A DNA stretch of 41,221 nt from a virus: positions 1-41,221 of the IMG/VR virus record IMGVR_UViG_3300025647_000084. The stretch is one strand, 5' to 3'. Made by a program: the position numbers and the translations under genes. This document shows, piece after piece, positions 1 to 41,221 of this stretch. Position 1 is the stretch's first letter. Each line of letters starts with the position of its first letter. Below the pieces are notes generated by a model. That model was given only the letters and a program-made list of their open reading frames with translations, was not told the DNA's origin and did not search any database.

Positions 1-1637
1 TTATTAATTATTTCAGCTTTAATTCTTTCCTGTTCTGCACCTGTAGCACTTGATACTTGATCTTCTAGTATTTTATTATTAGCTTGAAGGTCTTCTATCT
101 TATCATTATAAGTATTATTAAACTTATTTATTTTATGATAAACCTTAGCATTACTGAGTTGATTATCCACCAATTCTCTATCTGCTTCAGATATCTCATC
201 ATTGTTAACCCACTCACTAAATTTAACAGGTTTTTCTCCTGGTTGTACATTTACATCGTAGAATATGGGAATATCCTCTATTTCAGATAACCACTCTTCT
301 TCTACTTCTGGGTCAGTAATAAAGCTGAAGAAATCTTTATTACCAAAGTTTTCTTTAGCAAATTCCGAGCTCACTTCTCCAGGAGAATATGACTGATTTA
401 TGTCTCCATCTGAAGTAGTAACACTTTGACTTACTACATTAACAGTGCTGTTTTCTAAATCATCATTAGTGATTTTATTTGAACCAGAAGAACCATTTCC
501 TACATTATCTGTATAAGGAGTCAGTGATTTTTTAGATTTCATAAAATCAAAAATATCAGCACTTGTACCAGAGTATCCTAAAATTTTTCCTGTAATATAG
601 TCAGCCTCAAATATCGCTTTACTAAGATTTTCTAACTTTTCTGGATCTCCTCCAGTAGCAGTAATCTGATTAAATTCTTGATTATATTGTTGTTTACTAT
701 CTTCTAGTTTTCCAATTAAATCGGAGAAATATTTTTTCTCTTCGTCTGTTTTAGCTTTTTCTAATCCTGCTCTAGCATTATTTAAATCAGAATCTATAGA
801 ATTTAAATAATTTATTATAATGCCTTCTGCATATCTTCTTCTACCGTCAGGACCTCCCATACTTCGAGAGTTTACATAATACTCATCTCTTGCATTATCT
901 CTTAAAGAATTTTTAAAATAATCAGACTGAGCTAAGTGTTTATATAATTCTGAATGTAATTGATCTTTATTTTTCCACTCTTCTTGAACTGTTGTTTTAA
1001 GTCTTTCTCGTGTATCAGCATCTAACCATGTCCAACCAGAAATAGTATCTTGAGCTATTTCCCATGAAGGAGCCGCCTTAGAAAGTTCTTCTGTCTTTTC
1101 CATTAATTCTTTTTCTCTATCTATATTTCTAGGAGAGGAGTCAAAAGAATTATAAGAGCCAGTACTTCTATCATAAGCAGCTCCTCCCTTTTCAGCATAC
1201 TCTCCTAAAACTCTTTGTTCCCAATTTTTAAATCTAGTTTCGTCGAGATCCTCTTTTTCCACCATCTTTCTCATAATCTCTCTATCTTCTGAAAATTGTG
1301 CTTTTCTTTGTCGATATAAAGCAATTTCAGGATCAGAGTTGTAGATCTTATTTAGCCTTCTTAATTCTTTAGCAGCATTTCTGTAGTCTTTATCCTTTAA
1401 TAGATTAGTTGTAAGTCCTTCTTTAAATTGATCAAATTCAGCACTAATTTGTTGAGCTCTTTCTGCATCTGCAGGCAATGTAGAAAAATCAAAAGCAGCC
1501 TCATCTATGACTTGTTGTGTTAAGTCATAAGTTTGTTGCATTTGAGATAAAGGTGCTGCAAACATTGTAAAGTCTACAGAACTTGGTGTATATTTAGCAG
1601 GAGTATATCCTTGAAATTTTGGACTTCCGTTCGGCAT
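1..1637 (-). CDS. Large virion-associated protein, C-terminus beyond window edge
   Basis: The frame is open for 545 codons from an ATG at 1637 to the window edge, so the C-terminus is missing. The protein begins MPNGSPKFQGYTPAKY and then becomes highly charged and largely helical, with many Glu/Lys/Gln-rich stretches and no membrane segment or catalytic motif that I recognise. The ATG lies one base past the TAA of the upstream gene, so the two are probably co-translated. In crAss-like phages the genes after the stabilization protein encode very large virion proteins, some of them internal cargo proteins thought to enter the host with the DNA. A cargo or ejection role is inferred from position and helical character only. 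Confidence 0.7.
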   Translation of the reverse strand, partial: MPNGSPKFQGYTPAKYTPSSVDFTMFAAPLSQMQQTYDLTQQVIDEAAFDFSTLPADAERAQQISAEFDQFKEGLTTNLLKDKDYRNAAKELRRLNKIYNSDPEIALYRQRKAQFSEDREIMRKMVEKEDLDETRFKNWEQRVLGEYAEKGGAAYDRSTGSYNSFDSSPRNIDREKELMEKTEELSKAAPSWEIAQDTISGWTWLDADTRERLKTTVQEEWKNKDQLHSELYKHLAQSDYFKNSLRDNARDEYYVNSRSMGGPDGRRRYAEGIIINYLNSIDSDLNNARAGLEKAKTDEEKKYFSDLIGKLEDSKQQYNQEFNQITATGGDPEKLENLSKAIFEADYITGKILGYSGTSADIFDFMKSKKSLTPYTDNVGNGSSGSNKITNDDLENSTVNVVSQSVTTSDGDINQSYSPGEVSSEFAKENFGNKDFFSFITDPEVEEEWLSEIEDIPIFYDVNVQPGEKPVKFSEWVNNDEISEADRELVDNQLSNAKVYHKINKFNNTYNDKIEDLQANNKILEDQVSSATGAEQERIKAEIIN

Positions 1638-1638
1638 C

Positions 1639-4600
1639 TTAATCTTTTTTATTAAGCAAATTTACAAATTGTTTTCCTAAAGAGTTGTATTTCAACTGAT
1701 AGTCAGGAGCCATCATATTAGTATACGCTAGTCCCATTTTGTTAGCTTCCATCTGTTGACCTATAGCTCCTATGTCTGACATACCTTGTGCTAACATTGC
1801 TTGTTGTGCAAATTTCTGTGCCATATTAAGTTGGTCTGCGGCTTGTGTAGACATGGTTTTCATTTGTGCATTTTGTGCAGAAGTCTGATAATCCAACATA
1901 GCCTGTCTGTTTTCCTGCTCTTGGATATTTTTAGCAAATCCTTCTTGCATACGTCCGTAAGTACTTGCTAAATTAGCAGCATAAGCTCCAGGATTTCCAG
2001 CACCTCTTAAGCCTTTTTGGAGTCCTGAGTATAATCTACGTCCTTCTTTATTAGCCTCAGAGTAATCGAACTGAGGAGCTTCTAATGGATTATAGTATCT
2101 ATCAGCACTAGTTTGTTCTGGATTTTGCAATCCTTGATATATATTATAAGCAGCAGGAGCCATAGATAAAACACTTCCTATTCCTTGATTATAATCAAGT
2201 TCTTTAAGCTGACCCTCTTGAGGTCCTTGCTTAATTACATTATTATTTGAGTTATTTCCCTGACTAAGATATCCCAAAGCAGTATTAAAATCCATTTGGC
2301 CTGGGACATTAGAAGCTCCTAACATTGAGTTTACTCCCGAAAAAGCAGTTTGAAATGGATTACCATTATCAAACATATTTCCTCCATATTTAAAAGAAAT
2401 AGGTTCTCCTGTAGAAGTAACTCCGTAATTAGTTCTATATTCTGGAGCAACGTATCCTGGAGGATTGGCTAAATCTTCTGTAGATAATTTAATTCCTAAT
2501 TCTTGAGACTTCTTAATCAAAGCATTTTCTACAGTACTAAGGTCTTTTTTCCAAACATCAAAAGATTTTTTATTACCTCTCTGTGAAGCGTAAGGACTTT
2601 GAGATAATATATCTTTTCTTCTAGAAAGTAGTTTTTCTAATTCTGGCGGATATGGACCTCCTTCTCCTCTAGTTCCTCCATTTCTTTGTACATTAGGAGC
2701 ACTTATACCTGCTTCTTCTTCTGTGAATACAGGAACTCCCTGAGTATAAGGTTGCAAATATCCTGCTGGTAATGACCACTGTTGGCCTGTTTCAGGATCT
2801 TTATATGTAGTCATTTTGACTTTTTTAGGCAAGCCTAATTCTTGTCTCTTTTTTACAGCGTCTAGATAAGAATCTTTATAAAAATTCCACCCAGGATTAT
2901 TTACTCCTTGATAAGTTCTTTCGCCTGTTTCAGGATTGAGAGTTCCTGTCCAACCATATTTATAATCAAGTAACCTTTGACTTGCTTCTGGCAACTCGTA
3001 AAATCCTACATCTTTATCTCCTAATTTATAAGTTTTAGTTCTGTATTCAGGTTCTGTTACAGGTTCTCCTGGACCACCATTTCCAAATTGTTGAGAGTTA
3101 GTAATATTTCCTAACATACCTCCTATTCCTGGAACAGCAGCAGACGCTCCTCCTAAAGCAACTTCTCCTAAAACGTCTCCTATATTTGCGTTTGTACCCA
3201 CATTTTGCAGACCTGCTCCCACAGCTCCCATACCTGCTCCTACAAGAGTTCCTACTCCAGGAATCATAGAAGCTAAACCAGAGGCTGCTTTAAGTCCTGT
3301 ACCTATACCTCTCATAACTCCTCCAAAATCATACATAGTACCCCCATAAGTCATAGGCATCATACCCATCTCAGGAGCCATTGGTTGCCCTTCCATGCCT
3401 CCTTGTTCAGCCATCATTTGTTGTTCCATCATCATCTGCTCTTCTGGAGAAGGGCCTTGAGGCTGATTTGAGGCCATTAAAGCTTGCATGTACTCAGGAT
3501 ATTCTTCATTAAGTTTTGTAATTTCTTTTAAGAATTTATCTTCTTTCTTTTGAGCGTCTTTAGCATTTTGCATTTCAGTAAGTTCTTTATGAGCTGAGAT
3601 AAATCCTGCAAGCTCTCTGTTTTTAGAATTTTCTTCGATATGATCTCCAACTCTTTTTGAATCAAGTCTTAGGATTTCTCTACCGATTTTATTTAATTTC
3701 TTTCCTACGTACTTATTAGGAATATTATATTTAGTAGCAATCTCTTTAGTCATTACCATATCATCATTATTAGTAATGATAAAGTCTTCTCCTGTAGAAG
3801 GATCTTTAACTTTTAATTCCCCCTCTTCTACAAGATTAGGTTGACCATTTTTGCCAATTCCTTGTGGAATTCCTCCTAATGGATTTTCTTCATGAGTACC
3901 GCCTTCTCCAAACTCTGTAATAGGCATACTCATTTGGCCTCCATCATTAAAAATAATTCCTCCATATTTAAACTGTGGGGCTCCTCTTTGCAAGAGTTGG
4001 TCTAATCCTGCAATCTTATTTTCAGAAAGATTAAAATCTCTTGAACTTAGATAATCAGGTTGATTTGCATTTTGTTGATAATACTGAGAAATTAAACCTT
4101 GAGTATTATCAGCTTCAAAAACTCCTACAGGAGTAATTTGAGGGGACAGGTAAGAGATGTTTCCTTTATTTTTATTTTCAGGATTAGTAGTTTGAGGAGT
4201 ATTTTTATTTTGAACTGTAGGAATAGAAGTAGTAGGCTGACCTGTTGTATTAGCTGGTTTAAAATTAGTAGTAGCAAACTGATATCCTTTAGCAGTATTT
4301 AGTCTTTTATTAATTACTTCTTCAGAAGGCATTTTACCAAAACCTGCATTAGCCCTTGTAAGAAGATAAGCAGCATCTTCTATATTATTTATATTATTAT
4401 AATCTACATAAGGAGTTAAATCCTGATATTGAGGTTTATTAAGATCTAGTCTAGACAATGTCTGCATCCTTCTTTTCATAAAAACTGCAGCCACCTTTGC
4501 TTGTATTTGAGGATCTATATCTAATAGTTCAGGATTATTTACCAAATCTACTCCTATTTCATCGCCTATTTCTTTATAGCTTCCTTTTCCTGTGAGTTGA

Positions 4601-5349
4601 TTAAATCCTCTTCCCCTATAAATCCAACCTTCTTCTGGACTCTCATTTCCTAATTTTTTCCCATATACAAATCCTGCTAACTTTTTTGGATTTTTAGCAT
4701 ACTCTTCTGCAAGTTTATTATAATAATTTTTCCCCTCACCTTTAGGAACAGCTTTCCCTGTAGTGGAAAATGCATCCCAAATTTCAGGTAATCTCTCTTT
4801 AGAATAATTCATATTCTCTGGAGTTCCTCTTAATCCTCCTTCAGACATAATGATGGCCATCATTGCTTGTTGCATATAAGGATTGGTGATTCCTGCAGAA
4901 TTTAATTCTTGAATAATCAAATCTTCTACTTCTGCTTGTGAACCATAACTCTTTTTTACAGTATGTACTGGGGTAGCATTTTTATTCAATACAGCAGTAC
5001 GCTTTTCTACATCTCCTTGAGATAGTTTATGATACGTGTTATTAATATTCTTATACCAAACTCCATCTTGTAGTTTATACTTAACTCCATTATAAGTATA
5101 CAGACCATCTTTAGGACCACCGTTACCAAAAGTATTAGCAGGAATCTCTGAGGTGTTTCTAAAAATAGGTGTACCCGAAGATGGATAGTTCCAAGTAGGA
5201 ATATTAGGTACGCCTCCATTAGCATGTTTAACAGCTTTAGGTTTACCTCCAATACTAACAGACTGGTGTCCAGGAGTCTTAGCAAATTCTCCTGAAGCAT
5301 GTCCGTAAGCTAACCAAGCTTTATAGGCCTTATTACTTTTAAAATCCAT
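1639..5349 (-). CDS. Giant Gly-rich virion protein with N-terminal GH19-like muralytic domain
   Basis: This protein has 1236 aa when started at the ATG 5349 (MDFKSNKAYK), two bases after the preceding stop; an upstream TTG is less likely. Residues about 140-320 look like a GH19 chitinase/lysozyme domain: IMSEGGLRGTPENMNYS holds the expected catalytic Glu (near residue 170) and YRGRGFNQLTGKGSY is the typical substrate-cleft motif. The middle and C-terminal parts carry short Gly-rich boxes (YGG..FDNG, FGEGGTHEENPLGG) and a VEEGE segment that recur in large virion proteins of Bacteroidota phages. A Met/Gln-rich patch (EEQMMMEQQMMAEQGG) and a hydrophobic Gly/Ala stretch (ASMIPGVGTLVGAGMG) follow. 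I infer a tail-tip or ejected protein that opens peptidoglycan during DNA entry. The lytic enzyme proper is more likely the amidase of the lysis cassette. Confidence 0.8.
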   Translation of the reverse strand: MDFKSNKAYKAWLAYGHASGEFAKTPGHQSVSIGGKPKAVKHANGGVPNIPTWNYPSSGTPIFRNTSEIPANTFGNGGPKDGLYTYNGVKYKLQDGVWYKNINNTYHKLSQGDVEKRTAVLNKNATPVHTVKKSYGSQAEVEDLIIQELNSAGITNPYMQQAMMAIIMSEGGLRGTPENMNYSKERLPEIWDAFSTTGKAVPKGEGKNYYNKLAEEYAKNPKKLAGFVYGKKLGNESPEEGWIYRGRGFNQLTGKGSYKEIGDEIGVDLVNNPELLDIDPQIQAKVAAVFMKRRMQTLSRLDLNKPQYQDLTPYVDYNNINNIEDAAYLLTRANAGFGKMPSEEVINKRLNTAKGYQFATTNFKPANTTGQPTTSIPTVQNKNTPQTTNPENKNKGNISYLSPQITPVGVFEADNTQGLISQYYQQNANQPDYLSSRDFNLSENKIAGLDQLLQRGAPQFKYGGIIFNDGGQMSMPITEFGEGGTHEENPLGGIPQGIGKNGQPNLVEEGELKVKDPSTGEDFIITNNDDMVMTKEIATKYNIPNKYVGKKLNKIGREILRLDSKRVGDHIEENSKNRELAGFISAHKELTEMQNAKDAQKKEDKFLKEITKLNEEYPEYMQALMASNQPQGPSPEEQMMMEQQMMAEQGGMEGQPMAPEMGMMPMTYGGTMYDFGGVMRGIGTGLKAASGLASMIPGVGTLVGAGMGAVGAGLQNVGTNANIGDVLGEVALGGASAAVPGIGGMLGNITNSQQFGNGGPGEPVTEPEYRTKTYKLGDKDVGFYELPEASQRLLDYKYGWTGTLNPETGERTYQGVNNPGWNFYKDSYLDAVKKRQELGLPKKVKMTTYKDPETGQQWSLPAGYLQPYTQGVPVFTEEEAGISAPNVQRNGGTRGEGGPYPPELEKLLSRRKDILSQSPYASQRGNKKSFDVWKKDLSTVENALIKKSQELGIKLSTEDLANPPGYVAPEYRTNYGVTSTGEPISFKYGGNMFDNGNPFQTAFSGVNSMLGASNVPGQMDFNTALGYLSQGNNSNNNVIKQGPQEGQLKELDYNQGIGSVLSMAPAAYNIYQGLQNPEQTSADRYYNPLEAPQFDYSEANKEGRRLYSGLQKGLRGAGNPGAYAANLASTYGRMQEGFAKNIQEQENRQAMLDYQTSAQNAQMKTMSTQAADQLNMAQKFAQQAMLAQGMSDIGAIGQQMEANKMGLAYTNMMAPDYQLKYNSLGKQFVNLLNKKD

Positions 5350-5350
5350 T

Positions 5351-8300
5351 TTAATATATTTGTATATCAAAGAAATGTATAATTCTATTAAGAATTAATT
5401 CTTTATTATAAGTATTATCAAAATATAAAGTTAGTACAAAATGTGTACTTCTCAAACGATCTTTCTTTGAAGATAAAGAATTTCTAGGAATTTTCAATCT
5501 CCATTTGTCGAATCTTCTTTTTATACGTTCTAAATCTGTTATTTTTCCAGTGTCCTGATACTCAGTCTGGACTCTAAAACCTGTTATTGTTTGTGTCCTA
5601 TCTATTACTTTAGAATCATTTCTTACAATAGAATTAAACTCGACCCATCTTAGAATTTTATTTATATCAGCTGCTTCATTAAGAACTAGTTTAATATAAC
5701 ATCCTTTAGTAGTTCCATAAAAGCTTCCCCAGTTTCCAGAATTTTCTAAATATACTTGTTCTTTATCAGAGGGATTTACTGATAGTAGGATATTATTATT
5801 TTCTATAAATCTCGTAGTATTATTAGAGTAGAAACTTGTAAACTGTTGCATTAACTCATCATATACTAAAGTCACTGTTTTATTTTCTTCAGTACTAGAT
5901 GTATCTAAGAAAGTGAAAATCACTTCATTGTTAATTTTATCTTTGGCAATATGCACTCCTTTCCCTAATACAGGATTATCCCCACCATTTTCTTTTCTGA
6001 GAAGTACTCCTGAGTCAAAAGCATTTAAAAAACTATGAATACCTTTTATTTCTGAAAGAGGATTATTACCTTGTCCAATTAAGAATTGCTTTTTGTGTAT
6101 TCCATCAAAGTAATAAATACCAGAATCAGTAGCTTTTACACCCCATTGATGAATAGAGCCATGTTCTGTTGATATATAGATATGATCTTCAATACCTTCT
6201 CCTGAACCTAATTCTGTAGGAATTCCATCAGCTGCTGCAATAATAGCTCTTGGGTTTATAGAGTATCTTCCTACAGCAGTATCTTGGAAGAAGTGTACAA
6301 AGTTGTTAGAGTCTACGATTTTATTAATTGGTCCGTGATCGTCTACATCGTAATAATTATTAATTCCAAACTGTGTCCAAGAATCTGTTTCTTCTTGGTT
6401 TATTTTAACATTTGATATGTATGCTCTAATATCATTTACATTAGAATTACTATCAAAAGCACTAGGTTTTACAAAAAATACTACATCTTTACTATCTCTG
6501 GAATAGACAGAGTTGTATGTATTTAGATACATATTCAAAGATTTAGCATAAGTAGTCTCTGAGTTATTTGTCTCCTGTCTCCATTTCTCATCTAAGACTC
6601 CTGAAGAACCTCCACTTACAGATTTCTTAACTCCTCTTTGCACTGTAGCCCCCCAAGGCAAACTCAAATTAACCTTACTTTCAATAGGTAAGGTAATTGT
6701 AGATGTTCTATTAGAATTAAACACCTGAGCTGTTGCAACAGCATTTTGATAATATTTATCCCAAAGCCAAGCAGACCCATCTTGGAATGTCCACATGTCT
6801 ATAAAAATATCTCCTCCAAATACAATAATAGTATCCGAAGTACCTACTGAAGGTTTTTCTATAAAAGGACTTGCAGGGATAAAAGTGTTAGATTCTAAAG
6901 CATCTTGAGTATATCCTCCATAAACTTCTAATCTTGGTATTAAAATATCTATAATTGGAGTGCTTATTAATCCATCTGCAAAAGTAGGACAAGCCACAGG
7001 TCCTCCAGTTCCTGCATCAAAATTACCAGTTTCAAAATAATGGTAGCTAGGAGTAGTTACTATTGGAGCTCCTGTTAAAAAATCAGTTGCTATAAATTCC
7101 ATAGTCCCAGTGATCCCTGAGTTTCCTTTATAGAACTCAGTTGCCGCATAACTACTAGGACCTGTACTGTGATCATTAAGGAATGTGGATTCATCCATTG
7201 TAGTATAGAAATTTCTGAAATAATAACTTTGATCTACATTAGCATTATCGTATCCGTTATATTTTCCAATTTCTAATTCTAACTCTTCGGACATTATTGT
7301 GTCATCTTGAGCATTTTTATCAAAAAGTATGTGACTATTTTCTCTCCATTTTTTAATATATTCAATACCTCTTTCATTAGTAGCATATCCACCAATAGCA
7401 GTAGTTTTATTAACAGTTTTTGTGGATCTTAGTTTTCTTCGATAATCTCCAAAATTACCTCCAAGATTTTCAGTAACAGCAGCTGTTGCTCCAAGCTCTT
7501 GAAAATAGTTAGTATTACTTAAAAGATTTCTAGTATAAGTATCTTTATTATTAGATGAATAATATTCTGAGTACCTTCCTGTGATTAACAGGCAAGAACT
7601 ACTATTGATATTATTAATAGTATCTTCAAATTGATAAGATATTTCAGGAGAATAAAAAGTAAGGAATGATCCGTATATAGGATAAACAGAGGTTCCTACT
7701 CCTGGTCCGTTATTTTGAATTGTGGCAAAATTACCATTTACACCAAAATCATATTTTGTGGCCGCAGGTCTATTATCTGTAATTGCAGAGAATAGATGAA
7801 CTATATCATCTGTACCATCAGGTCTTAAATCATATACTCCAGATATTCCTGGAGGGGAGCCTACTGGAATTTTAGCAGCTGCTCTCATAATACCTGAGCA
7901 TAATCTATGAGTATCATCAATCGTTCTTTCTAGTCTGACGATTTGATAACCCGTTAGTTCAGAAAATAGAGTAGGACATGTAGAAAAATCTATGGTGAAT
8001 TTTACTCCCAAGGACAATCCAAAAGTATTACCTGCACTTAGTTCATATGCTACAGGATAATAGTTTAATACTCCTGGAATAGTATCAGCACCATTAACAT
8101 CAGAAATATCAGGGAACTTGATATCGCCTATATATTGGACGAAAGAAGCTTCTCCTTTTTTATTATAAAAAACAATTCCAAATCTATAAGTCTCTCCTCT
8201 TTTGTATCCTTTAAGAAGCCCTGATACAAAAGGAGACCCATTATTATCAAAAGAATTATTTATATAAGTATACCCATCATTAAGGTTATGGGTAGTAACG

Positions 8301-9688
8301 GATCCAGGAGGAAGACTGTGATACTCAGGAGTACTTGCTCCATCTATTTTATACTGTTCTAAATGAAATTCATAAGAGATATTAGGACCTTCTCCACCAA
8401 TAGTAGTTCCGTCTGCTTTATATTTAAATTGTTTATCTGTGTGCCACTCTGTATCCCAGTGAGCATCTGAATTATATCCTAAATTATTAGCTAACCCATA
8501 GGAAGAATCTAATTCTGCGTTAAAAGCATTTTTTAGTTTTTTTTCTTCTATCTGTGCTGGAGTCCCTGTTAAAGGAAATGGTAGTGCTAGTCCAGAATTA
8601 TAACGAGCTGTCCTAGCATCAAAAGTCTCTCCATTTCCTAATAACTCATCTATATCAAAGTAGCTTCCTTTAATATTAGCTACTATCAATGAATTATCTT
8701 TAGGAACTAATGTTTTACAAGTTTTAAAAGCATACTGTTTAGTAGTATAGGAATATGTTTCCAAATCTATTATAGAACCTTCGTTACCTGTGTGTAAAAA
8801 AGATACAGATGTAGCATTATTTATACCTTTAGTTTCTATTGATTGTACTAAAGGACTTGCTGTAATACTATCGTAAAAAACAGAGATTAATTCGATTGAG
8901 TCGAAATCTCCATAATTAGAAGTATCAATTGTAATTTGATGTGCTTTTCCTACAGGAACATTTATAGCATTTCCAGAATATTGTCTTACATCCACAACAT
9001 TTTCAGAACTATTACTTGTGTGGATCATATTTCCTGGAGGAGATATTAAAGTTTGTTTTCCGTCTGTAGTCTTTAATCTGTAAGCATATTGATAAATTCC
9101 TGCAAATAAGTTTCCTGAATTTTGAACAGCAGATAAAATCGGCTGTGTGTATATTATATTTGGAAATATATCCAACAATTCGGGAGGAGTAATACTTAGA
9201 TTAGCGTCTTTAATATTAATACTTCTTAAGTAGTTATTATAGTCTGTCCAATATACTCTTTGAATAGTACCAGATTCAAATCTTCCTATAGCCTCTATAG
9301 GCCACTCTTTACTAAAATAAAGATTAGCGTTTTCGTATATATTAGTTAATGATGTAAAGCTGTTATTAGATTCATTATATTCTAATGTGAATATCCAACC
9401 ATTTCCGCCTCCTGTAAGATAACTATCGTCTGTCACAAAAAGAATAATAGTGTTTCTTATAGATGCGACTCCTACGACTTCTCTTACTCCTGATATAGTT
9501 AAACCTGTACTGTAGTTCCCTAAATCAAAAAATAAAGTATTTCCTTTTCTGTTTGTGATAGATCCTTGAGACTCTCCTTTAGTTGTAGATACTCTAATAT
9601 CTAAAGCGTCTATATAAAATCCACCATTGATACTATCATATGATGTATCTAAATTCAATCCTTTATATTGATTTACTCCTTGCTTCAT
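5351..9688 (-). CDS. Tail stabilization / muzzle protein (P22 gp10-like), crAss type
   Basis: This 1445-aa protein is rich in beta-type sequence (many Asn, Thr, Ser, Gly and aromatic residues) and has neither signal peptide nor transmembrane helix. The N-terminus (MKQGVNQYKGLNLDTSYDSI, then GGFYIDALDIRVS) is what I know from the crAss-like stabilization protein, related to P22 gp10, which forms the distal muzzle of the short tail. The size fits that family. The start ATG overlaps the previous stop as ATGA, indicating translational coupling. It lies between connector-type genes and the giant GH19-containing gene, as expected for a tail-tip component. The assignment rests on family recognition, position and length. 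Confidence 0.8.
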   Translation of the reverse strand: MKQGVNQYKGLNLDTSYDSINGGFYIDALDIRVSTTKGESQGSITNRKGNTLFFDLGNYSTGLTISGVREVVGVASIRNTIILFVTDDSYLTGGGNGWIFTLEYNESNNSFTSLTNIYENANLYFSKEWPIEAIGRFESGTIQRVYWTDYNNYLRSINIKDANLSITPPELLDIFPNIIYTQPILSAVQNSGNLFAGIYQYAYRLKTTDGKQTLISPPGNMIHTSNSSENVVDVRQYSGNAINVPVGKAHQITIDTSNYGDFDSIELISVFYDSITASPLVQSIETKGINNATSVSFLHTGNEGSIIDLETYSYTTKQYAFKTCKTLVPKDNSLIVANIKGSYFDIDELLGNGETFDARTARYNSGLALPFPLTGTPAQIEEKKLKNAFNAELDSSYGLANNLGYNSDAHWDTEWHTDKQFKYKADGTTIGGEGPNISYEFHLEQYKIDGASTPEYHSLPPGSVTTHNLNDGYTYINNSFDNNGSPFVSGLLKGYKRGETYRFGIVFYNKKGEASFVQYIGDIKFPDISDVNGADTIPGVLNYYPVAYELSAGNTFGLSLGVKFTIDFSTCPTLFSELTGYQIVRLERTIDDTHRLCSGIMRAAAKIPVGSPPGISGVYDLRPDGTDDIVHLFSAITDNRPAATKYDFGVNGNFATIQNNGPGVGTSVYPIYGSFLTFYSPEISYQFEDTINNINSSSCLLITGRYSEYYSSNNKDTYTRNLLSNTNYFQELGATAAVTENLGGNFGDYRRKLRSTKTVNKTTAIGGYATNERGIEYIKKWRENSHILFDKNAQDDTIMSEELELEIGKYNGYDNANVDQSYYFRNFYTTMDESTFLNDHSTGPSSYAATEFYKGNSGITGTMEFIATDFLTGAPIVTTPSYHYFETGNFDAGTGGPVACPTFADGLISTPIIDILIPRLEVYGGYTQDALESNTFIPASPFIEKPSVGTSDTIIVFGGDIFIDMWTFQDGSAWLWDKYYQNAVATAQVFNSNRTSTITLPIESKVNLSLPWGATVQRGVKKSVSGGSSGVLDEKWRQETNNSETTYAKSLNMYLNTYNSVYSRDSKDVVFFVKPSAFDSNSNVNDIRAYISNVKINQEETDSWTQFGINNYYDVDDHGPINKIVDSNNFVHFFQDTAVGRYSINPRAIIAAADGIPTELGSGEGIEDHIYISTEHGSIHQWGVKATDSGIYYFDGIHKKQFLIGQGNNPLSEIKGIHSFLNAFDSGVLLRKENGGDNPVLGKGVHIAKDKINNEVIFTFLDTSSTEENKTVTLVYDELMQQFTSFYSNNTTRFIENNNILLSVNPSDKEQVYLENSGNWGSFYGTTKGCYIKLVLNEAADINKILRWVEFNSIVRNDSKVIDRTQTITGFRVQTEYQDTGKITDLERIKRRFDKWRLKIPRNSLSSKKDRLRSTHFVLTLYFDNTYNKELILNRIIHFFDIQIY

Positions 9689-10488
9689 GCTATATTACTA
9701 GGGCTTTGTACAATACGTCCTGGATAAATTGAACCTCCAGAAGTTTTTTCTCTAAATTTACGTTGTTCAGGTAATTGAAAATTAGCAAAGAAAGAAGCGT
9801 GGGCTTGTAAATCAGGAATTGTACGAACATGGGAATTCTTAACAGATTCTGCATGATCAACATTATGCCATTGTTTAGCATGATTTACTGCTTGAGCAAA
9901 ATACCAATCTCTTTCTTTTTGAATTTCTGCATATTTTTGTGGAGCAAGTGCATCTTGTATCCATCTTTTACGAGCTGCTTTCCACGCGAGTTCATGACTT
10001 GCAGCTTCTAACCATTGCTGTTCTGCTGGAATAACTATGTCTCCGTGTTCGTCAGTAGGAATAGCTTCATAAGCCATAGCCACATATCCTTCAGAAAAAG
10101 AAGTAAAAATAGAATTATTACTTACAGTATAAGTGTGAATAGACTCTGTTGTGTAGTCTCTTTCATCTTTATGATATCTTGTATGGAAATGATCCGAACT
10201 CCAACGCATAGGACATAAATGCCCTTTACCACATTCAGCTTCTTCTAATGATATCACATCATCTAAATAGGCTACTTGAACAATTTTGTGTAAGTCGTAA
10301 GGAAGTTCTCCTCTACCATCACAAATAGGAATATAAGCAATTTGTTGGCTCATTACGACTCCTACATTAGTATGAGCCATAAATTCAGCCAACCATTCTA
10401 AACCTTGTTCGTCATCTATTTCAAACCCCCAATCACGTAACTGTTTATCCATGATGGTTTTGTATGACACCATTTTTCCTGCGTACAT
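9685..10488 (-). CDS. Conserved tail/connector protein of unknown function
   Basis: This 267-aa soluble protein has a mixed alpha/beta look, with many aromatic and His residues (GELPYDLHKIVQVAYLDDV; WLEAASHELAWKAARKRW) and a positively charged C-terminal tail (REKTSGGSIYPGRIVQ). It has no signal peptide or membrane helix. It ends in an ATGA overlap with the stabilization protein gene and follows a small gene. In crAss-like phages this interval encodes ring proteins of the portal-tail assembly. I infer a structural ring role but see no diagnostic motif. Confidence 0.65.
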   Translation of the reverse strand: MYAGKMVSYKTIMDKQLRDWGFEIDDEQGLEWLAEFMAHTNVGVVMSQQIAYIPICDGRGELPYDLHKIVQVAYLDDVISLEEAECGKGHLCPMRWSSDHFHTRYHKDERDYTTESIHTYTVSNNSIFTSFSEGYVAMAYEAIPTDEHGDIVIPAEQQWLEAASHELAWKAARKRWIQDALAPQKYAEIQKERDWYFAQAVNHAKQWHNVDHAESVKNSHVRTIPDLQAHASFFANFQLPEQRKFREKTSGGSIYPGRIVQSPSNIA

Positions 10489-10491
10489 ATC

Positions 10492-10758
10492 TTAAGCTTT
10501 ACCTTTTAAAAATGCTTCTAATTTTTCAATTAGATTAGGTTCTTCCATAGGATTTTCTTGATGGATAGATTTAACAGTTATATGTTTATAATCATCTCCT
10601 TCCTTAGTGCATTTTCTAACTGTTTTTATATAACCATTAGAAACTTTTTCTACACAGGTTTCTGTGTAACTACCATCAGCATGTTCCTCACGCTTTTCCC
10701 AAGTAGTTTTTTCTTGTCCTTCTCCGTACATAGATATTGGTTTACTTAATTTATCCAT
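10492..10758 (-). CDS. Small conserved protein in tail operon, unknown function
   Basis: I choose the ATG at 10758 (MDKLSKPISMYGEGQ), which gives 88 aa and an 8-bp overlap with the previous gene; the longer reading begins at a TTG. The protein is hydrophilic. A central two-strand pattern (DGSYTETCVEKVSNGYIKT) is followed by KEGDDYKHITVKSIH and a short C-terminal helix (NLIEKLEAFLKGKA). Small proteins of this kind sit between the IHF-like and ring-type genes of crAss-like phages. Nothing points to a catalytic role. Confidence 0.6.
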   Translation of the reverse strand: MDKLSKPISMYGEGQEKTTWEKREEHADGSYTETCVEKVSNGYIKTVRKCTKEGDDYKHITVKSIHQENPMEEPNLIEKLEAFLKGKA

Positions 10759-11278
10759 AATAAAATACATTTCTATTCGGATCTTTAACAACTTGTGCTA
10801 TTAATCTCGAATATTGTCTTGAAGGTTTAAAAGTATAAAATCTTTTGTACTTTACAATAGCTGTAGCTTTGTCCCACAAATGCCTGTAAAACTCTTGTTG
10901 TGTATGAGTATTCTGATGATAAATTACTTTTTTATTTTTAATCTCAGTTATCTCATCTCTTGTTTTACCTTCATAAAGTCTTTCCCAATATTTCCAAGTA
11001 GCTTGCCAATCTGGTTTAAGACTTTTTTGTAGTTTACCTTCTTTATTAAAAAAGTTCAATTTTTTTGATTGAACTCTTATATATCCTAATTTACCTAACT
11101 TCAATTCTAAGGCTTCTTTAACGATTGCCTCACTATAAGCAATCAAAAGTTCCTTTATAAATCTACTATATTGAGTTCTTTCTAACTTACTAAACTGACT
11201 ATGTTTTCTGTAAAAACTGAAGAAATCATATTTAGTAATATCACTTTTCTTTCCCTCTCCTCTTTTTAAATAGTTCAT
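10751..11278 (-). CDS. IHF/HU-like protein encoded in tail gene cluster
   Basis: This 175-aa basic protein has an HU/IHF-like pattern over residues about 40-85: helical segments, then LELKLGKLGYIRVQSKKLNFF, resembling the beta-strand entry into the DNA-binding arms. A C-terminal extension full of Lys/Arg/Tyr/Trp (WKYWERLYEGKTRDEI; YKRFYTFKPSRQYSRLI) makes it about twice the usual HU length of roughly 90 aa. crAss-like phages are known to carry IHF-subunit-like genes within the structural block. It could bend DNA near the portal or act in assembly. It shares a 4-bp ATGA overlap with the upstream gene. Confidence 0.6.
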   Translation of the reverse strand: MNYLKRGEGKKSDITKYDFFSFYRKHSQFSKLERTQYSRFIKELLIAYSEAIVKEALELKLGKLGYIRVQSKKLNFFNKEGKLQKSLKPDWQATWKYWERLYEGKTRDEITEIKNKKVIYHQNTHTQQEFYRHLWDKATAIVKYKRFYTFKPSRQYSRLIAQVVKDPNRNVFYYG

Positions 11279-11979
11279 TTACTAGCTGTTTGTCCATTAC
11301 CTAAATCGTCATCATTATTTCCATTATCATCTACAGGAATCTGACGTTTTTGTAATAGTGTTTGTATTATTTGAGGTTTCATGTAAGCCCACATCCATTG
11401 GTTTAATGGGTAAGGAGAATCATTAGACCAACAAGAATTTCCTGTAGAACAATTCACAAAAGCTTCTAGTGCAGTAGGGTCTTCAAAAATTCCTCTAATA
11501 CTTATTTTTTCTAAAAGATTGACTGCAGGATCTTTACTAACAATATAGATGTAATTATCATATAAGAAAGCGTAAATTGTTTTTTGTGTAGTTCTTCCAT
11601 TTCCTATATAAGGCACTCTGGAAAAATCTATTAATGAAAATCGTTTTGCCGTAATTATTACAGGTCCTACAGAAGTAATACCTTTACTTTGATGAAATTC
11701 TATTGTATTAGGAATCTTAGATACTGTTCTTAAAATCTTACAACCTGCAGGAACTTCTACACAGCAATTATGTGGATCCACAAGTTCTAAATCTAAACAA
11801 GGAATTTCTTGTTGTACATTAGGATCTATAGCTCTCTTTTTATTATACTCATTTCTAATGAATAAAGAACGTTGTTCATTTATCAGATCAGTATAATATA
11901 AAGGATCAAACACTGAATCAGAATTGTTTACGTTCAGCATTTCGTCTAACTGGCTATGTAAATCTCTCAGTGTTAACAT
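11275..11979 (-). CDS. Conserved crAss-like virion protein, probable tail ring/adaptor
   Basis: This 234-aa protein starts with a helix (MLTLRDLHSQLDEMLN) and has a central beta-rich region containing a Cys-Cys pair (NCCVEVPAGCKILRTVSKIP). A helical, acidic C-terminus follows (NNDDDLGNG). I recognise the central segment as conserved among crAss-like phages, in proteins placed next to the IHF-like gene. A ring or adaptor protein of the short tail is the likely role. The three Cys between residues about 70 and 85, and two more near 180, may be structural. Confidence 0.65.
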   Translation of the reverse strand: MLTLRDLHSQLDEMLNVNNSDSVFDPLYYTDLINEQRSLFIRNEYNKKRAIDPNVQQEIPCLDLELVDPHNCCVEVPAGCKILRTVSKIPNTIEFHQSKGITSVGPVIITAKRFSLIDFSRVPYIGNGRTTQKTIYAFLYDNYIYIVSKDPAVNLLEKISIRGIFEDPTALEAFVNCSTGNSCWSNDSPYPLNQWMWAYMKPQIIQTLLQKRQIPVDDNGNNDDDLGNGQTASK

Positions 11980-12001
11980 AAATACAAATATATGAAATTA
12001 A

Positions 12002-13270
12002 TTAATAGACTTTTCCTTTAAAAAAGAAACTTCTATCATTATCTACTTTGATAGGATAAACATGTGTATTATTCTTTTCATCAACATAAATAATTCCGAA
12101 ACCATGAGCCCAAGAAGCTCTTATTCCTCTATCTACATATTTAAAAGTATCACTTTCAAAATCTATCATACATCCTAAATTGTAAGAAGTATTAGTTTGA
12201 TTAGAATAAGAACCGAATCTATGAGTATGATTAAAGATATGATCTCTGTTTGGTATAGCTTGGAGTTGGTCTTTAGCAGCGTTCATTCCTATTTTTGTTC
12301 CGTGGAAAATATCTAAATCGTTTCCTAAAGTTGTATACCCATTCTTCCAGTCAGTAATAATGTCCCAACCTCTTTCTTCTAACTCTAAAGCTTCGTGAGG
12401 TGACGGAAGACTTTTACCATATTTTCTAATAGATTGTTTGTCTCTAAAAAATCTATCTTCGTGATTTCCGTAGTGGAAGATTTTATCAATATCTTTCTTT
12501 AATCTAGTTTCTATATCGTAGATTCCCTGAAGGCCGTCTGAATATTCATATTCTAAATCTATTCCATCAGGAATCCAGTCTTCGTGTGAAGAAAGAGATC
12601 TTAAATCTAGATAATCTCCGTTGATGATTATTCCTGTAATGTCTTTGTGGTTTTCTTCTAGAAAATGTAAAAACTTATCCCAAAGAATTTTATCGTGGAA
12701 AGGTCTATGTATGCATCCTATTGATACCCACATTTCCATAACTCTTTTAGAAGTTTTTACAATGTGTCTAAAAACAGGTTTTTTAGTTTTGATTTGAGCT
12801 TTTCTTTTAAACCAAACTTTCACTTGGTAATTAGTCCTTTTAAAAGAGCTTTTACCATCTGCATGTTTCATAGAAACGTCCCATGCATTAAAAACATGTC
12901 GATCTACTTCCCATACATTTAAATCTACCTCTGAAAAATTAATAGCTTCTCCTAAAGTTTTTATAGGCTTCTCACCTTTATATTCAAAAATAGCAGAACC
13001 ATCTTTTTCTTCTTCCCACCTTGTTTCTATCTTTTTAGTAGTCTTATTATGGAGTTTGGAAGTAGATCCTAATTTCTTTTTTCTTAACTTTTGAAAAGTC
13101 CTTCTGATATAAGTTCTAAATAAATCTATCTCTTCTCCAGACAGGTTAAGATTCTCTTGTTCATTAATTCGTCTGGCTTCTGCTGTATAAGAACAATTTC
13201 CTCCTGTGTCTTCAAAACGTTGAATTAGAATGTTCAGGAATTTATTCCATTGAGAGGTTCCTTTACTCAT
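12002..13270 (-). CDS. Calcineurin-like metallophosphoesterase with N-terminal helical domain
   Basis: The protein is 422 aa from the ATG at 13270 (MSKGTSQWNKF), which forms an ATGA overlap with the amidase stop; an upstream TTG is less likely. Residues about 1-65 are helical and basic, perhaps HTH-like. The catalytic domain starts near residue 180 and carries motif I as GCIHRPFHD, motif II as IINGDYLD, motif III as YGNHEDR, then DIFHGTKIG and NHTHRFG. These match the five metal-binding blocks of the family, except that the usual Asp of D-x-H in motif I is Cys here. The substrate is unknown; phosphate esters or nucleic acids are possible. Its place after the lysis genes suggests co-expression rather than a lysis role. 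Confidence 0.85.
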   Translation of the reverse strand: MSKGTSQWNKFLNILIQRFEDTGGNCSYTAEARRINEQENLNLSGEEIDLFRTYIRRTFQKLRKKKLGSTSKLHNKTTKKIETRWEEEKDGSAIFEYKGEKPIKTLGEAINFSEVDLNVWEVDRHVFNAWDVSMKHADGKSSFKRTNYQVKVWFKRKAQIKTKKPVFRHIVKTSKRVMEMWVSIGCIHRPFHDKILWDKFLHFLEENHKDITGIIINGDYLDLRSLSSHEDWIPDGIDLEYEYSDGLQGIYDIETRLKKDIDKIFHYGNHEDRFFRDKQSIRKYGKSLPSPHEALELEERGWDIITDWKNGYTTLGNDLDIFHGTKIGMNAAKDQLQAIPNRDHIFNHTHRFGSYSNQTNTSYNLGCMIDFESDTFKYVDRGIRASWAHGFGIIYVDEKNNTHVYPIKVDNDRSFFFKGKVY

Positions 13271-13920
13271 ATTAAAGATTTTAACATATTTATTAGTTCT
13301 GGTTGAGGATGACAATCTGATTTGTCTGATCTATAACTTGTATGTGTAAACACTCCTGATTTACCTGCAAGTGCGTCATATGATAGATCCCACATATCCG
13401 CATTATAATCTAAAGGAATTCCATAAGTCTTATTCCAAAATACAAGCAATTGTCTAACAGATTCTATTTGCTCGTCTGTATATTTTTCAAAACCATAATA
13501 TCCTCTAAATCCTTCAGGATATTCTTGAATCTTTTCACTAGGAATAACAGTATTAGCAGAAGAATACCATTTACCATCTTTCTTTTTAAGTCCTCCCCAA
13601 GAATCGATCTCTATACCGATTGAGTTCATATCATTCCTTCTATAAGGTAATCCCATTTTAATATGGTCTTTACCATTCTCTCCTAAGTGATACGCCCAAT
13701 ACTTAGATGAAAATACTTGGTGAATTGTACCATCTCTTGCAATAAGAATACAAGTGCCAATTCTTTTACCATCTTTCAACCACCAATTAATGTCACCATT
13801 AATGCTGTCTCCTGAAACTGTATGATGAAGAACAATTTGCTTTTTCTCATGCACTTCTTTAACAAACTCTCTTGCAGAGAAGTTATGTTGTACAATAGAT
13901 TTTAAATCTAACTCTTTCAT
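13267..13920 (-). CDS. N-acetylmuramoyl-L-alanine amidase (amidase_2), endolysin
   Basis: This 217-aa single-domain enzyme resembles T7 lysozyme-type zinc amidases that cut the bond between MurNAc and L-Ala. Zinc ligands are visible: His in IVLHHTVSG (residues 32-33), His193 in FTHTSYRSDK and Cys203 in SDCHPQPEL. The conserved strand and helix parts NSIGIEIDSWGG and YTDEQIESVRQLLVFW are also present. There is no signal peptide, so export would need the holin encoded two genes upstream. It overlaps the spanin-like gene and the phosphoesterase gene by 4 bp on each side. This is the best candidate for the phage endolysin. Confidence 0.93.
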   Translation of the reverse strand: MKELDLKSIVQHNFSAREFVKEVHEKKQIVLHHTVSGDSINGDINWWLKDGKRIGTCILIARDGTIHQVFSSKYWAYHLGENGKDHIKMGLPYRRNDMNSIGIEIDSWGGLKKKDGKWYSSANTVIPSEKIQEYPEGFRGYYGFEKYTDEQIESVRQLLVFWNKTYGIPLDYNADMWDLSYDALAGKSGVFTHTSYRSDKSDCHPQPELINMLKSLI

Positions 13921-14378
13921 TTTCTTGACTTGATAAACTTATAGACTGTAGCAACAGCTACTGCGATGACAAGTATCCACATAATATATTTTATTGAGGT
14001 AAATAATTTATTCCAAAAGCTTTTTTCTTTTTCGTAGTAATATACAGGAACCTCTACCTCAATTTCTTTATCTACATATACAGTATCACATTCTCCTTCT
14101 ATGTAAACACTGTCTGCTTTTTCATAAACTCTTACAGTGAGCTGATCTTTTACTAAAACTATAGTATCTTTAAGAACTTCTCTAGATACAATAGTATCTA
14201 CTCTAGCACCATTAACTATAACGTGCACGGTATCATAGTATGTTTTGTACCTTGTTTCTATCAGCTCTGGATACTTGGTTATAAGCTTTGTGAATCTTCT
14301 CTGTGGTGAACAGCTAGTTGTTGCCACTAATAATAGCAGTGATATCCCTACAGCTAGAAGCTTAAAAAAATCTTTCAC
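13917..14378 (-). CDS. Putative unimolecular spanin (lipoprotein plus C-terminal TM)
   Basis: This 153-aa protein starts with GTG at 14378, in a GTGA overlap with the holin stop. Residues 1-23 form a lipoprotein signal ending in LVATTSC, with Cys23 as the likely lipid-bearing residue. Residues about 24-120 are periplasmic and beta-rich with repeated Val/Thr/Asp pairs (DTIVSREVLKDTIVLVKD). Residues about 127-148 form a membrane helix (YIMWILVIAVAVATVYKFI) followed by Lys/Arg. An outer-membrane lipid anchor plus a C-terminal inner-membrane helix is the u-spanin layout known from phage T1. The location between holin and amidase supports a role in outer membrane disruption. Confidence 0.75.
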   Translation of the reverse strand: MKDFFKLLAVGISLLLLVATTSCSPQRRFTKLITKYPELIETRYKTYYDTVHVIVNGARVDTIVSREVLKDTIVLVKDQLTVRVYEKADSVYIEGECDTVYVDKEIEVEVPVYYYEKEKSFWNKLFTSIKYIMWILVIAVAVATVYKFIKSRK

Positions 14379-14869
14379 TTTTTAATTCCTTTAAAAAAAT
14401 TTACATTTTCTGCAATAATATTCTTAATTTTTGCAACAGTAACGTATACACTTTTTAGTATATTATTACCTGATATATCAATCCAATTCTCGTTAATAGA
14501 TCCAAGTTCAATTAGAGAAAATATTATTAAAAGTCCATTTGTTAAAAGAGCTTTACTCATGAACATTAAGTCTATACCTGTAAAATGTAAAATCTTACAA
14601 ACAAACGGAGTAAGGAAAAAGTAATCCAAAGGAAACAATGCAAGTGCTAAGATAAAGTAACCTGCTGATTTATATATGTATCCCTGACGAAGCATCTTAG
14701 AGCTAAACACATCGAAGAACTTTCTCTCTTCACGAATTGATAATTTCTTGAGTGATACTAACTTAACAGATGTATCTACAAGAATCATCATCATAAGAAT
14801 TAATATAGACATCTCTATTGGTGAGAATACAGCTAAAGCTCCTAGTAATATTGCTGTAAGATTTTTCAT
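14375..14869 (-). CDS. Putative holin, multi-span membrane protein
   Basis: The protein has 164 aa with about four hydrophobic segments: LTAILLGALAVFSPIEM, ILILMMMILVDTSVKLV, IYKSAGYFILALALFPLDYF, and MSKALLTNGLLIIFSLIEL. Between spans 2 and 3 a basic loop (KKLSIREERKFF) faces the cytoplasm. Size, spans and position directly upstream of the spanin and amidase genes fit a phage holin, loosely like the holin_4 type, which would let the amidase reach the cell wall. Assignment is by architecture and context. Confidence 0.75.
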   Translation of the reverse strand: MKNLTAILLGALAVFSPIEMSILILMMMILVDTSVKLVSLKKLSIREERKFFDVFSSKMLRQGYIYKSAGYFILALALFPLDYFFLTPFVCKILHFTGIDLMFMSKALLTNGLLIIFSLIELGSINENWIDISGNNILKSVYVTVAKIKNIIAENVNFFKGIKK

Positions 14870-14870
14870 T

Positions 14871-15422
14871 TTAAAAGGTTTTTATAAGAGTAAATATCTC
14901 ACTAGAGATAGTATTAGCAGCATTGTTACTCCCCCATTGCGCTGTGATCTCTAATTGGTTATTAATTGTTGTATCAAAGGTTGTATTATTTTCACTAGAG
15001 AATCCAGCACCGCTGTATGCAAGGGTACTGTTTCTAATATAAACAAATTGTCCGTTAGCATGTATTGAAGCCACGCCTGCAGCTCCTATTGTACGAATAG
15101 TAAAGTCAATTTCTATTTCCCAAAAATCTCCCGATGTAGTATTAAGAATCATAACTCCTGTATCTGCTAAAATAACAGATCCAGACTTTATTCTTATCTG
15201 TAAAGTTTGATTGTTAGTACAAGATACTTCTCCGCCTAATTTAGCGTGAAAAGAATCTCCGACTTTAAATCCATTAGCAGGTACAATCATACCACCAATA
15301 CCTGTTCCTATTAAAGAACCTTCAGTAGTTGTAGCAGCTACAGGAGTACTAGAAGTTGTCTGAGAGAACAACCCTTTAGTATATCCTAAAGTAGATGGCG
15401 ATATATTTATTTCTGTGCTCAT
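14871..15422 (-). CDS. Fibre-associated beta-sandwich protein
   Basis: This 183-aa protein is almost wholly beta, rich in Thr/Ser/Gly/Ala. It reads like a jelly-roll or TNF-like fibre head: GIGGMIVPANGFKVGDSFHA, then LQIRIKSGSVILADTG, FWEIEIDFTIRTIGAAGV and LEITAQWGS. Similar modules occur at the tips of phage fibres. It is the last gene of a run of short fibre-like genes and directly precedes the holin gene by one base. I infer receptor binding or fibre capping; no motif proves it. Confidence 0.6.
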   Translation of the reverse strand: MSTEINISPSTLGYTKGLFSQTTSSTPVAATTTEGSLIGTGIGGMIVPANGFKVGDSFHAKLGGEVSCTNNQTLQIRIKSGSVILADTGVMILNTTSGDFWEIEIDFTIRTIGAAGVASIHANGQFVYIRNSTLAYSGAGFSSENNTTFDTTINNQLEITAQWGSNNAANTISSEIFTLIKTF

Positions 15423-15661
15423 TATATCATGAAATCTTGTAGTCTTTCGTTTACTCTAACTAGTAGGTTTTCCTTCCCTTCATAGTTTAAGTTTATCACT
15501 TGTATCTCTTCTAGTCTTACTCCAAAAGTAGCTGAATCAGTAGTTAAGGTTACATCTACTGAGATAGTGTTTAAAGTAGGTTGTAACGCTATGGTATCCT
15601 CATTAGCATCTACTGTTGGGTTAACTATGTCTATATTGAATTGTTCGAATCTGTAAGTCAT
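15422..15661 (-). CDS. Short beta-rich protein in fibre cluster
   Basis: This 79-aa acidic protein has alternating beta pattern (NTISVDVTLTTDSATFGVRL) and a C-terminal helix (VNERLQDFMI). Its TGA shares one base with the ATG of the next gene. Similar sequences sit between fibre genes, where they may act as adaptors between neighbouring fibre proteins. I do not recognise a family. Confidence 0.5.
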   Translation of the reverse strand: MTYRFEQFNIDIVNPTVDANEDTIALQPTLNTISVDVTLTTDSATFGVRLEEIQVINLNYEGKENLLVRVNERLQDFMI

Positions 15662-15666
15662 CGTTA

Positions 15667-16356
15667 TTATGTTAAAGTTGTTCCTGTTACTGTGAATGTT
15701 CTACAAGGAAAGTATCTCCCGTTTGATGTTTTAAGAGTTAAGCCTAATGTCGCACTTGCATTGTTCGTCAAAGTGAATGCTTGTGTAGTTGTTGCTGCGG
15801 TAGTAGTTCCTGACCAAAAAATAGTTGCTACTGAAATATTGAAAGGAGCGTAATTAAGCGGATAATTTAAAGTCGCACCCTCATGAAGTATTATATTGAA
15901 TATTTCACCTCTATTAGGCAACCTCCATCCACTTGTGAATGTTCCTATTGATAAAGCTAAACAGTCATCTATCGCAGTGTCCCAATTCCTCCATCCACTT
16001 GTGAATGTTCCTATTGATAAAGCTAAACAGTCATCTATCGCAGTGTCCCAATTAACATTGCTTGAATTAATTGTCCTACGATACCCTAAAACAGTGCCAG
16101 CTACATTGTCATAAGTAGACCAATCTATAACAATATTATTCGTGTATGTACTTCCTCCTAACTCGTCTGTAAATCGGTTAGTATTTCCAAAAGGGTTTGT
16201 ATAATTAAGAGTGAAGAAGTCTACTGCTCTACCCGCTTCTAAATCTCCATCGTCACCCGTTCTATAAGAAGTAGTCTGCCCAGTTTTCATAAGAGTAGCA
16301 CCAGCAGGAGTTGAAACACCACCACCTGAAGTTGATATTTCTATTCTAGTACTCAT
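15667..16356 (-). CDS. Lectin-like fibre protein (Lcl/DUF1566-type C-terminus)
   Basis: The protein has 229 aa. The N-terminal part (MSTRIEISTSGGGVSTPAGA) looks like a virion-anchoring stem shared in style with the downstream 183-aa protein (MSTEINIS). The region from about residue 100 shows the signature of DUF1566/Lcl-type, C-type-lectin-related domains: DDCLALSIGTF, GWRLPNRGEIFNI, IFWSGTT and NGRYFPCRTF. Such domains display ligand-binding loops and are common in receptor-binding proteins. A 22-residue segment ending SGWR is present twice in tandem, which would add an extra loop and strand to the fold. Host glycan recognition is inferred. Confidence 0.6.
   Translation of the reverse strand: MSTRIEISTSGGGVSTPAGATLMKTGQTTSYRTGDDGDLEAGRAVDFFTLNYTNPFGNTNRFTDELGGSTYTNNIVIDWSTYDNVAGTVLGYRRTINSSNVNWDTAIDDCLALSIGTFTSGWRNWDTAIDDCLALSIGTFTSGWRLPNRGEIFNIILHEGATLNYPLNYAPFNISVATIFWSGTTTAATTTQAFTLTNNASATLGLTLKTSNGRYFPCRTFTVTGTTLT
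15922..16053. repeat. Perfect 66-bp tandem duplication inside lectin-like gene
   Basis: Bases 15922-15987 and 15988-16053 are identical. The unit is exactly 22 codons, so the reading frame of the lectin-like fibre protein is kept and the segment NWDTAIDDC...TSGWR appears twice. Identity without a single change implies a very recent event or a read/assembly duplication. Confidence 0.95.
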
Positions 16357-16360
16357 TATA

Positions 16361-16696
16361 CTATGAATTATAAATAATCACCAACTCTGTTCCTGTACCA
16401 TCATAAGTAATGGAGTTTGCAGCATAGTAATTATTTAGTTCTGGACTAAAATTAAGTGTTTCGCCAGGCTTAATCGTAGCTCCTAAGATAGTTCCATCTG
16501 CAACACCTACATTAGACACTGAAAATGCATATACTACAGGAGCAATTGTCCCAGCTCCAGTAGCTCTAATGATATTAGGAACTCTTGTTACTCCAGTAGC
16601 AGAAATACTAGAATCTACTTTTAATCTGTTGTCATCAGTGACTTCTACGGGAGTACCGTTTTTATTTACTAATTGTGCGAATAAACTTTTAAACAT
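16361..16696 (-). CDS. Small beta-rich fibre-cluster protein
   Basis: This 111-aa protein starts MFKSLFAQLVNKNGTPVEV. It then has a Gly/Thr/Ala-rich beta region (YAFSVSNVGVADGTILGATI, ETLNFSPELNNYYAANSITY) ending in VIIYNS. It resembles small head- or tail-decoration proteins used as fibre bases. The position inside the fibre block and the absence of catalytic motifs support a structural role. I do not recognise the family. Confidence 0.55.
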   Translation of the reverse strand: MFKSLFAQLVNKNGTPVEVTDDNRLKVDSSISATGVTRVPNIIRATGAGTIAPVVYAFSVSNVGVADGTILGATIKPGETLNFSPELNNYYAANSITYDGTGTELVIIYNS

Positions 16697-16731
16697 TTTT
16701 ATTTTTTTATTAAGTTTTTATTGTCCTGCAA

Positions 16732-17367
16732 TTAAGAACCGAATGACTTAAATCTGTATTTGATTTTCAGTAATGCAGTTCCATCCCCTAATGTAGGGTT
16801 TTCACCAAGTCCTCCATCACCAGTTGATAATACAAATAATGGCTCTGTTCCCTCGCTTGGTGCATTGTATGAAGAATCACCTGATAAAAAAGATTCCTCT
16901 ACAAGTTTTAATACACAAGGATTTTCTTCCGTAAGAATGCCGATATCGCCAGAATACTCAACTGCATTATGAGATCTTAATGAGATATACGTTATTGTTC
17001 CAATGCTATACGGATTTTCACGTGGAGTAAATTCAAGAAATATTGAATCAATTTCAGGATACATTCCTTTAGGAACTAAAATATCAGAAGTGACTCCTCT
17101 TGATCCAAGAGCCAATATCTGATCATTTGAAATTGGAATTTCAGCGTAAGTATAACTCATTGCGGCTACAGTATCAGAAAGTTTGTTAATTGCTTCCTCA
17201 AGTATTTCTGTAGAAGTATCTAAAGTTTTTTGATTTACAATTTTATGAGTATTGTCATCTAATGTTTTGTAATATAGATTTTCATCTAAAATATTTTGAA
17301 AAATAGTAGTTCCCGAAGAATTTCCTTTTTGTACAGAACTAGATTTTACTCTATTAATATTATTCAT
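16732..17367 (-). CDS. Fibre-cluster protein with short coiled segment
   Basis: The protein has 211 aa. The N-terminal about 70 residues are polar and include a helical segment (LDTSTEILEEAINKLSDTVA) that could trimerize. The C-terminal about 130 residues are beta-rich with Gly loops (GDGGLGENPTLGDGTALLKI). A helical stem followed by a beta head fits a short fibre or adaptor. It has no recognisable enzyme motif, and its neighbours on both sides are fibre-like. Confidence 0.55.
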   Translation of the reverse strand: MNNINRVKSSSVQKGNSSGTTIFQNILDENLYYKTLDDNTHKIVNQKTLDTSTEILEEAINKLSDTVAAMSYTYAEIPISNDQILALGSRGVTSDILVPKGMYPEIDSIFLEFTPRENPYSIGTITYISLRSHNAVEYSGDIGILTEENPCVLKLVEESFLSGDSSYNAPSEGTEPLFVLSTGDGGLGENPTLGDGTALLKIKYRFKSFGS

Positions 17368-17368
17368 T

Positions 17369-17722
17369 TTAGTAAGAATTTAATTTCGCTATTATTTTAA
17401 TAATTGTGCTGTAATCTATTGTGTTATAATAATTTGTTTTATTTGCAATATCTCTAGGATTATAATTATTCAAAATTTCCAATCCTAGTTTAAATTTTGT
17501 TAAAGTTACAAAAAGATCTTTGCAATCAATTCCGTATTTTAAATGATTGACATATTGATTAACCAATTTTCCAAATTTACATTGTAGAGACCAGACTTGG
17601 AGTTTAAAACATACTTCTAAGTCTACTGTATATTCATAAGAAGTTAAATCTATAGAGCACCAATCTACAGGGATAAAATCTTGTGGGTCTAATTCATTAT
17701 ATGTTAATTCATTAGCGTTCAT
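17369..17722 (-). CDS. Hypothetical protein in fibre cluster
   Basis: This 117-aa protein is helical in its second half (LFVTLTKFKLGLEILNNY; STIIKIIAKLNSY). It has three Cys in the first two thirds (DWCSIDL, EVCFKLQVW, LQCKFGK). It differs from the beta-rich neighbours and could be a chaperone or adaptor for fibre assembly. I do not recognise a family. It is tightly packed between two fibre-type genes. Confidence 0.55.
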   Translation of the reverse strand: MNANELTYNELDPQDFIPVDWCSIDLTSYEYTVDLEVCFKLQVWSLQCKFGKLVNQYVNHLKYGIDCKDLFVTLTKFKLGLEILNNYNPRDIANKTNYYNTIDYSTIIKIIAKLNSY

Positions 17723-17725
17723 CTA

Positions 17726-18409
17726 TTAGATTAATAGTTTTTTGATAGTAGGGAAATATATAATGGCATCATTACCTGTAAGTTCGGCATTCAATGTGTT
17801 TGTAGGATTAGAGAAAAAGTTTGGAACAGAGACTGTTAAATTCGCTTCCCAGTTTCCTGATACAGAATCGTTTGTATTAATAGGAATAATAGTAAATGTT
17901 CCTGATAAGTTCAATCCGCTTTTATGTAAAAGAGCTTCTACCTTATGAGTATTTCTAACTGCTGCTAAAGTTTTAGTTGTAACAGAAGCACCATTAACAA
18001 TAATTGCTAAATCTCCTGTTGTTGTGGCATCTGTGTCTAAATAGAAAGTGTACTGAATAGTATCTCCATTATTAGGAAAATCTGCACTTGTTATAGTAAC
18101 TGTAGGCAAAGTTCCTGGGCCATTTAGAAGAAAATCTCCTAAATATAAAAGAGTTGTTCCGTCAACTCCGTCTGTTCCATTAGTACCATTAGTACCATTA
18201 GCTCCTGTAGGACCTATCAAAGAAGTGCCTGATCCCCAAGAACTTCCTGTATATGGTCCATAAATTTCCCAAGCAGTAGTATCAGTAGTATCAATATAAA
18301 AATCTCCTACGTTAGCCGTTAAGATAGTAGGAGCTCCTGAACCATTATAAATAGTTTTACCATCTGCTCCTTTAAATAAAGTAATTCCATTACAAGTAGG
18401 ACAACTCAT
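17726..18409 (-). CDS. Fibre protein with collagen-like repeat
   Basis: This 227-aa protein starts with a Cys pair (MSCPTCNGIT). A fibre N-domain follows (VGDFYIDTTDTTAWEIYGPY), then a short collagen-like G-x-y run (GPTGANGTNGTNGTDGVDGT, about residues 82-101) and a beta-rich C-terminal head of about 120 aa. Collagen-like triplets in phage fibres form trimeric stems, and the preceding module is common just before such repeats in phage proteins. Trimeric head or tail fibre is the likely role. Confidence 0.75.
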   Translation of the reverse strand: MSCPTCNGITLFKGADGKTIYNGSGAPTILTANVGDFYIDTTDTTAWEIYGPYTGSSWGSGTSLIGPTGANGTNGTNGTDGVDGTTLLYLGDFLLNGPGTLPTVTITSADFPNNGDTIQYTFYLDTDATTTGDLAIIVNGASVTTKTLAAVRNTHKVEALLHKSGLNLSGTFTIIPINTNDSVSGNWEANLTVSVPNFFSNPTNTLNAELTGNDAIIYFPTIKKLLI

Positions 18410-18428
18410 TATTAGTTTTTTTTAAATA

Positions 18429-19025
18429 TTAACAATCTCCGCAACCACAATCACATAAATTATCACAGATTTTTTTAGCACTTGCTATAAGATTAGCAGC
18501 TGTTGTAAAATCTTTACAAGAAAATGCGTTATTAATTCCGAATAATATTAACTGTAGTTGATCGTATTTTTCTTTTTGTTTTTTCAGCTTAGTAGTATCA
18601 CATTCAGACACAATATAACTCTTAATTTTTTCTAAGCAGTTATTTAAATTACATGTAAACAGTTTGTATTGAGTTTCATTATAATAAGTTCCTGTTGATG
18701 TAATTATTTTATAGACTAATTTATAAATACCATCTCCTTGTTCCCAAGTCACATCTTTTAAAGCAAAAAATGCTCCTGGTGTTGGAGCTCCTGCTACGCC
18801 TGAATAAACATCAGTAACACCGTCATAAAGTGTTATTGTCTGCAATAAAGTATTGCCTGTACTGTCATAAATATATAAATATGCTTCAGTTATATCAGAA
18901 GTATCTTCATTAGGAGTTCCCCAACCTGTATCATTAGTAGAAGCTACATAAGGACTTGTACATTCGTAAACATCTAAAAGATTGCAAAGATTATTTAAAC
19001 AGATATCAATTTTTGGTACAAGCAT
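18429..19025 (-). CDS. Virion protein with Cys-rich C-terminus, first gene of fibre block
   Basis: This 198-aa protein has an N-terminal helix with Cys (DICLNNLCNLLDVYEC). A beta-sandwich-like middle follows (EAYLYIYDSTGNTLLQTITL ... IYKLVYKIIT), then a helical C-terminal part with CNLNNCLEKIKSYIVSEC. It ends in CDNLCDCGCGDC, with six Cys in twelve residues. I recognise this general type from crAss-like and related phages, where it is unnamed. It lies directly downstream of a strong terminator and a promoter-like TAnnTTTG box, so it probably opens the fibre transcript. The Cys cluster could bind metal or cross-link. Confidence 0.6.
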   Translation of the reverse strand: MLVPKIDICLNNLCNLLDVYECTSPYVASTNDTGWGTPNEDTSDITEAYLYIYDSTGNTLLQTITLYDGVTDVYSGVAGAPTPGAFFALKDVTWEQGDGIYKLVYKIITSTGTYYNETQYKLFTCNLNNCLEKIKSYIVSECDTTKLKKQKEKYDQLQLILFGINNAFSCKDFTTAANLIASAKKICDNLCDCGCGDC

Positions 19026-19044
19026 AATTTAAATTTTTGATAAT

Positions 19045-19052
19045 CAAAAATA
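19045..19052 (-). promoter_or_regulatory. Bacteroidota-type -7 box before fibre block
   Basis: The minus strand reads TATTTTTG, matching TAnnTTTG. It lies about 20 bases upstream of the fibre-block start codon and just past the terminator that ends the preceding gene. No clear TTTG at -33 is visible, so it may be weak or activator-dependent. Confidence 0.4.
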
Positions 19053-19075
19053 AGAAAAATAAACTGAATAATAAA

Positions 19076-19120
19076 TTAAAAAAGTAGCCTGCCTTTGACA
19101 GCAAAAAAAGACAGGCTACT
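19076..19120 (-). terminator. Strong intrinsic terminator after 418-aa virion gene
   Basis: A perfect 9-bp stem (AGTAGCCTG / CAGGCTACT, 19083-19091 with 19112-19120) can be extended inside by CTTT/AAAG. On the minus strand it is followed by a T6 run. It lies 20 bases past the stop of the 418-aa gene and separates head genes from fibre genes. Confidence 0.85.
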
Positions 19121-19139
19121 GAGGTTAGGGAAGAGAAAA

Positions 19140-20396
19140 TTATTCGTCTAGATTTGCTGCTGTAATTCCCAAAGTAGTAACAGTTGCTTCTCCTGAAGAA
19201 CCTGCTCCACCTAGATTTCCAGAACCATCTAGATTTACATACATTAGTACACTTCCTTTAGCACCTGCTTTAGAAACTAGTCCGTCAATATCTTCTGTCC
19301 AAGAGATATTAACTACTGAGTATTTAGCAGTTGCTGCAGTTACACCTCCTACACCAGGAATTTTAACTACCTGATCACGAGGAGTTGGAGGAGTGTTAAT
19401 CATTTCATTTTGTCCTTCGTATCCGTAAGACATATACTCATCAAGAGCAACTCTTTGCCAGATACCTACTCCCTCACGAGCTCCTTGTACATGTGTAATA
19501 AGAGTATCCTCGTCAGAGAAAGTAGCTGTGAAACGATTTACGAAGAAATTACGATTACGGTTTACATCAAATTTACCTTCTACACCTGTTAGTCGAAGAC
19601 CTGTAGCAGTGATTGAAGCCAATGTTCCAATGTTAGTCGCATAAGTAGTACCTGCGGTAATAGTAGCTGTTGCTCCTACATAAGGAGTAGAAAGTGTTAT
19701 TACAGTTCCTGCAGTTACTCCTGTTTTTACTTTATAAGTAGCGCCTGCAATAGCCAAAAATACACCATCTGCGATAGTTACGTTAGAAGCAAAAGTAACT
19801 GTAGTAGAACCATTTACTACGTCAGCATTAACTCCTGTAGTAGTCATAGTACCATTAGAAATTACTTCTACTGAAAGGTATCCATTATCTGGCTCATCTT
19901 TCATGTTTTTAACTAGGTTTTCTGCAAGACCAAAAGCAGTCTCTGTTACAGAAGCAGAACCTGAAGTTTTAAACTGACCAAATAAGCTAAATGGTTGTGA
20001 ACGGTTTCCTTCATCATTATCATTCTTACGTACTTTTACATAGTAAGAAGTATCATTAGCTGATGGAAGAGTTCCTGATGTTCCGTTGTATCCGATTACT
20101 GTGATTTGTTGTACAGAGGCTACGTGTTTGGCAGAAGTGATTTTTACTTTACCTTTAGTAAGTACTGGAGATTTAACCATAGGTACACCAGCACCTTTAC
20201 CCTGTACTACCATGAATTGATCTCCATCAGCAAGAGCTCCCCAAGTAGTGTTATTAAGAACTTTCATTCCTAAATCTACTACAGCGATTGCACCTGCAGG
20301 CAAAGAAGAATCTGTGGCAATTGATCCAGCAGCCAAAGGAGCTACTGTTTCATCATCCAAAATAACCGAAAAAACGTTGTTTGCTTTTCTTAACAT
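19140..20396 (-). CDS. Conserved virion protein, probable auxiliary capsid/head protein
   Basis: This 418-aa protein has a beta-rich, Ala/Gly/Thr/Val-heavy composition. It starts MLRKANNVFSVILDDETVAP and contains an Ig-like stretch (residues about 185-255, VVNGSTTVTFASNV ... GTVITLSTPYVGA). A more conserved core follows (GKFDVNRNRNFFVNRFTATF; WQRVALDEYMSYGYEGQNEM). The Asp/Asn/Arg-rich core with a following Trp is typical of a capsid-associated protein that I know from crAss-like genomes at this position. A surface decoration role is inferred from the Ig-like insert. A strong terminator follows. Confidence 0.65.
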   Translation of the reverse strand: MLRKANNVFSVILDDETVAPLAAGSIATDSSLPAGAIAVVDLGMKVLNNTTWGALADGDQFMVVQGKGAGVPMVKSPVLTKGKVKITSAKHVASVQQITVIGYNGTSGTLPSANDTSYYVKVRKNDNDEGNRSQPFSLFGQFKTSGSASVTETAFGLAENLVKNMKDEPDNGYLSVEVISNGTMTTTGVNADVVNGSTTVTFASNVTIADGVFLAIAGATYKVKTGVTAGTVITLSTPYVGATATITAGTTYATNIGTLASITATGLRLTGVEGKFDVNRNRNFFVNRFTATFSDEDTLITHVQGAREGVGIWQRVALDEYMSYGYEGQNEMINTPPTPRDQVVKIPGVGGVTAATAKYSVVNISWTEDIDGLVSKAGAKGSVLMYVNLDGSGNLGGAGSSGEATVTTLGITAANLDE

Positions 20397-20429
20397 TGTT
20401 TGTTGTTTTTAATTAATAATAATTGTTAT

Positions 20430-21176
20430 TTATTCTAAATCTTTAAATTGTTCAATATTTGCTAACTTCTGTTCTTTTACCCTTTCTAATAAAAGACTTA
20501 AAGCTATGTCTAATATCACAGTATGAGTAGACTCATCTAAGATACTATTTCTTTGGTTGTTAGGAGTTGTTCTGTCTACTACTATTCCTTTTGGGTTTCT
20601 TAAGTAGTTCATAGAATAACTTGTAACATTAAAAGTACCATCTGTAATTAATTGATGTCTTTTAGCTGTGGCAGGAGTAGTAGGGATATCTCCATCTACT
20701 TCTCTTGAATATGCTAATCTCCATACTTTAGCTTCATCAGCTTTATAATAAGGTTTCTTATACTTATTTCTTCTAAGTCTAGAAACTTCATCATAACTTA
20801 TTGGTACTACTGTTCCGACTATAAAATCTCCTCCACAAAATTGTTTGTTTATAACACACTCTTCGTGGATAGTGTACATAAAGTCAGTAGGTAAATCAAA
20901 GAACTTTCCGTAAGTTAATACATCAGTTTGAGATGAGGACACAGAGAGCGCAGCTCCTCTTTTTATAAGAGCACTGAGCCCCTGGTCCCTAATCTCTGTC
21001 TCGTTAAGACTTTCGCCTTTACGATTATTTTTTCCATCTATAAATTTTTTGACATACATTGCCTCGGCTTCAGTAAGAACTGAAGAGATATCTTCATCTT
21101 CATATCCAGGAGAACCAAAGCTTGACATTCTGTCAGCTTTCAACTCCAATTCATCAGCCATTTCGTTTGCAGTCAT
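20430..21176 (-). CDS. Conserved crAss-like head-tail connector protein (candidate)
   Basis: The protein has 248 aa. The N-terminus is acidic and helical. The middle has CVINKQFCGGDFIVGTVVP followed by a basic helix (YDEVSRLRRNKYKKPYYK). The C-terminal third (GIVVDRTTPNNQRNSILDES) ends in a helix (VILDIALSLLLERVKEQ). I recall the PNNQRNSILDES-type segment as conserved in a crAss-like virion protein. The helical ends and location beside capsid genes suggest a connector or ring protein. It could instead be a head-completion factor. Confidence 0.6.
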   Translation of the reverse strand: MTANEMADELELKADRMSSFGSPGYEDEDISSVLTEAEAMYVKKFIDGKNNRKGESLNETEIRDQGLSALIKRGAALSVSSSQTDVLTYGKFFDLPTDFMYTIHEECVINKQFCGGDFIVGTVVPISYDEVSRLRRNKYKKPYYKADEAKVWRLAYSREVDGDIPTTPATAKRHQLITDGTFNVTSYSMNYLRNPKGIVVDRTTPNNQRNSILDESTHTVILDIALSLLLERVKEQKLANIEQFKDLE

Positions 21177-21181
21177 CTAAT

Positions 21182-22123
21182 TTATTTTTTACTCATTTCA
21201 ATTTGAGTTCTTACTCTCATTTTTGTTTCTTGGTTATCAGGATCATTTAACCAGTTAATTGTACCAATCAAATCTCCTAACTCGATACCGTTATCCAATA
21301 CGTATCGTCTTTCATTCATTCTTTTGATAGCTCCTGCTTCAATTGCTTCCTGAACAAAAATACGATTTTCGTAATTAGGATCTTCTACAATAGAAAGGAA
21401 TTTCACAGAGTCATTCTCAAGTACATTAAGAATTTCTCCTTTAAGCCAATCTTCTGTATGATTGATTGGAATTGATCTACCAAGTGATTTAATAAATCCA
21501 ACCATAGAAGCTTTATTTCTAGTAATTTCTGAGAACTTAACATAAGCACTTGCTCTTGTACTAGCCTCTTCAACTCTTTTAGAAATAAGTCTTCCTTCGT
21601 CTACGATCATAAACTCATAACTTTGAGAGTTCTTACGCTCCTCATATGAGGGAGATACTCTCGTTTTGTTTGAAAGTAGAATCTTGTACTTTAACATATC
21701 AAGAGTCTGATTCAAGTTTAGAGTTAATCCTTCTTTCGTAAGAACGATTCTTGCTCTTTTATCCATTCTCCAAAAGTTTTCATCTTTTAGTTTGAACGGA
21801 TTTAAATCAGCTCCTAATTCTTTTTCAAAGAACTCTTGTTCTGTCATTCCGTCTGGATACTCATTTTCGTACTTCTTAATTAGTACTCTCTTTTGATTAT
21901 CCAAAATCACTTTAACCCCCCCACCTAATCTTTCAGAATTTAAAGGAACTTGGAAACTTCTCTTTACTTTGTTGTAGAGGAAAGGATCTTTTTTCATATC
22001 CTGACCCTTAACTAAAAGGTTACTCCATTTTCCTGAAGATTCTATAGGTTTAACGCTTACAATCTGTTCTTTTAAGAAGGAACCGTAAACCTTTTTTGCT
22101 GTTGTTTTTTCTGCTGTCTCCAT
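21182..22123 (-). CDS. Conserved virion-module protein downstream of MCP
   Basis: This 313-aa protein is rich in Lys, Glu and Asn and has no membrane segment. Segments such as GVKVILDNQKRVLIKKYENE, KDENFWRMDKRARIVLTKEG and LDNGIELGDLIGTINWLNDP look like a well-folded mixed domain. crAss-like genomes carry a protein of this size directly after the major capsid gene. A head-associated or minor capsid role is inferred from position. It lies past the terminator of the MCP gene, so its expression probably relies on readthrough or an unseen promoter. Confidence 0.6.
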   Translation of the reverse strand: METAEKTTAKKVYGSFLKEQIVSVKPIESSGKWSNLLVKGQDMKKDPFLYNKVKRSFQVPLNSERLGGGVKVILDNQKRVLIKKYENEYPDGMTEQEFFEKELGADLNPFKLKDENFWRMDKRARIVLTKEGLTLNLNQTLDMLKYKILLSNKTRVSPSYEERKNSQSYEFMIVDEGRLISKRVEEASTRASAYVKFSEITRNKASMVGFIKSLGRSIPINHTEDWLKGEILNVLENDSVKFLSIVEDPNYENRIFVQEAIEAGAIKRMNERRYVLDNGIELGDLIGTINWLNDPDNQETKMRVRTQIEMSKK

Positions 22124-22152
22124 ATTAAATTTTAATTTGCTTTTCTCTTTTT

Positions 22153-22184
22153 ATAAAAAGTCCCCCCTGATTTACAGGGGGAAC
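22153..22184 (-). terminator. Intrinsic terminator after MCP gene
   Basis: On the minus strand GTTCCCCCTG, a TAAAT loop and CAGGGGGGAC form a GC-rich stem (22160-22184) followed by TTTTTATAAAAAG. It begins 13 bases past the MCP stop and can cap a short, abundant MCP transcript. Confidence 0.85.
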
Positions 22185-22196
22185 TAATTTTATTTA

Positions 22197-23702
22197 TTAT
22201 CTCTCTACGTTTAATCGTAAATCAACAACTTTAGTAGGGTCTTCAATCATGATACCACCCCATTTTTGCATGTGTACCTCATAACCGTCAATTCTAGAAG
22301 AAATGTGACGAGCTTGAGTTTTACCTGCAGGCGAGAATGGATCACGCATACCTGGGATATAACCCCAATTGAAATCTGGAACTCCTTTAGGTTTGATACG
22401 GTAGATTCCTGCTTCTTCACCATAGTCAAGTGCCAACATACGGTGAGACTCCGTTACTCCTAAACCATCAGGGTGACGTTGTGGGAAGTACACATCATCA
22501 TCGAAGAAATCAAGGATTTCAACTTTAAGAGTAACTCCGTTGTACCACTCATATACATTGTACTGAGGCTCCATCAATCCTTTAGTGTTTGAACCACCAA
22601 GGTTTCCAGCATTTGTATTCTTAGTCAAGAACTTATCAGAAACGATTGTTACTGTATTTCCTGCCTTAGCTTGGATTTGCTTAGAAATCTCAATTGCTCC
22701 AAATTCACCTGTTAGGATGTGAATTGTTCTACGACCACGTTCGATTTTACCAACTCCCATATCTAGAAGCATTTCCAAATGCCAATCTAGGTTATAAGTG
22801 TTGTAGTAGTGAACGTTAGATGGTGCGATTTGCTCGAAGAAACCTGCTCCTGCTTCGATAGCATATTTCGTCTTATCATCTTTGTTCAAGTATTTGTGGT
22901 CTGCAGTCCAGTTACGTTTACCGTACATCAACGCACGAGCGAACATTTCTTCAAATTGGTGATGTGCTACCATATCTTGGTAGTTAATCCACACTTTTTC
23001 AGTTTGTCCTTTGTAGTTGAAACCAAATTCTAATGGCTCATTTTTACCTTTTTGAATTGTATTACCTGCTACTTCATACTCCATACGCATTGTAGTAGGA
23101 CGGTTTTCCATTCTCCAAGGAGAAGTGAAGTAAGGCTTAGCACCTTGATAAGAAAGTGTAGAAGGAGAAAGTGAGTAGAATTTAGAGAAACGAGTTCCGA
23201 TAGCAAGTTCAGCTACAGGTACTACTGCAGTACTGTCTGAAGTTACTAGTTCTACCTCAACTTTATAACGAGAACCTGCATCCATAGCTTTTTTAACTAA
23301 GAAGTGGTAATCGTCAGATTCTCCACGAAGAACGTTTGTTTCTTCAAACAAAGGTTCATCGAAGATTAGATAAAAACGTTGTCCGTTAGCTCCGATAGTA
23401 GCAGGGAAAGAACCTGCAGAAACAGTGTTTCCTGCAAAATCTTCAGCATCTACCAATGGAATGTTCTTATCGTGTTGTCCTTGTAACATCCAGTTGTAGA
23501 ACCCATTTTCTTGTTCTACTTCTTTTACAGGAAAACGATCTACGAACTCACGCAATTTACCTTGAAGATTAGTTTTGTAAATCTCTTTGATTACGTTGCT
23601 AATCAATTGTGGTTTTTGCATATAAAGCGCATGAAAATGGTTATCTGTTACCAGACCATTGTAATCAATTGCTTCATACTTTTGTAATGGAAGTAATGAC
23701 AT
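22197..23702 (-). CDS. Major capsid protein, crAss type
   Basis: This 501-aa protein starts MSLLPLQKYEAIDYNGLVTD. It has motifs that I recognise from crAss-like HK97-fold capsid proteins: YMQKPQLISNVIKEIYKTNL, FYNWMLQGQHDKNIPL, YFTSPWRMENRPTTMRMEYE, and the C-terminal RIDGYEVHMQKWGGIMIEDP. Length matches the roughly 490-510 aa of this family. Codon use shows more C-ending codons than neighbouring genes, as often seen in highly expressed phage genes. It has a strong promoter upstream and a terminator downstream. It forms the icosahedral shell after scaffold-directed assembly. Confidence 0.93.
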   Translation of the reverse strand: MSLLPLQKYEAIDYNGLVTDNHFHALYMQKPQLISNVIKEIYKTNLQGKLREFVDRFPVKEVEQENGFYNWMLQGQHDKNIPLVDAEDFAGNTVSAGSFPATIGANGQRFYLIFDEPLFEETNVLRGESDDYHFLVKKAMDAGSRYKVEVELVTSDSTAVVPVAELAIGTRFSKFYSLSPSTLSYQGAKPYFTSPWRMENRPTTMRMEYEVAGNTIQKGKNEPLEFGFNYKGQTEKVWINYQDMVAHHQFEEMFARALMYGKRNWTADHKYLNKDDKTKYAIEAGAGFFEQIAPSNVHYYNTYNLDWHLEMLLDMGVGKIERGRRTIHILTGEFGAIEISKQIQAKAGNTVTIVSDKFLTKNTNAGNLGGSNTKGLMEPQYNVYEWYNGVTLKVEILDFFDDDVYFPQRHPDGLGVTESHRMLALDYGEEAGIYRIKPKGVPDFNWGYIPGMRDPFSPAGKTQARHISSRIDGYEVHMQKWGGIMIEDPTKVVDLRLNVER

Positions 23703-23727
23703 TTTTCTTTTTTATTTTATTGTTTGA

Positions 23728-23756
23728 CAAATTTACTTTTTCCTTTTTTCTCCAAA
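23728..23756 (-). promoter_or_regulatory. MCP promoter, Bacteroidota consensus
   Basis: On the minus strand TTTG (23756-23753), a 17-base spacer and TAAATTTG (23735-23728) match TTTG-N17-23-TAnnTTTG. The -7 box overlaps the TAA of the scaffold gene and lies about 26 bases before the MCP ATG, giving a short leader. This is one of the clearest host-type promoters in the window. Confidence 0.75.
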
Positions 23757-24920
23757 AGCTTTTTCCAATAAGTCTAAAGCTCCTTTAGTAGTATTAGAAA
23801 CAGATTGACTATTTCTTTGTCCTACTCCTTGGCTGTTTTCTCTTGCAAGGACTTGATCCAATTCAGATACAGCAGCCGTTTTTGCTATATTCTTTAATTT
23901 AGAAATATCTGGTTTAAACTTACCTACATTATCTAAATTAAATAGTCCTAATGTATCGTAATAATTAATCAGCATTTCAAATTCTGCTGGATTCCTCATT
24001 TGCTTATACATTAAGCTTGTGTATTTGTTTCCTTCTTTATCTTGATAAACGCTTGTAGTAATATTAGACTTTACTTTGTCTTTTGCTACTTTGTTCAATT
24101 TAAGTCCAGGAACAAATTCTTCTTTTTCTTCTATTGTCGTTATTAATTTATTGAAAGCCTCTTCATTCGCTTTTTTAGCTTGTTCCATTTCAGCAGCCTT
24201 AGCTTTTTTGGAATTTTCTATATAAGTCTCAGTACTTTCTTTTAAAGTAGGAATCGCTTTTAAAGTCTTCTCTTTAAGTTTATCTACAGAAATAGCATCT
24301 TCGATTGCTTCTACAGCCTCTTCGTCTGTAAAACCTTTTTCTTTTAGATACTCGTAGTAAATATTTTTTTGAAGCTCTTCATCTTCTGCTACTTTATCTA
24401 ACGACAAATTTTCAAAGAACGCAAGTCTTTGGGCCATTTGAATTGCTCTATCTGTTTCATTAAAAGCATCTTCAATATCCAAAAACTTCTTTTTAACAGG
24501 ATCTAAATTCTTTTTCCAATTTTCCTGCTGAGCTTTAAAACTCTTTTCTGCAGTCATTTGAATGAATTTCTTCACTGTTTCACTAGAAGCATTTTTCAAC
24601 ATTTCTTCTAACTCTTCTCCCTCAGGACCTGTTAAAGTTCCGTCCTTAATCATGTCTCTGATTAATGCTGAGTAAGCATTAGGTTGATCTGAGTCTTCTG
24701 TACTCACATTAGAATTAGTCTCTACTTCTTCTGTAGTACCTGTTGGATCATCAGTGCTTCCAGGTTCTAAAATTTTAAAATCACCGTCACTCGCTTGTGA
24801 TGATGTTTCTTCTTCTTCACCTACATTAACAGTTCCCTCTTCTGTTTCTGTGTTAAGTGAATTTTCGATCTCTGATGGAGACATAATTTGTATCCCGTCA
24901 AATAAATCTTCTTTACTCAT
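23733..24920 (-). CDS. Putative capsid scaffold / head assembly protein
   Basis: The protein has 395 aa. Residues about 1-85 are very acidic and low complexity (NVGEEEETSSQASDGDFKIL). Residues about 100-260 are helical and charged with coiled-coil character (AEKSFKAQQENWKKNLDPVK; KAKAAEMEQAKKANEEAFNK). A short Lys-rich end closes it (LLEKAFGEKRKK). An acidic head, long coiled middle and basic tail that may bind capsid protein is the usual scaffold layout. Its place between portal and MCP genes is the classical scaffold location. No protease motif is seen. Confidence 0.7.
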   Translation of the reverse strand: MSKEDLFDGIQIMSPSEIENSLNTETEEGTVNVGEEEETSSQASDGDFKILEPGSTDDPTGTTEEVETNSNVSTEDSDQPNAYSALIRDMIKDGTLTGPEGEELEEMLKNASSETVKKFIQMTAEKSFKAQQENWKKNLDPVKKKFLDIEDAFNETDRAIQMAQRLAFFENLSLDKVAEDEELQKNIYYEYLKEKGFTDEEAVEAIEDAISVDKLKEKTLKAIPTLKESTETYIENSKKAKAAEMEQAKKANEEAFNKLITTIEEKEEFVPGLKLNKVAKDKVKSNITTSVYQDKEGNKYTSLMYKQMRNPAEFEMLINYYDTLGLFNLDNVGKFKPDISKLKNIAKTAAVSELDQVLARENSQGVGQRNSQSVSNTTKGALDLLEKAFGEKRKK

Positions 24921-24989
24921 GCTGTCTATTTTTATACAATATTAAAAAAATTTATATACTCTGTATATTTAAAATATATACAAAACACT

Positions 24990-25007
24990 ATAATGCTATA
25001 GCATTAT
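24990..25007 (-). other. 18-bp perfect palindrome at portal stop codon
   Basis: ATAATGCTATAGCATTAT overlaps the TAA of the portal gene. On the minus strand it could fold as a TAATGC/GCATTA hairpin followed by TAGTGTTTTG. It may act as a weak terminator or mRNA-end stabilizer, or as a protein-binding site, before an AT-rich gap of about 70 bases leading to the scaffold gene. Confidence 0.45.
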
Positions 25008-27439
25008 TTTGAATCATTACTTTTCTGATTCAATGCTTTTTTCTTTAAAGCCTCATCTGCTTTATTTTTTCTTTTCTGTTCTTCTAGCTCCTCTCGCTTT
25101 AATTGGATGGTCTCATCTTTATACTTTTCATCTATTTTAGTTCGTTCAATATCTAATCTATCGTCTATTCCATTCTTATCAGTATCAATTCTACGAGCAT
25201 CTCTACCATCTGCTAACATCTCTTTGGCCATAGCTATACGTTCTTTAGACTGGATTTCCATAACCTTAACCTCACGGTCTTTGGCTTTTTCTTCAATTTC
25301 GATAGCAGTTTTTTGTTGCTCTGCTTGAATCTCCATTTGTTTCATTTGTTGTTGAGATTCTTGCGCTTGTTGTTGTTGCTCCATTTGCTCTTTTCTAATC
25401 TGCTCAGAGGATTCCTTAAGCTTACGGGCAGTTTCCTGAACAGATTCTGACTGAGCAATTGAGATAAGGTCTTCAATTTTCGCTTGTCCATTTTGTATAG
25501 CTGCTTGTGCCAAAGATTTAATCTCCTGGAACAACATAGTGTCTTCAGTAGAATTAGAGATGTGGATATCGAATTCAGACATAGCAAATTCGTCAAATTG
25601 ATTAATCATCTCCATTCCCATATCATCTAACAGGAATTGTCCTTTCTTAGGATTTTTCTTATAAGCGTATTTACAACATTCTAGGAATTTAGTTAAAGCT
25701 CTTTTTCGGAAGTTAGCATCAATGGCAAACCATTTTTCAGTAATATGAGAAGTCTGTGCTACCTCTCTTTCTACATTACCTACAGCTTCTCTATTTTGAA
25801 TTTGTCCTTCACGAGCCCCAGAAACTCCTGCAATTTTACCTAAAGTATTTTCTATATCTAATAAAAGTTCCGTATACATACGTATTGCGTTAGGATCTCC
25901 TAACTGTACATTTGTAGCAGTAAGTGTATTAAAGGCTCCTGCAGATTTACCTTGAGAAGGTCCTTTAAGAATTTCATTTGTAGGATCTAGCCAACCAAAT
26001 TTATTTACAGTTACATATCTAATCCATTCTTCAGGTTTCCATCCTGAAGGAATCATAGAAGCATTGATAGCCGCAAAGTTTCCTTTATATGTAGCAATTT
26101 CCAATTCTCTCTTATAGTACGCAATATCATATGAATAAGCCAATGGCTTCATGATATCCATAAGGGAACGTACTCGATAATCGTTAGTAGAATTTACTGT
26201 GCCAATATATGGGGGAGTTCCTTTAGATTTATTTACTAAGGATTTTCCTGCAAATGGTACAGGTCTCATACATACATAAATATCATCACCTATTTTTGTT
26301 CCTTCAAGCCATTCATTTACCCAAGTCCATTCTACTTCTTCTCCAAGTTCTTTATTAGGTACGTATTTTTCGTCTACATAATCATATTGCTCACTTCCAT
26401 CAAACGGGTCGTAATATTTAAGCTTTCCTATCTTACGTCTCGATCTCCAACATACTTTAACAACTCTTACATTTCCATATGAATCGAATGCCCCTGCAAA
26501 AGTTCTTGTGGCTAATTGATTTGGTGTAAAAATTTGAAGAGCGTTCTCCTCTCCGTAATAGTCAAATATAGAAATATCTCTATTAAGTCCCAGACTTCTA
26601 GTAGAGTTGGAAGCAAGAGTACCTTTTTCTAAAAAGTCTACATCAGCTTCTGAGAGTTCATCCCAATAATCGTCAATAACTTGTCCTACTGATAGGTATC
26701 CATATTCTACGATAATATCCGAATCTTCTATAAACATGGAATTTCCTCCAAGAGTAAATAAGTTTAATGTATTCACTCTCCTCATCACAGGTTCTCCTCC
26801 TAAAACATTACAATATACTATTTGTTCGCCCCCTGTAAGTAGATCTTCAAAAGTAGTTAGGAATGTGAAATCAAAGTCTTGTTGTTTATATTCTTTTTTT
26901 AGAATTTTATTTGCAGTAATTTCTGCTATATCTTGGAAATCATAGCGAGTATATTTCTCAAATTTTGCTAATCTTTCTTGAATCTCTTCTTCTGAAATAG
27001 AAGTATTCATAATGATGTCAGAGATAGTTCTGTCTAATTCTTTTTTTAATTGCTCTTCTTTTCTTGAAACTCCTTCTTGATCATTAGCAGATAGGTAGGC
27101 TTTGTATTCTTTTTTTCTTTTAGAATATTCTCCGAGAAGGAGATTAATTTTATTATTCTCAATTCCAATATGTTGAAAAGAGGCAGGAAGAGATTCTAAA
27201 TCTAGATGGTCAGGATTAATAAATCTTTCAAAATCTTTAGGATTAATAATGTTAACCCTTAGATTATAATTAGTTCTTTTGTTTGCGAAATTGGCTCTTA
27301 GATCAAAATCTGAAGTAAGGATATGTTCTGCAAAGTCAATATTTTTTTTATACCAACCCTTATCCTTTTTCTTTTCAGGCATTTTTTGCCTAGGAAAATT
27401 GAGGAATCCTTGCATTGAAGTTTTAGAATCGTAAGCCAT
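25004..27439 (-). CDS. Portal protein, crAss type
   Basis: This 811-aa protein lies directly after the terminase gene. The core (residues about 100-640) contains stem- and wing-like segments such as MKPLAYSYDIAYYKRELEIA, SQGKSAGAFNTLTATNVQLG, ISGAREGQ-like VSGAREGQIQNREAVGNVER and EKWFAIDANFRKRALTKFLE, which I recognise from crAss-like portals. The last about 150 residues are a long Gln-rich coiled coil interrupted by DTDKNGIDDRLD, which resembles a calcium-binding loop. The portal forms the dodecameric DNA channel at one vertex and docks the terminase. Family length is around 750-850 aa. Confidence 0.9.
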   Translation of the reverse strand: MAYDSKTSMQGFLNFPRQKMPEKKKDKGWYKKNIDFAEHILTSDFDLRANFANKRTNYNLRVNIINPKDFERFINPDHLDLESLPASFQHIGIENNKINLLLGEYSKRKKEYKAYLSANDQEGVSRKEEQLKKELDRTISDIIMNTSISEEEIQERLAKFEKYTRYDFQDIAEITANKILKKEYKQQDFDFTFLTTFEDLLTGGEQIVYCNVLGGEPVMRRVNTLNLFTLGGNSMFIEDSDIIVEYGYLSVGQVIDDYWDELSEADVDFLEKGTLASNSTRSLGLNRDISIFDYYGEENALQIFTPNQLATRTFAGAFDSYGNVRVVKVCWRSRRKIGKLKYYDPFDGSEQYDYVDEKYVPNKELGEEVEWTWVNEWLEGTKIGDDIYVCMRPVPFAGKSLVNKSKGTPPYIGTVNSTNDYRVRSLMDIMKPLAYSYDIAYYKRELEIATYKGNFAAINASMIPSGWKPEEWIRYVTVNKFGWLDPTNEILKGPSQGKSAGAFNTLTATNVQLGDPNAIRMYTELLLDIENTLGKIAGVSGAREGQIQNREAVGNVEREVAQTSHITEKWFAIDANFRKRALTKFLECCKYAYKKNPKKGQFLLDDMGMEMINQFDEFAMSEFDIHISNSTEDTMLFQEIKSLAQAAIQNGQAKIEDLISIAQSESVQETARKLKESSEQIRKEQMEQQQQAQESQQQMKQMEIQAEQQKTAIEIEEKAKDREVKVMEIQSKERIAMAKEMLADGRDARRIDTDKNGIDDRLDIERTKIDEKYKDETIQLKREELEEQKRKNKADEALKKKALNQKSNDSK

Positions 27440-27459
27440 ATAAATTTCTATTTAAAAAA

Positions 27460-27467
27460 CAAATTTA
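27460..27467 (-). promoter_or_regulatory. Bacteroidota-type -7 box before portal gene
   Basis: The minus strand reads TAAATTTG about 20 bases upstream of the portal ATG, matching TAnnTTTG. No TTTG is found at the proper -33 distance, so promoter strength is uncertain. Confidence 0.4.
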
Positions 27468-27483
27468 AAAATAATATTTTTAA

Positions 27484-29682
27484 TTAAGGATTAAAAAAAC
27501 TATCAAAAGAATCTGCTTGTTCTAAACCAGGTGCGGAAGGCACTTTTCTCAATACTCCCATTTTAGCAAAATAAGGATCATCTAAAAATGATTTGATTTC
27601 TTCTGTTCTTTTAACTGTTGTAGCTTGTAGTGTAGCATCGTGCCACATTAACATACCTAACGCTGATACACGGTCAAAGTTGCCGTGAGGATTCCACATA
27701 ATCAATTCTTTTAAAATAGCAGGAGAGTATATAGTTTCTAAAACTCTTTTTTCTACTTTTTCAGAAACTCTTTCAAGCAGCCAAGATTTAATTAAATTTC
27801 TCGCCTCTACGTTTACTTTACCTGATGCATCAATACCCTTAGAAGTATTAGTTCCTATTTTATATGTATCCGCATTACGTAATTGATAAGGAGTATCTGC
27901 TAGAAGATAAGTTGCTTTATGTCTATCGAAATAAGTATACATACCTACTAAGTTTTTTTCATACATAATTGTAGCATTATAATACAATGCTAATTTTCTA
28001 CAAACCTCATAGAAATCTTCTGGATTGTCAGTACGACCTGTGTATTCAGCTACTATTTGTCTCGTATATCTATTCATTACCATCACTGACGGCAATGAGT
28101 TAGTAGTAGCCCTGGCTTTATCTACGACGTCTGCTCCTAGAATATATACTCCTTTCGGAACTACTCCTTGATCATTTTTCTGAGGTTTAATCCAAACCTC
28201 AAGACATCCTTCTTTTAAATCTGTTTTTCCTAAAGGATAATTTCTAATAGGTTTTATATCTTGGATAGAACTAAATTCTACTTCTCCAGATTCTGTAAAT
28301 ATTAATGAACCCTTAAAAGAAGATTCCATATATTTTTTATACTGACCTCCTTCAACTTCAGATAACTGAGTCTTAAGGTATAAAGTAGGGAAGAAGGATC
28401 CTTCTACAACTAAGAAAGCTTCAGAGGGTACTATTGGTCCGTTAATTATTTCTGTTTGATATACAGAAGGATCATTAGACTTTTTAGCTTCATTTCTCCT
28501 GTGCTCAATATACATTCTAGCAGAATCCTCGTCTGTAATAAAATCAGGCTTTGTCTTAAACTCGTTGAGAGTTTTCCAATAAGGAACAAAGTATCCTATA
28601 TTTCCTCTATTCTCATATATATCATTAAATACTAAACAGTTGTAATCTTCAGGATTTCTAAAAATACTTTCTGCATATAATGCCGCTTGTCCTGATACAA
28701 GACCGCCTGTACCCAATGCCCATATTACGAGATTCTTCTTTGCTTTAGAAGCTTGAGTTGCTTCAATAGCTCCCCAAGACTCTTTAATGTTATTCATGAA
28801 ACCTACCTCATCTAATGCTACAAAATTTGGACGAGTACCGTTAGCTGCTAGAGGATTATCTTTAAAAGTTCTATGACGTAGCATTGAACCTGTTTTAGAA
28901 GTATATTCCCTATTAGGTGCTAATGATCCTGTATGACTTACTAATAAAGGCGATGGGTGAAATTCATCTCCTGAAATTCTATAAGAACCAGGCAGGTGTT
29001 CTAAAGCTGCTTTAATTTTTTTAATGAGAGGTTCTGTATACTTAGTATCAATAGCTCCAATAATTGTGTCAGATGCTATATACTGTTTTAATTTTTTACG
29101 TTCTAAATAAATATCATAATCTGTTGCTCCATCAAATAGAAAGTTATGGCTCGCTATTCCTGATGTTGCATAAGATTTACCGCCACCACGAGACTGAATA
29201 CTTATAAAATGTTTTGATCCATTTTTGTATAAAGGTTTTCCTAAAGACTTTCCATGGTTTTTCCTTAAATAATCTCTTGCAGGAATATATTTTTTACTTG
29301 AAGCTTCTACTTCTGTAATACGTTTAAGTTTAATAGACAGCTCTTTTTCAGGGCCATATCTTCTATCACATGTAAATTCTTTATCTAATTCAAATCCTGA
29401 GAATCCCCTACATTCTTCATAATAGAGGAATAATTCCCAATCTATATCACGTAGCCAAGGAAGTCCTACTGCTTGAGCTACAGAACTGTCGTCTTCAAAT
29501 AGAATATTATGAAAATTGATATAATAGTAAAGTGGTCCTGGCATCCATTTTCCAGAAACCCAATACCCTTCTATACATCTTCTTTTCTGTTCCCCCCAAA
29601 ATGTAATACGTTCATAGTATTCTAAATCAGGATGAAAGTTAGGAATCTCTTCTAATTTAAAATTTGAGTTATTAATTATCAT
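27484..29682 (-). CDS. terL: Terminase large subunit (TerL)
   Basis: This 732-aa DNA packaging motor has both expected activities. The ATPase domain has a Walker A-like SIQSRGGGKSYATSG (about residues 161-175), a Walker B FVALDEVGFM (Asp291-Glu292), and the coupling region KNLVIWALGTGGL. The nuclease domain has the first acidic residue in ILGADVVDKA (Asp518) and later acidic residues in the MYEKNLVGMYTYFDRH and NFDRVSALGMLMWHD regions. Length agrees with crAss-like TerL. The ATG overlaps the stop of the upstream gene as ATGA, so the pair is translationally coupled. Confidence 0.97.
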   Translation of the reverse strand: MIINNSNFKLEEIPNFHPDLEYYERITFWGEQKRRCIEGYWVSGKWMPGPLYYYINFHNILFEDDSSVAQAVGLPWLRDIDWELFLYYEECRGFSGFELDKEFTCDRRYGPEKELSIKLKRITEVEASSKKYIPARDYLRKNHGKSLGKPLYKNGSKHFISIQSRGGGKSYATSGIASHNFLFDGATDYDIYLERKKLKQYIASDTIIGAIDTKYTEPLIKKIKAALEHLPGSYRISGDEFHPSPLLVSHTGSLAPNREYTSKTGSMLRHRTFKDNPLAANGTRPNFVALDEVGFMNNIKESWGAIEATQASKAKKNLVIWALGTGGLVSGQAALYAESIFRNPEDYNCLVFNDIYENRGNIGYFVPYWKTLNEFKTKPDFITDEDSARMYIEHRRNEAKKSNDPSVYQTEIINGPIVPSEAFLVVEGSFFPTLYLKTQLSEVEGGQYKKYMESSFKGSLIFTESGEVEFSSIQDIKPIRNYPLGKTDLKEGCLEVWIKPQKNDQGVVPKGVYILGADVVDKARATTNSLPSVMVMNRYTRQIVAEYTGRTDNPEDFYEVCRKLALYYNATIMYEKNLVGMYTYFDRHKATYLLADTPYQLRNADTYKIGTNTSKGIDASGKVNVEARNLIKSWLLERVSEKVEKRVLETIYSPAILKELIMWNPHGNFDRVSALGMLMWHDATLQATTVKRTEEIKSFLDDPYFAKMGVLRKVPSAPGLEQADSFDSFFNP

Positions 29683-30200
29683 ATTACATCATCGTCAGAG
29701 ATTGAACTAATCTTCTTTCCGTTCTTAGTAGTTTTTTCATCCTCATAGTCTTGTTTGATTTTTTTATAATCATCAAACATTTTAGGAGTTAAGGCTAACA
29801 TTTTATCTAGTTTTACTAATTCATCCGTATCTTTTTGATTAAATGCATTTTGATACATAATTTTCAAGGAAGTATTTCTTAGCCTCATTGTCTCATTCCA
29901 AATAGTAAGAGCTCTTTCTGCCTCAGATAACACACATTCTCTATAAGACTCAATAGCATCATTAACTTTATTCCATTTAAATTTAGGTTCTTTTAAAACT
30001 TTTTCTGCAATGATACTATACTTATTAGGATTATTATAGAATTTAGATTCTAGATTTTCACATAAGTCAATAGCCCACATTATAAGTGAGCTGTCTTCTT
30101 TATTTTTGGATTTATCTTCTTTGTATAATTTATCGAGTCCTGGAGCTATTACAAGCTCAGGAAATTCTTTCCAAAAATTATGTTTACTAAAATCTCTCAT
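29679..30200 (-). CDS. Candidate small terminase subunit or packaging accessory protein
   Basis: The protein has 173 aa and is nearly all helical. It starts MRDFSKHNFWKEFPEL and has central amphipathic helices (VNDAIESYRECVLSEAERAL; TMRLRNTSLKIMYQNAFNQ). It ends in a Lys-rich, then acidic tail (NGKKISSISDDDVI). Position directly upstream of TerL with ATGA overlaps on both sides, helical content and length are what is expected of a TerS. No clear DNA-binding HTH is visible, so this remains a positional inference. Confidence 0.5.
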   Translation of the reverse strand: MRDFSKHNFWKEFPELVIAPGLDKLYKEDKSKNKEDSSLIMWAIDLCENLESKFYNNPNKYSIIAEKVLKEPKFKWNKVNDAIESYRECVLSEAERALTIWNETMRLRNTSLKIMYQNAFNQKDTDELVKLDKMLALTPKMFDDYKKIKQDYEDEKTTKNGKKISSISDDDVI

Positions 30201-30562
30201 TGTTTTACATATAACATTTTACCAAATGAAACTATTGCAGGGAAATAAACATCATCAACATCTTCTCCTTCTTTTAACCAATTAGGAGCAATTCTTGGAT
30301 TATATTTAATTGGAATACTTCCTAATTGCATAGTATTACTTCCTGAAATAAAAATCATCTCACATTCTACCCAAGCACATACTGATTTATTAGCTCCTTT
30401 GAATATCTTTTCTGCAGCTTTTTTATTGTTTTTTAGTCTACATCCTGTCATAAATAATTGCACTTCCTTGGGGTCGTAGTAATCTACTTTCTTATCAGGA
30501 TATGTAATTTTCCATTTTTTATAGTTCTTCCCTTTTCCTAAATTAAACCTTACCTTAATCAT
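30197..30562 (-). CDS. Conserved hypothetical protein upstream of packaging genes
   Basis: I choose the ATG at 30562 (MIKVRFNLGKGKNYKKWKIT), giving 121 aa and an 8-bp overlap with the HU-like gene; an ATG at 30595 would overlap by 41 bp. The protein is basic and beta-rich at the start (WKITYPDKKVDYYDPKEVQL). A helix with many Lys follows, then ISGSNTMQLGSIPIKYNPRI. Similar small basic proteins occur in crAss-like and other Bacteroidota phages, but I know no function. It sits in the coupled run leading to TerL. Confidence 0.6.
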   Translation of the reverse strand: MIKVRFNLGKGKNYKKWKITYPDKKVDYYDPKEVQLFMTGCRLKNNKKAAEKIFKGANKSVCAWVECEMIFISGSNTMQLGSIPIKYNPRIAPNWLKEGEDVDDVYFPAIVSFGKMLYVKQ

Positions 30563-30818
30563 TTTTCTTTTTATTTTCCAGGCATTTATTAGCATGTCTA
30601 ATGTTTCTTAAATTAGGTACAAATTTTCCAAAGTTGTCTATATGGATAATAGGAAAATTATCTATTTCATACAGACCGTCTTTTCCTCTTTTATTAGGTT
30701 CTGATATAGTGGTTCTTATCTTTTCAGTAAACAAACTCCATATCTCCTCAGCCTGTTTTTTACTAAGACCATGACGTTCTGCTACTTCTAATAATATTTG
30801 CTGTTGTCTATTACTCAT
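30555..30818 (-). CDS. HU/IHF-like DNA-binding protein
   Basis: This 87-aa protein has near-canonical HU/IHF length. The N-terminal helices (ILLEVAERHGLSKKQAEEIW, SLFTEKIRTTISEP) match the dimerization part. The strand IIHIDNFGKFVPNLRNIRHA matches the family's signature strand (typically I.I.GFG.F), here as IDNFGKF. A Lys-rich end follows. It could bend or compact phage DNA, assist packaging at the nearby terminase site, or regulate the leftward transcript. The window holds a second, longer IHF-like gene at about 11 kb. Confidence 0.7.
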   Translation of the reverse strand: MSNRQQQILLEVAERHGLSKKQAEEIWSLFTEKIRTTISEPNKRGKDGLYEIDNFPIIHIDNFGKFVPNLRNIRHANKCLENKKKND

Positions 30819-31383
30819 TTGGTCCTAATATTATGAATCCACTTGGAAGAGGCTCTTCTTCTATAATATTATCTTTTCCATTAGCAGGTGCAGCAAGTTT
30901 TCTATTCTTTGTTGTTTCTAAAGGTTCTTCTACTTTTTCAGGTAAAGGAGTTTCTGGTTCAGTTTCTGGTTCAGCTTCTTTTGGTTGAGGTGGATTAGTT
31001 TTAGCAATTACATTTACTAGGTTCACTTCTATTTTAACTCCTTCTGAGTCAGGTTTAAATTCCAAAGCTTTTGCTAATATACCGTCATCGTTAAAAACAG
31101 GTTCTCCAAATATAGTTTTCTTCCTAAGCCTAGAGAGTATAGTATTAAACTGCTTTTCTTCAATATCTAATTTTTCTCTAGTCTCTTTTCTCATATCAGT
31201 ACTTAAAATGAATTTGGCCCTCTGCTTAGGTGGGAGGGCCTCATATTCATTATTAAGCTGAATGATTTCAGCTAATACCTCACGTTCTTGAGGAGTTGCT
31301 TCAAGGCTAAAATTCAAGAACGCAAGGATTTGCCTATAAATTTTGCTGTCGTCTGTAGGCAAAGTAATTATTTTTTTAACCAT
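30811..31383 (-). CDS. Hypothetical protein with helical N-domain and acidic Pro/Glu tail
   Basis: The protein has 190 aa. Residues about 1-110 are helical and contain an HTH-like part (RKETREKLDIEEKQFNTIL, SRLRKKTIFGEPVFNDDGIL). Residues about 130-175 are a Pro/Glu low-complexity linker with repeated ETEPETP units. Such a layout suits a DNA- or protein-binding factor with a flexible tail. Proteins with this N-domain are common next to HU-like genes in Bacteroidota phages, to my recollection. It overlaps the next gene by 8 bp. Function is unknown. Confidence 0.6.
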   Translation of the reverse strand: MVKKIITLPTDDSKIYRQILAFLNFSLEATPQEREVLAEIIQLNNEYEALPPKQRAKFILSTDMRKETREKLDIEEKQFNTILSRLRKKTIFGEPVFNDDGILAKALEFKPDSEGVKIEVNLVNVIAKTNPPQPKEAEPETEPETPLPEKVEEPLETTKNRKLAAPANGKDNIIEEEPLPSGFIILGPNE

Positions 31384-31394
31384 AACTCATTAAT

Positions 31395-31766
31395 TTAACT
31401 AATCACTTCTTTTGCTGATTTTTGAAGTTCCTGATCAGTGTTTAACATTTTTCCCAACTCATTCCATTGTAATAATGTACTCTCAGTAAAAATACATAGA
31501 GCAGACATTAATACATTAAACTCCATTTGATATCTATCCATACCATTAGGTTTGTTAAATGGAATAGATTGAAGTGCTCTGGAAGGATATCCTGGTTCTG
31601 ATAAATAGACTGTAAAAGCCCAACCAACTGTTTTGTCCTTTTCATCTTTGATAGGCTCGTTCTTATACACAAAGAACATTCCTGTACCTTTTGAGATATG
31701 AGAATTGTTTATGGAGCTGAATATTCCGTCCATAATATTTCTTAATGTTTCTACTTCTTTTTTCAT
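31395..31766 (-). CDS. Hypothetical protein, unknown function
   Basis: This 123-aa soluble protein has an N-terminal helix (MKKEVETLRNIMDGIFSSIN). A beta part follows (TGMFFVYKNEPIKDEKD; GWAFTVYLSEPGYP), then a long helix (MEFNVLMSALCIFTESTLLQ). No motif is recognised. It is packed in the short-gene run at the start of the leftward transcript, overlapping its upstream neighbour by an ATGA. Confidence 0.6.
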   Translation of the reverse strand: MKKEVETLRNIMDGIFSSINNSHISKGTGMFFVYKNEPIKDEKDKTVGWAFTVYLSEPGYPSRALQSIPFNKPNGMDRYQMEFNVLMSALCIFTESTLLQWNELGKMLNTDQELQKSAKEVIS

Positions 31767-31948
31767 AATTGTATTATTTTAATTTGTAATAAAAAAATGT
31801 TTGGAGTGTTTCTTGAGATTTGGTACTCTACTTCCACATCTTTATTGGTATTTAAACAGTATATCATAATCTTAGTTATGATGTCCTCTTCTAGACCAAA
31901 TAATGCTTCTAGTGATGCTGATTTATATATCTGTTTAACCTCTGGCAT
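31763..31948 (-). CDS. Small hypothetical protein
   Basis: The protein has 61 aa from the ATG at 31948 (MPEVKQIYKSASLEALFGLE); a TTG one codon earlier is less likely. The pattern is helix then beta strands (KDVEVEYQISRNTPNIFLLQ). It overlaps the previous gene by 14 bases and the next by 4. Tight overlaps on both sides support real coding, but I recognise no family. Confidence 0.55.
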   Translation of the reverse strand: MPEVKQIYKSASLEALFGLEEDIITKIMIYCLNTNKDVEVEYQISRNTPNIFLLQIKIIQL

Positions 31949-32144
31949 CAATTATAAAAATCTGAGGGACCACTCTGTTTTCCCCTACGATCATTTGTGC
32001 CGTTAATTCACAACCGTACTTTTGAAGCACAGCTGCAATTTCTTTTTCACAAGCCACTCTCTCATTTTGTCTAAGCTCTCGTGATGTTAGTACTGACTCT
32101 TTTCCCGTTTCCTCAGTAGCCTTTGTTGTTTGTTCTTCTGTCAT
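31935..32144 (-). CDS. Small charged hypothetical protein
   Basis: The protein has 69 aa. The first 35 residues are polar and Glu/Thr-rich (MTEEQTTKATEETGKES, then a charged helix RELRQNERVACEKEIAAVLQ). The last 30 form a compact beta pattern (CELTAQMIVGENRVVPQIFI). It is the second gene of the leftward transcript and may be a small regulator or host-takeover factor; that is a guess from position only. Confidence 0.55.
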   Translation of the reverse strand: MTEEQTTKATEETGKESVLTSRELRQNERVACEKEIAAVLQKYGCELTAQMIVGENRVVPQIFIIDARG

Positions 32145-32154
32145 AATTTATTAT

Positions 32155-32454
32155 TTAAATTGAAAAAATTTGCATGTTTAATCTGTATTTCCCTCTACTA
32201 CCTGTTGGTATAATTAATTTTCTTTCTTTTAAAGATGCTATATGCTTATCCAAAGTAGGAGGTGAAATATTTAGTTTATCCATTATTCTGGCCTTATGTA
32301 CTTTATCCGCATACCAATAGTTATGCTCCATATCAGACTGTATCAAAATATAGTATAACACATGAAATGATACATCCTTTGATAGTAGAAGAACACTGTC
32401 TTTTGTATCCAGATAAACTGTGACCATTTTCCTTTTTCTTTTATAAAAGTTCAT
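32155..32454 (-). CDS. Winged-helix DNA-binding protein (autoregulator or RepL-like initiator)
   Basis: The protein has 99 aa, or 90 aa if translation begins at the inner ATG at 32427. The end of the protein reads as a winged helix: HKARIMDKLNISPPTLDKHI is helix-turn-helix, SLKERKLIIPTG the following helix and wing, and SRGKYRLNMQIFSI the last strand. The order and length loosely resemble plasmid RepL-type initiators as well as small regulators. Its promoter (TTTG at 32519-32516, TATATTTG at 32496-32489) is covered by two palindromes, the expected layout for autoregulation. It is the first gene of the leftward, mostly structural transcript. Confidence 0.7.
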   Translation of the reverse strand: MNFYKRKRKMVTVYLDTKDSVLLLSKDVSFHVLYYILIQSDMEHNYWYADKVHKARIMDKLNISPPTLDKHIASLKERKLIIPTGSRGKYRLNMQIFSI

Positions 32455-32455
32455 A

Positions 32456-32463
32456 CAAATATA
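32456..32463 (-). promoter_or_regulatory. Second -7-like box at the winged-helix gene start
   Basis: The minus strand reads TATATTTG ending two bases before the outer ATG at 32454. If used, transcription would start past that ATG and favour the inner ATG at 32427. There is no -33 TTTG at the proper distance, so this box is weaker evidence than the upstream promoter. Confidence 0.3.
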
Positions 32464-32469
32464 TAATTT

Positions 32470-32486
32470 CTATCGAAACTTGATAG
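32470..32486. promoter_or_regulatory. Operator-like palindrome A
   Basis: CTATCGAAACTTGATAG has 5-bp arms CTATC/GATAG. It covers the predicted start point of the leftward promoter, where a bound protein would block transcription. Its centre is 42 bases (about four DNA turns) from palindrome B. Confidence 0.7.
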
Positions 32487-32488
32487 TA

Positions 32489-32519
32489 CAAATATAAAAA
32501 AAGTATAGTTACTATCAAA
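32489..32519 (-). promoter_or_regulatory. Leftward promoter of winged-helix gene
   Basis: On the minus strand TTTG (32519-32516), a 19-base spacer and TATATTTG (32496-32489) match the Bacteroidota consensus closely. The TTTG lies inside palindrome B, and palindrome A lies over the start point. It is the likely origin of the transcript that enters the accessory and packaging genes. Confidence 0.75.
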
Positions 32520-32528
32520 TATTGATAG
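32512..32528. promoter_or_regulatory. Operator-like palindrome B
   Basis: CTATCAAATATTGATAG has perfect 7-bp arms CTATCAA/TTGATAG around ATA. It overlaps the -33 element of the leftward promoter and lies about 30 bases upstream of the rightward -7 box, so one bound protein could affect both directions. Confidence 0.75.
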
Positions 32529-32557
32529 CAATATTATAAAAAATTAATAGTAAAGTG

Positions 32558-32565
32558 TATATTTG
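32558..32565 (+). promoter_or_regulatory. Rightward promoter -7 box
   Basis: TATATTTG matches TAnnTTTG and lies 15 bases before the first rightward ATG, giving a very short leader. The -33 region has no TTTG, so an activator or another sigma factor may be involved. Confidence 0.5.
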
Positions 32566-32580
32566 TAGAAACTTTTTAAA

Positions 32581-32814
32581 ATGATTATTATGAGTATGTA
32601 TGGAAAAAAGTGGCATCAGTCACGTATTTTTAAACTCTTTTTGGTATTGTTTACCACTACACTTGGAGTTTTATTTTCTTTTGTTCCTATGGGAGGAGAG
32701 GGTACAGGTCTTGGAGCCGCATGGGCAGTGTCTCCTGCTTTAGGAATTCTTCTATTATTAATTTTCCTTTATGCTATTGGAGGTAGTATTTATTTCTTTA
32801 TTAAAAATGTATAG
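32581..32814 (+). CDS. Small two-span membrane protein
   Basis: The protein has 77 aa with two hydrophobic segments: IFKLFLVLFTTTLGVLFSFV (about residues 16-35) and ALGILLLLIFLYAIGGSIYF (about 53-72). They are joined by a Gly-rich loop (MGGEGTGLGAAWAV). Three in-frame ATGs lie within the first six codons, so the exact start is unclear. It is the first rightward gene from the shared control region, suggesting early expression. A membrane-linked host-takeover or exclusion role is possible but not shown. Confidence 0.65.
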   Translation: MIIMSMYGKKWHQSRIFKLFLVLFTTTLGVLFSFVPMGGEGTGLGAAWAVSPALGILLLLIFLYAIGGSIYFFIKNV

Positions 32815-32817
32815 GTT

Positions 32818-33204
32818 ATGGTAGGGTATTTAATTTTAGCAGTTTTAAGTTTTGGGTTATCAGGAATAGCAGAAGCTGTGATGGACACACTACAATTTAA
32901 ATTTAGTGAATCTGTATTCAAAGACAAAAATCAAATGTTCTGGAATCCTCAGATATCTTGGCAAAATAAGTGGAAGGACGGCTGTCCTAAATTCGGTGAA
33001 CGTTTTTGGGGGTCTTCTACATATTTTGTATTTGTTACTGATGCTTGGCATTTATTTAAATGGATCCGTAACAGATTTATAGATATTTCTATTTTTTCTT
33101 TAACTATGATGGCCTTATCTTTTTGGTATTCATTATTTATTACTATTTTTATATCAGTTCTTTCTAAACTTCTCTTTGAGAAGTCTTTTCATTCTTTTTC
33201 ATAG
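32818..33204 (+). CDS. Membrane-associated conserved hypothetical protein
   Basis: This 128-aa protein starts with a membrane helix (VGYLILAVLSFGLSGIAEAV). A polar, Trp-rich middle follows (NPQISWQNKWKDGCPKFGER; FWGSSTYFVFVTDAWHLFKW), then a hydrophobic C-terminal part (FSLTMMALSFWYSLFITIFI). The W-x-NKWK ... TDAWHL pattern is one I know from hypothetical proteins of Bacteroidota and their phages. It lies three bases after the previous gene and is followed by a strong terminator, so the pair forms one transcript. Confidence 0.65.
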   Translation: MVGYLILAVLSFGLSGIAEAVMDTLQFKFSESVFKDKNQMFWNPQISWQNKWKDGCPKFGERFWGSSTYFVFVTDAWHLFKWIRNRFIDISIFSLTMMALSFWYSLFITIFISVLSKLLFEKSFHSFS

Positions 33205-33232
33205 TTGTGTTTAAGTTTTAGGTTAAACGAAG

Positions 33233-33264
33233 AATCCTGGCTGAAATGGTCAGGATTTTTTTTT
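33233..33264 (+). terminator. Terminator of the two-gene rightward transcript
   Basis: AATCCTG, a 11-base loop and CAGGATT (33233-33239 with 33251-33257) form a 7-bp stem followed directly by an eight-base T run. It closes the rightward pair before the palindrome array. Confidence 0.85.
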
Positions 33265-33307
33265 GCAATATACTTGACATTTAAATAAAAAATTATTATG
33301 GTGTTAA

Positions 33308-33394
33308 CTATCATAAATATGGTAGTGTTACTATCATAAACATGATAGTCAGACTATCATAAATGTGATAGTAATAGCCTACCAAATATGATAG
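33308..33394. repeat. Array of four phased palindromes (candidate iteron/partition site)
   Basis: Four inverted repeats lie at 33308-33325, 33331-33348, 33354-33371 and 33379-33394. The best is CTATCATAAACATGATAG, with 7-bp arms. Centres are 23, 23 and 24 bases apart, about two DNA turns, so bound proteins would lie on the same face. The array sits between a rightward terminator on its left and a leftward terminator on its right and is not upstream of any gene I see. The same half-sites occur at the winged-helix promoter, so that protein is the likely binder. An origin or partition site fits better than a simple operator. Confidence 0.8.
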
Positions 33395-33447
33395 TAAGAA
33401 AACGCTTAAGTCGTTGGTTTTCAGAAAATTAGATAGATTTTTAGTGT

Positions 33448-33480
33448 GAAAAAATATATATAAGGTAAACGCAGTTTACC
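33448..33480 (-). terminator. Terminator for the small leftward gene
   Basis: On the minus strand GGTAAAC TGC GTTTACC is a perfect 7-bp stem (33464-33480) followed by TTATATATATTTTTTC. It begins ten bases past the stop of the 49-aa ORF and supports that ORF being transcribed. Confidence 0.65.
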
Positions 33481-33489
33481 AATTACCTT

Positions 33490-33639
33490 CTATTCTTCCA
33501 TTATAACATGTGTAATTTGCTTAAAATTTCCTTCTTTATCATAGATAACTATGATGAAATCATCTGATCCTTCTAACGGAATACTCTGAATTATCCCTGC
33601 GTTTTCCTGAAAACTGATATTATTAAAAAATTCTTCCAT
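33490..33639 (-). CDS. 49-aa hypothetical protein
   Basis: The ATG at 33639 opens 49 codons: MEEFFNNISFQENAGIIQSI, then a clear amphipathic strand pattern (DDFIIVIYDKEGNFKQITHV) and an acidic end. A terminator-like hairpin follows the stop. It is the only leftward gene in this area and is isolated from the main leftward transcript by the palindrome array. I recognise no family. Real coding is supported by composition and the 3' hairpin only. Confidence 0.5.
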   Translation of the reverse strand: MEEFFNNISFQENAGIIQSIPLEGSDDFIIVIYDKEGNFKQITHVIMEE

Positions 33640-33809
33640 AGTACTAAGATAATACATACCCCCCATATATTTACTAAATCATTAGTACCCCCCACTACTT
33701 TTAAAATTTTGATGAGAATACAGATGTGGTTAGTACCACAGTCCACGACCCCTCTTAAGTTTTGGCGGGGGGGAAGTACCCCCCGTGTAAAAACTTAAAA
33801 CTTAAAGCT
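33640..33809. other. Gap with repeated C-runs and a G7/C6 hairpin
   Basis: This gap holds three runs of six C, two of them in AGTACCCCCC. It also has a small TGTGG/CCACA hairpin and CGGGGGG/CCCCCCG (33766-33772 with 33779-33785), the last ending 24 bases before the ATG of the next rightward gene. The single G run can pair with any of the C runs, so alternative folds are possible. No promoter consensus is visible. Confidence 0.55.
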
Positions 33810-34043
33810 ATGTTAAAAGGTATTTATCATTCAGACAGAGGAGAACATTCAGCATTACTAATTGTATCTGATCCAGTAGGTATGCTTAACGAACCTGTTT
33901 ATGTTAGACGTTCTTTTGTTCAAGAGAACAAGCTAAACATAGGAGATTCTATGGTTATTCCTGCTGGCTACAAGGTAGTGAACTGGAAAGAAGTTGAGTT
34001 GGAAAGCGGTACTACCGTTATGTTGAAGACATTGGGGCTTTGA
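33810..34043 (+). CDS. Small beta-rich hypothetical protein
   Basis: I choose the ATG at 33810 (MLKGIYHSDRGEHSALLIVS), giving 77 aa; an upstream TTG reading would run through the G-run hairpin. The rest reads as a small barrel-like domain (PVYVRRSFVQENKLNIGDSM, VIPAGYKVVNWKEVEL, TVMLKTLGL). The leader CTTAAAACTTAAAGCTATG is shared in style with other rightward genes. It is the first protein gene of the RNA-rich interval. An OB- or SH3-like fold is possible; no function is assigned. Confidence 0.6.
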   Translation: MLKGIYHSDRGEHSALLIVSDPVGMLNEPVYVRRSFVQENKLNIGDSMVIPAGYKVVNWKEVELESGTTVMLKTLGL

Positions 34044-34056
34044 GCCCTAATGTTTT
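34031..34056 (+). terminator. Hairpin at the end of the 77-aa gene
   Basis: ATTGGGGCT, a TTG loop and AGCCCTAAT form a 9-bp stem with one G-T pair that includes the stop codon. It is followed by GTTTTC. It may be a weak terminator or a 3' stabilizer separating the gene from the RNA region downstream. Confidence 0.45.
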
Positions 34057-34380
34057 CGAGTTTCTTCTAACAGATATACTTTGATGAATATAAATCTCAA
34101 TAAAAGAGTCGTTAATCAACTGACGTGATAGTTGAATAAACAGTTATAAATCTTTATAAATCAGATAGTTATGAAGAATTTAGTGATTGTAAATGGATGT
34201 GTTACACCTCAATCTTGGCTTATAAACGATAATTCGTAAAGCCAGTATTCTCTCCTTATAGAGAATTATTATAGCGAAAAGGTAAAAGGACTCTCATGTA
34301 CCTCTAATCTACTTCTCTCTATAATCTAACACATTCTACCTTAGAGTCGATGAATAATAGTAATCGACTCTTACTTTTTA
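34057..34380 (+). ncRNA. Candidate structured RNA 1
   Basis: No ORF is convincing here. Sequential hairpins are seen: TCAAC/GTTGA (34116-34135), TGGCTT/AAGCCA with inner ACGA/TCGT (34216-34244), ATTCTCT/AGAGAAT (34247-34266) and AGAGTCGAT/ATCGACTCT (34343-34371). The last is a perfect 9-bp stem followed by TACTTTTT, which reads as a rightward terminator. Together they suggest a roughly 320-nt RNA or a long structured leader. Orientation is taken from the T run. I do not recognise a known family. Confidence 0.55.
34343..34379 (+). terminator. Terminator-like hairpin ending RNA 1
   Basis: AGAGTCGAT and ATCGACTCT form a perfect 9-bp stem with an 11-base loop. It is followed after three bases by TTTTT. 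Confidence 0.55.
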
Positions 34381-34912
34381 ATACTTTCATCCAAGCAGGA
34401 TATAAATTGAACAACCGATGTCATTAATTTGGCTAGTAAACGGCAGTCTTTGTCAATGAAATAAATTGGACAAAGGTGATTATATTCAAGGATTGCAACC
34501 TTGTGAAAGTACTAATAGAATAGAATAGGATATATGGAGGGCTAGTCACCCACCGAAGAGAGTAAAAAGGGCGCACCTCGACTGTGTAGAGACCTCAATA
34601 GTGCATTTGACCGTGCTGAGAGGCGCAGAAAATCTCTAAATTAGTTACCACTGCGTGCTTTACACCGTTTGTGTGAAGATTGGCCAGGTAACACTCTCGC
34701 TCTGTTCTTTCTATTAGTAAGATATGGTATCGTCACTCTTCCCTTAACCGAGTGTCTATCCAGTAAGTTGCTGGCTCTCCCCACCTTTGAGTAGATGATG
34801 TGGGGCAATTGATCTACTATGATAATCGCCTTCCCGTGGCGTAGATCGTGAGTAACCGTAAGGTGAAACCAGGAATTATCAAATGTCTCTATTTTTGCAC
34901 TCAAACCGATCC
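34381..34912 (+). ncRNA. Candidate structured RNA 2 with pseudoknot
   Basis: This is a gene-free stretch of about 530 bases, richer in G and C than its neighbours. TACTTTCA (34382-34389) pairs with TGAAAGTA (34504-34511) and closes a domain holding CTTTGTC/GACAAAG and CAAGG/CCTTG hairpins. A second domain has a GCGC...GCGC arm (34571-34626). GTTACC/GGTAAC (34644/34687) encloses an 8-bp hairpin, CTTTACAC/GTGTGAAG. CCCCAC/GTGGGG (34779/34800) and GTAGAT/ATCTAC (34791/34812) interleave as an H-type pseudoknot. GATCG/CGATC closes just before the next ATG. So many perfect helices in one interval point to a functional RNA, perhaps also a leader of the 38-aa gene. Confidence 0.65.
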
Positions 34913-34914
34913 CA

Positions 34915-35031
34915 ATGAAACAGATTATTGTTACCCAGAAAGAAATCTACGATGCTATGCGTCCTTCTGTTCAGAAGAATAAGAAGAACTATACTCGTAA
35001 GAAGAAACATAAGGCCCGTGGTGAGGATTGA
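34915..35031 (+). CDS. 38-aa basic protein
   Basis: The ATG opens 38 codons: MKQIIVTQKEIYDAMRPSVQ, then a very Lys/Arg-rich tail (KNKKNYTRKKKHKARGED). Codons look like those of real genes, with no rare runs. A short helix plus a basic tail suits an RNA- or DNA-binding peptide, which is notable because it is enclosed by structured RNA on both sides. I do not recognise a named family. Confidence 0.6.
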   Translation: MKQIIVTQKEIYDAMRPSVQKNKKNYTRKKKHKARGED

Positions 35032-35042
35032 TTCCTTGCCAC

Positions 35043-35222
35043 ATAAGTGATGGACTCCTTCGGGACTGCCATCAGTTCGTAGTATGATACGGATGCAACG
35101 CTCCAGGAATGACTTATACCTCTCTTCCTGTTTCGCTTTTAGCAGTGAGCGACAAGTTACCTACCATTCTGCGTTTGCGTGGTAGGCCAGACTCCAAGAG
35201 AGTCAAATCACTGCTTCTTTTT
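35043..35222 (+). ncRNA. Candidate structured RNA 3: three-way junction with terminator-like end
   Basis: In the first part ATAAGT/ACTTAT (35043/35112) closes a domain with a UUCG-capped GATGG/CCATC hairpin and CGTA/TACG. In the second part AGCAGTGA (35141-35148) pairs perfectly with TCACTGCT (35208-35215). It encloses two perfect hairpins, CCTACCA/TGGTAGG (35160-35186) and GACTC/GAGTC (35190-35204), forming a three-way junction. TCTTTTTG follows immediately, like a terminator tract. An ORF read through this part (start 35109) is unlikely to be real. Confidence 0.7.
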
Positions 35223-35243
35223 GTCTCATTTAAACTCAAGTAT

Positions 35244-35492
35244 ATGTCTTTTATTGTATTCAACACCTTTAAGAAAGCCGAGCATTATGTTGCTCATTGT
35301 AACCGTACTATTGATAAAGCTTGTACACACCCAGGATATGACTGGGAAACTTGTGACACTTATATCAGTGGTAACTTGGTGATCAGAGAGCACGCTGGCG
35401 ACGGATGTGGTTGTGGATGTGATATGTATCTCTTTAATAACACCTATGTGATAGGTAGGATTAAAGAAAAGATTTCTGAAAATTGTCAGTAG
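35244..35492 (+). CDS. 82-aa Cys-rich hypothetical protein
   Basis: I choose the ATG at 35244 because an earlier start at 35109 would run through the three-way-junction RNA. The protein (MSFIVFNTFKKAEHYVAHCN ...) has a Cys-rich second half with GDGCGCGCDMYLF and Cys at three further places, suggesting metal binding or a disulfide-free Cys cluster. The leading KAEHYV...TIDKA part is helical. I do not recognise a family; a small zinc-binding protein is one possibility. Confidence 0.6.
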   Translation: MSFIVFNTFKKAEHYVAHCNRTIDKACTHPGYDWETCDTYISGNLVIREHAGDGCGCGCDMYLFNNTYVIGRIKEKISENCQ

Positions 35493-35494
35493 TA

Positions 35495-35596
35495 TTAGGC
35501 AATTAAAATACTATAATACTTGCTCGGTATATTTGAGGCGCAAGGATATACTGTAAGCTAATTTAGTAGCTGACAACTTGGAAAGACAAGTATTTT
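35495..35596 (+). ncRNA. Candidate structured RNA 4 with pseudoknot
   Basis: CTTGC (35519) pairs with GCAAG (35540), and GTATAT (35527) pairs with ATATAC (35546); the two helices interleave as an H-type pseudoknot. AGCTA/TAGCT (35556/35567) follows, then ACTTG/CAAGT (35576/35587) with ATTTTT after it, which could end a transcript. The piece directly precedes the tRNA-like element and may form one RNA with it. Confidence 0.55.
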
Positions 35597-35660
35597 TGGC
35601 TTTGAATTGGTAAGAGGTAGGCAATAAACCTACTAAAGAGTTCGATTCTCTTCTTAGCCA
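35597..35660 (+). pseudogene. Degenerate tRNA-like element
   Basis: A T arm is clear: AAGAG, loop TTCGATT, CTCTT. TGGCT pairs with AGCCA as a short acceptor. GTAGG/CCTAC with a 7-base loop takes the anticodon-arm place, and GAATTGG resembles a D loop. However, the element is only 64 nt, the two inner acceptor pairs are T-T, no proper D stem forms, and the position-33 base is A rather than T. It is either a decayed tRNA, a tRNA-like domain of RNA 4, or a tRNA mimic. A functional tRNA seems unlikely. Confidence 0.5.
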
Positions 35661-35684
35661 CTTAAAACTTAAAATTTATAAACT

Positions 35685-35879
35685 ATGAAAACCTTAATTT
35701 ATTTCTCATCAATCACATTGATGTATCATTTAGAATGTTTATTCATTTATACTATAAGTCCTAAAGTAGAATATCTACAAATTGCTTCAAGTGATGTGAT
35801 GTTATTTATTGGAATGGTAATAGCATTAATTTCAGGAAGCCTTTTAGCTATGGAAATCGTAGAAAAATATGATTTATAG
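35685..35879 (+). CDS. Small two-span membrane protein
   Basis: The protein has 64 aa with two hydrophobic segments: LIYFSSITLMYHLECLFIYT (about residues 3-22) and MLFIGMVIALISGSLLAMEI (about 40-59). A short polar loop joins them and a charged end follows. The leader CTTAAAACTTAAAATTTATA precedes the ATG. It lies between the tRNA-like element and the largest structured RNA. Function is unknown. Confidence 0.6.
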   Translation: MKTLIYFSSITLMYHLECLFIYTISPKVEYLQIASSDVMLFIGMVIALISGSLLAMEIVEKYDL

Positions 35880-35884
35880 CTTTA

Positions 35885-36538
35885 ATTTAAAATACAGGTC
35901 AAGCCTATGACCTTGTGATTAACTGAGAATCAGTTTATAAATTCACCTATCGCAACCGTAGGTGTCTTACGTTAATGAAGCAGGATATTAAGCATGGTTA
36001 GAAAACTCACCTGTCTTGGAGAAAGTAAGACTAATAATCACTAAAGAAAGATAAGGGAAAGTGTCAAGTTTAAGCAACTTTAGAGGTTGACTACGCTACA
36101 TATAACCTTATCCAGTGTACCCTTGAAATGCCATTTGAGAGGGATAAACAATGGAATTTATTCTAGCGTGACAAAACACTGAGGAGTTGGCAGCAAGAGA
36201 TAGAGAACCAGTAACTTGACCTTAATTGGATATAGTTAGAATACGTCATACTATCTCGTGACCATTTGTAAAGTGATTTACCCAGTGAGTGTAAATTAAT
36301 GAGTTCTTAGGTACTAACAGCTTTACAGATGGTGCTAATAGTAAAACTACCTGTTGAAGGTAGGCAATGTGATATAATAGGAGGAGCAAGTTACGAAAGT
36401 CAGCGTTCCCGACCTTATCACTAACACAAACCAAGTAACGTGTTATGTCTATTGGATGGTGCATTAGGGCATTGTGGATGTAGATGAAGCAGTTATAAGA
36501 CCTGAGCACTCCACTTGGGGGCAGGTAGTTTTATTTTT
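35885..36538 (+). ncRNA. Candidate giant structured RNA 5, about 650 nt, with terminator
   Basis: All frames are dense in stops and no credible ORF exists. Perfect helices follow one another: AACTGA/TCAGTT (35921), CACCTA/TAGGTG (35944), GATAAGG/CCTTATC (36050/36106) enclosing GTCAA/TTGAC and AAGTT/AACTT, then CAGTGT/ACACTG (36113/36176). Next come GAGATAG/CTATCTC (36197/36251), GTAAA/TTTAC (36268), CTACCT/AGGTAG (36347), GTGATA/TATCAC (36369/36416) and, directly adjacent, TAACAC/GTGTTA (36422/36440). It ends in a terminator. Size and ornate folding recall phage-linked large RNAs such as GOLLD and ROOL, but I cannot match it to either. Confidence 0.7.
36500..36538 (+). terminator. Terminator of structured RNA 5
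   Basis: ACCTG/CAGGT (36500-36504 with 36522-36526) encloses a CTCC/GGGG inner stem with an ACTT loop. TAG and TTTTATTTTT follow. It gives the RNA a rightward orientation and a defined 3' end. Confidence 0.65.
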
Positions 36539-36552
36539 AAATCTAAATTATT

Positions 36553-36744
36553 ATGAAAAGAAAATTCAAAAGAAAATACAGTTATAATTTTAAATTAAGA
36601 ATCCTATTAAGTATTGTATTTGCAGTATTTGCAATACTATGTATTGATTACAAAGTATGGCCTTATGCTTTTATTACAGGCTTTGGATCCTTAATTTTTT
36701 TATCAATGGCTTTTAGTATGAGTAATAACGACAAATATGACTAA
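36553..36744 (+). CDS. Small two-span membrane protein
   Basis: This 63-aa protein has a strongly basic start (MKRKFKRKYSYNFKLRI). Two membrane segments follow: LLSIVFAVFAILCIDYKVWP and YAFITGFGSLIFLSMAFSMS. A short polar end closes it. The basic N-terminus would stay in the cytoplasm. It begins just past the terminator of RNA 5 and is followed after two bases by the next gene. The function is unknown. Confidence 0.6.
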   Translation: MKRKFKRKYSYNFKLRILLSIVFAVFAILCIDYKVWPYAFITGFGSLIFLSMAFSMSNNDKYD

Positions 36745-36746
36745 GT

Positions 36747-36992
36747 ATGAAAACATTTATTTTAATTTTCAGTTTGTGGACAGGTCCTCAAATTGATGAG
36801 ATAATATTTGATTATTATCTAGAAACAGGTAAAGTTGTAGCTCACGAAGATAATGAGTATGACAAATTAGAACGTCCAATGTATACTATTCTTATTGATG
36901 AAAAAACGGCAATAGACTATGCATATAAAGGAGAGATTAAACAATGGATACGTACAGGTAATTTTGAGTACAACGATTTCTTAAAAGATTAG
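36747..36992 (+). CDS. 81-aa hypothetical protein
   Basis: The protein starts MKTFILIFSLWTGPQIDEII, where the first about 12 residues are hydrophobic but too short for a sure signal or membrane span. The rest is acidic (ETGKVVAHEDNEYDKLERPM, YTILIDEKTAIDYAYKGEIK). It reads like a small folded domain with two strands and helices. It is part of a run of small early genes. No family is recognised. Confidence 0.55.
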   Translation: MKTFILIFSLWTGPQIDEIIFDYYLETGKVVAHEDNEYDKLERPMYTILIDEKTAIDYAYKGEIKQWIRTGNFEYNDFLKD

Positions 36993-37014
36993 TAACAATT
37001 AAAAACAAATAAAT

Positions 37015-37209
37015 ATGAAAGCAATTATGGTAACAGGTATTATGCTAATTGGAGCTAACAGTTATGGAATGGAAATTTCTCCTTTATCTAATTATGTAAA
37101 ATTAGAATTATTTGATAAAGGCTTTAATTATAAAAAGCATAGAAAGAAAACTAAAAAAGCTAGAAAGAAAAACGTGTTTAAATGTAAGAAGGCTTATATT
37201 GGAAATTAA
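37015..37209 (+). CDS. Small basic protein with possible signal-like start
   Basis: This 64-aa protein has a hydrophobic start (MKAIMVTGIMLIGANSYGME) that could be a weak signal sequence or membrane segment. A very basic second half follows (YKKHRKKTKKARKKNVFKCK), with Lys/Arg about half of the residues. Nucleic-acid or membrane contact is plausible; the function is not known. It begins 22 bases past the previous gene. Confidence 0.5.
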   Translation: MKAIMVTGIMLIGANSYGMEISPLSNYVKLELFDKGFNYKKHRKKTKKARKKNVFKCKKAYIGN

Positions 37210-37211
37210 TT

Positions 37212-37313
37212 ATGGAATTTAGTAGAAAATCAAGGATAACAAAATCAAGAGGTAAATGGTATTTATTTTTAAATACAGGAGGATTTACTAAAGTAATATG
37301 TTTAAACAAATAA
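37212..37313 (+). CDS. 33-aa basic micro-protein
   Basis: The ATG begins two bases after the previous stop and opens 33 codons: MEFSRKSRITKSRGKWYLFL, then NTGGFTKVICLNK. The pattern of a basic start and alternating strand residues looks translated, and it fills the gap between two likely genes exactly. It is too short for family assignment, and I rate it below its neighbours. Confidence 0.4.
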   Translation: MEFSRKSRITKSRGKWYLFLNTGGFTKVICLNK

Positions 37314-37324
37314 TTTAAAGAATA

Positions 37325-37510
37325 ATGAGAGGCAGAATAGAAATTGTAATTTATTTTGATTCTACAATGAAAAACAGTCAAAGAATCAAAACAGGGCCTA
37401 CTTTTGAAGGAAAAGTAAGTGATGTGGTACAAACTGTGTATCCTAATTGGTATGCTTATGATCCAGGAGATGGTCGAATTATTTATAATCCTATTAAAAT
37501 AGAAAAATAA
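37325..37510 (+). CDS. 61-aa hypothetical protein
   Basis: The protein reads MRGRIEIVIYFDSTMKNSQR, then TFEGKVSDVVQTVYPNWYAY and DPGDGRIIYNPIKIEK. Alternating strands with Gly/Pro turns suggest a small beta domain. Its TAA shares a base with the ATG of the next gene (TAATG), so the two are probably coupled. I recognise no family. Confidence 0.55.
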   Translation: MRGRIEIVIYFDSTMKNSQRIKTGPTFEGKVSDVVQTVYPNWYAYDPGDGRIIYNPIKIEK

Positions 37511-37656
37511 TGTGGATTATATGTAATAATAATCCTTTAGATAGAATCTTTTTAATAGCATTATCTACAGGGATTTTCTCAGAAGTTAATAGTAAAGTCG
37601 ATTATATTCCTTTAAAAGGAATTGAATTTGATAATTGTATAATCAATCTCAATTAA
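37510..37656 (+). CDS. 48-aa hypothetical protein
   Basis: The ATG overlaps the preceding stop as TAATG and opens 48 codons: MWIICNNNPLDRIFLIALST, then a turn (GIFSEVNSKVDYIPLKGIEF) and a short end. The mildly hydrophobic middle is not long enough for a sure membrane span. Coupling to the gene before and tight spacing to the gene after support real coding. Confidence 0.45.
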   Translation: MWIICNNNPLDRIFLIALSTGIFSEVNSKVDYIPLKGIEFDNCIINLN

Positions 37657-37658
37657 TT

Positions 37659-37751
37659 ATGAGAAAATCTAAAGAAAGTACATTATGGTTAATGTACGGT
37701 AGCATTATATGTACAATGCTGATTGTATTAGGCTTTTGTGGTCTAATATAA
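37659..37751 (+). CDS. 30-aa single-span membrane peptide
   Basis: The frame encodes a short charged start (MRKSKESTLW) followed by one membrane helix (LMYGSIICTMLIVLGFCGLI) that ends at the stop. This is the layout of small phage membrane peptides. It starts two bases after the previous stop and is followed by a terminator-like hairpin, so it probably ends this run of small genes. Confidence 0.5.
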   Translation: MRKSKESTLWLMYGSIICTMLIVLGFCGLI

Positions 37752-37759
37752 ATGGAAAA

Positions 37760-37796
37760 CGGCACTAGTTGAAATATACTAGTGCCTTGTTATAAT
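37760..37796 (+). terminator. Terminator after the small-gene run
   Basis: GGCACTAGT (37761-37769) pairs perfectly with ACTAGTGCC (37778-37786), with an 8-base loop. TTGTTATAATTTATT follows. The stem is strong but the T tract is imperfect. Confidence 0.6.
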
Positions 37797-37815
37797 TTAT
37801 TAATATCAAGAAATC

Positions 37816-38220
37816 ATGGTTAAGAATATCATATTTATTATCATCTTAATAATATCCTTTTTAGGATATTCTCAAAAATCTTCTCCTGATCCTGTTTTAA
37901 CATTAGACGGACAGGTTTGGGGAACTGATTCTGTTATGTGCTTTGTATATTTCTTTGATCAAAGTACAGAAAATTGGGTTTATGTAGAAACTTATCTTTT
38001 TGGAGATGAGTATTATTTTGAATTTCATAAAAAACAATCATTGTATAACCTCTCTTTCTTTGATTTATATGGAGAAAAAGAGAGAAGTATTTTATTATAT
38101 GTAGATAATACAGGCAAACATAGGATAGATCTAAATTATGATGATGCTCCTTTAAGAGAAATGCTTGTAGTCAATAAAAAAAACACTTATGATGAGTATA
38201 TAACAGCTCATTTAAAATGA
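37816..38220 (+). CDS. Secreted or periplasmic protein, unknown function
   Basis: This 134-aa protein has a clear signal peptide: MVKNIIFIIILIISFLGYSQ, with cleavage likely after the GYS region. The mature part is beta-rich (LTLDGQVWGTDSVMCFVYFF; NWVYVETYLFGDEYYFEFHK; RSILLYVDNTGKHRIDLNYD), like small Bacteroidota periplasmic beta-sandwich domains. It is flanked by terminators on both sides, so it forms its own transcript, as moron-type genes do. Modifying the host surface or blocking superinfection are possible roles by analogy only. Confidence 0.65.
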   Translation: MVKNIIFIIILIISFLGYSQKSSPDPVLTLDGQVWGTDSVMCFVYFFDQSTENWVYVETYLFGDEYYFEFHKKQSLYNLSFFDLYGEKERSILLYVDNTGKHRIDLNYDDAPLREMLVVNKKNTYDEYITAHLK

Positions 38221-38255
38221 TTTTTTCATAATTTTTAAGTTTAAGTTTTAAGTTT

Positions 38256-38293
38256 AAAGCCCTTCTATTGTTTATTAATAGAGGGGCTTTTTT
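38256..38293 (+). terminator. Strong terminator after secreted-protein gene
   Basis: AAAGCCC and GGGCTTT (38256-38262 with 38284-38290), with an inner CTATT/AATAG, form a long stem with a TT/AG mismatch. A T run to 38293 follows. The upstream A-rich side could also stop leftward transcription. Confidence 0.85.
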
Positions 38294-38301
38294 ATGAAAA
38301 G

Positions 38302-38498
38302 ATTAAAATATTAAATAATCTATAATGTTCTCGGTAGATTATTTGAAGGTTTATAATACAATCAGTTACTGTCATAAAGTAAGAATAATGATTAATATAA
38401 TCAAAACAGGACAGTTTTAAACAATCATTGTAAAAACCTGAACTTTTAGAGAACACCAAAACAAAATATAATTTAATAATCATTTAAAAATTAATGTT
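38302..38498 (+). promoter_or_regulatory. Structured leader (or small RNA) before 183-aa gene
   Basis: This AT-rich gap holds paired segments. AATAATCT/AGATTATT (38314/38336) forms a hairpin whose loop TGTTCTC (38326-38332) pairs with GAGAACA (38449-38455), a pseudoknot. AGGTTT/AAACCT (38347/38434) and TACAAT/ATTGTA (38357/38427) stack on each other and enclose a TTACT/AGTAA hairpin. CTATAATG at 38320 could be part of a promoter. It begins just after a strong terminator and ends at the ATG, as expected for an RNA leader controlling the next gene. Confidence 0.5.
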
Positions 38499-39050
38499 AT
38501 GAAAACTGTTGAAACAATCGAAGGAAAAGAAATGTTGTTGGTGTCTGCAAAAAAAGTTAATGGAGGCAAAGTTCAATTAGAATTCGCACAACATGTAAGT
38601 AATCCTAATGCTCGTCCAGGATCAATCGTAGGACTTTTGAATAGCTCTGATGATCGTTTTTCTAATTCTTTAGGAGGACCTCGTAGAGCATGGTTAGCAG
38701 GAGAGCCTGCTGATATCCAAGCTAAATTGGGTATTGATGTTTCTGATCTTGTAGAAGTAGGAGCTATGAAGGAGCTTAATATTGTTAATCCTATGATTAG
38801 TGGATATTCTTTGAATATCCAAGTAACAGAAACTACTGAAGGAACTCAGTATGATGTTGAAAACTTTGAAACTCGTGCTAAACGAGCAGGAAAAGATGGA
38901 GATTTCATTACGACTGCTTCAGGAGAGTATATCTATACTCGTACTACTGTAGTTCTTGGTGAGCCTAAGCATGTATTTATTGAGAATACTGCAAGAAAAG
39001 GCTCTGATGCAGGATTAGCAGCTTCTGCAATTCAAGATGCAATTGGATAA
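38499..39050 (+). CDS. Monocistronic 183-aa protein, unknown, probably highly expressed
   Basis: This soluble, beta-rich protein starts MKTVETIEGKEMLLVSAKKV. It contains VQLEFAQHVSNPNARPGSIV, RRAWLAGEPADIQAKLGIDV, YSLNIQVTETTEGTQYDVEN and a Gly/Ala-rich C-terminal helix. An OB-like, nucleic-acid-binding fold is possible from the strand pattern but I cannot show it. Codons are richer in preferred types than in nearby genes. The gene has its own structured leader and strong terminator, which suggests high and separately regulated output. No cysteine, signal peptide or membrane segment is present. Confidence 0.65.
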   Translation: MKTVETIEGKEMLLVSAKKVNGGKVQLEFAQHVSNPNARPGSIVGLLNSSDDRFSNSLGGPRRAWLAGEPADIQAKLGIDVSDLVEVGAMKELNIVNPMISGYSLNIQVTETTEGTQYDVENFETRAKRAGKDGDFITTASGEYIYTRTTVVLGEPKHVFIENTARKGSDAGLAASAIQDAIG

Positions 39051-39064
39051 TAACTATCTGAAAT

Positions 39065-39108
39065 AAAGGGGGAGTAGGTTTTTCGACTTACTTCCCTTTT
39101 TTCTTTTT
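39065..39108 (+). terminator. Terminator after 183-aa gene
   Basis: AAAGGGGGAGTAGGT and ACTTACTTCCCTTT form a long stem with one bulged G and one G-T pair around a TTTTCG loop. TTTTTCTTTTT follows. It lies 15 bases past the stop. Confidence 0.8.
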
Positions 39109-39143
39109 ATTTAATCTTTTATTCTTAATAAAAAATTTAGCGT

Positions 39144-39392
39144 ATGAAACTTAAAACTAATAAAAAACAAAAGGTAAAATTATCTGAAATAGGCTTATAT
39201 CTTAGAATAATTCAAATGGACTATAATCCTCAATCAATACAAGAATTAGCTGAATTAATAGAAGAACATTTTAATGTAATATGTACTGAAGAAGATATAA
39301 GATATTATGAGCAACTACATCAAGAACAAGAAGATTATGAGAAACTATCTAGAATGATAGAATTTGGAAATTTGGAACAATATATAGAATGA
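39144..39392 (+). CDS. 82-aa acidic helical protein, first gene of coupled operon
   Basis: The protein has a basic start (MKLKTNKKQKVKLSEIGLYL). Helices with an HTH-like order follow (IQMDYNPQSIQELAELIEEH, FNVICTEEDIRYYEQLHQEQ), then an acidic end. The D-x-x-P-Q-S-IQELAELI ... EEDI pattern recurs in small phage proteins of Bacteroidota and may be a winged-helix-like domain, though without obvious basic recognition residues. It ends in an ATGA overlap with the next gene. Confidence 0.6.
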   Translation: MKLKTNKKQKVKLSEIGLYLRIIQMDYNPQSIQELAELIEEHFNVICTEEDIRYYEQLHQEQEDYEKLSRMIEFGNLEQYIE

Positions 39393-39646
39393 AAATAGTA
39401 GTAGAAATTCCTTGGAGAGGGAATTTAGTAAAAGTAGATCCAGAAAAACCACCTAAAGATGAAAGACAGTTAATAGGTTTTCTTAGATGGAATAATGCTC
39501 CTGCTTGTTTTGTAAAAACAGATAATGCGTGGAGAAAAATTACTAAAGAAGGACAATTACTTTATGTATCAAGAACACTGTATTTACTATCATTAAAAGA
39601 TTGGTTAGAAATAGCTCTTGATGATAAATTTACAGGATATATTTAA
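39389..39646 (+). CDS. 85-aa hypothetical protein
   Basis: The protein reads MKIVVEIPWRGNLVKVDPEK, then RQLIGFLRWNNAPACFVKTD and LSLKDWLEIALDDKFTGYI. The pattern is two or three strands and a C-terminal helix, with conserved-looking Trp residues. It lies in a translationally coupled operon. No family is recognised. Confidence 0.55.
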   Translation: MKIVVEIPWRGNLVKVDPEKPPKDERQLIGFLRWNNAPACFVKTDNAWRKITKEGQLLYVSRTLYLLSLKDWLEIALDDKFTGYI

Positions 39647-39657
39647 ATTAAAACGCT

Positions 39658-40092
39658 ATGAAAAGTACAGAATTAAGAATCGGAAACTGGATAGATGACA
39701 CTAGTGAAGATGGTGGATTTTTTCAAGTAGAAGGAATTTGCAAAGATAAAGAAGGTTTTTCTGGGTACTATATAATATACCGAAACGGTAGCTTTAAATG
39801 TAGCCTTGAAGAAGATGAGTTAGAAAGTGATTTAATTCAGATTAAACCCATCCCCCTAACAGAAGAAATACTTTTGAAGTGTGGGTTTAAGAAAGATTTA
39901 GACGGAAGTTTTCAGAAAAACGATGTTTCTATTTTTTTAGATAAAAGATTTAAAACTAATTTATATTTACAAACCAATGATTCAAATAGAAACTTTATTT
40001 GGTTTGGATATGAATGTAAAATTCAACACCTACACCAACTTCAAAACCTTTACTTCGCACTAACAGGAGAAGAACTAAACATTGAGCTATGA
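39658..40092 (+). CDS. Conserved Bacteroidota phage protein, unknown function
   Basis: This 144-aa protein has the start STELRIGNWI, a middle IQIKPIPLTEEILLKCGFKK, and the end QHLHQLQNLYFALTGEELNI. I recognise this pattern as a very common unnamed family in Bacteroidota prophages and phages (ELRIGN ... PIPLTEE ... HQLQNLYFALTG). The beta-rich middle may bind a ligand or protein partner. It ends in an ATGA overlap with the next gene. The function of the family is not known to me. Confidence 0.75.
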   Translation: MKSTELRIGNWIDDTSEDGGFFQVEGICKDKEGFSGYYIIYRNGSFKCSLEEDELESDLIQIKPIPLTEEILLKCGFKKDLDGSFQKNDVSIFLDKRFKTNLYLQTNDSNRNFIWFGYECKIQHLHQLQNLYFALTGEELNIEL

Positions 40093-40664
40093 AAGAAGAA
40101 GAAAAAAGAGAGTTGTTAAAACACTTTGCAGAGTGGTATGGAACTGCTAAAAATATAAGTTCTATAATGACCAATCCAGATACCTGTATAAATGAATACA
40201 TAAACTCATTAAAGCCTAAGTTAGAAGTAGGTAAGTGGTATAAAGAAAAAGGAGGTTCTATTGCTTTCTATCAAGGTGATAATGTAGAAACTTACGGTAT
40301 GAATGATGTCGGTACGTGGAGAAGCAATGCTTGTTGGTTTCATGATTGGAATTTAGAAGATGACGAATGGACACTAGCCACAGACGAAGAAGTAGAAGAA
40401 TCCTTAATAGCAGAAGCGAAGAGAAGAGGATATAATAAAGGATGCAAACTATCTGGTGATATTGGCAGTTCATACATACCGAGATCATCAAGTAGTCCTG
40501 AATTTAGGTACTATGAACATAAAAATGCGTTAGAGATGTTCGGTATACACGTTTTCAATAATGGAAAATGGGCAGAAATAATCGAAGAACCAATAGAACT
40601 AACATTAGAAGAAATCGCTGAAAAGTTTGGCTGTAAAGTAGAACAAATAAAAATCAAAAAATGA
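40089..40664 (+). CDS. Conserved Bacteroidota phage protein, unknown function
   Basis: This 191-aa protein has an N-terminal helical part (MKEEEKRELLKHFAEWYGTA). A beta part follows (LEVGKWYKEKGGSIAFYQGD), then WTLATDEEVEESLIAEAKRRGY, which I recognise from a common unnamed phage and prophage family that often co-occurs with the preceding gene. A C-terminal segment LTLEEIAEKFGCKVEQIKIK resembles a helix-turn-helix of the type found at the ends of these proteins. It is coupled by ATGA on both sides. Confidence 0.7.
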   Translation: MKEEEKRELLKHFAEWYGTAKNISSIMTNPDTCINEYINSLKPKLEVGKWYKEKGGSIAFYQGDNVETYGMNDVGTWRSNACWFHDWNLEDDEWTLATDEEVEESLIAEAKRRGYNKGCKLSGDIGSSYIPRSSSSPEFRYYEHKNALEMFGIHVFNNGKWAEIIEEPIELTLEEIAEKFGCKVEQIKIKK

Positions 40665-40855
40665 AAGTAGATATTTTAATTAATGGAAGTTATAAAATTG
40701 TTTTAGTTCCTGAAAATGATGTAGAAAAAGGTATATTAGCTGCTATTTCTAAAACAGAAGTAGAAGCTAAATCTATTGAGCAGCATACTCAAATTCTTGA
40801 TAAAATTGTACAAGAAGGTTTAATAATATCTAGTAAGAAAAATGAAGTGAAATAG
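40661..40855 (+). CDS. 64-aa hypothetical protein, last gene of coupled operon
   Basis: The protein reads MKVDILINGSYKIVLVPEND, then VEKGILAAISKTEVEAKSIE and a helix (QHTQILDKIVQEGLIISSKK). The strand-turn-strand-helix order suggests a small ferredoxin-like domain. Its stop codon lies within the stem of a strong terminator, so it ends the operon. No family is recognised. Confidence 0.6.
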   Translation: MKVDILINGSYKIVLVPENDVEKGILAAISKTEVEAKSIEQHTQILDKIVQEGLIISSKKNEVK

Positions 40856-40877
40856 TAGGCTTCGGCCTACTATTTTA
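40850..40877. terminator. Perfect 11-bp hairpin terminator with UUCG loop
   Basis: AAATAGTAGGC and GCCTACTATTT pair without mismatch around TTCG, with A-rich and T-rich flanks that suit termination in both directions. It includes the stop of the 64-aa gene. Confidence 0.85.
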
Positions 40878-40955
40878 ACTAAAGGAAAGCCTAACGATCA
40901 TTGTAGGTACTGTAAGGAGCAATTAATTAAGAGTATAAAACTTAAAAACAGAGCT

Positions 40956-41221
40956 ATGAGCAAAGAACAAACACCGATTGAGGAACTGATTGAAAACGAA
41001 ATAACTGATTTATATCATGAGGGGAAGTATGATTATGATACTTATTCAAGACTTCATGATTTGCTGTCAGATATAGTTACCAAAGAAAAGGAACAAAGAG
41101 AGGAACTGATAAAGGAGATTGCAATTGAATGCTTAGACCTACAACTAAATGAGGTTGAAGAAACATACAAAAAATTTGGTTGTGAAGAAATAGCCGAACA
41201 ATACTACAACGAAGTAATTAA
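40956..41221 (+). CDS. Acidic helical protein, C-terminus beyond window edge
   Basis: The frame is open from the ATG for 88 codons to the window edge. The start MSKEQTPIEELIENEITDLY is followed by a long acidic, helical region (IVTKEKEQREELIKEIAIEC ... LNEVEETYKKFGCEEIAEQY). The leader ATAAAACTTAAAAACAGAGC has the same AAAACTTAAAA element as two other rightward genes. The frame stays open upstream without an ATG, so the start is chosen by the leader. No family can be given. Confidence 0.6.
   Translation, partial: MSKEQTPIEELIENEITDLYHEGKYDYDTYSRLHDLLSDIVTKEKEQREELIKEIAIECLDLQLNEVEETYKKFGCEEIAEQYYNEVI

Follow-up and report, generated by a model that had tools for sequence, protein, structure and literature searches.

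The window, as we call the whole stretch of 41,221 nt analyzed here, is by its gene content the genome of a crAss-like phage: crAss-like PHROG families are hit by its major head protein (11589), its portal (6547) and its large terminase (6681), and its terminase places Cellulophaga phage phi14:2 (order Crassvirales) as the nearest cultured relative. The structural genes are read leftward and end at about 32.4 kb, where a set of small rightward genes starts. Around this divergent junction, short inverted repeats of the type ACTATCATAAA..TGATAGT, partly kept in relatives, are repeated at 33300-33400 and 32460-32540 and could possibly constitute an operator array. The stretch studied in this work, 35885-36538, sits in the rightward part, flanked by small rightward ORFs at 35685-35879 and 36553-36744. 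An earlier note, made from the sequence alone, had described it as gene-free and as a large structured RNA of a phage; on the + strand, no stretch without a stop codon exceeds 37 codons, and no conserved reading frame was found in the homologues described below.

Other elements were observed upstream of this stretch. A conserved element at 34374-34520, ACUYUCAUCCAAGCAGG [variable] CAAGGRUUGCAACCUUGUGARAGUAC, has the shape of a tRNA acceptor stem joined to a T arm and occurs in at least 119 stretches in IMG/VR; one inner sequence can have different flanks, and the same flanks different inner sequences, so that it looks exchangeable, and no Rfam match was obtained in the loci tested. Besides, in the gene-free upstream part, an RNA-like module at 34724-34775 ends in TCCAGTAAGTTGCTGGC; its 52 nt are 90% identical to L113, and the stretch is also present in L062, L064, L073, L086, L087, L144 and L154. 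Finally, within 35495-35660, 100 nt are 88% identical to L095:1704-1803; after them, 35598-35660 resembles a tRNA (16.5 bits, a sub-threshold score) and is not called by ARAGORN.

Blastn searches with all of 35885-36538 as query yielded no matches, either in 50,697 phage records or in the 42 loci gathered first. The first partial matches, L078 and L079, appeared among loci fetched for an unrelated nearby element and exposed perfectly conserved blocks; homologues thus became detectable only once these blocks were known. Pattern scans of IMG/VR with the blocks found L160, L162, L164-L168 and L183-L189, together with L203/L209/L217, L205, L211, L218 and L219. L187 and L189 carry the identical RNA sequence, as do L203, L209 and L217, and L078 and L168 are near-identical. 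We count about 18 distinct homologues, 16 with all or most of the core and 2 partial ones with its 3' half. L185 possesses two tandem cores (L185:11496-12102), and the P1/P2 module is duplicated in L184. Two candidates were rejected, namely the bacterial L190, whose match to an 18-mer was a coincidence outside any core, and L118, a weak model match; the pattern TCGTGACCATTTGTAA gave mostly unrelated matches. At the search sensitivity used, the RNA was found neither in the long-contig close TerL relatives L017, L030 and L034 nor in the isolates phi14:2 and Fpv3, and is therefore dispensable. No match was obtained in 295 Bacteroidia genomes under strict filters that lose weak ones.

The position of the RNA is syntenic. 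Among the 20 records searched, the crAss-like head protein was detected in 8 and the terminase in 9; in all ten records with both terminase and RNA, the window included, the RNA is found upstream of the TerL gene at a distance of 4-13 kb, on the opposite strand and in divergent arrangement. The 191-kb contig L211 carries the RNA and lacks the crAss-like head protein and terminase markers. The genes downstream of the RNA vary among members, several of which have a helicase-like and a polymerase/exonuclease-like gene there, as read from their sequences, and no partner protein common to all RNA neighborhoods was found.

Comparison of the homologues defines a conserved core of about 170 nt, composed of the P1 hairpin, the P2 arm, the P3/P4 arm, P5 with P6 inside it, a probable pseudoknot, and P7 and P8 closed by P9 (Table 1). 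The conserved blocks follow each other in the order AGGUCAAACCUACGACCU, GUGAUU, AAUCAC, UAAARRAA, GAUAAGG-GAAA, AUAA-CCUUAUC, CAGUGUA-CCCUUGAA, UGCCAUUUGAGAGGGA, UACACUGAGGAGUUGGCAGC, GAGAUA, UAUCUC, GACCAUUUAUAG and CUAUAGAUGGUGCUAAU.

Table 1 Features of the structured RNA in the window (positions in the 41,221-nt stretch).
Feature	Position	Strand	Details
P1 hairpin AGGUC/GACCU	35896..35913	+	conserved loop AARCCUAY; 84/85 cells paired (manual alignment)
P2 arm	35915..36041	+	7-bp base 35915-35921 / 36035-36041; 113-nt variable insert inside
P3 with inner arm P4	36050..36112	+	P3 36050-36056 / 36106-36112; P4 (uncertain) ~36061-36064 / 36098-36101
CCTTATC	36106-36112	+	partner GATAAGG 36050-36056
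CAGTGT	36113-36118	+	directly abuts CCTTATC; partner ACACTG 36176-36181
P5	36113..36181	+	36113-36118 / 36176-36181; abuts P3 directly; encloses P6 and variable insert V4
P6 CCCUU/GAGGG	36120..36143	+	comparative pairing; recovered by RNAalifold
Proposed pseudoknot GCCA/UGGC	36130-36133 with 36188-36191	+	72/72 cells paired
Junction motif AGGAGUUGGC, then P9 AGC/GCU closing P7 and P8	36182..36336	+	motif invariant in members
P9	36192-36194 / 36334-36336	+	nearly invariant; broken in L165, L183
P7 arm GAGAUAG/CUAUCUC	36197..36257	+	49-nt insert; pairs hardly vary
P8 arm	36261..36333	+	13-bp stem ACCAUUUGUAAAG/CUUUACAGAUGGU
3' extension	36341..36521	+	folded inside terminator stem; contains TATCAC/TAACAC helices
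Terminator	36343..36538	+	11-bp stem AAAACTACCTG/CAGGTAGTTTT, 36343-36353 with 36522-36532; U-rich tract 36533-36538
TATCAC/TAACAC	36416-36427	+	abutting; partners GTGATA 36369-36374, GTGTTA 36440-36445

P1, the first conserved part of the RNA, shows two-sided change at all five pairs in the manual alignment, which leans to the structure (for example CGCUA/UAGCG in L219). The base of P2 is swapped for AUAGUAU/AUACUAU in L203 and for GUUAAC in L205, and the pairs of P3 vary among GC, AU, CG and UA. P4 remains uncertain, its register being weak (69-78% of cells paired). An extra hairpin, V3, is inserted at the tip of P6 in L166, L184, L185b and L188, and the whole P7 arm is missing in L185a, L187, L188, L203, L205, L211 and L219. 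In P8, two-sided change was detected at 10 of the 13 pairs in the manual and at 5 in the automatic alignment, and the arm is reduced to ACCAUU-GAAA-GAUGGU in L160, L183, L187 and L188. The GCCA/UGGC pairing, invariant save for one C-G to U-G change, likely forms a pseudoknot; this element and P9 are almost invariant, and the pairing of both is a proposed one.

The helices named in the earlier note do exist in the single sequence, whose fold alone shows most of the comparative ones (P1, P2, P3, P5, P6, P7 and P8). The claim that the pairing density is far above that of filler sequence held only weakly for one sequence: the folding z of the stretch was -2.79 with 20 shuffles and -2.39 with 40, and 5 of 25 other segments of the same genome (mean -1.1, sd 1.4) reached -2.4 or lower. 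This z is not decisive; the proof of a structured RNA is comparative. For this purpose, the cores were spliced by removal of the variable inserts and then aligned with MAFFT. In a set of 13, 95.7% of cells were paired and two-sided change occurred at 9 pairs (20 cells), with 0 of 500 shuffles reaching the observed cells or covariation score. With 18 cores, a set that includes the divergent L203, L205 and L219, some of whose arms were misaligned by MAFFT, 93.4% of pair cells were standard and two-sided change occurred at 18 pairs (37 cells); again none of 500 shuffles was as good, and the structure slid along the alignment gave at most 8 pairs. When the structure was withheld, RNAalifold predicted P3, P5 and P6 together with the P8 base. 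In an alignment made by hand with the conserved blocks as anchors, which leans towards the structure, two-sided change was seen at 33 of 61 pairs. Under a tree-aware null, of low power with 18 cores, 11 of the 60 best covarying column pairs fell in the structure against 0.3 expected, and few single pairs were individually significant.

Altogether, the compensatory changes in P3, P5, P6 and P8 plus the AGGAGUUGGC junction establish a new family, and bear out the suggestion of the earlier note that a new class of large phage RNA, outside GOLLD and ROOL, might lie here. We are highly confident that the stretch encodes a structured RNA that is genuine and functional. The alternative of chance pairing within filler, with which the just mildly unusual single-sequence folding energy would agree, is refuted by the homologues, about 18 in number, with their conserved blocks and compensatory changes, and we give it practically no credence. 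The comparison also identifies the functional strand. Within the structure, G-U cells number 63 versus 9 A-C cells (30 G-U without two near-invariant U-G pairs), and shortened arms end in the GNRA-type loops GUAA, GCAA or GAAA, as in the P2 arm of L160, L185a and L211, capped by GUAA/GCAA; the functional strand is therefore the RNA read rightward.

Between the core blocks lie unrelated inserts of 20-130 nt, at P2, P4, the P6 tip, the P5 loop, P7 and P8, which are exchanged between phages, each without regard to the core or to the other inserts. Thus, the P2 insert is exactly common to L162 and L187 but the P4 insert is not; conversely, L186 and L188 share exactly the P4 insert but not that of P2, and the P4 insert of L162 is common to L211 (91%). 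The P7 insert of the window is 94% identical to L079:5818-5866, located outside any core, and 81% identical to the P7 insert of L218. We considered the inserts as mere extensions of the base stems, which holds only for P4, where end-to-end pairing continues beyond the base. In L165, P1/P2 is replaced by a tRNA-like sequence (24 bits, under the Rfam cut-off), and P4 contains another tRNA-like insert. Visual inspection shows the motifs of the element at 34374-34520 in the insert that L164 carries at P4.

The 3' ends are diverse. In L078/L168, a compact hairpin with U6 directly follows the core and matches the terminator of the window with an A-U/U-A exchange; the window has the same stem with about 170 nt folded between its arms. 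Of the ending described in the earlier note, the T tract is present, but in place of a compact GC-rich hairpin there is the stem 36343-36353 / 36522-36532 with its distant arms, which the terminator scan did not call. The 3' extension (36341..36521) was not found in homologues, L078/L168 lacking it. In L187 and relatives, a further structured segment of about 200 nt lies past the core, before a terminator; this segment, with its own terminator, is conserved in L162, L167, L185, L186 and L187, and a permuted-tmRNA match (468-651, 62 bits) comes after it in L167. L211 has a terminator near the core. L160, L164 and L188 show no obvious terminator, and their core is followed immediately by a gene.

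These data describe a large folded RNA of crAss-like phages, previously undescribed. As to its function, the likeliest reading, to which we give an even chance, is that of a phage RNA acting in trans as a scaffold, which resembles GOLLD and ROOL in kind without being related to them. A stand-alone noncoding RNA would be read rightward from the early side of the crAss-like genome, usually ending at a terminator soon after the core; the pseudoknotted core of P1-P9 would serve as a chassis whose arm tips bear interchangeable structured inserts. Transcribed early and acting in trans, it might self-assemble as a scaffold or hold RNA or protein partners, and the variable arms would set the partner or evolve under an arms race with the host. 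The main rival, which we regard as rather unlikely, is a cis-acting early-operon element, either a put-like or EAR-like device for processive antitermination or a leader controlling the next gene. The location of the RNA where the rightward arm starts, with replication genes downstream of it, and the terminators that follow in several members would suit it, and the cores of L160, L164 and L188 that run into a gene fit a leader and count against a stand-alone RNA. However, the differing downstream genes argue against a cis element, as do the terminators right after the core in some members and the tandem copies of L185, and hypervariable arms would be unusual for a riboswitch or antiterminator.

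It may also be speculated, tentatively, that the RNA is a modular platform, whose conserved pseudoknotted chassis would present exchangeable structured cassettes, some tRNA-like, with arms as decoys or adaptors towards host factors; if true, every phage has its own combination of cassettes. A pure decoy or sponge, with arms imitating host RNAs and sequestering nucleases, translation factors or defense proteins, would account for the tRNA-like elements of L165 and for swapped, diverse arms on a fixed core, but most arms resemble no recognizable host RNA and we find this quite doubtful. The compact pseudoknotted core and invariant AGGAGUUGGC junction recall an RNA of unknown class that cleaves itself or splices, as a ribozyme or an intron does; such an identity is improbable, as the RNA matched none of the Rfam models of group I and group II introns and known ribozymes and lies between genes, with no exon context. 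A structured element at the DNA level, that is, a recombination site or hairpin mobile element, is compatible with the exchange of inserts between genomes but very hard to reconcile with the G-U excess on one strand, GNRA-type loops, a single orientation and terminators.

A short fixed core with freely exchanged arms provides a natural comparison set, in which conservation of the core indicates what must fold and variation of the arms what is under change. To our knowledge, very few large structured phage RNAs have been described, and GOLLD and ROOL have no known function. In the open literature searched, we found no report of this RNA nor of any such structured RNA in the order Crassvirales, to which it belongs.

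Concerning known families, apart from hits at chance level no Rfam 15 family matched the window, whether at the gathering score or with E values up to 10, and none matched the homologue cores; the GOLLD and ROOL covariance models matched neither the window nor the seven homologue loci compared with them. With tRNA and tmRNA, the likeness consists of tRNA-like inserts and of a tmRNA near L165, L167 and L217, whereas the core matches neither model; a few tRNA or tmRNA genes lie near members, and the window has only the sub-threshold tRNA-like match. GOLLD and ROOL are phage RNAs of similar size, found near tRNAs, which assemble without protein into a homo-oligomeric RNA nanocage (PMC12286853). 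GOLLD, large, ornate and phage-borne, comprises a conserved part and a variable part that can contain tRNAs (PMC12286853), a division also seen here; however, its conservation is one 3' half, whereas here a core of about 170 nt is spread between inserts. ROOL, a phage and prophage RNA of about 600 nt near tRNA islands, contains pseudoknots (PMC12286853), which recalls the size of the present RNA and its proposed pseudoknot, but the minimal members here have just about 150-200 nt. GOLLD and ROOL are its closest counterparts in kind, with size and setting constituting a likeness and not membership.
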